Positions 1-28,663 of a DNA stretch of 28,663 bases are shown piece by piece. This DNA comes from a virus. Position 1 is the stretch's first letter. Each line of letters starts with the position of its first letter. Both the position numbers and the translations under genes were made by a program. The stretch spans positions 1-28,663 of IMG/VR virus record IMGVR_UViG_3300044825_000944. One strand, written 5' to 3'. Under the pieces are notes generated by a model. That model was not told where the DNA came from and made no database searches. It was given only the letters and a program-made list of their open reading frames with translations.

Positions 1-25
1 GTCTCACCCCATATATAGGCACACG

Positions 26-74
26 CGACCCCCTCGGGGGGTCGGCAGGCACCCCCCTCCCCCCTCCTGGGGGG
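26..74. repeat. Two adjacent perfect G/C hairpins
   Basis: Hairpin one pairs CGACCCCC (26-33) with GGGGGTCG (37-44) over a TCG loop, 8 bp. Hairpin two pairs CCCCCC (59-64) with GGGGGG (69-74) over a TCCT loop. Neither is followed by a T tract, so they are not canonical terminators. The core of hairpin one recurs in reverse complement at 381-399. They may belong to a packaging or genome-end signal. Confidence 0.5.
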
Positions 75-296
75 CGATTGCACGCATAGTCCCCCGTCGG
101 TCGGTAGGACCGGCGTCGAACACACGTACGAGCTTGACCCCAGGGTTTTAACTACATTGTGTACATATATATAAATAAGCCCCTTGTAATTCTGCGTGTA
201 TTTCCTCGTGGGGGGATATTCAAGGGCTGTCCGTTTCGGTCCTGTTTGGATAGGTTTGAAACGTCTATCTGTGTGATGTCGGTCACAGTGGTGCAC

Positions 297-325
297 GTGA
301 CACGCCGATGAGCAGGCACTATATA
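297..325 (+). promoter_or_regulatory. Candidate sigma70-type promoter for the terminase operon
   Basis: GTGACA (297-302) as -35 and TATATA (320-325) as -10 are separated by 17 nt. TATAAG at 322-327 is an overlapping alternative -10. It points toward the terminase about 210 nt downstream. A second A/T-rich stretch (TATATATAAAT near 166-176) is another possible -10, but I see no good -35 for it. This is based on sequence similarity only. Confidence 0.4.
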
Positions 326-330
326 AGTGA

Positions 331-399
331 GGGGTTTGAGCGAACGTAGTGAGCGAGAACCCCGAACGACATTACTTTTTGGACCCCCCGAGGGGGTCC
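331..399. repeat. Hairpin pair around a GAGCGA direct repeat
   Basis: GGGGTT (331-336) pairs with AACCCC (358-363). The loop carries GAGCGAACGTAGTGAGCGAG, which contains two GAGCGA copies. A second hairpin pairs GGACCCCC (381-388) with GGGGGTCC (392-399) over a CGA loop. A T5 run lies before the second hairpin rather than after it, so it is not a plus-strand terminator. Confidence 0.45.
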
Positions 400-402
400 G
401 GG

Positions 403-428
403 TCAATGAATGAATCATTGACATTCAT
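403..428. repeat. Nested dyad, possible protein-binding site
   Basis: TCAATGA (403-409) pairs with TCATTGA (415-421) around ATGAA. Overlapping it, ATGAATG (406-412) pairs with CATTCAT (422-428). Two interlocking A/T-rich dyads about 110 nt upstream of the terminase start could be an operator or a terminase-recognition site. No binding protein can be assigned. Confidence 0.35.
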
Positions 429-536
429 GTATTAACTGATTCCTGTCGGCGTGGTGGAGTCTGCCTTGTTTCGGGTGGATACCGGGCCTCGTAATTGTCC
501 CCTTCATTTGGCCGCCTTGTGGAGGGTGGGGTTTTT

Positions 537-2390
537 GTGTCGGGTCGTTCGAAGTCGGTGCCTGTTTCTGAGCTGAAGTCTCAGGTGTTGAAGTCGATTG
601 CGGACGGGATGACGGTGGAGTCGGCGCTGGTCCGGGTGGGTCGGACGGTGTCGGCGTATGAGCGTTGGCGGCGTGAGGATGCGGTGTTCGCGCAGCGCGT
701 GGACGAGGTGCGGGGGATGCGCCAGCGGTCGGGGCCGCTGAAATTGTCGTTCCCTGAGTTTTCGGAGCGGTTCCTGGGGATGCGGGTGTTCCCGCATATG
801 CAGAATGTGGTGGATTTGATGGAGGGGCGTTCCCCTTCGTGGACGCCCACGGGGATCGTGTTCGAGCCGGGTGAGCGGGACCTGGCGATTGTGAATATGC
901 CGCCGGAGCATGGCAAGTCGGTGACGTTGACGATTAATTATGTGACGTATCGGATTGCGATGGACCCGAATATTCGCGTGATTATCGTGTCGAAGACCCA
1001 GTCGATGGCCCGGAAATTCCTTTATGCCGTGAAGACGCGGCTGACGCATCCGAAGTTCACGGAGATGCATGCCCATTACGCCCCTGCCGGGGGGTTCGAG
1101 TCGTCGGACGCCTCGTGGACGCAGGACATGATTTACGTGTCGGGGGAATCGCGGGATTCGGGTGAGAAGGACCCGACCGTGCAGGCGCTGGGCATCCGAG
1201 GGCACATTTTTGGCGCACGTGCCGACATTGTCATTGTCGATGACGCGGTTGATCTGACGAACGCCCACGAGTACGAGAAGCAGATCGACTGGTTGCAGGC
1301 CGAGGTGATGTCGCGTCTGTCGGCGAACGGGATGCTGCTGGTGGTGGGCACCCGCCTGTCGGGCAAGGATCTGTATTCCGAGCTGCGGGACCCCACCCGC
1401 TACCCGGAGGAAACCTGCCCCTGGACGTACCTGTCCATGCCGGCAGTACTCGAGACAGCCGATGACCCGCAGGACTGGGTGACGCTGTGGCCTTTCACGA
1501 ATCACCCCGATCCGACGGATAAGGACGCCGAGCCCGATGCCGATGGTTTGTTCCCGAAGTGGAATGGGCCGCGGCTGGCGAAGAAACGCGCCCGGGTCGC
1601 CCCCCGCACGTGGGCGATGGTGTACATGCAGCAGCAGGTGTCCGACGACGCCGTGTTCCACCCCGATGCGGTCCGTGGGGCGATTAATGGGAATCGGCTG
1701 GCGGGGATCATGCCGAGGGGGATGGCGAACTGCCGCCCCGACGGGATGGATGGCCTGCTGGTGGTGGCGGGTTTGGACCCGGCGATGGCGGGGCACACGG
1801 CTGCGGTGGTGATCGGCTTGGATCCGGCGACGCAGAAACGGTTCGTGCTGGATGTGTGGAACAAGCCGGCGATGACACCGGATCAGATTCGGCAGATGAT
1901 CCGCGACTGGACTTCGAAGTACGGGATTATCGAGTGGCGGGTGGAGAAGAACGCCTTCCAGTCGATGCTGACGCAGGACCGTGAGGTGCGGGAGTACCTG
2001 GCGGGGGCGGGGGCGATCCTGCGGGAGCATTTCACCGGGGCGAATAAGCATGACGTGGATTTCGGTGTGGCGTCGATGACGACGTTGTTCTCGGGGTGGC
2101 AGGACAAGCGCCAGTTGATTGAGTTGCCGTCCACGCACGTGTCGGAGGCGACGAAGGCACTGGTGGAGCAGCTCGTGACGTGGCATCCGGCTGCGCCGAA
2201 GACGCAGAAGACGGACGCGGTGATGGCGCTGTGGTTCGCTGAGCTTGCGTGCCGGGACCGGGTAGCGGCGATGACGAACTTCTCCCGCTCCCACGTGAAC
2301 AACCCGTTCGCCACGAGGTATGACCGTTCCACGCAGGCAACAGTTGACTTGAATTCGTTTGAACGTGACCGCATGTTCGTGACCCTTTAG
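537..2390 (+). CDS. terL: Terminase large subunit with N-terminal helix-turn-helix
   Basis: This is the packaging motor: an ATPase that pumps DNA into the prohead plus a nuclease that cuts concatemers. Numbering from the GTG at 537 (617 aa), residues about 10-60 form a small-terminase-like helix-turn-helix (GMTVESALVRVGRTVSAYERW). The Walker A-like loop MPPEHGKS lies at 121-128, Walker B DIVIVDD near 230-236, and the coupling motif VVGTR near 269-273. The RNase-H-fold nuclease shows the expected acidic residues: D414 in GLDPAMAG, E470 in VEKNAFQ, D560 in TDAVMALW. The reading frame opens at TTG 495, but GTG 537 follows GGAGGGTGGGG and is preferred. No separate small terminase is visible. Its stop codon lies in the Shine-Dalgarno sequence of the portal gene, so the two are tightly coupled. 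Confidence 0.93.
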   Translation: MSGRSKSVPVSELKSQVLKSIADGMTVESALVRVGRTVSAYERWRREDAVFAQRVDEVRGMRQRSGPLKLSFPEFSERFLGMRVFPHMQNVVDLMEGRSPSWTPTGIVFEPGERDLAIVNMPPEHGKSVTLTINYVTYRIAMDPNIRVIIVSKTQSMARKFLYAVKTRLTHPKFTEMHAHYAPAGGFESSDASWTQDMIYVSGESRDSGEKDPTVQALGIRGHIFGARADIVIVDDAVDLTNAHEYEKQIDWLQAEVMSRLSANGMLLVVGTRLSGKDLYSELRDPTRYPEETCPWTYLSMPAVLETADDPQDWVTLWPFTNHPDPTDKDAEPDADGLFPKWNGPRLAKKRARVAPRTWAMVYMQQQVSDDAVFHPDAVRGAINGNRLAGIMPRGMANCRPDGMDGLLVVAGLDPAMAGHTAAVVIGLDPATQKRFVLDVWNKPAMTPDQIRQMIRDWTSKYGIIEWRVEKNAFQSMLTQDREVREYLAGAGAILREHFTGANKHDVDFGVASMTTLFSGWQDKRQLIELPSTHVSEATKALVEQLVTWHPAAPKTQKTDAVMALWFAELACRDRVAAMTNFSRSHVNNPFATRYDRSTQATVDLNSFERDRMFVTL

Positions 2391-2398
2391 GAGGCTCG

Positions 2399-4237
2399 TT
2401 GCCTACGACTGCCGAGGTGGCTGGCCTCTACAACCGTCTGCGTGTGCAGAACAACGGTCGCGACCAGCGCATGCGTGACATCAAGATGGTGCGTTCGGGT
2501 CAGATGGCGAACGTGTTCCCTGACCTGTTCCCTGAGGATGGCCCGTTCACTCGCCCGATCGTGGCGAACATGGTGGATGTGGCGGCGCGGGACCTGGCTG
2601 AGGTGATCGCGCCGCTGCCGTCGTTCAACTGCTCGTCCAGCTCGATGGTGTCGGATTCGGCGCGGAAGCGTGCGGAGATGCGTACCCGCATTGCAACGTA
2701 TTACGTGCAGTATTCGCAGTTGCAGAAGCAGGCGTATGCCGCTGCGGACAGGTATGTGACGTACGGCTTCGTTCCGGGGATCGTGGAGATCGACTGGGAT
2801 GAGCGCATGCCGCGCATCAAGTGGCTGGATTCGATGGGCTGCTACACGGTGCGCGACAAGCGCGACCGCGTCAAGGCACTGTTCCAGACGATCAACTACC
2901 ACATCGATGACCTGATCGCGAAGTTCCCGCAACTGGAAAACGTGATCCTCTCGCAGGCACCCGGTGCGACCACGAAGATCGAGGTGGTCCGCTACCACGA
3001 CAAGGATGTAGACATCCTGTTCCTGCCCGGTGAGGGCGGGATTGAGCTGATCCGTACCGCGAACCCGGTGGGCAAGTGCCTCGCCGTGGAGGTGCGCCGC
3101 CCTGGTCTGGATGATGACCCGCGTGGGCAGTTCGATGATGTGATCGCGGTGCAGGTGGCGAAGGCACGCTTCGCGCTCCTCGCAATGGAAGCAGCACAGA
3201 AGAGCGTCCAGGCACCTATCGCTCTCCCCCAGGACGTGCAGGAACTGTCCCTCGGTGCGGATGCGGTGCTGCGTTCGTCCACACCGGAGAAGATCCGCAG
3301 GATCCCGCTCGAGGTTCCCGCTGCCGCGTTCCAAGAGCAAGGCATCCTTGATAACGAACTGCGTCAGGGCAGCCGCTACCCCGAGGTACGCGGTGGCAAC
3401 CTTGACGCATCCATCGTCACAGGCCGTGGCGTGCAGGCGCTGATGACCGGGTTCGACACCCAGGTCCGCACCGCGCACGCCATGTTCGCTGAGGCATACA
3501 CGGATTTGATCGCCCTCTGCTTCGAAGTGGAGGAGGTCTGTTGGGCGTCGTTCCGCAAGACTGTTCGCGGTAACGACAACGGCACCCCGTATGAGGTTTC
3601 ATACTCGCCCGAGAAGGACATCAAGAACGATTACTCGGTCGATGTTCAGTATGGCCTCATGGCGGGTCTGGACCCTAACCGCGCTCTGGTGTTTGGGTTG
3701 CAGGCCCGTGGTGACCGTCTCATCTCGCAGGACTGGCTACGCCGCTCCCTGCCGTTCTCGCTGAACGCGACGGAGGAAGAGCAGAAGCTGGACATTGAGG
3801 ATATGCGTCAGGCGCTGCGTCAGGCGGTGTCTGGTTACGCGCAGGCGATCCCGGTGCTGGCTCAGAATGGTCAGGATCCTGGGGAGATCCTTACCCGGTT
3901 GGCGATAATCATTGAGGGCCGGCAGAAGGGTAAGCCGATTGAGGAAGTGATCGCTGAGGCGTTCGCTCCCCCGGAGCCGCCACCCGGCATGGTTGATCCG
4001 ATGGTTGATGACGCCTCCCCGGTCCCTGGCGATCCCATGCAGGATCCCATGTCGGGTGGTGGACCTGAGTCCCTTGAGGGCATTGACGCGATGGGCCGGG
4101 TGCGTGGCGTTGCACCGGGTCAAGCGGGTCTTCCTCCCGGTGGCAGGCCGGATTTGAACTTCCTGCTGGCTGGATTGTCAGCGCGCGGTGAGCCGAATCT
4201 CTCCGCTTCTGTATCACGACGAGTACCGATTGCATAA
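2399..4237 (+). CDS. Portal protein
   Basis: The portal is the dodecameric ring at the capsid vertex through which DNA enters and leaves. At 612 aa the protein is in the range of podovirus-type portals and sits directly after the terminase. The N-terminal two thirds carry the alpha/beta portal body (VTYGFVPGIVEIDWDERMPRIKWLDSMGCYTVRD, about 119-152, abridged motif VPGIVEIDW). A helical region around 390-480 contains TGRGVQALMTGFDTQVRTAH and LMAGLDPNRALVFGLQ. The C-terminal 110 residues are Pro/Gly/Met/Asp-rich and probably flexible. The start is TTG with AGGAGG four bases upstream; that Shine-Dalgarno overlaps the terminase stop. The assignment rests on position, length and overall sequence pattern. 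Confidence 0.88.
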   Translation: MPTTAEVAGLYNRLRVQNNGRDQRMRDIKMVRSGQMANVFPDLFPEDGPFTRPIVANMVDVAARDLAEVIAPLPSFNCSSSSMVSDSARKRAEMRTRIATYYVQYSQLQKQAYAAADRYVTYGFVPGIVEIDWDERMPRIKWLDSMGCYTVRDKRDRVKALFQTINYHIDDLIAKFPQLENVILSQAPGATTKIEVVRYHDKDVDILFLPGEGGIELIRTANPVGKCLAVEVRRPGLDDDPRGQFDDVIAVQVAKARFALLAMEAAQKSVQAPIALPQDVQELSLGADAVLRSSTPEKIRRIPLEVPAAAFQEQGILDNELRQGSRYPEVRGGNLDASIVTGRGVQALMTGFDTQVRTAHAMFAEAYTDLIALCFEVEEVCWASFRKTVRGNDNGTPYEVSYSPEKDIKNDYSVDVQYGLMAGLDPNRALVFGLQARGDRLISQDWLRRSLPFSLNATEEEQKLDIEDMRQALRQAVSGYAQAIPVLAQNGQDPGEILTRLAIIIEGRQKGKPIEEVIAEAFAPPEPPPGMVDPMVDDASPVPGDPMQDPMSGGGPESLEGIDAMGRVRGVAPGQAGLPPGGRPDLNFLLAGLSARGEPNLSASVSRRVPIA

Positions 4238-4246
4238 GGAGTAGAT

Positions 4247-4456
4247 ATGGCGGTTCCCGCAGCAGCGCCGAAGAAGCCTGCGAATCAGGGCGGTAAGGCC
4301 CCGGCGAATGTTCAGCCTGTGAATCATCAGGAGAAGGCCGTGTCGGGCACGAACGCGCTTCCTCACCAGTACGGCCCGACGCATGGCGCGTGGGGTAATC
4401 ACATTGCTGCGAAGCAGCCGGGTGGCACTCGTGGATCAGGAAAGGGCGCGCGGTAA
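4247..4456 (+). CDS. Small Ala/Pro/Gly-rich protein of unknown function
   Basis: A 69-aa protein rich in Ala, Pro, Gly and Asn with scattered Lys (MAVPAAAPKKPANQGGK...; ending RGSGKGAR). No domain, signal peptide or membrane segment is visible, and it is probably disordered. The ATG follows AAGGAG with normal spacing. It lies 9 nt after the portal and its stop overlaps the next start (TAATG). Between portal and internal-protein genes, small basic proteins of this kind are probably virion-associated, but that is inference. Function unknown. Confidence 0.75.
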   Translation: MAVPAAAPKKPANQGGKAPANVQPVNHQEKAVSGTNALPHQYGPTHGAWGNHIAAKQPGGTRGSGKGAR

Positions 4457-4638
4457 TGAAGGCTCAGTCTGCTAAAGGCAGCACTGGAAAGCGTGCGGCA
4501 GCCCGGAGGGCAACGCCATCTGGCCGTAATGGCGGTACTGGAGTCAATCGCCAGGGCAGCTCGTCTGCTTCTGGCTACTACCACGACCGTAGTTGGCCCA
4601 GCCAGAAGTCAACTTCCAAGTCAAAGAAGAAGGGGTAG
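4456..4638 (+). CDS. Small basic disordered protein
   Basis: A 60-aa protein rich in Ser, Gly, Lys and Arg, with a Lys-rich C-terminus (SKSKKKG). It contains one aromatic patch (SGYYHDRSW). No fold is recognised. Its ATG shares an A with the preceding stop (TAATG), so translation is probably coupled. The strong positive charge suggests contact with DNA, RNA or an acidic virion surface, which is inference only. Confidence 0.7.
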   Translation: MKAQSAKGSTGKRAAARRATPSGRNGGTGVNRQGSSSASGYYHDRSWPSQKSTSKSKKKG

Positions 4639-4640
4639 TC

Positions 4641-4802
4641 ATGCCCGGAGCGCAGGCAAGTCGCAGTAGGTCTTCGGCCAAGAAGGACATTGCTGGCATG
4701 AAGTCAGCTACCAAGGCAAACAACGTCAAGAAGGTTGCTGACCGGTTGACCGCGACTAAGAAGCTGAATAGCGCGGCCAGCAAGATTAAGCGCGGTCGCT
4801 GA
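4641..4802 (+). CDS. Small basic protein, 53 aa
   Basis: The frame is open from 4593, but ATG 4641 is preferred: it lies two bases after the previous stop and AAGAAGGGG precedes it. The product (MPGAQASRSRSSAKKDIAG... ending ASKIKRGR) is Lys/Arg/Ser/Ala-rich, without Pro after the first residues, and could form one amphipathic helix. The C-terminal KRGR resembles the KRGK ends of two neighbours (4876-5070 and 5060-5224). Function unknown; probably a small virion or DNA-associated protein. Confidence 0.65.
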   Translation: MPGAQASRSRSSAKKDIAGMKSATKANNVKKVADRLTATKKLNSAASKIKRGR

Positions 4803-4876
4803 TGTGCAATTTCTGTGGATGCCAGACGAAGACAGGCCAGGGTTACGGCGGTTCCGATAAGAAGGGCAGCAAGTAA
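4802..4876 (+). CDS. 24-aa CxxCxC micro-protein
   Basis: MCNFCGCQTKTGQGYGGSDKKGSK written as an ORF of 25 codons. It begins in a TGATG overlap with the upstream gene and ends in a TAATG overlap with the downstream gene, which is the coupling used throughout this operon and the main reason to accept it. Three cysteines in CxxCxC at residues 2, 5 and 7 could bind one metal ion or form a redox site, but a fourth ligand is not evident. The tail is Gly/Lys-rich. Function unknown. Confidence 0.55.
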   Translation: MCNFCGCQTKTGQGYGGSDKKGSK

Positions 4877-5070
4877 TGCCAGCGCACTACGGGTCCGCAA
4901 AAGGTAAGCCGAAGCCGATTGGTGGACGTAAGCCTCTTGCTGGCAAGCCTGGTACAGGATCGGCAGTAGGCAAGGGAGACAGCCCTAAGCCTCCCAAGAA
5001 GAAGCAGCCAGCCCCGACAAGGCTCGTCATCCAGCCCGTCAAGCCTAAGCCGTCCAAGCGTGGCAAGTAA
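4876..5070 (+). CDS. Lys/Pro-rich small protein
   Basis: A 64-aa protein dominated by Lys, Pro and Gly (GKPKPIGGRKPLAGKPG, KPPKKKQPAPT, PVKPKPSKRGK), almost certainly disordered and strongly basic. It starts in a TAATG overlap with the 24-aa gene. Its last codons CGT GGC AAG TAA overlap, in another frame, the start of the next gene at 5060 (GTG GCA AGT AAG AAG). Composition recalls nucleic-acid-binding tails; no function can be given. Confidence 0.72.
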   Translation: MPAHYGSAKGKPKPIGGRKPLAGKPGTGSAVGKGDSPKPPKKKQPAPTRLVIQPVKPKPSKRGK

Positions 5071-5224
5071 GAAGCAGTTCTGGGATAAGCCCAACCCGAA
5101 GAAGAAGTCCACCCCCTTGACCCCAGCTCAAAAGGCTGCGGCGAAGGCGAGGGCGAAGAAGGCGGGTCGGCCTTACCCAAATCTGGTGGATAACGCTGCT
5201 GTGCGGAGGAAGCGTGGCAAGTAA
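5060..5224 (+). CDS. Small basic protein, 54 aa, overlapping both neighbours
   Basis: It starts at GTG 5060 inside the end of the previous gene: VASKKQFWDKPNPKKKSTPL... ending AAVRRKRGK. It is Lys/Arg-rich with an Ala/Lys helix-like middle (AQKAAAKARAKKAG). Overlaps are 11 nt at each end, and both use the identical 15-mer GTGGCAAGTAAGAAG, so its own last codons (CGT GGC AAG TAA) create the start of the gene at 5214. The first five residues (ASKK after the start) match those of the next protein. Function unknown. Confidence 0.65.
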   Translation: MASKKQFWDKPNPKKKSTPLTPAQKAAAKARAKKAGRPYPNLVDNAAVRRKRGK

Positions 5225-5480
5225 GAAGGATTCGCGCCTGGAGCGCGCTGGCGTTTCTGGCTACAACAAGCCGAAGCGCACACCCAACCACCCCACCAAG
5301 AGTCACGTTGTCGTGGCTAAGGAGGGGTCGCAGGTCAAGACGATTCGTTTCGGTCAGCAGGGTGTGACGGGTGACAAGCAGCCGACGAAACGTCAGGCGT
5401 CGTTCAAGGCTAGGCATCGAGCAAACATTGCGAAGGGCAAGATGAGCGCGGCCTACTGGTCCGACAAAGTGAAGTGGTAG
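5214..5480 (+). CDS. Conserved small phage protein (DUF6321-like)
   Basis: An 88-aa protein with the pattern SGYNKPKRTPNHPTKSH, then VVVAKEG..VKTIRFGQQG, then SFKARHRANIAKGKMSAAYW and a final KVKW. I recognise this as a family seen in many phages, annotated from memory as DUF6321. Its role is not known. It is basic, lacks Cys, and has a short beta-like VVVAKEG/VKTIRFG core followed by a basic helix. GTG start within the end of the previous gene. Position between portal and internal proteins suggests a virion or assembly role (inference). Confidence 0.85.
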   Translation: MASKKDSRLERAGVSGYNKPKRTPNHPTKSHVVVAKEGSQVKTIRFGQQGVTGDKQPTKRQASFKARHRANIAKGKMSAAYWSDKVKW

Positions 5481-5508
5481 GGCCGAGTCAAGTGGTAAGG
5501 AGCCGGGT

Positions 5509-5775
5509 GTGGACGAGGACGACGAGATCATCGAGATCATCGAAGAGCAGCCTGTAGTCGTTGAGGCCACACCATGGTTCAACTCTGACACGGTCGCAAC
5601 CAGCATGGTGTTTGCCGCGCAGATGGCGCAGGCCGCTGCTGACCATTTCCAGAATCTCGCGTTTCTGGCGTTGGGGCAGTCAGCGCATGAGTGGGTGCAG
5701 AAAGACCGTGAGGAGTTCGCTGAAGAGACAGCGGCTGATATTTCTAGGCTTGAGGTGAAGGAGAAGGATGGCTGA
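5509..5775 (+). CDS. Acidic helical protein of unknown function
   Basis: An 88-aa acidic protein, unlike its basic neighbours (DEDDEIIEIIEEQP at the N-terminus). Residues about 28-60 form a hydrophobic amphipathic helix region (VATSMVFAAQMAQAAADHFQNLAFLALGQ), followed by a charged C-terminal helix (EEFAEETAADISRLEVKEK). GTG start with AAGGAG 8 nt upstream. It overlaps the next gene by 8 nt. It might partner the basic proteins or act as a small assembly chaperone, which is speculation. No family recognised. Confidence 0.72.
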   Translation: MDEDDEIIEIIEEQPVVVEATPWFNSDTVATSMVFAAQMAQAAADHFQNLAFLALGQSAHEWVQKDREEFAEETAADISRLEVKEKDG

Positions 5776-6202
5776 GGGTCACGGCGGTATGCGCCGACCG
5801 AGCAACCCTGCTCCTGTGTCAGGCCCTGGGGCCTTGTCACGTCGCACGGATGGTCAGGGCGCTAGGTACATGGCTGGCGGGCAGTACGGGGAGGGTCAGG
5901 AGATGATGGATCTTCAGACCTCTGCCCCTATGTCGAAGGCTCCTGAGCAGCCGCGCATGCGGCAGCCTCGTTCTGGTCGCCAGGTGGTTGAGGAGGGCAT
6001 GCGCCCCACTCCCCTGTTCGCTCCTACGGAGCGACCGGATGAGCCGATTACTGCTGGTGCCCCGTTCGGGCCAGGGCCGGGACCTAAGCGCGTCAGCCAA
6101 CCGGCTCAGAGTGTTGCTGAGTCAATCGCCAGATTTCTACCCTACGACGATACTGGCACGATTGAACGCCTGTATCGTTTAGCGTCGGCTCGGGGCTGGT
6201 AG
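5768..6202 (+). CDS. Pro/Gly-rich phage protein of unknown function
   Basis: A 144-aa protein. The N-terminus is RRPSNPAPVSGPGALSRRTDGQ, followed by MAGGQYGEGQEMMDLQTSAPM, a Pro-rich middle with PTPLFAPTERPDEPITAGAPFGPGPGP, and a short folded-looking end (SIARFLPYDDTGTIERLYRLASARGW). This pattern (SGPGALSRRTDG, then QYG...LQ.SAPM, then PT.LFAPTERPDEP) is familiar to me from phage genomes with this gene order, where it is uncharacterised. It sits immediately upstream of the giant internal protein. Probably a virion or assembly protein. Confidence 0.78.
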   Translation: MAEGHGGMRRPSNPAPVSGPGALSRRTDGQGARYMAGGQYGEGQEMMDLQTSAPMSKAPEQPRMRQPRSGRQVVEEGMRPTPLFAPTERPDEPITAGAPFGPGPGPKRVSQPAQSVAESIARFLPYDDTGTIERLYRLASARGW

Positions 6203-6206
6203 CTGC

Positions 6207-9200
6207 GTGCCCCGCCCCCAGCTTGAACCTTCATCACGGCCCACCTACTTCGGTGGTACACCGACTAGCACGCAGGGTTACAACCGTCCGCAAATCACCG
6301 CCCCACGCGGACCCCTGCCGGGCACTGAAAACTACGCCCCTGACGCTCAGGAGCAGCGTGAAGTTGAGCGGTACATCGCGGACAATCCGCTATCAACTGC
6401 CCAGCAGGTCGATTACGGATACGTTCAGTTTGCCGAAAACTACGGACCCTACGAAGGACCGGACAATGCGGGAGTACCGCGTATTGCTTCGGCGCGAGCT
6501 CGTGCCGCTCAGGCTGTCGTTCGCGCTGGTCTGACGCCCGAGCGTGCATCAACTCTAGAGAACTACCCGACGGTGGCTCGCGCCTTGGTCAACGCGGGGT
6601 TGATGATGTACCCCGAGCGAGTAAGCGAAACATTCCCTGAGGGCGACCCACGCGCTGCGATGATGCAGGCGCAACGGCTTCAAGCCCGAGGCATGGCAAC
6701 TGATGCCGTTGACGAGGCTGATGTAGCCCGATTGCTTAACGTTGTTGAGTTAGACAACGCGGCTAGAAAGTACCTTATGGCCGGGGCGATGGGTGATGAA
6801 GTTCGCCAGTCAAACATCCTCTCCTCAATGGGTCCATTAGATCAGATGGCGTTACTGGACACCGTGTTCCATAAGGCTCAAGAGCTGGCCGAACGTCGCG
6901 AGCTGGTTCCTGAATGGATGCGTAACATGTTCCACTACATGACGTATGTAGTGGATGGTTTTTGGTGGGCGAATCGGCAGGCAATCCGCGCATTCAATGC
7001 GAACATTGAGGCGATTCAGGATGACCCCAAAAACGTGTTTTCTGCCGGTCCCCTGTTTGGCGTAGGGCAAGTACTGAATGCTGTTCGATACTGGGATGAC
7101 GTTGCTGCTGGTCAGTACGACCAGGCAATGTTAGATGAGGCCCGTGCCCAGCACGGCAGTAAAGCTGTTGATGTCATTGTTGACATCACGAACGAGTATC
7201 AGAAGCAAAAATACGTATGGGATCCGACTGGGTCGGGCGGTTTCTTAAAGCCGTGGGATCAGCAGCCAGAGAACCGGGACGCCACTCCGTTCGAGGTCGT
7301 ATTCCGTAAGTATCGGGATGACCCCGAGGCGCTTGCCGTTTTGCGTGGGTTGATTTACACCCAGGAAGAGGATCCGAACCTCGTGGCGGCCATGAAGGCC
7401 GTGGATGCGGCAAGTAACTCAAACATGGGCCTGAACTTGCTTCAAGGGATCCCCACGGAGATTCTTCCTGCTGACAGTCTTCTGCGTGAAAACGTTGGCA
7501 ACGTTGTCAATATTGCTGCTGGCATCGGCCTTGACCCGACGCTTGGCGCCGCAAAGATTCTGCGAGTAGCCCGAGTGATGCGCTATTCTATGCTCAAGTT
7601 CGCACCTGGGGCTGACATTACTGCCGCACTGTCGATACCTAAGGTGCGGCGAGAAATGCAGGCCGTTGTTGACGGTGTTCAACGGTACAAGACTTTGGTT
7701 GCCGCAGAGAAAGCTAGAACGGGTCGAACAGGGGCGGCGGCGAACTACCGCGCCACATTTGAGGAACTGCACGGCGACATTGCGCCGATCCTTGATGACT
7801 TGATTGACTACAACAATAAGGCTGGCGTCAAAACGCTTGACGACGTTCGTGACGTTATCGTCGCTGGTAATGACCTAGATGCTCTTTTGCGTGGCGTTCC
7901 GATCAGTCAGGCACGTCACATTCGGACTGTGTACGAGAGAATGTACGGCGCTGCTGCCCAGGGCGCTCGTCGCGATGTTCTCCTTCCTCGCGCTGGTCGC
8001 CTGAACACATTGCAGAAGATGGCTCGCCAGGAACTGGCCGCTCGCGGACTGGGTGCCCGTATGGGGGCGAAGCGGCTTGAGCGCAGGTTCGGGCCGCAGG
8101 GCTCCACAAACCCAGAGGCAATCGCAGCGATCCTAAACGAGAACGCTCCCCTGATTGGTGACGCATCCGGTATCGCCCCTCGAGCCTTCAGGTCGCCTAT
8201 CCTTGAGGCTGTTGGTTTCGTGGGTAAGCGCCGTCCCGCCTTCAAGAGTCGCGGGACGAGCGCATCAACCCAGGAAACTGATCGTGTCTTAACAACACCG
8301 GAATTGAACCCGGGGAAGTTTCGCTACTCGGACGACACACTGTATGGACGCGTTACTCGCCTTACCCGCCTCTTTGTGCGGAAGCCGAATGCGGCGATCA
8401 TTAGTACAGCCGATGGTCGCGACGCTGACAAGATCTTCACTTTTGCTCGCGCATTTTTTACGAAGTACGAGGCTCGGGCAATTGCCGACGCATTTAAGGT
8501 GGCTGACCAGTCCACACGGATCAATATTCGTAATGGCTTGGTGCGGTCGGCCGCCGAGATTGTCGGCGTTCGCTACAGGTTCGGATCAAACGCTGACCGT
8601 GTCATTGACGATCTGATCACGGGCAATCGGGCGTGGGAGCAGTACTCCCCCACCAAGGTGTATCGACGTAACGCAGACGGCTCGGTCACGACGTATAACC
8701 CGGCTGACTTTGGTGCAAACAACGCATCTAGGCAACACCCGCTGCATCTGTGGCAGACCTCGGACTACACGAAAATGCCTGACTTCACCGACCTAGAGCT
8801 GTTGCAGCAAAGAGCCGGGTTTTGGAACGCTGTGATGGGTTGGGCTGACACGAACCCGGCGAAAACCATTACTGATGCTTGGAGTCTCGGCACCCTAGTT
8901 GGCCCCAGATTCATCCAGCGGTCCGCACTCGAAGACTACGTCCTGTGGGCTATGACTTCAGGTTCGTGGACCAACGCTATTGAGGGGCGTCGCCTTAGCA
9001 CTCGCGTGCGTGCCTACCGTGATGGTTTCGGCAGGGTGCCCAAGGACATCAAATATGAGGTGGGTGCCGCTACCTACGCTGGTGATGGTTCTCGTCTTGG
9101 TTTCTTCAATCGTCGCAAAAAGCCAAAGAACGAGCGGTACTCGTCGCAAGAGATGACGAACAACGCTTTTGGTCGATTCATCCTTGACCGTTTGGACGAG

Positions 9201-11885
9201 GTCGAAGCTGACGAGCTGGTTACTGCCATTGCCAATGGGGACAAGCCTACACAGGTGCGACTCCTAGCGACTTCTCTGATGCGTATGGAGGGTCTGCCTA
9301 AGGGCATGACCGAACTTCAGGCTCGGGGCATTGCAACCTCTGCCATTGAAGGCTACGTGCAGCACAAGATGGATGATGTGCTGGAGCAGGCCACGTACAT
9401 GAACTCTGTCCGCACGACCAGCACTCTGGACCGAACCGTTGAGGATCTAGGCGTTCTAGATGGCATAACTCTGGCTCGCGCTCAGTACGACGTTGACTTC
9501 GTTGACATTGACATGCGACTGGCTAGCCCAGCCGACTTCATGTCTTGGTATAGGAACATTAGCGGCGCGGTGCAGCTGGATGGTGCCCTCGGCACTGTGG
9601 GCGTTGCCAACATTCCGAAGTATCTAGATCCCGCTACGCGCAGTCAGGTTATTGACGACCTTGCGTCAATTGTCCGCAACGACAAAACCTACGGGTACAA
9701 GGATCGACTTGCGGCCCTGACTGAACCCAATGTTACGCCCGAGGATTTTGTCGCCCGGTATATGGACGACGTGACAAACCTGTTTACACGGGCTGACGGC
9801 TCCCTTAACGATGGCCTTTGGGGTCGGGTCGTGAAGGTTGAGCAAAATCCAGATGGAGTTGGTCAGGTCACACGAGTGAGCATGGATGACCTTGATACCG
9901 GATACATGATGGAACTGGACGTTGCGGACCGACCGGTGTCGGTGTTGGGGATCAAAAAGACCCCGATTCCGAATCTTACCTCGATGGGCGCGATGGACAA
10001 GGTGTGGTCGGTCCTAGGTGCCCAGTACAACCGCATCTCTCGTGACCCGTTCTGGACCGCGAACTACATGACTGAAATAGGAAAACTCCAGGGCTACCGG
10101 GATTCGCTGGTTCCAATTGTAGGTGAGGCTCAGGCTGACTTCCGCACCTTTAAGCTCGCTGCCGACCGCGCCTACGATCTCACGCTTGCCTATTCGGACA
10201 ACCCAGCAAATCGCACGATCTTTGCGTGGAAGATTCGCAACCTGTCGCGCTATTACCGTGCAACTGAGGACTTTTTCCGACGCATGATGCGTGTCGGCAA
10301 GAACTACCCAGAGGGTTTTTGGAAGATCGCTCTCACGTATGACCTCATGGAGGACTCGGGGTTCGTGTGGGAAGACGACCGGGGCGGGAAGTACTTCATG
10401 TACCCGGGCGCGGGGATCGTGAACTCTATCGTGTCTAACTCAATTCGTGCGTTGACTGGCAACAACACATTGTCACTTAGCCCATTTGAGGTTGGGGGCA
10501 AGGTCAACATGCTGTTGCCGTCGTCTGACCCCAATCAACTGATCGCTTCCGCGACAGGGCCGGTAGGTGTCTTGCCGTTCTCTTCCGTATTTGCTGTCGT
10601 TCCACAATTTGAAGCTCTTGAAAGAGTGGTGCTTGGTGAGTACGCACAGGACGCGAAATTGTGGGAAACGATCTTTCCCGCCGGGGTGGTCCGACTGATC
10701 AAGGGGCTTGACTGGGACGAGCGTAACGCCGCTTACGGCAATGCTATGCGTGCCGCTTTCCAGATCTCTGTAGCCGCAGGCATTGAGCCAAAGGACACTT
10801 CACCTGAGGCGATGCGGGTCTATCGTGAGCAGGTTGCGACTATGGCCCAGCACTTTCTGGTTGGCAAGATGATCATGGGCTTCATGGTTCCTGCCTCGCC
10901 ACAGTTGATCCCGGGAGACGTAACCAGGATCGGTCGCGAGATGGGCGTGATTTCAATGAACCGGGCATTCCGGTCGATGCTTGATTCTTACGGCGATGAC
11001 CCGTATGCCTACGAGCAGGCGCTCGTTGACTTCTACACCACATTTGGTCCTGAGGCCATGCCCTACACGGTCGGCTCAACCACCACCCCTGGGGCAGACG
11101 ACGACCCCGGTGGATTGATGCGTACTGCCGCTCTGGACTCAATGACCGACAGGGCATACGACTGGGTTCGCAAGAACGACGAGGTCGTTAGCAAGTTCCC
11201 GATTGCGGCAACATTTCTGTACCCGCGAGATGGCGAGTTTGATATCAAGATGTGGGCTTGGTATCAGAAGACCAAGTTTAAGCAACCGACACCTGAGGGC
11301 ATGTACATCAGGAAGTTGCTTTCCGTTGAGGGGCGCTTCGAGTACGACCAAACTCAAAAGTATCTGCTAGAACTCCAGGCTAATGGGGAACCTTTTGTGG
11401 CTGAGGATGGCTCGGAGCATGAAGTCACAGACGACTTTATTGAATACAACCTGAAGTCAATTCGCCATGCGAATCCTTGGGCAGACATTGACATGGATTC
11501 TTCCTCATACCAGGGCTGGATTGGTTCCGTTGAGCGCCTACTCAATGGTGACGCATCAACGAAGGGCGAGGTGCGTCGCATGATTGACTACTACTACAGC
11601 GATGACTTTAAGTCCGAGATCCCAATTTCGGTGCAGAAGATCACGGAAGCTGTTGAGACTTTCGATTATTGGAAGGCGCAGCGCGACGGCCTGAATGCCC
11701 GCACTACCGAGGGTCGGGAGTTGCGTGATGAAATTGACGCCCAATTGCAGGGCTTCCTGACGGAGATCGGGTCTGAAGACCCGAACGCGCAGATCTTCAT
11801 TGACAGAGTTCTGATGCCCCTCTTGAAGGAGAACCTGTACGGGGACGGCGAGTTCATTCCGACTGGCGTATTGGTAGGTAGGTAA
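6207..11885 (+). CDS. Giant internal virion (ejection) protein, 1892 aa
   Basis: By far the longest gene, taking a fifth of the window. No transmembrane-rich, Gly-rich or long heptad tape-measure pattern stands out; most of it looks like soluble, mainly helical sequence with aromatic-rich stretches (ARKYLMAGAMGDEVRQSN; NPAKTITDAWSLGTLVGPRF; NLSRYYRATEDFFRRMMRVG). Residues 12-21, PTYFGGTPTS then GY, recur at the N-terminus of the next protein. Its place before scaffold and capsid, plus the absence of a tape measure, suggests a core protein ejected with the DNA, as for T7 gp15/gp16 or the N4 virion RNA polymerase. I see no lytic transglycosylase, polymerase or kinase motif. GTG start; the ribosome binding site is weak. 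The stop overlaps the next start (TAATG). Confidence 0.8.
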   Translation: MPRPQLEPSSRPTYFGGTPTSTQGYNRPQITAPRGPLPGTENYAPDAQEQREVERYIADNPLSTAQQVDYGYVQFAENYGPYEGPDNAGVPRIASARARAAQAVVRAGLTPERASTLENYPTVARALVNAGLMMYPERVSETFPEGDPRAAMMQAQRLQARGMATDAVDEADVARLLNVVELDNAARKYLMAGAMGDEVRQSNILSSMGPLDQMALLDTVFHKAQELAERRELVPEWMRNMFHYMTYVVDGFWWANRQAIRAFNANIEAIQDDPKNVFSAGPLFGVGQVLNAVRYWDDVAAGQYDQAMLDEARAQHGSKAVDVIVDITNEYQKQKYVWDPTGSGGFLKPWDQQPENRDATPFEVVFRKYRDDPEALAVLRGLIYTQEEDPNLVAAMKAVDAASNSNMGLNLLQGIPTEILPADSLLRENVGNVVNIAAGIGLDPTLGAAKILRVARVMRYSMLKFAPGADITAALSIPKVRREMQAVVDGVQRYKTLVAAEKARTGRTGAAANYRATFEELHGDIAPILDDLIDYNNKAGVKTLDDVRDVIVAGNDLDALLRGVPISQARHIRTVYERMYGAAAQGARRDVLLPRAGRLNTLQKMARQELAARGLGARMGAKRLERRFGPQGSTNPEAIAAILNENAPLIGDASGIAPRAFRSPILEAVGFVGKRRPAFKSRGTSASTQETDRVLTTPELNPGKFRYSDDTLYGRVTRLTRLFVRKPNAAIISTADGRDADKIFTFARAFFTKYEARAIADAFKVADQSTRINIRNGLVRSAAEIVGVRYRFGSNADRVIDDLITGNRAWEQYSPTKVYRRNADGSVTTYNPADFGANNASRQHPLHLWQTSDYTKMPDFTDLELLQQRAGFWNAVMGWADTNPAKTITDAWSLGTLVGPRFIQRSALEDYVLWAMTSGSWTNAIEGRRLSTRVRAYRDGFGRVPKDIKYEVGAATYAGDGSRLGFFNRRKKPKNERYSSQEMTNNAFGRFILDRLDEVEADELVTAIANGDKPTQVRLLATSLMRMEGLPKGMTELQARGIATSAIEGYVQHKMDDVLEQATYMNSVRTTSTLDRTVEDLGVLDGITLARAQYDVDFVDIDMRLASPADFMSWYRNISGAVQLDGALGTVGVANIPKYLDPATRSQVIDDLASIVRNDKTYGYKDRLAALTEPNVTPEDFVARYMDDVTNLFTRADGSLNDGLWGRVVKVEQNPDGVGQVTRVSMDDLDTGYMMELDVADRPVSVLGIKKTPIPNLTSMGAMDKVWSVLGAQYNRISRDPFWTANYMTEIGKLQGYRDSLVPIVGEAQADFRTFKLAADRAYDLTLAYSDNPANRTIFAWKIRNLSRYYRATEDFFRRMMRVGKNYPEGFWKIALTYDLMEDSGFVWEDDRGGKYFMYPGAGIVNSIVSNSIRALTGNNTLSLSPFEVGGKVNMLLPSSDPNQLIASATGPVGVLPFSSVFAVVPQFEALERVVLGEYAQDAKLWETIFPAGVVRLIKGLDWDERNAAYGNAMRAAFQISVAAGIEPKDTSPEAMRVYREQVATMAQHFLVGKMIMGFMVPASPQLIPGDVTRIGREMGVISMNRAFRSMLDSYGDDPYAYEQALVDFYTTFGPEAMPYTVGSTTTPGADDDPGGLMRTAALDSMTDRAYDWVRKNDEVVSKFPIAATFLYPRDGEFDIKMWAWYQKTKFKQPTPEGMYIRKLLSVEGRFEYDQTQKYLLELQANGEPFVAEDGSEHEVTDDFIEYNLKSIRHANPWADIDMDSSSYQGWIGSVERLLNGDASTKGEVRRMIDYYYSDDFKSEIPISVQKITEAVETFDYWKAQRDGLNARTTEGRELRDEIDAQLQGFLTEIGSEDPNAQIFIDRVLMPLLKENLYGDGEFIPTGVLVGR

Positions 11886-12805
11886 TGTCGCAGCCCACAT
11901 ACTTCGGTGGAACGCCGACCAGTTCAAGTGGATATTCAAGTACGAGTAAGCCTAAGCCGCCGCCTAGGGGCACACAGTCGGGGCCTGGCGTCAATGTGCT
12001 TGTACCCACGACCACGACTACGGCCCCGGCACGCGACGACTCATCGTCAACATCAACGTCCACTAGTGGGTCGTCCCCTCGCCCTCCGGCGTACATGCGC
12101 TATCAGGTGACCTATCGCCCCCCCGTGTGGGGGACGGCTGATAGGCAAGAGCAGCAGATTTCCACGCTTCCGCTGGTGTATCGAGCGCAAACCTCTGGTG
12201 ATCTACGCGAGGCGTACTGGAATGACCCCGACTCCCGTGCGATCATTCAAGCCGCTGCTCGGGTCTATTACCGGGATTACCCGAACTACAGCGATCAATG
12301 GGCTGAGGGGTTTTGGCAAGAGGACATCCTCAACGCCTCGCTAAACCCCGGCTCACCGCCGCCTTGGCAGGCGCTGCAAATGATCTTCTCGGGTCAGACT
12401 ACTGCGCCAAGTGATCCCGGTAGCTCCAGCGGCTACTCAGGCTATTCCTCTTATGGAGGCAGTTACGGTGGTGGGTACGGCGGTGGCAGCGGTGGGGGCG
12501 GTTCGGTTGCCTTGACTGACCCAACGTCTGCGCGTGGCCTGCTGCTGCAAACGATGCAGGGTGTCCTGGGTCGTAACCCCACCGACCGGGAGTACAGGGA
12601 TTTCCTGAAGACTTTGAACAAGTCCGAGATGGCTAATCCCCGCACCGTGGAGATGGATGGGGATGTGGCTGTTCAGTCTGGTGGGATCGACGCAAGCGTC
12701 CTGGCTTTGGATTTCGCTAAGGCGGCTGATGACTACAAGGCCACTCAGGCTAACAAGTTTTATAACGCTTTCATGGGTGCGCTTGGGGGTGGTGTGAGTG
12801 GCTGA
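11885..12805 (+). CDS. Internal virion protein with shared N-terminal peptide
   Basis: A 306-aa protein in three parts. Residues 4-13, PTYFGGTPTS followed by a GY, duplicate the N-terminus of the giant protein just upstream and are followed by a disordered Ser/Thr/Pro stretch. Residues about 75-170 look folded (YRPPVWGTADRQEQQI; WAEGFWQEDILNASL). A Gly/Ser/Tyr linker (GGSYGGGYGGGSGGGG) leads to a C-terminal helical module, LLQTMQGVLGRNPTDREYRDFLKTLN, then VQSGGID and a final helix. I associate that C-terminal module with internal or structural proteins of actinobacterial phages (from memory). Likely packaged or ejected with its neighbours. Confidence 0.78.
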   Translation: MSQPTYFGGTPTSSSGYSSTSKPKPPPRGTQSGPGVNVLVPTTTTTAPARDDSSSTSTSTSGSSPRPPAYMRYQVTYRPPVWGTADRQEQQISTLPLVYRAQTSGDLREAYWNDPDSRAIIQAAARVYYRDYPNYSDQWAEGFWQEDILNASLNPGSPPPWQALQMIFSGQTTAPSDPGSSSGYSGYSSYGGSYGGGYGGGSGGGGSVALTDPTSARGLLLQTMQGVLGRNPTDREYRDFLKTLNKSEMANPRTVEMDGDVAVQSGGIDASVLALDFAKAADDYKATQANKFYNAFMGALGGGVSG

Positions 12806-13958
12806 CCAGACCGCGGGTGATCCTAAGGATCGTGTGTCAGGTGGGCCTAATCCGGCCCAGGGTGGTGGGAAGAAACCATTTGCCGTTGAGCAGGCTCGCC
12901 GCGAGTTGGCTGACGCTGAGCGTGTCCTGAAGGATCTTGAGAAGCGCAAGATCAAGGGACCGCAGCTTGATCAGGCGAAGGAGGCGGTCCGAGAGGCCCG
13001 TAAGACTCTCCGTGACATGACGAAGGGTGACCGCGAAGATCGCATTGAGGCTCGCCGTGACTTCATGGACGAGTACTACAACGATCTTGGCGGTCCGTGG
13101 ATTGCTGAACTTATCAAGCGTGACCCTGAACTGAATCGTCTCTTTCAGAAGCACATCCGTAACGATGACGTTGACGGGTTCATGGATGAGGTCTACCAGA
13201 GTGACTGGTGGAACGATCCTGAGAAGTCTACGTCGTGGAAGAACGCATTTAGGCTTGAGTTCGCTAAGGACAAGACAGCCTGGAACACGGCTTTATCTGA
13301 CGCTGAGGATGCCATTGAGGCCCTTGCTGATGACTTGTACAACATTGAGATTCCTCCCGAGATTCTGGCTCAGATTGCTCGCCGTTACGTCTATGAGGGC
13401 TGGGCTCAGAAGGATGAGGGCCTGCGGGTTTGGCTGTCGAAGCAGTTCTCTAACCAGCGTAAGGCGGACCCGGAACTGACCCCTGGTGGTCAGCTACTGG
13501 ACACCGAGCGTGCCTTGACTGAGGCTGTTCGTGCTTACGGTGTTGACCGTGACGAGAAGTGGATCCGTCAGACTTCTCGCAAGATCTTGAACCCTGATGC
13601 GAACTTCGATGAGGATGACGCCTGGAATGAGATCATTGCTGAGGCTGAGTCCTTGTACCCAGTTTTTGCTGGGAAGTTGTCCAAGGATCGTTCTGTGCGT
13701 GACCTTGGTGCTGGCTACATCAATCAGTTGTATCGCCGTCTTGAGCTGGCTGGTCCCGATGAGGTTGACCTGACTGATCCTTTGCTGCGTAGGGCGTTCA
13801 CTAGCCCTAACGAGAAGGGTGAGCCTGTGTTGATGCCGTTGTGGCAGTTTGAGCAGGAGATCAAGAAGGATGATCGCTGGCAGTTGACGAATAATGCGAG
13901 GGATACCTACATGGCTGCTGGCACTTCGTTGCTTCGTGCGTTCGGGTTCACGGGATAG
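12798..13958 (+). CDS. Helical internal structural protein
   Basis: A 386-aa, highly charged, mostly helical protein. Residues about 28-90 form a coiled coil (EQARRELADAERVLKDLEKRK...). Next comes GPWIAELIKRDPELNRLF and a Trp pair (YQSDWWNDPEKSTSW), a pattern I recall from large structural proteins of phages with this layout. The rest has further helical repeats (YVYEGWAQKDEG; DLGAGYINQLYRRLEL). No enzyme motif seen. GTG start overlaps the previous gene by 8 nt, and the next ATG follows its stop after 2 nt. Probably part of the internal core or ejectosome. Confidence 0.75.
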   Translation: MADQTAGDPKDRVSGGPNPAQGGGKKPFAVEQARRELADAERVLKDLEKRKIKGPQLDQAKEAVREARKTLRDMTKGDREDRIEARRDFMDEYYNDLGGPWIAELIKRDPELNRLFQKHIRNDDVDGFMDEVYQSDWWNDPEKSTSWKNAFRLEFAKDKTAWNTALSDAEDAIEALADDLYNIEIPPEILAQIARRYVYEGWAQKDEGLRVWLSKQFSNQRKADPELTPGGQLLDTERALTEAVRAYGVDRDEKWIRQTSRKILNPDANFDEDDAWNEIIAEAESLYPVFAGKLSKDRSVRDLGAGYINQLYRRLELAGPDEVDLTDPLLRRAFTSPNEKGEPVLMPLWQFEQEIKKDDRWQLTNNARDTYMAAGTSLLRAFGFTG

Positions 13959-13960
13959 TC

Positions 13961-15343
13961 ATGGCGAAGCGTAATAGTCAGCGAGACAACGTCATTCGGC
14001 AGAATCGCAATGACCGCATTCGGGAAACTCGTGAGCGAGCGGCTGCCGAGCAGCGTCAGCGGGAGCAGCGTGCCGAGGCTGAACGTCGTGCCCGTGAGGA
14101 GAGGATGCGTCAGGCTGGTGTGACGCCCCCTAGTGAGCGGAAACCGAAGACGCCCCCTAAGCCGAAGGCTCCTCCGAAGCCTGGTTATGACTGGGTGTGG
14201 AACGGGTCTGCTTGGGTTGAGACGAAGTTGGGTAAGGACAACCCCCCAACTCAGGAACTCCCTGATGGTTATGAGTGGACGTGGAACGAGACGACTCAGA
14301 CGTGGGGTTTCACGCAGACTTCTACTGGCTCCGGTGACGGTACTGGCGATGGAGACGGTGACGGCACCGGAGACGGAGATGGCACCGGGTCGGGATCTGG
14401 CGATGGCATCAACACGGGTCAGCGCCAGGCCGCGAAGGTGCTCGTCAAGGCAATGATGGAGCAGCTTGGCTTCTCTGAGTCTATGGGCTTCACCGCTGCC
14501 GAGATCAACACCATGCTGACGAGACTGGACGAGTGGATTGAGTTGGGCATTGCCGACAATGATCCGTCCGGTCAGAATCTCCTACTGCTGTTCCGTTCCG
14601 ATGAGAAAACCCGCAGCATCTACGAGAAGCGTTTCCCTGGCATGAAAGCAATGGCAGCCCGAGGGCAGTCCATGTCGGAAAGCGAATACATCAACATGGA
14701 GCGGGAGTACCGGAACACGCTTGCCAGTTTCGACCTGCCACCTGAGTATTACGACTCCTTCGATGACTACGGCAGGTTCTTCGCCGGAGGCGTCTCGGTC
14801 GCTGAGGTGGGTCAGAGGGCTATGGCTGCGAAAGCAGCGATCAATCCGACCGTGCTGGCTGAACTGCAGGAGTACTACGGAATCGGTGAAGGCACGGCTA
14901 CGGCTTACCTTCTAGGTTTGACGGACGAGAAGGGCGTCATGCTGGCCTCTGATGCTGCTGCCCGTAACCAGCGGCAGATCTCTGACATCAACCGCAACAT
15001 TCAGATCGGTGGAATGGCCGAGGCTTCAGGGTTCCGCATGGGCCTGAATCAGGCATCCGCTCTGGCTGGGACTGTGCTGGGTCAGGGCATGGATCCGTTC
15101 GATCCACGCACTCAGTCCATGTTGAAGGGCACGTTTGATAATGCGCGCAGGGTTGCCGACAGGGAAACGGTTCTCGCTGGAATTGACCGTGAGGCGTATA
15201 GCGAGCAGGACACTCTTGCGGCTGCTTTTGGTGATCAGCAGAAGGCGCTCGCCTCGGAGAGGCGTGCGAAGAGGGAGCGTGACAGGTTCGCTGGGTCGGC
15301 TGGCGCTTCTTCGGCATCTCTCGGCGTGCAAAGGAACATTTAG
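13961..15343 (+). CDS. Internal virion protein with coiled coil and acidic GDG linker
   Basis: A 460-aa modular protein. Residues 1-51 are an Arg/Glu/Gln coiled coil. Residues 54-74 are Pro/Lys-rich. A twice-repeated motif follows, GYDWVWN (75-81) and GYEWTWN (103-109). Residues about 123-149 are an acidic Gly/Asp/Ser/Thr linker (GDGDGDGTGDGDG) that could bind calcium. From about 155 onward it is a helical domain containing IYEKRFPGMKAM, SESEYINMEREYRNTL, YYDSFDDYGRFFAGGVSVAEVGQRA, a set of motifs that I recall from uncharacterised virion proteins of similar phages. The C-terminus is basic and Ser/Ala-rich. It is the last gene of the internal-protein block. Confidence 0.78.
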   Translation: MAKRNSQRDNVIRQNRNDRIRETRERAAAEQRQREQRAEAERRAREERMRQAGVTPPSERKPKTPPKPKAPPKPGYDWVWNGSAWVETKLGKDNPPTQELPDGYEWTWNETTQTWGFTQTSTGSGDGTGDGDGDGTGDGDGTGSGSGDGINTGQRQAAKVLVKAMMEQLGFSESMGFTAAEINTMLTRLDEWIELGIADNDPSGQNLLLLFRSDEKTRSIYEKRFPGMKAMAARGQSMSESEYINMEREYRNTLASFDLPPEYYDSFDDYGRFFAGGVSVAEVGQRAMAAKAAINPTVLAELQEYYGIGEGTATAYLLGLTDEKGVMLASDAAARNQRQISDINRNIQIGGMAEASGFRMGLNQASALAGTVLGQGMDPFDPRTQSMLKGTFDNARRVADRETVLAGIDREAYSEQDTLAAAFGDQQKALASERRAKRERDRFAGSAGASSASLGVQRNI

Positions 15344-15378
15344 CAAGTGAGCGATTGGGATTGGTACAGAGTTCACAC

Positions 15379-15395
15379 GGGCAAATAGTTTGCCT
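15379..15395 (+). terminator. Short hairpin after the internal-protein operon
   Basis: GGGCAAA (15379-15385) pairs with TTTGCCT (15389-15395) over a TAG loop, 7 bp with one G-T pair. It lies 36 nt after the last gene of the block and directly abuts the tRNA-like element. There is no T tract, so it may be a processing or insulating hairpin rather than a terminator. Confidence 0.35.
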
Positions 15396-15396
15396 C

Positions 15397-15475
15397 GGGG
15401 GTGAATGGAATGCAGGACTGTAAAGCCTCACGAAGGACACAGACCTAGACCTGGGTTCGATTCCCAGCACCTCCA
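15397..15475 (+). tRNA. tRNA-Tyr-like element lacking a D-arm
   Basis: The acceptor arms GGGGGTG (15397-15403) and CACCTCC (15468-15474) form 7 bp with one G-T pair. The T-arm is perfect: CTGGG, TTCGATT, CCCAG (15451-15467). The middle loop CTGTAAA (15418-15424) is the classic tRNA-Tyr anticodon loop with GTA at 15420-15422, on a weak stem (AGG/CCT core). A 21-nt region between anticodon stem and T-arm matches the long variable arm of bacterial tRNA-Tyr. The next base is A73, as in bacterial tRNA-Tyr, followed by CCCA. Only about six bases (15406-15411) lie where the D-arm should be. It could be a minimal or decayed tRNA or a tRNA mimic; function is uncertain. Confidence 0.4.
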
Positions 15476-15529
15476 CCCACACCTGGATCGGCAGGCCCCA
15501 GGGTGAGTCACAAGACCTGTATGTCACAG

Positions 15530-15559
15530 CCACACATGACCCCCCAGTTGTGTGTGTGG
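15530..15559 (+). repeat. Hairpin upstream of the scaffold gene
   Basis: CCACACA (15530-15536) pairs with TGTGTGG (15553-15559), enclosing CCCCCC. It lies 40 nt before the scaffold start. It may mark a transcription or processing boundary between the internal-protein block and the capsid genes. No T tract follows. Confidence 0.35.
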
Positions 15560-15599
15560 GTGGCGACTTACTCACGGATGAGAAGAGGGTGATCGCCTT

Positions 15600-16100
15600 A
15601 TGGCGAATAACGAGTTCGATCTGCCTGACGATTTCGATGACTACGATGATGGCGCTATTACGCAGGTGCGTAAGGCACATAAGGCGGCACAGCGCCGCAT
15701 CAAGGAGCTGGAGTCTGAACTCCAGGGTTTCCGTGTTGAGTCTCGGAAGCGCAGCGTGCAGGAAGTTCTCACGTCACGCGGATACAACCCGAAGATCGCT
15801 GATTTGATCCCTGAGGGTCTGACTAGCGAGGCAGAGATTACGTCTTGGCTCGATGACCGTAGCGACGTGTTCCAGCCCACGGTGGCTGTGAACGATGGTT
15901 CGCCGGACGATGGGCAGATGGGTAATCAGGCTGAGATTCAGGTGCCTCCGGGCTATCAGCAGTTCAACGAGGTTGTGAACGCGGGACAAGCACCGATTGG
16001 TGACGAGTCGCAGATTATGGCGATGATTGCGGCGGCTAAGACTCCCGAGGAGCTTAATCGCATCATCTTCAATAACGCGGCTGGGCCAGCGGTGTACTGA
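15600..16100 (+). CDS. Capsid scaffolding protein
   Basis: A 166-aa acidic protein directly before the capsid gene. Residues 1-18 are very acidic (FDLPDDFDDYDD), residues about 20-50 form a coiled coil (VRKAHKAAQRRIKELESELQGF), followed by a small helical domain (SVQEVLTSRGYNPKIADLIPEGL) and a Gln/Pro-rich linker. A C-terminal helix (SQIMAMIAAAKTPEELNRII) could contact the capsid protein. Size, composition and position match phage scaffolds, which template prohead assembly and are lost before packaging. ATG start with AGAGGG upstream. No protease gene is visible nearby, so removal may be by exit rather than cleavage. Confidence 0.85.
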   Translation: MANNEFDLPDDFDDYDDGAITQVRKAHKAAQRRIKELESELQGFRVESRKRSVQEVLTSRGYNPKIADLIPEGLTSEAEITSWLDDRSDVFQPTVAVNDGSPDDGQMGNQAEIQVPPGYQQFNEVVNAGQAPIGDESQIMAMIAAAKTPEELNRIIFNNAAGPAVY

Positions 16101-16142
16101 CCAAGTCCAACAACTAACCGCGAAAGGTGGTGAATCTCAACT

Positions 16143-17102
16143 ATGCCTAACACCTACACTGGTACGGCTACGATCAGCAACCAGACTGGCATGACTAACC
16201 TCGTCCAGACTGCTTATGATCGCTATGTTGAGATGGCTCTGCGTTCGCAGCCGCTCATCCGTGATGTTGCTGATAAGCGGCCTGTGCAGCAGGCCATGCC
16301 GGGTTCGTCGGTTGTCTTCCAGATTTACACTGATCTGGCTCAGGCTACCTCAACCCTTACTGAGAACGTTGACCCTGATGCTGTTGCTCTGAGCAACACC
16401 AGCACGGTCACGGTGACGCTGAATGAGTACGGCAATGCTGCCCTGCTTACGCGCCGCCTGGGTCTGTTCTCCCTGTCCGATGTCGATCCGGCAGCAGCGG
16501 ACATTATCGCTTACAACATGGCTGACAGCCTCGATGCTGTTGCTATGACGGAGCTTCGTGGTGGCAGCAATGTCCGCTACTCCCGTGACGCTTCTGACAC
16601 TCCGTCTTCGACCGCTACGGTTGAGGCGACGGATACGATTGCCCTGACGGACATTCGTTTCTGTGTGTCGAAGCTGCGTGCGGGTCTTGCTGTTCCGCGC
16701 CAGGGGTCGCTGTACGCGGCCTACATTCACCCTGAGGTTTCGCACGATCTTCGTAGCGAGACGACGGGTGGAGGTTTTCAGGATCTCCACAAGTACGATG
16801 CTTCGGAGAACTTCTGGCCTGGTTTCATCGGTACGATTGACGGCGCTTACTTCATTGAGACGCCGCGCATGTACAACGCTACCGATGGTGCCACGTCGGC
16901 TCGCGTGTTCCGCACGATCATCGTGGGCAAGCAGGCGCTTGCTGAGGCTGTCGCGGAGGAGCCGCACACCATCGTCGGTCCCGTGACCGACAAGCTGATG
17001 CGCCACCGGCCCCTGGGCTGGTACGGCGTTCTCGGGTGGAAGCGTTACCGTGAGGCTGCGCTGTACCGCATCGAGTCCAGCTCCAGCATCAACTCTGCCT
17101 GA
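16143..17102 (+). CDS. Major capsid protein, N4-gp56-like HK97 fold
   Basis: A 319-aa shell protein. The sequence runs through an N-terminal arm (YTGTATISNQTGMTNLVQTAYDRYVEMALR), an E-loop/P-domain region (MPGSSVVFQIYTDLAQATSTLTENVDPDAVALS), LTRRLGLFSLSDVDPAAADIIAYNMADSLD, and a C-terminal A-domain with LYAAYIHPEVSHDL and VGKQALAEAV (motifs abridged). This pattern is typical of the N4-gp56 family of HK97-fold capsids, to which I assign it from memory. AAAGGTGG precedes the ATG. It is followed by a 10-bp hairpin at 17117-17156, which would separate its high expression from the downstream genes. Confidence 0.9.
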   Translation: MPNTYTGTATISNQTGMTNLVQTAYDRYVEMALRSQPLIRDVADKRPVQQAMPGSSVVFQIYTDLAQATSTLTENVDPDAVALSNTSTVTVTLNEYGNAALLTRRLGLFSLSDVDPAAADIIAYNMADSLDAVAMTELRGGSNVRYSRDASDTPSSTATVEATDTIALTDIRFCVSKLRAGLAVPRQGSLYAAYIHPEVSHDLRSETTGGGFQDLHKYDASENFWPGFIGTIDGAYFIETPRMYNATDGATSARVFRTIIVGKQALAEAVAEEPHTIVGPVTDKLMRHRPLGWYGVLGWKRYREAALYRIESSSSINSA

Positions 17103-17116
17103 TAAGCACTGACGTA

Positions 17117-17156
17117 CCTGTAGGGGTCACTCAAATAGTGGGGTGGCCCCTACAGG
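17117..17156 (+). terminator. Strong hairpin after the capsid gene
   Basis: CCTGTAGGGG (17117-17126) pairs perfectly with CCCCTACAGG (17147-17156). An inner CACT/AGTG stem (17128-17131 with 17137-17140) lies in the loop. It begins 15 nt after the capsid stop and ends 17 nt before the next start. No U tract follows, so it may attenuate or stabilise capsid mRNA rather than fully terminate. Confidence 0.5.
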
Positions 17157-17172
17157 CGTTGGAAGGATAGGT

Positions 17173-17493
17173 ATGGCCTGTAGGACCGGGTGTATCACGC
17201 AAGACCATGAGACTTACGGACAGTGCCTTCGGGCAGCGTCCTTGCGGGTTGGCTGGGGCCGATCCCATCTCGGCATTGACCGGACTGCTGAGAAGAACAA
17301 GGAACAAGAGCTTGCCTTCTATCGGGAGGCGAGGGCTGCGGGTGTCCAGCCTGCTTCAACGAGGACACCGGATATCGCCAGGGCGCTTGATGTGAGTGCT
17401 AGGGCGGGTGCGGCGTTTGACGCAACGAATAACACATTCAGTAACGGTGCCCATTTCAGCCCCAAGACGGGGCAGGTTGTTAAGTTCGATTAA
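17173..17493 (+). CDS. Conserved small protein after the capsid gene
   Basis: A 106-aa protein starting at ATG 17173 (GGAAGGA six bases upstream), although the frame is open from 17143. The N-terminus MACRTGCITQDHETYGQCLRAASLRVGW has three Cys (3, 7, 18) and the middle is helical (KNKEQELAFYREARAAGVQPAST, then IARALDVSARAG). I recall this pattern as an uncharacterised family placed just after the capsid gene in phages with this order. The Cys could bind a metal. It is probably a small head protein, but that is inference. Confidence 0.75.
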   Translation: MACRTGCITQDHETYGQCLRAASLRVGWGRSHLGIDRTAEKNKEQELAFYREARAAGVQPASTRTPDIARALDVSARAGAAFDATNNTFSNGAHFSPKTGQVVKFD

Positions 17494-17502
17494 GGAGAAC
17501 AG

Positions 17503-17931
17503 GTGGCGAACGCTGTCTTCCCGAAGGCCAAGGAAGGCTTCCTCGATGGGAGCATTGACCTTGACACGGCGGTTATCAAGGTGGCCCTGGTTCGGGGTTA
17601 CACATATTCTTCCTCGCATGACACAGTCTCTGATGTGACTGGTGCTGGTGCGACTTTGCATGCCACGTCTGGTGCGCTGTCTTCTAAGACGGTGACTGAT
17701 GGCGTGTTTGATGCGGCTGATGTGACGTTCACGACGCCTGCGTCTGACACGAATGATCATGCGCTGCTGCTGTTCCAGTCGTCGTCTTCGACCGGTGGCG
17801 CTGATGTGGCTTCGACTAGCCAGCGTCTGATTGCGTGGATTGACACGGGCACGGGTATCCCGATTAAGCCTGCTGGTGGCGACATCACTGTGGTGTGGGA
17901 TTCCGGCGCTAACAAGATTTTCTCCCTGTAG
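17503..17931 (+). CDS. Probable head decoration or minor structural protein
   Basis: A 142-aa beta-rich protein: MANAVFPKAKEGFLDGSIDLDT, then VKVALVRG-like strands (VIKVALVRGYTYSSSHDTVSDV), a Thr/Ser/Ala-rich middle with VTDGVFDAADVTF, and DITVVWDSGANKIFSL at the end. There is no Cys, membrane or enzyme motif. Families with this KxGFLDGxIDLDT start are common in phage structural blocks; I cannot name the exact role. GTG start with AAGGAG. It lies between capsid-linked genes and the tail adaptor. Confidence 0.72.
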   Translation: MANAVFPKAKEGFLDGSIDLDTAVIKVALVRGYTYSSSHDTVSDVTGAGATLHATSGALSSKTVTDGVFDAADVTFTTPASDTNDHALLLFQSSSSTGGADVASTSQRLIAWIDTGTGIPIKPAGGDITVVWDSGANKIFSL

Positions 17932-17942
17932 GGGTTGTCTGA

Positions 17943-18737
17943 GTGACTGTCCAGTATCAGGACATCACTGAGCGTCCGGTCCAGTTCCTAGGTTGGAGTC
18001 TGGATCTGACGGTTTACCCGACCGGGGTGGGTTCGTCTGCTGCTGTGGGTACAGCTCAGGCGAACACCAGTATTGCCGTGTCTGGGGTTGCCGCTGCTGG
18101 CACTGTGGGCTCTGCCCAGGTGAATGCTGCCCTGCCTGTGGATGGGATTGCTGCTGGCTCTGGTGCTGTGGGCTCCCCCGCCCTGACAGCGGTCGTCGCC
18201 CCTTCGGGGCTGGCTTCAGGTGCGACAGTCGGCACGGCTAAGGCGAACGTCACTACCCCTGTTGCTGGTGTCGGTTCCGCTGCTGCCTTGGGTACGACGA
18301 CAGCGTTCACCTCGATGAACATCACGGGGTTTGCCTCTACGGGTGCCGTAGGCAACCCGAGCCTGAACCTAGTGATGTCCCCTGATGGGATTGCTGGGTC
18401 TGAACTGTTCGGGGATGCGGACACTATCGCCACCGTGTTCATCATCCCTGGACCTGTGGATCCGTCTAACGATTTCGGGACGGTGACTGTGACCCGTAAG
18501 GGCTGGTTGTTCAGGACGCCTCGCAACACCTACCAGTGGCGCATGTTCAAGGAGTACGAGGGCATCTCACTGTTGAGGGAAGACGGTGTGTGGTCTGAGG
18601 TACAGCACCCTGACTTGGAGCGCACCCTGGCTGCCCAAATCTATTTGGGTGGTGGCAGGGATCACTTCTTGGATGACGTTACGAAGGATGAGCTGGTGGC
18701 TTTGGGTTACACGGTGACGGAGGAGTTTATCCTGTGA
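17943..18737 (+). CDS. Structural protein with seven 20-residue repeats
   Basis: A 264-aa protein. Residues about 24-168 are seven tandem repeats of 20-21 residues with the pattern P-x-G-[VIL]-A-x(4)-V-G-x-A-x-x-N (for example AVSGVAAAGTVGSAQVNAAL, PVDGIAAGSGAVGSPALTAV, APSGLASGATVGTAKANVTT), predicted to form a beta-solenoid or extended beta shaft. The C-terminal 85 residues are a separate folded domain (GTVTVTRKGWLFRTPRNTYQW; SEVQHPDLERTLAAQIYLGGGRDHFL). GTG start. Its stop overlaps the next start (GTGA). Likely a head or tail surface protein. Confidence 0.75.
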   Translation: MTVQYQDITERPVQFLGWSLDLTVYPTGVGSSAAVGTAQANTSIAVSGVAAAGTVGSAQVNAALPVDGIAAGSGAVGSPALTAVVAPSGLASGATVGTAKANVTTPVAGVGSAAALGTTTAFTSMNITGFASTGAVGNPSLNLVMSPDGIAGSELFGDADTIATVFIIPGPVDPSNDFGTVTVTRKGWLFRTPRNTYQWRMFKEYEGISLLREDGVWSEVQHPDLERTLAAQIYLGGGRDHFLDDVTKDELVALGYTVTEEFIL

Positions 18738-19621
18738 CGACGTTCGATGAACTGACGGATGATGTCCTGTCGATGCTGCGTGGCTATGTGCGTTCGCAGG
18801 AGTCTGTGACTGCTTTGAACGGGTCGCTGAATGCGACGGCTACTACGTTCAATGTGGATAACGGTTCCCGCCTGGGTATGGGTCGGGCTGAGATTGATGA
18901 TGAGCTTGTCTACATTGATGCGATCACGACGAATGCTGTGTCTTTGCAGCCGTGGGGTCGTGGTGTGGATGGGACGACTGCGACTACGCACAGCGATAAT
19001 GCCCGTGTCACGTTCAATCCCCTGTTCCCTCGCCACTATGTGAAGCGTGCAATCAATGACACGATCCAGTCGATGGGTGTGGAGTTGAAGGCTCAGGATG
19101 TGACGACGTTCACGTTCCTGGCTTCAAAGAGTACCTACTCGATTCCTGCGACTGTGAAGTCTGTGTTTCAGGTGACTTGGCAGACGGTTGGCCCTTCGGG
19201 CCGCTGGGAGACAGTGAGGCGCTGGCAGGCTGATACGTCTGCTGCTGCTTCCGCTTACGCGACGGGGAAGACGATCACAGTATGGGATCCGATTGTTCCT
19301 GGCAGGACAGTTCAGGTGCGGTTCTTGAAGGAGCCGACGAGCCTGTCAGCAGGGTCGGACACGCTCACGGGGACGACTGGTTTTCCTGCATCGTGCCGGG
19401 ATGTTGTTGCTCTGGGGACGGCTGCCCGACTTGTGTCGTCAATCGATGTGGCACTGCTGGATCCGAGTTCTGTGCAGGCAGGCTTCTTTGATGAGCGCCG
19501 ACAGATTGGTTCTGCCTCGAATGTGGCTAGGACTTTGTATGCGCTGTATCAGCAGCGTCTGGCTGAGGAGATCGCCAGGTTCCGTGACAACCTCAATACG
19601 CCCATTCACTATCGGAAGTAG
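18734..19621 (+). CDS. Probable head-to-tail adaptor protein
   Basis: A 295-aa protein. Residues about 22-85 form a beta module (VTALNGSLNATATTFNVDNGSRL, then IDDELVYIDAI, then PWGRGVDGTTATTHSDNARV). The following half is helical and beta mixed (FPRHYVKRAINDTIQSMGVELKAQDV), and the C-terminus is helical (ARTLYALYQQRLAEEIARF). Helical adaptors of this size sit below the portal in podoviruses (T7 gp11 role), and gene order fits, so I call it an adaptor; this is inference. GTG start overlapping the previous stop by 4 nt. Confidence 0.68.
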   Translation: MTTFDELTDDVLSMLRGYVRSQESVTALNGSLNATATTFNVDNGSRLGMGRAEIDDELVYIDAITTNAVSLQPWGRGVDGTTATTHSDNARVTFNPLFPRHYVKRAINDTIQSMGVELKAQDVTTFTFLASKSTYSIPATVKSVFQVTWQTVGPSGRWETVRRWQADTSAAASAYATGKTITVWDPIVPGRTVQVRFLKEPTSLSAGSDTLTGTTGFPASCRDVVALGTAARLVSSIDVALLDPSSVQAGFFDERRQIGSASNVARTLYALYQQRLAEEIARFRDNLNTPIHYRK

Positions 19622-19626
19622 GATAG

Positions 19627-20079
19627 ATGCCCCGTAGGTATTACTCGTCTACTGCGGTAGCAACCACGTTGTCTGCTTCCGCAAATAATTCAACGACTTC
19701 GATCACGGTTACTGCCTTGTCGGGGTTCCCTGTGTCCACTCCGTGGACTGCGATCCTTGATGCTGATACGGCCTCTGAGGAGGTTGTGACTGTCACGGGT
19801 GTCAGCGGTACCACGTTGACTGTGACTCGTGGTGTGGATGGAACTTCGGCTGTGTCTCATGCTGCTGGTGCTGTGTTCCGGCATGGTGTGTCAGCTCGTG
19901 ATTTCGATGAGACGAACTCACACGTTAATGACAACTCTACGGACGTTCATACGCAGTATGTCACTAAAGCCCTATTTACCGCCCCCCGTCAACTTCTGTC
20001 CTCAACCGCCTCGGGCACGCCTGTGGTTATTGCCATCGAGGACGACCAACTCATCCTGTCCGCTCAGGTATTCAACTAG
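19627..20079 (+). CDS. Beta-module structural protein
   Basis: A 150-aa protein whose residues about 10-85 repeat the beta module of the adaptor upstream: LSASANNSTTSITVTALSGF, then ILDADTASEEVVTVTGVSG, then LTVTRGVDGTSAVSHAAGAVFRHG. The C-terminal part (ARDFDETNSHVNDNSTDVH) looks like a linker, followed by VIAIEDDQLILSAQVFN. Such RGVDGTxAxxH modules are common in tail-associated phage proteins. ATG start 6 nt after the adaptor gene. Probably a tail or fibre-attachment component. Confidence 0.7.
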   Translation: MPRRYYSSTAVATTLSASANNSTTSITVTALSGFPVSTPWTAILDADTASEEVVTVTGVSGTTLTVTRGVDGTSAVSHAAGAVFRHGVSARDFDETNSHVNDNSTDVHTQYVTKALFTAPRQLLSSTASGTPVVIAIEDDQLILSAQVFN

Positions 20080-20091
20080 GGAGAAACCACC

Positions 20092-20454
20092 ATGGCTCAG
20101 TTCACTAAGACCCTCCTTAGTGGGTCCACTCAGGGCAGGGGTATCAAGGTCGTCGCTACGGCGTCGAGCGGCACGACGATCCATGCCACGGGCATCTCGT
20201 CGTCCACGATTGACGAGGTGTGGCTCTACGCCTATAACAGCGACACCACGGCGCGGCTCTTGACGATCCAGTACGGCAACACAACCTCGCCCGATGACGA
20301 CATAAAGGTGACCATTCCTGCACAGTCGGGACTTGTGCTCGTCGCCCCCGGTCTGACCCTCACGGGCACCGGGTCCGCGGCTAACACCATCCGCGCCTAT
20401 GCTGCGACGGCTAACGTCATTACGATTCACGGCTACGTCAACAGGATTGCATAA
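20092..20454 (+). CDS. Small beta-rich virion protein
   Basis: A 120-aa beta-rich protein: FTKTLLSGSTQGRGIKVVATASSGTTIHATG, EVWLYAYNSDTTARLLTIQYGN, then VTIPAQSGLVLVAPGLTLTGTG and ANVITIHGYVNRIA. No Cys or charge clusters. The layout (EVWLYAYN..T....LTI..G, PAQSGLVLV.PGL.L) is a recurrent phage and environmental-phage pattern with a jelly-roll look. AGGGAGAAACC precedes the ATG. The stop overlaps the fibre start (TAATGA). It may be a base or chaperone for the fibre (inference). Confidence 0.7.
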   Translation: MAQFTKTLLSGSTQGRGIKVVATASSGTTIHATGISSSTIDEVWLYAYNSDTTARLLTIQYGNTTSPDDDIKVTIPAQSGLVLVAPGLTLTGTGSAANTIRAYAATANVITIHGYVNRIA

Positions 20455-21332
20455 TGACTAGGCGGTCACGTCTATTCGTTACCACGGCGGTCAAGGATTG
20501 GGGGCAGTCGCCGCTCAGTCGCGTGCCCAATACTTCCGCGTTTGTGGCCGCAACTGGTGGCACAGAAACCACGCCCGGTGACGGCTACAAATACCACACA
20601 TTCACAGACTCGGGCACATTCACTGTTTCCAGCGGGGGCTCCGTCGAGTACCTTGTCGTGGCTGGCGGCGGCGGCGGCGGCGGCATCATCGGCGGTGGCG
20701 GGGGCGCGGGAGAGTTTGAGACTGCCACCACAACCGTTAGCGCACAGGCATACACAGTAACCGTTGGTGGCGGTGGGTCCGCCGGAACTGGCAGCGCCAA
20801 TGGTGGTGCGGGGTCAACCAGTTCGTTCGGCTCTATCGCTTCATCAAACGGCGGCGGCGGCGGCGGGTCATACACAAACAACAGCACGCAGAATAACGGT
20901 CAATCGGGCGGCTCCGGCGGCGGTGGCAACTTTGGTGCACTCGGAGGCTCCGCTACGGCATCAGGCGGCGGCCTCGGCAACAGCGGCGGCGCCGGTGCTG
21001 GCGGCGGCGACGCAGCGGCTGGTGGTGGCGGCGGTGGAGCGTCAGCGGCCGGATCGAACGCAACCTCACCGGGCGGGCTAGGCGTAGGCGGCGCGGGCGG
21101 TAACGGAACCACGTTCGCTGGCAGCACTTACGCGGGCGGCGGCGGCGGCGGCGCGAATAGCACCGCATCGACCGGAGGCGCTGGCGGCTCTGGTGGCGGG
21201 GGCGCGGGCCAGAAGAACACGACAGGAACAAACGGAACCGCCAACACTGGTGGCGGTGGCGGTGGCGGTGGCAACCCCAATAACGGCGGTGCGGGTGGCA
21301 AAGGAATCGTCATCATTCGGTACACGGTCTAA
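20454..21332 (+). CDS. Glycine-rich tail fibre / adhesin
   Basis: A 292-aa protein. Residues 1-60 form an attachment domain ending YKYHTFTDSGTFTVSSGG. SVEYLVVAGGGGGGG (about 63-77) starts a very long glycine-rich region with clusters of G4-G8 separated by Ser, Ala, Asn and Thr, ending in GGAGGKGIVIIRYTV. This entry and exit signature is typical of glycine-rich phage adhesins, which fold as polyglycine-II sandwiches (as in T4-like S16 gp38) with variable loops that bind receptors. The DNA is correspondingly GGC/GGT-rich. It is the best receptor-binding candidate in the window. Confidence 0.82.
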   Translation: MTRRSRLFVTTAVKDWGQSPLSRVPNTSAFVAATGGTETTPGDGYKYHTFTDSGTFTVSSGGSVEYLVVAGGGGGGGIIGGGGGAGEFETATTTVSAQAYTVTVGGGGSAGTGSANGGAGSTSSFGSIASSNGGGGGGSYTNNSTQNNGQSGGSGGGGNFGALGGSATASGGGLGNSGGAGAGGGDAAAGGGGGGASAAGSNATSPGGLGVGGAGGNGTTFAGSTYAGGGGGGANSTASTGGAGGSGGGGAGQKNTTGTNGTANTGGGGGGGGNPNNGGAGGKGIVIIRYTV

Positions 21333-21343
21333 GGGGCTGCGTT

Positions 21344-21706
21344 ATGGCTTACTTTGCACAGATAGACGACGACGGTACGGTGTTGCAAGTCATTAGCGTG
21401 AGCAACGCTGACGCCCCCGACCCCGCACCGGAACACTCTGAGCCGCTGGGGCAGGCGTTTATCGCCTCGCTCGGGCTGGATGGTGAGTGGCGGCAGACTT
21501 CATACAACGGCAATTTCCGCAAGGCATACGCGGGAATCGGATGGCGCTACGACGCTGCCGCGGACGTGTTCATCGAGCCGCAGCCGTTCCCTTCGTGGAG
21601 CCTTGACGCTAACCACAATTGGCAGCCGCCGACGCCCATGCCTTCCGAGGGTGGCCCGTGGCGCTGGGACGAAGGCAGCCTATCTTGGATTGAGTCCTCA
21701 ATCTAG
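21344..21706 (+). CDS. Small tail-associated protein of a cyanophage-like family
   Basis: A 120-aa protein: MAYFAQIDDDGTVLQVISVSN, then W..TSYNGNFRKAYAGIGWRYD, then FIEPQPFPSWSLDANHNWQPPTPMP, and RWDEGSLSWIES. I recognise the combination TSYN.N.RK.YAGIG..YD / PPQP..SW.L / W..PTP.P as a family frequent in marine cyanophages and other environmental phages, often near fibre genes. Its function has not been settled to my knowledge. Trp-rich and acidic. It ends the fibre operon and is followed by 133 nt of hairpin-rich intergenic DNA. Confidence 0.75.
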   Translation: MAYFAQIDDDGTVLQVISVSNADAPDPAPEHSEPLGQAFIASLGLDGEWRQTSYNGNFRKAYAGIGWRYDAAADVFIEPQPFPSWSLDANHNWQPPTPMPSEGGPWRWDEGSLSWIESSI

Positions 21707-21748
21707 GGGTTAACGCTCCCTGTCCACTTTGCCCCTGTGTCGGCTCCT

Positions 21749-21816
21749 GGCGCTTGTCGGGGATCGGGTCTACCCTTGACAGGAAAGCGCCCCACCGAGT
21801 GCGACCTCGATGGGGC
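21749..21816 (+). promoter_or_regulatory. Two overlapping hairpins before the Cys-rich operon
   Basis: GGCGCTT (21749-21755) pairs with AAGCGCC (21785-21791), with inner TGTC/GACA and GGG/CCC pairs. GCCCCACCGAG (21789-21799) pairs with CTCGATGGGGC (21806-21816) except for one position. The two stems share three bases (21789-21791), so they compete, like an attenuator. TTGACA at 21776-21781 looks like a -35 box but has no good -10. The next gene starts 23 nt after the second stem. Confidence 0.4.
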
Positions 21817-21839
21817 TAGGCCCGACCAGAGGAAGGCTG

Positions 21840-22103
21840 GTGGACCCAATGACAGAGTCTAGCGATGCAAAGCGGCATGACGATATGTGCCGTGCTGGCA
21901 GCCAATGGGATCAACACTGCATGTGCCAGTTCATTTCGCGGGTGCGATCTGATGAGCGATCCAAATTGGCTAAGGTGATGGGTCAGGTGTCGCACCAGAA
22001 TGCCGACCAGGGCAACAGGATAACGGTCTTTGCTGGCAAGCCAGTCAACGGCAGCGTGCTGGTCTGGCAGGATGGTCAGTACGTTTGGGTAAACCCCCGA
22101 TGA
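21840..22103 (+). CDS. Cys-rich small protein, paralog A
   Basis: The GTG at 21840 has GAGG at the right distance; ATG 21849 is an alternative that gives MTESSDAK as N-terminus. The product carries HDDMC, nine residues, CMC, then QFISRVRSDERSK, so the motif is HDxxC...CxCx[LF]IxxVxxxER. The C-terminal half is different (RITVFAGKPVNGSVLVWQDGQYVW, a beta hairpin). It is the first of four adjacent genes with the same motif (next at 22100, 22402, 22620). The Cys/His set suggests a small zinc site. Related small proteins are common in actinobacterial phages as hypotheticals. Function unknown. Confidence 0.68.
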   Translation: MDPMTESSDAKRHDDMCRAGSQWDQHCMCQFISRVRSDERSKLAKVMGQVSHQNADQGNRITVFAGKPVNGSVLVWQDGQYVWVNPR

Positions 22104-22369
22104 CCCACGACCCGCTGTGCCCGCTGGAGCAGCCGTGCGAGCGAGGGCTTCACCACCTACTGGCCTATCCCTCCGCACCTCCGATCTGGTGCGAGCCCTG
22201 CGGAACCGAATGCCGATGCGCCCTGATTGCCCAGGTCGTCAAGCGGGAGCAGGAGAAGGCAGCAGAGCGAATTGCGTCTATTGAGCCAGTGGGCGAGCCC
22301 TTCGATGGCGGTTACCACGATGGTTACCGCGACGCCCTAGATCATGCGGAGCAGGCGGTCACAGCATGA
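22100..22369 (+). CDS. Cys-rich small protein, paralog B
   Basis: An 89-aa protein starting MTHDPLCPLEQPC at an ATG that overlaps the previous stop (ATGA). It has eight Cys and several His: CP..PC, then WCEPCGTECRCALIAQVVKREQEK. The CxC followed by [AL]LIxxVxxxE motif is shared with the neighbours; the insert between HDPLC and CxC is the longest of the four and adds a CxxC pair, enough for a second zinc site. The C-terminus is acidic (EPFDGGYHDGYRDALDHAEQ). Function unknown. Confidence 0.7.
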   Translation: MTHDPLCPLEQPCERGLHHLLAYPSAPPIWCEPCGTECRCALIAQVVKREQEKAAERIASIEPVGEPFDGGYHDGYRDALDHAEQAVTA

Positions 22370-22401
22370 GCAGCGAACACCGGGACTCACATGGAGCATG
22401 T

Positions 22402-22617
22402 ATGACCCACGACCCGCTGTGCCCTTGTGAGAGTCACAAGCAGCCGCACATCAAGTACCTAGGCGGTCATTGCCACTACTGCCAATGCGACCTGATCGCC
22501 ACGGTAGCCGATCGCGAGCGGGCGAAGGCAACCAAGGTGACCACAGGCGGCACCTTCGGGCCGGGGGTGGACGGCATCACGGATGCCGATGTCACCGCTT
22601 TCTTGGAGCAGATCTAG
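22402..22617 (+). CDS. Cys-rich small protein, paralog C
   Basis: A 71-aa protein, MTHDPLCPCESHKQPH... with HCHYCQCDLIATVADRERAK. ATG 22402 is chosen because its first eight residues equal those of paralogs B and D and GGAG precedes it. An in-frame ATG at 22366, overlapping the previous stop, would add 12 residues. Cys 7, 9 and a later HxHxxCxC give a likely zinc site. The C-terminus (FGPGVDGITDADVTAFLEQI) is unrelated to B and D. Function unknown. Confidence 0.68.
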   Translation: MTHDPLCPCESHKQPHIKYLGGHCHYCQCDLIATVADRERAKATKVTTGGTFGPGVDGITDADVTAFLEQI

Positions 22618-22619
22618 CC

Positions 22620-22829
22620 ATGACTCACGATCCGTTGTGCCCTCGCGCCACATACGACATGCCGTGCTGCTGCAACCTGATTGAGCGCGTAAGGGCTCAC
22701 GAGCGACAGCGATTCGTCAACATTGTTGATCAGCGCACGACTGAACTCACAACATGCGGACACGAAAACTGCCGGACACTTGCGGACGGGGCTCGCCTCG
22801 CCCTCAACGAGTGCCTAGCGTCCATCTGA
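22620..22829 (+). CDS. Cys-rich small protein, paralog D
   Basis: A 69-aa protein, MTHDPLCPRATYDMPCCCNLIERVRAHERQRF, two nt after paralog C. The HDPLC to CCC distance is the shortest of the set. A second Cys/His group follows (TTCGHENCRTLADGARLALNEC). GGAG lies 11 nt upstream of the ATG. It is the last gene before 600 nt of non-coding DNA. The shared MTHDPLCP start and IxxVRxxER helix show common descent with A-C. Function unknown. Confidence 0.7.
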   Translation: MTHDPLCPRATYDMPCCCNLIERVRAHERQRFVNIVDQRTTELTTCGHENCRTLADGARLALNECLASI

Positions 22830-22860
22830 TATCCTTGCCACCTACCTACCCAGTAGAGCC

Positions 22861-22892
22861 GAACCCCGGTTGAGGTCATCTCACCGGGGTTC
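22861..22892 (+). terminator. 13-bp hairpin ending the Cys-rich operon
   Basis: GAACCCCGG (22861-22869) pairs with CCGGGGTTC (22884-22892). After a one-base bulge, TGAG (22871-22874) pairs with CTCA (22880-22883) over a 5-nt loop. It begins 31 nt after the last stop. No T tract follows, so efficiency on its own is doubtful; a second, T-tailed terminator follows at 22933. Confidence 0.55.
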
Positions 22893-22932
22893 GTGCATTC
22901 CAAGTCCGCAACGTAAGAATTGACGACTAACT

Positions 22933-22963
22933 CCCCATCGTCCCCAGGGACTGGTGGGGTTTT
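22933..22963 (+). terminator. Rho-independent terminator, copy 1
   Basis: CCCCATCG (22933-22940) pairs with TGGTGGGG (22952-22959), and TCC pairs with GGA inside, followed directly by TTTT. The design and much of the sequence (CTCCCCATCG...GGTGGGGTTT) recur at 23374-23403. The tRNA-like element begins two bases after the T run. Confidence 0.72.
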
Positions 22964-22964
22964 A

Positions 22965-23032
22965 TCCACCCGCGCTGGGCGCAGACGGGCCTCCAAATCC
23001 TGTCGTGCTGAGTTCGATTCTCAGGGGTGGGG
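22965..23032 (+). tRNA. tRNA-Trp-like element with a shrunken D-arm
   Basis: The acceptor TCCACCC (22965-22971) pairs with GGGTGGG (23025-23031), 7 bp with one T-G. The T-arm is perfect: CTGAG, TTCGATT, CTCAG (23008-23024). The anticodon loop CTCCAAA (22991-22997) is the typical tRNA-Trp loop with CCA at 22993-22995, on a stem whose closing pair is mismatched but with four further pairs. The variable loop has the normal five bases. Base 73 is G, as in bacterial tRNA-Trp. The D-arm is only 11 nt (CTG/CAG, loop GGCG), about five short. The 3' end reads CTA instead of CCA. It may be a functional minimal tRNA, a relic or a mimic. Confidence 0.42.
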
Positions 23033-23034
23033 CT

Positions 23035-23357
23035 ATCGGCAGGATCATGCCGATTCTCGGCAAACGGTACGGCAGAAGTCCGGCAGATGATCCAGTTCGG
23101 CACAAGCGTGCCGATATCAGCACAGGGCTGCCTGCGGATTCGGTAGCCCCGGAGTTGTGGATCTGGTGTTGTGCTAAACCACAACACGGCACGAGCCTGC
23201 CGTTGCGTATCCGCGCACATCTCATTAGTCGAGGATGACTTCACGCAATGGGAAGTTATCGTCCCCATTCACGACCGTGATGTTTTGATTACATCAAAGC
23301 ATCATTGCTGCTTTCCCGGAATGACTGCCGCGCTATTCCGGGTTAGGCGCTAACCCG
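23035..23357 (+). ncRNA. Hairpin-dense non-coding block, candidate structured RNA
   Basis: No gene fits here, but perfect short hairpins follow each other: ATCGGCA/TGCCGAT (23035-23054), TCGGCAC/GTGCCGA (23097-23114), GGGCTGCC/GGTAGCCC (23125-23149), GTGTTGTG/CACAACAC (23166-23187), ACGGCA/TGCCGT (23186-23203), TTTGAT/ATCAAA (23284-23298), CCCGGAAT/ATTCCGGG (23315-23342), CGGGTTA/TAACCCG (23339-23357). CGGCA occurs six times and TGCCG four times. Some arms can swap partners (GTTGTGG at 23154-23160 also pairs with CCACAAC at 23179-23185). It lies between two near-identical terminators. No known RNA class is recognised. RNA status is inferred from structure alone. Confidence 0.4.
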
Positions 23358-23373
23358 AGATTACGATCCAGCT

Positions 23374-23403
23374 CCCCATCGCCCCTCAGGGCCGGTGGGG
23401 TTT
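23374..23403 (+). terminator. Rho-independent terminator, copy 2
   Basis: CCCCATCG (23374-23381) pairs with CGGTGGGG (23393-23400), an inner CCC/GGG pair closes a TCA loop, and TTTCTGTTT follows. It closely resembles the terminator at 22933. It ends 26 nt before the small leader ORF. Confidence 0.72.
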
Positions 23404-23428
23404 CTGTTTGCCACCTGAAGGAGGAGTC

Positions 23429-23482
23429 ATGGATGACGACATTTGGGACTTCCTGGGCTATGTCGAATATGACGAGGACTGA
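23429..23482 (+). CDS. 17-aa acidic leader peptide
   Basis: MDDDIWDFLGYVEYDED, preceded by the strong Shine-Dalgarno AAGGAGGAG. Its TGA overlaps the ATG of the large tail protein (TGATG). The tail gene has no ribosome binding site of its own apart from sequence inside this ORF, so translation is probably handed on from the leader. Eight of 17 residues are Asp or Glu. It may act only as a coupling device, or as a real micro-protein. Confidence 0.5.
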   Translation: MDDDIWDFLGYVEYDED

Positions 23483-25365
23483 TGACTGTCACAACTGACA
23501 TCACCGACTCCGTACTCCTAGATATCGGTATCGCCTACTCGTCCAGCCTGACCTCGTATTCGCTGGGCGCTTTCGCCTATGAGTGGGCGATTGCCGGTCA
23601 GCCGTTCCTGGGTGTGGCTTCGGACGAGTTCCCTCTGTCTCGTGGTTTCACTGCCTCCAATAAGGAGCAGTTCGATAATCAGCGGGATCCTGGTGAGCAG
23701 TCTCTGACGGGCTGGTGGCTTAGGTCGCAGCGTGACTTCTCGGGTGGTGCTGGCATCACCTTTCTTGAGCCTGCCGATGACGAGCGCACGATGCGCCGGT
23801 TCACATCGAGCGTTGGGATTGACTGTTGGACACCGGGTGAGTTCAAGCTCCTGAGGAGTATGAGCCTTCAGGATGCGTCTACGGGTTCTGCCCGGTGTGT
23901 GTCTGTCGTGAGTGGTTCCACGAACTATGTGTATCTGACAACGAATAACAAGGTGTATAGGTCTACGGGGTCTGGGTCTTCGACGGAGATCACGGGCTGG
24001 ACTGCGAACCCGTCGTGGCTGGTGTCTACGGGTGACGGTGTGTGGGGTTTCCACTCCACGGGTATCGACTTCGCTGCCGCTTCCGGCACTACTGCTTCCT
24101 CGAAGTGGACGGGTGCTGCGTCTGCCGGTAAGGGCTGGTGGGTGAAGCAGCGTCTGATTGCCGCCTATGGTGCGGCCCTGCATGAGTTGGGTGGTTTCAC
24201 AGGTGGGGCACTTCCTTCAGCCATTTACACTCACCCTCAGTCGGGCTGGACATGGACTGCTGCGGTTGATAGCCCAGGTGCGATCCTGGCTGCTGGCTAT
24301 TCAGGGAACTCTTCAGCGATCTACAAGTTCACCGTGGATGAGGCTGACGGCTCGCTCCCTACTCTTACCGCCGCAGTCACGGTAGCGGAGCTGCCTGTTG
24401 GCGAGTACGTCACGGGCATGTTCTCCTACTTGGGTGCGCTGCTGGTGATCGGCACGAACAAGGGGATCCGTATCGGTCAGGTGTCTGACCAGGGCCAGGT
24501 CACCTACGGTGCCTTGACGTACCAGTCGTCTGCCCCGGTGGAGTTCTTCACGGGGTTCGACAGGTTCGTGTTCGCTGGGGTGAAGGACTCGATCGACGGC
24601 AAGAGTGGAGTGGTTCGCCTTGATCTATCTGATCTTGATGCGTCGGGCAGGGCTGCCTACGCCTTCGACGTATCAACCGGAGTTACGGGATCCGTTGATG
24701 GAGTGTGCCTGCTGGGTTCCTCTGACCGTGTCTGCGTTGGAGTCAACGGGTCGGGGACGTATGTGACTTCAGCTTCGACGCTGGTGGCGTCGGGCACCTT
24801 GTACACAGGGCAGGTCAGGTACAACACGCTGGAGAATAAGTCGTTCCGGTTCCTGAACGTGAGGCGTTTCGGTGAGCTGAAGGGCAGCGTTGCTGTCTCC
24901 ACGGTGCAGCAGGGTGGGACTGAGGCGGGTATCTACACCTACCCTGAGGGGTCAGCGAACACCGAGGTGCAGGTTGTTCCTTCGGTTCCTGTTGAGTCTC
25001 TTGGCCTGAAGTTCGTGCTGACACGTTCCTCATCAGATACATCTAAGGGTCCGATCATTCGGGGTTGGCAGTTCAAGGCTCTGCCTGCTGTCACCCGCAA
25101 GCAAGTGTGGCGCTTACCGCTCCTAGTCTTCGACGCCGAAACCGATCGCTTTGGTCAGAAGATCGGCTACCCCGGTTACGCCATGACGCGCTGGCAGAAC
25201 CTGAGGAACGCTCTTCTTGCTGGCACACCTGTCGTCCTACAGGACTTCCTCGCTAAAGAGACGTACACGGTTCTGATCGAGGACATCCAGATGGTTCAAA
25301 CCTCTCCCCCACGGCAACAGTCAGGACTGGGCGGTGTGCTTGTCGTGACCTGTCGGGAGTTGTAA
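23482..25365 (+). CDS. Large tail protein, probable nozzle or hub
   Basis: A 627-aa beta-rich protein. Residues 1-130 carry an N-terminal domain (YSLGAFAYEWAIAGQPFLGVASDEFPLSRGF). The centre, about 135-470, has blade-like repeats consistent with a beta-propeller (TNYVYLTTNNKVYRSTG; YLGALLVIGTNKGIRIGQV; GFDRFVFAGVKDSIDG; DRVCVGVNGSGTYV). The C-terminal part (RGWQFKALPAVTRKQVWRLPLLVF; ALLAGTPVVLQDFLAKETYTVLIEDI) resembles minor tail or hub proteins. A propeller-bearing tail tube end is the T7 gp12-like nozzle arrangement, so that role is proposed. It precedes the lysis genes, also in keeping with the last tail gene. Confidence 0.72.
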   Translation: MTVTTDITDSVLLDIGIAYSSSLTSYSLGAFAYEWAIAGQPFLGVASDEFPLSRGFTASNKEQFDNQRDPGEQSLTGWWLRSQRDFSGGAGITFLEPADDERTMRRFTSSVGIDCWTPGEFKLLRSMSLQDASTGSARCVSVVSGSTNYVYLTTNNKVYRSTGSGSSTEITGWTANPSWLVSTGDGVWGFHSTGIDFAAASGTTASSKWTGAASAGKGWWVKQRLIAAYGAALHELGGFTGGALPSAIYTHPQSGWTWTAAVDSPGAILAAGYSGNSSAIYKFTVDEADGSLPTLTAAVTVAELPVGEYVTGMFSYLGALLVIGTNKGIRIGQVSDQGQVTYGALTYQSSAPVEFFTGFDRFVFAGVKDSIDGKSGVVRLDLSDLDASGRAAYAFDVSTGVTGSVDGVCLLGSSDRVCVGVNGSGTYVTSASTLVASGTLYTGQVRYNTLENKSFRFLNVRRFGELKGSVAVSTVQQGGTEAGIYTYPEGSANTEVQVVPSVPVESLGLKFVLTRSSSDTSKGPIIRGWQFKALPAVTRKQVWRLPLLVFDAETDRFGQKIGYPGYAMTRWQNLRNALLAGTPVVLQDFLAKETYTVLIEDIQMVQTSPPRQQSGLGGVLVVTCREL

Positions 25366-25637
25366 TGGGTTACGACACACCTGACTGGGTTCAGATCGTG
25401 CAGGACGCTGCGATTGTTCTGGCGTTCTTGACGGCCCTCATTGGGGCAATTGTTGCTGTCGGTCGCTTCCTCATTGTGAAGCCTCTTGAGAGGTACATCG
25501 ACGTTCGAATGCCTAAGAACGGCGGCAAGTCTCTGGGTGATCTTCACCTGAAGGTGGATGACATGGCTACGAGGATCACTCGCATTGAGCGGGAGATCGT
25601 GAGGATTGATGAGGAGATTGAGCATCTTGCTGAATGA
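25365..25637 (+). CDS. Membrane protein of the lysis cassette
   Basis: A 90-aa protein with one hydrophobic segment at about 12-38 (VQDAAIVLAFLTALIGAIVAVGRFLIV), then a basic linker (KPLERYIDVRMPKNGG) and a C-terminal coiled coil (DDMATRITRIEREIVRIDEEIEHL). Proteins of this type lie beside holins in actinobacterial phages and may modulate holin timing or act as second holins. Its ATG shares the A of the tail-protein stop (TAATG) and its end overlaps the holin start. No catalytic motif. Confidence 0.75.
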   Translation: MGYDTPDWVQIVQDAAIVLAFLTALIGAIVAVGRFLIVKPLERYIDVRMPKNGGKSLGDLHLKVDDMATRITRIEREIVRIDEEIEHLAE

Positions 25638-25881
25638 CAAGGGTTTCTGGATCGCTGCCGGGGAGCGTGCCGTTAAGACGTTCGCCCAAGCTCTCGTGGC
25701 TCTGTTCGTTGCCGGTGTGACTGTCCTGACCATCGACTGGCAGCAGGGTCTGGCTGTTGCAGCAACCGCTGCTGTCGTGTCTGTGCTGACTTCGATTGCC
25801 TCCTACAACGTGGGTCCGTTCCTTGGACCGTCCCTTGTGGATGAGGCTGTTGTCCTGCCGGATGAGGATGATGATCTGTGA
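25627..25881 (+). CDS. Holin, r1t-type
   Basis: Forms the membrane lesion that lets the endolysin reach the wall. From TTG 25627 the product starts MLNDKGFWIAAGERAVKTFAQALVALFVAG and continues with a second hydrophobic segment (GLAVAATAAVVSVLTSIASYNVG) and an acidic tail (LPDEDDDL). The FW..A.ERA.KTFAQ...AL pattern and VSVLTSIAS are hallmarks of r1t-type holins. TTG 25606 and ATG 25609 are earlier in-frame starts; 25627 is preferred because GAGGAG lies about 10 nt upstream and it matches the family N-terminus. It overlaps both neighbours, ending in a GTGA overlap with the endolysin. Confidence 0.85.
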   Translation: MLNDKGFWIAAGERAVKTFAQALVALFVAGVTVLTIDWQQGLAVAATAAVVSVLTSIASYNVGPFLGPSLVDEAVVLPDEDDDL

Positions 25882-26513
25882 GTACGGGTGTGTGGCTGAA
25901 GGATCTGGTGAAGGTTCTTCGTCAGGCTGGTGTGCCTGTGCAGGGCATGACCTACAAGATGGGTCGCTACTCAGGTAAGTCGTGGAAGGACGTGGGCTAC
26001 AACAACCTGGGCTACCGTGAGCTGCGGGGGATCATGTGGCATCACGATGCCTCACCGTTTGGTGATTCGCCTGGTGCCCTGGACTGGTGCATGTACTACG
26101 CCAAGGACGGCTACGGCAACGACCTGACCCCTGCCGCCTCGATCTGGGTGGACCGGAAGGGTAAGTGGTTCGTGTATGCGGCGGGGCAGTCTTGTCACGC
26201 TGGTGTCGGCTCCAGCGCCCTAGCCCCTAACTCCACGGGCAATCAGTATTACCTCGGGATTGAGACGGACCACAACACCGGGGAGAAGTGGACGAAGGAG
26301 CAAATCTCTAGCCTGCGGCAGGGCACTGCTGCCCTGATGAAGCACTATGGGCTGGATCCGAAGGTGGCTCTGGAGTTCCATAAGACGTATGCCCCTGGTC
26401 GGAAGAATGATCCTGATGGTCTGGATCTGAGGACGGAGCGCCGTAGGGTTGCTCGCCTGATGAACCCGAATCAATCTGGGATCAAAGCTAGGTTGTCTCG
26501 TCTGCTTCCATAG
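25878..26513 (+). CDS. Endolysin, N-acetylmuramoyl-L-alanine amidase
   Basis: Cuts the bond between N-acetylmuramic acid and L-alanine in peptidoglycan to release progeny. The 211-aa protein has a zinc amidase (Amidase_2/PGRP type) fold: the first zinc His in MWHHD (H55 or H56), GIETDH with E129, and the late ligands H168 in EFHKTYAP and D178 in KNDPDGLD. There is no signal peptide and no clear separate wall-binding domain, so holin-dependent export is expected; the last 25 residues are basic (LMNPNQSGIKARLSRLLP). GTG start in a 4-nt overlap with the holin. It ends the plus-strand late operon. Confidence 0.9.
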   Translation: MSTGVWLKDLVKVLRQAGVPVQGMTYKMGRYSGKSWKDVGYNNLGYRELRGIMWHHDASPFGDSPGALDWCMYYAKDGYGNDLTPAASIWVDRKGKWFVYAAGQSCHAGVGSSALAPNSTGNQYYLGIETDHNTGEKWTKEQISSLRQGTAALMKHYGLDPKVALEFHKTYAPGRKNDPDGLDLRTERRRVARLMNPNQSGIKARLSRLLP

Positions 26514-26535
26514 CAATATCTGACACAATTAAATA

Positions 26536-26612
26536 GAGCCATTCTGGGGGGTTTGAGTACCGTACCCTAGTCATAACCCTAGGGTCATACCTTGAACCCC
26601 CCAGAATGGCTC
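26536..26612. terminator. Large nested hairpin between convergent operons
   Basis: The arms 26536-26557 and 26591-26612 form 18 perfect base pairs (GAGCCATTCTGGGGGGTT with its complement) plus weaker pairs. Inside, ACCCTAG (26564-26570) pairs with CTAGGGT (26579-26585). It begins 22 nt after the endolysin stop and faces the ends of the minus-strand genes, so a bidirectional terminator is the simplest reading. It lacks clear T tracts. A protein-binding or recombination role is possible. Confidence 0.55.
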
Positions 26613-26627
26613 AGATCGCCAGGGAGA

Positions 26628-26645
26628 GGCACCCTACGGGGTGCC
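26628..26645 (-). terminator. Hairpin after the zinc-protein gene
   Basis: GGCACCC (26628-26634) pairs perfectly with GGGTGCC (26639-26645) over a TACG loop. It lies 9 nt beyond the stop of the minus-strand gene at 26655, so it is probably part of that operon's termination region. There is no T tract. Confidence 0.4.
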
Positions 26646-26654
26646 CACCTGTGG

Positions 26655-26906
26655 CTACGTCAGCTTCACTTTATGGGTCGTCTTCGGACGGCCCTCATTT
26701 TTTGTTTTCGGGCGGGAAATGGGAGGTTTTCGAGGGGCGGAAGACTTGACCCCCCTTGACTCGAGCAGGCGCAGCGGAGCCGCATGCTCCTCACACAAGT
26801 CCACCGACCACGGGTACTCCCCCCGGAACGCAATCGTCACCGTGACCGCCGGCTCCCCACACACGTCGCATTCATGCACAACCTGGGTGCGTTTCATGTC
26901 ACGCAT
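26655..26906 (-). CDS. Small zinc-ribbon-like protein coupled to the integrase
   Basis: An 83-aa protein starting at ATG 26906, which overlaps the integrase stop by 8 nt; the frame is open back to 26933. C13, C16, C38 and H41 (CDVC...LCEEH) form a likely zinc site around a beta hairpin (VTVTIAFRGEYPWSVDL). The tail is Pro/Lys/Arg-rich and probably binds DNA. The CxxCG...V.V.....Y.VDLC..H layout recalls small actinobacterial proteins with an Lsr2-like beta hairpin, but I see no Lsr2 DNA-binding domain. Cotranslation with the integrase makes an accessory role in recombination or its control possible; this is inference. Confidence 0.75.
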   Translation of the reverse strand: MRDMKRTQVVHECDVCGEPAVTVTIAFRGEYPWSVDLCEEHAAPLRLLESRGVKSSAPRKPPISRPKTKNEGRPKTTHKVKLT

Positions 26907-27930
26907 TATGAACCGCCGAAGGCAACGTGACAACTTCCCCCGCCGGCTTCGCCAGCGACGGAAACATCCGATTCCCCGCGAACTGCTGATTCCGGCTGGA
27001 CCGCTCCAGCGACAGCCCCAGGTATCGCTCCGTCGTGATCGTGTTCTTGTGACCGAGCAGGGAAGACACGCGCCTCAGGGCGCCGTCATAGCCCATGTTC
27101 GACAGCTCCGTGAACAGGTGACGGGCCGCTGAAGCCCGAAGCGTATGCACCCCGACCCGTGTCCCGTCCAAGCCGAGGCGTGCCACGGCACGCTGCACCG
27201 GCAGGTAGTTGTTGCGGAACGGTTTCGTCGGATCCACCCCATGATCACCCGAAGTGAACAGGAACCTGCCCTTCTCCTCGTTCCACACGTGGGCACGATG
27301 ACACCTCTGCGGCACGAGGAACCACGACGGCTGCTCGATGCCCTTGTCCTGGCGCAGCCAGCGGAACCACCGATCCGACTCCTCCACCAACTCCAACGGC
27401 ACAGGCATCACGTCGTGATCCCGCGTCTTATGCCGGAAGATCCTGATCATCGGGGTGTCCGTGCCCCTGCCCTCGAGCGCGTCCACCCGCAGGCTGCGGA
27501 TCTCCGACCCGCGCATCAACGTGTACAACCCGAGAGCTATCACCCAACGATCCAGCGGATGCTCCGCAGCATCCAGCAAATCAGGGAACTTGTCCCCCGG
27601 GATGTACAGGCGCTCACGCCCATCGTCAGGAACGTTCGACCAAATCTCCATCGGGTCCTCGTCCCGAGGAAGATGCCGATTAGTGCGGCACCACTTGAAG
27701 AAACCACGCAGCACCTGCGCGTACAGGTTCGTTGTCCTCGGTGCCCAGTCGTGGCTGGAGAAGAACACATCAATGTGTCGGGCCTGAATGTTCTGCACCT
27801 GAATGTTGCCCCACGTATCGAGAGCAAATCCCATCACGGTGCGCTTCGTGCGAAGCGTGTTATATGCCTGCTTACGCATCCGGCAGTGAGCGATGTACCC
27901 CTCAGCCGCCTCAGAAATCCTAATGTTCAC
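26899..27930 (-). CDS. int: Tyrosine integrase
   Basis: Site-specific recombinase that inserts the phage genome at attB. The 343-aa protein has an N-terminal core-binding domain at about 1-90 (SEAAEGYIAHCRMRKQAYNTLRTKRTV) and a catalytic domain carrying all six active-site positions: R140 (LMRGSEIRSLR), K168 (RHKTRDH), H262 and R265 (VHTLRASAARHLF), H294 (LLGHKNTITTE) and the nucleophile Y303 (ERYLGL). GTG start with GGAGG eight nt upstream. There is no classical arm-binding domain ahead of the core-binding domain, so arm binding may be by the first few residues or a partner. It reads toward the lysis genes and away from attP, 87 nt from the attP core. Confidence 0.92.
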   Translation of the reverse strand: MNIRISEAAEGYIAHCRMRKQAYNTLRTKRTVMGFALDTWGNIQVQNIQARHIDVFFSSHDWAPRTTNLYAQVLRGFFKWCRTNRHLPRDEDPMEIWSNVPDDGRERLYIPGDKFPDLLDAAEHPLDRWVIALGLYTLMRGSEIRSLRVDALEGRGTDTPMIRIFRHKTRDHDVMPVPLELVEESDRWFRWLRQDKGIEQPSWFLVPQRCHRAHVWNEEKGRFLFTSGDHGVDPTKPFRNNYLPVQRAVARLGLDGTRVGVHTLRASAARHLFTELSNMGYDGALRRVSSLLGHKNTITTERYLGLSLERSSRNQQFAGNRMFPSLAKPAGEVVTLPSAVHNA

Positions 27931-27964
27931 GAGGGAATCCTCCGTCTAGTGACTAGTCTGAACA

Positions 27965-28016
27965 CAACATGTGAGTGACTGTACAACGTATGACCTGAGG
28001 ATTGCAACATATGAGT
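27965..28016 (+). repeat. Three direct CAACATRTG repeats beside attP
   Basis: CAACATGTGAGT (27965-27976), CAACGTATGACC (27984-27995) and CAACATATGAGT (28005-28016) lie 19 and 21 nt apart, that is about two helical turns, in the same orientation. They sit between the integrase start and the attP core. Arm-type integrase sites or operator sites for an early regulator are the obvious candidates. They also cover the likely integrase promoter (on the minus strand, TTGCAA and TACAGT 18 nt apart). Confidence 0.55.
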
Positions 28017-28017
28017 A

Positions 28018-28043
28018 GGGTTCAAATCCCCCTCCGGACACGA
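28018..28043 (+). other. Putative attP core, 3' end of a tRNA-Leu-like gene
   Basis: GGGTTCAAATCCCCCTCCGG then ACACGA reads as a tRNA 3' end: T-loop TTCAAAT at 28021-28027, 3' T-stem CCCCC, acceptor TCCGGAC (28033-28039) and discriminator A at 28040. The acceptor and T-loop resemble actinobacterial tRNA-Leu genes (from memory). The 5' half of the tRNA is missing, as expected for an attP core that restores the host tRNA after integration. The core is just upstream of int and flanked by repeated sites. Confidence 0.6.
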
Positions 28044-28106
28044 CGTGGCGAAACGCTGCCTGTAATCCTTGAAACGACTTCTGCAACGCCGCAAGCAAAC
28101 CCTTAG

Positions 28107-28127
28107 ACATATGTTGGCAACATGTGT
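28107..28127. promoter_or_regulatory. Palindromic operator candidate upstream of the HTH gene
   Basis: ACATATGTTG (28107-28116), one base, and CAACATGTGT (28118-28127) form an inverted repeat with a single mismatch. Each half is the same CAACATRTG word as the direct repeats at 27965-28016. It lies 44 nt before the helix-turn-helix gene. It could be an operator for that protein or a P'-arm integrase site. Confidence 0.5.
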
Positions 28128-28170
28128 AGTACCCTGTGGAGCAGGAAATAATCCCCCTCGGGAGGGTTGA

Positions 28171-28626
28171 ATGCCAGCTCCACGGATCCTGCCTGACAAC
28201 GCCACCCTGCGGCGTTGGGTGCAGGACGAAGGCTTGACGCACGAACAGGTCACGCAGCGAGTCTACGAAACGACCGGGCACAAGGTAGCTCGATCCACGG
28301 TTGCCGCTGCCCTGCATCGTGCCGGCCTCACGAAGAAGCAGGCCCGGTATGACCGTGAGATCCCCTGGCGGGTCAAGCCCCAGCATGCCGCCGCGTACCC
28401 GGCCCGGATGCTCAGGGACCTAGGAAGAATCCGTCAGGGGGGTAGCCTGCCGGAGGATGAACAGGCTAGGTTCGAGTCATGGCTTGCAATGATCGAGGCG
28501 GAGCAGGTCGTGGTCGCCTACGACCCGGACAGTGTGCCGGGATTTTTCTACGTGAAATCCGATCAGCCTGGGGACTTCCCCGAGGGGACACCGATTCGTC
28601 CCGGCTTGTCAAAGTACAAGCCATGA
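28171..28626 (+). CDS. Helix-turn-helix DNA-binding protein, possible phage regulator
   Basis: A 151-aa protein. Residues about 10-55 form a helix-turn-helix (NATLRRWVQDEGLTHEQVTQRV, then KVARSTVAAALHRAGLT). Next is a conserved block, RYDREIPWRVKPQHAAAYPARMLRDLGRIRQGG, and a C-terminal domain ending VVVAYDPDSVPGFFYV. This combination (HTH, IPW.V...H...YPARMLR.LGR, YDP....GFFYV) is frequent in actinobacterial phages, where it is annotated only as HTH protein or possible repressor. ATG preceded by GGGAGGG. It is divergent from int with attP between them, a usual place for an immunity or early regulator. Its exact role is unproven. Confidence 0.82.
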   Translation: MPAPRILPDNATLRRWVQDEGLTHEQVTQRVYETTGHKVARSTVAAALHRAGLTKKQARYDREIPWRVKPQHAAAYPARMLRDLGRIRQGGSLPEDEQARFESWLAMIEAEQVVVAYDPDSVPGFFYVKSDQPGDFPEGTPIRPGLSKYKP

Positions 28627-28628
28627 AG

Positions 28629-28659
<31 letters not shown>

Positions 28660-28663
28660 CGCC

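Follow-up and report, generated by a model that had tools for sequence, protein, structure and literature searches.

A mosaic, hairpin-rich spacer in the late tail operon of an uncultured phage: a candidate RNA control region

Introduction

What might a densely folded, terminator-framed spacer be doing within a run of late phage genes? The question is raised by an IMG/VR virus record of 28,663 bases, the whole of which constitutes the window analyzed here. Its left end carries a terminase gene, and it further encodes tail proteins, a holin, an amidase endolysin, a tyrosine integrase and a putative capsid-like protein, the last assigned from position alone. The spacer lies between a group of small ORFs that contain cysteines (21.8-22.8 kb) and a tail-region gene at 23482, with all three sharing one direction of transcription. 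The close relatives of the 627-aa tail-region protein are from other IMG/VR contigs, and its GenBank relatives, at ~35% identity, are mainly from Streptomyces phages; hence, on sequence grounds, this uncultured phage is likely to infect actinobacteria. Searches with either the tail protein or the micro-ORF described below recovered no relatives in bacterial genomes.

A first-pass annotation, made from the letters of the sequence alone, had read the spacer as an independently transcribed, terminated small RNA or, alternatively, as the product of repeated insertion of a transcription-unit cassette. The matter reaches beyond this locus: terminators and structured spacers in late operons bear on the dosage of individual structural proteins in actinobacteriophages, a subject that to our knowledge has been little studied.

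As a side observation, the neighboring small ORFs at 22100-22829 (+; about 70-94 aa) have a common start, MTHDPLCP, and a common Cys/His spacing, and are apparently paralogous to each other. An ORF resembling this type (MTHDPMC...) sits ahead of the spacer in L013; a PHROG and Pfam search gave no match among those tested.

An excess of structure between two terminators

The spacer and its immediate surroundings contain the following features:

22860..22893 (+), upstream hairpin: 11-bp perfect inverted repeat CGAACCCCGGT/ACCGGGGTTCG, part of the module shared with L011
22931..22962 (+), terminator 1: CTCCCCATCGTCCCCAGGGACTGGTGGGGTTT; stem CCCCATCGTCCC/GGGACTGGTGGGG, then TTTTA
22965..23031 (+), tRNA-like cloverleaf, as the minimum-energy fold
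23035..23054 (+), CGGCA-N6-TGCCG inverted repeat 1; fold z -3.8
23097..23114 (+), CGGCA-N6-TGCCG inverted repeat 2; fold z -4.3
23125..23149 (+), 8-bp hairpin GGGCTGCC/GGTAGCCC, from the fold analysis
23128..23206 (+), 79-nt core, 97.5% identical in the L017 contig
23186..23203 (+), CGGCA-N6-TGCCG inverted repeat 3, identical in L017
23204..23215 (+), small hairpin, from the comparison with L017
23220..23253 (+), hairpin H (CTCATT...GAGGATGACTTC...AATGGG); the window copy is a diverged member
23278..23304 (+), 12-bp A+T-rich hairpin with one mismatch, TGATGTTTTGAT/ATCAAAGCATCA; z -6.3
23315..23357 (+), a pair of hairpins that exclude one another, CCCGGAAT/ATTCCGGG and CGGGTTAG/CTAACCCG, from sequence and fold
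23372..23403 (+), terminator 2: CTCCCCATCGCCCCTCAGGGCCGGTGGGGTTT; stem CCCCATCGCCC/GGGCCGGTGGGG, then TTTCTGTTT
23429..23482 (+), micro-ORF of 17 codons, MDDDIWDFLGYVEYDED; its ribosome-binding site, GGAGGAG, is strong
23482..25365 (+), tail-region gene (phrog_11667, 627 aa), downstream of the micro-ORF

The hairpin-rich, terminator-framed block described in the first pass is real. The two T-tailed hairpins that frame it are 81% identical, with fold energies of about -19.5 kcal/mol each (z -3.6 and -2.8 for terminators 1 and 2, respectively). In both putative terminators a G+C-rich stem leads, in the transcribed direction, into a short T run (TTTTA and TTTCTGTTT), and both share the orientation of the surrounding late genes, which is expected inside a polycistronic operon. 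The block at 23034-23405 folds at -160.9 kcal/mol, which relative to shuffled sequences gives a z of -6.1 on the transcribed strand versus -4.0 on the opposite strand. This lies far beyond the shuffled controls, the comparison by which the earlier annotation had proposed that its claim be judged. Across the window, 338-nt tiles have a mean fold z of -0.9 (sd 1.5), and only one tile, over an inverted repeat near 26.54 kb, folds below the value of the block.

The same excess is seen in the constituent words and stems. Exactly the six CGGCA and four TGCCG words claimed earlier are found in 23034-23371, i.e., 10 as against 1.25 +/- 1.09 (maximum 6) in 300 dinucleotide shuffles of that interval. 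A strict count (non-overlapping stems of 6 bp or more, with loops of 3-8) yields 5 hairpins in the block versus 0.41 +/- 0.68 in shuffles (maximum 3); one other site in the window, around 6.8-6.9 kb, also reaches 5. The earlier figure of at least eight hairpins is attained when overlapping stems and longer loops are admitted, which brings in ACGGCA/TGCCGT at 23186-23203, CCCGGAAT/ATTCCGGG at 23315-23342 and AATGGG/CCCATT, but not by the strict count. The alternative pairings are likewise genuine: GTTGTGG (23154-23160) and GTGTTGTG (23166-23173) are both complementary to CCACAAC (23179-23185). To these we add a second mutually exclusive choice, between CCCGGAAT/ATTCCGGG and CGGGTTAG/CTAACCCG (23339-23357), which share CCGGG. 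As stated in the first pass, no known RNA family is recognizable, with Rfam giving no match to the block even at E-values up to 10, and no gene lies within it; we rejected it as coding DNA, the best PHROG match of the four overlapping ORFs having an E-value of 0.084.

The element abutting terminator 1 resembles degenerate phage tRNA genes in having a cloverleaf with a tryptophan-type anticodon loop (CTCCAAA, with CCA at 22993-22995) and a T arm, here TTCGATT; its acceptor stem is 7 bp. It differs from them in its tiny D arm (4 bp with a loop of 3 nt), in lacking an encoded CCA end or a match to the Rfam tRNA covariance model (E-values up to 10), and in directly adjoining a terminator. Its minimum-energy cloverleaf, with an aberrant D arm and a 9-nt anticodon loop, is unexceptional in stability (z -1.5). 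ARAGORN calls a tRNA-Ala overlapping both this element and the terminator, with a different anticodon.

Invariant-arm repeats: RNA hairpins or DNA sites

The window has three copies of the 16-bp CGGCA-N6-TGCCG form, L012 has two and L017 has one, and in all the DNA that we fetched it is restricted to this spacer position. Its stems are invariant whereas the six central bases vary; since the stems do not change, they furnish no covariation evidence for pairing as RNA. In these respects the block resembles intergenic repeat motifs already described in actinobacteriophages: the SAS/ESAS of Cluster K (PMC3203893) and EF, the 18-bp inverted repeats of Cluster EG Microbacterium phages (PMC7302621) and the 17-bp dyad repeats of Cluster O mycobacteriophages (PMC4351075), the latter two with invariant arms and a variable center. 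Such motifs often occupy small intergenic gaps and are conserved across mosaic genomes, with no assigned function (PMC3203893, PMC7302621, PMC4351075). The likeness lies in short intergenic inverted repeats whose arms do not vary, three in the window and three in two relatives. The differences are that the copies here are clustered in one spacer as opposed to being dispersed near several start codons, and that they have their own sequence and are mixed with terminators, a tRNA-like element and hairpin H.

These parallels give some substance to an alternative that we deem unlikely, namely that a dimeric protein, from the phage or its host, binds the palindromes as DNA in the manner of an operator or stoperator, the RNA hairpins being by-products of dyad symmetry. 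Invariant stems around variable centers, as in the Cluster O and EG repeats, together with the restriction of the 16-bp form to this position, are compatible with it. However, it accounts for just three of the hairpins, all its sites fall within a single spacer instead of being scattered over the genome, and folding is stronger on the transcribed strand than on the opposite one. Most likely, the block functions at the RNA level, on the transcribed strand.

A mosaic of separately shared modules

Comparison with related phages, which had been suggested as a check, gave a divided answer: pieces of the block are shared separately, but none of about 100 related loci has it as a whole. Neither the scanned viral collection nor GenBank phage records yielded a meaningful homologue of the entire block, and its left part has none in plasmids. 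The module at 22827-23033 is 94.7% identical in L011, with divergence beyond it, and the unit comprising terminator 1 and the tRNA-like element is 99% identical over 106 nt in the contigs of L011 and L085. L017 matches at 84% over 23104-23256, which includes the 79-nt core, and the module at 23363-23482 with terminator 2 and the micro-ORF is 90% identical in L008, L009 and L021. As the flanking coding DNA of L011, L017 and L008 is only 76-80% identical, these pieces have either been exchanged or are under constraint; modules reach 95-99% identity between phages whose flanking genes agree at only 76-79% of DNA positions. The spacer also illustrates mosaic exchange below the level of the gene, in pieces of about 80-200 nt. 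The closest relatives, with a tail protein 94% identical, retain hairpin H without most of the block; thus, most of the hairpins are dispensable.

The 79-nt core unites the competing GTTGTGG/GTGTTGTG/CCACAAC stems with CGGCA repeat 3; in a search for the GTTGTG stem in other architectures, only the L017 contig was found. In that comparison one compensated pair, G-C here and A-U in L017 (in the small hairpin at 23204..23215), is accompanied by three one-sided changes that keep pairing, and the same small hairpin shows one U-G to U-A change.

The idea of a mobile cassette fares unevenly against these data. Terminator 1 and the tRNA-like element do move as a unit between phages, but repeated insertion of one cassette is not borne out, because the two terminators belong to different modules found in different relatives and their sequence is widespread. 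The terminator 1 type is present in nine IMG/VR stretches, several in different gene surroundings, and at 85-88% in Microbacterium phages, i.e., in many phages both related and unrelated. With a stem type so widespread, two similar terminators require no duplication event, and they are not obvious copies of one cassette; internal duplication as the origin of the pair is unsupported, given the different modules and the widespread type. The CCCCATCG...CGGTGGGG stem is thus akin to the actinophage intrinsic terminators common to Microbacterium phages and other IMG/VR contigs, differing in that two copies lie close together in one operon.

A point in favor of the cassette idea comes from contig IMGVR_UViG_3300042905_001100 (L013/L086/L097), which has two hairpin-H-plus-micro-ORF units, one near each end. 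Both units lie behind genes whose 3' ends are alike in kind, and this arrangement suggests a repeated gene cassette in that contig.

Hairpin H and the micro-ORF

Hairpin H recurs in 12 distinct versions, all equal in length and orientation, and 11 of these are upstream of the micro-ORF or a related ORF (the exception being L105; in L104 it precedes a related short ORF, MDDDIWTILYGDWED). In most versions the outer stem is paired. The hairpin uses G-U pairs that would become A-C on the opposite strand, and three pairs are changed on both sides. As 193 of 500 shuffles reach its covariation score, the covariation is suggestive only; taken with the one compensated pair of L017, the covariation check called for in the first pass returned a weak signal and was not decisive. 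When further relatives were sought by a GAGGATG-type pattern, the matches beyond L086 and L083 looked like chance, with L119 uncertain.

The micro-ORF, which the earlier annotation lacked, starts 25 nt past terminator 2, and in the sequence its stop codon overlaps the start of the tail gene. It is represented by 14 distinct DNA versions, most of which encode an identical protein with 3-8 synonymous codon changes; 14 of the 23 variable sites are at third codon positions and 9 at first or second ones. This pattern is a clear sign of purifying selection at the protein level. The micro-ORF is also found among unrelated genes in four contigs (L090, L091, L092 and L102), and in L013, L017 and L085 the DNA directly upstream of it folds with z-scores of -6.0, -4.7 and -5.2. 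In practical terms, this conserved neighboring microprotein offers a testable target for regulation.

A candidate control region of the late tail operon

Several lines of evidence converge at this point: the excess of structure, modules that have been exchanged or constrained, the fixed orientation of hairpin H, the direction of the terminators and the lack of a visible internal promoter. The simplest reading, which we hold with moderate confidence, is that the spacer serves the late tail operon as an intercistronic region of RNA control, built by recombination from interchangeable hairpin modules; most likely, it provides mRNA control signals for the microprotein and the tail gene rather than constituting a separate RNA gene. 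Briefly, we advance the following mechanism. The modules would be terminator 1 with the tRNA-like element, the CGGCA inverted repeats, the GTTGTG stem, hairpin H, and terminator 2 with the micro-ORF. The terminators, presumably functional, would end part of the upstream transcripts, and the messages that read through would carry a hairpin-rich leader ahead of the 17-aa micro-ORF, to which the tail gene may be translationally coupled. The folded leader might then influence read-through, stability or processing, as well as translation, with the mutually exclusive stems setting the level of read-through, processing and translation. That the hairpins affect expression, and in which direction, is what we infer from this arrangement.

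An alternative with as modest a claim as the DNA sites is neutral debris: an inter-module recombination hotspot might have gathered terminators, broken tRNA genes and palindromes that have no present function. This is conceivable because the nearest relatives do without most of the pieces; the composition of the spacer differs in every relative, and the tRNA-like element has an aberrant D arm and no match to the Rfam tRNA model. Against this, the pieces are better conserved than the neighboring genes, the structure excess is kept in several relatives, and hairpin H holds its orientation and, one exception aside, its place.

Compared with the general control region favored above, a more novel role is improbable, namely that of a modular cis-acting RNA for antitermination or attenuation in the late operon, whose exclusive hairpins would determine whether the polymerase gets past terminator 2 and on to the microprotein and tail gene. 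The best model for such a role, by analogy, would be the put RNA of HK022, a cis-acting element of about 70 nt with two stem-loops that contacts the polymerase and lets it read through terminators (PMC9378689). Going by its description, the window hairpins may be likened to it in also preceding a terminator inside an operon, whereas put acts in the early operons of a lambdoid phage and the block lies in a late operon.

Least probable is the small RNA of the first-pass annotation, independently transcribed, ending at terminator 2 and possibly released by processing after the tRNA-like element: a terminator at each side, a strong overall fold and a 5'-border element that could be a processing site fit it, but a tool scan and a relaxed scan, both covering the sigma-70-like type, found no such promoter between the terminators, the unit as a whole is without a homologue in the viral collection or phage records, and unit-wide covariation is absent.

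Other structured elements in the window

Two further elements in the window merit mention. The first, at 15397-15478 (+), is an 82-nt element with an Rfam tmRNA match of 48 bits that comprises the two tmRNA ends only, so that the tRNA-like domain is present and the mRNA-like part is missing. Its acceptor stem (GGGGGTG/CACCTCC) has a G3-U70 pair, as in alanine acceptors, and similar elements are present in five related phage contigs; it may be an attachment site, or else a tmRNA-like RNA in its own right. The second, at 26536-26616 between the endolysin and the integrase, is a nearly perfect inverted repeat of ~20 bp (GAGCCATTCTGGGGGGTT... / ...AACCCCCCAGAATGGCTC), within which a CCCTAG repeat is nested. 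As it is without a T run, it is possibly an attachment site or a binding site; it forms the strongest fold of the window (z -8.9) and is conserved in L003 and L005.
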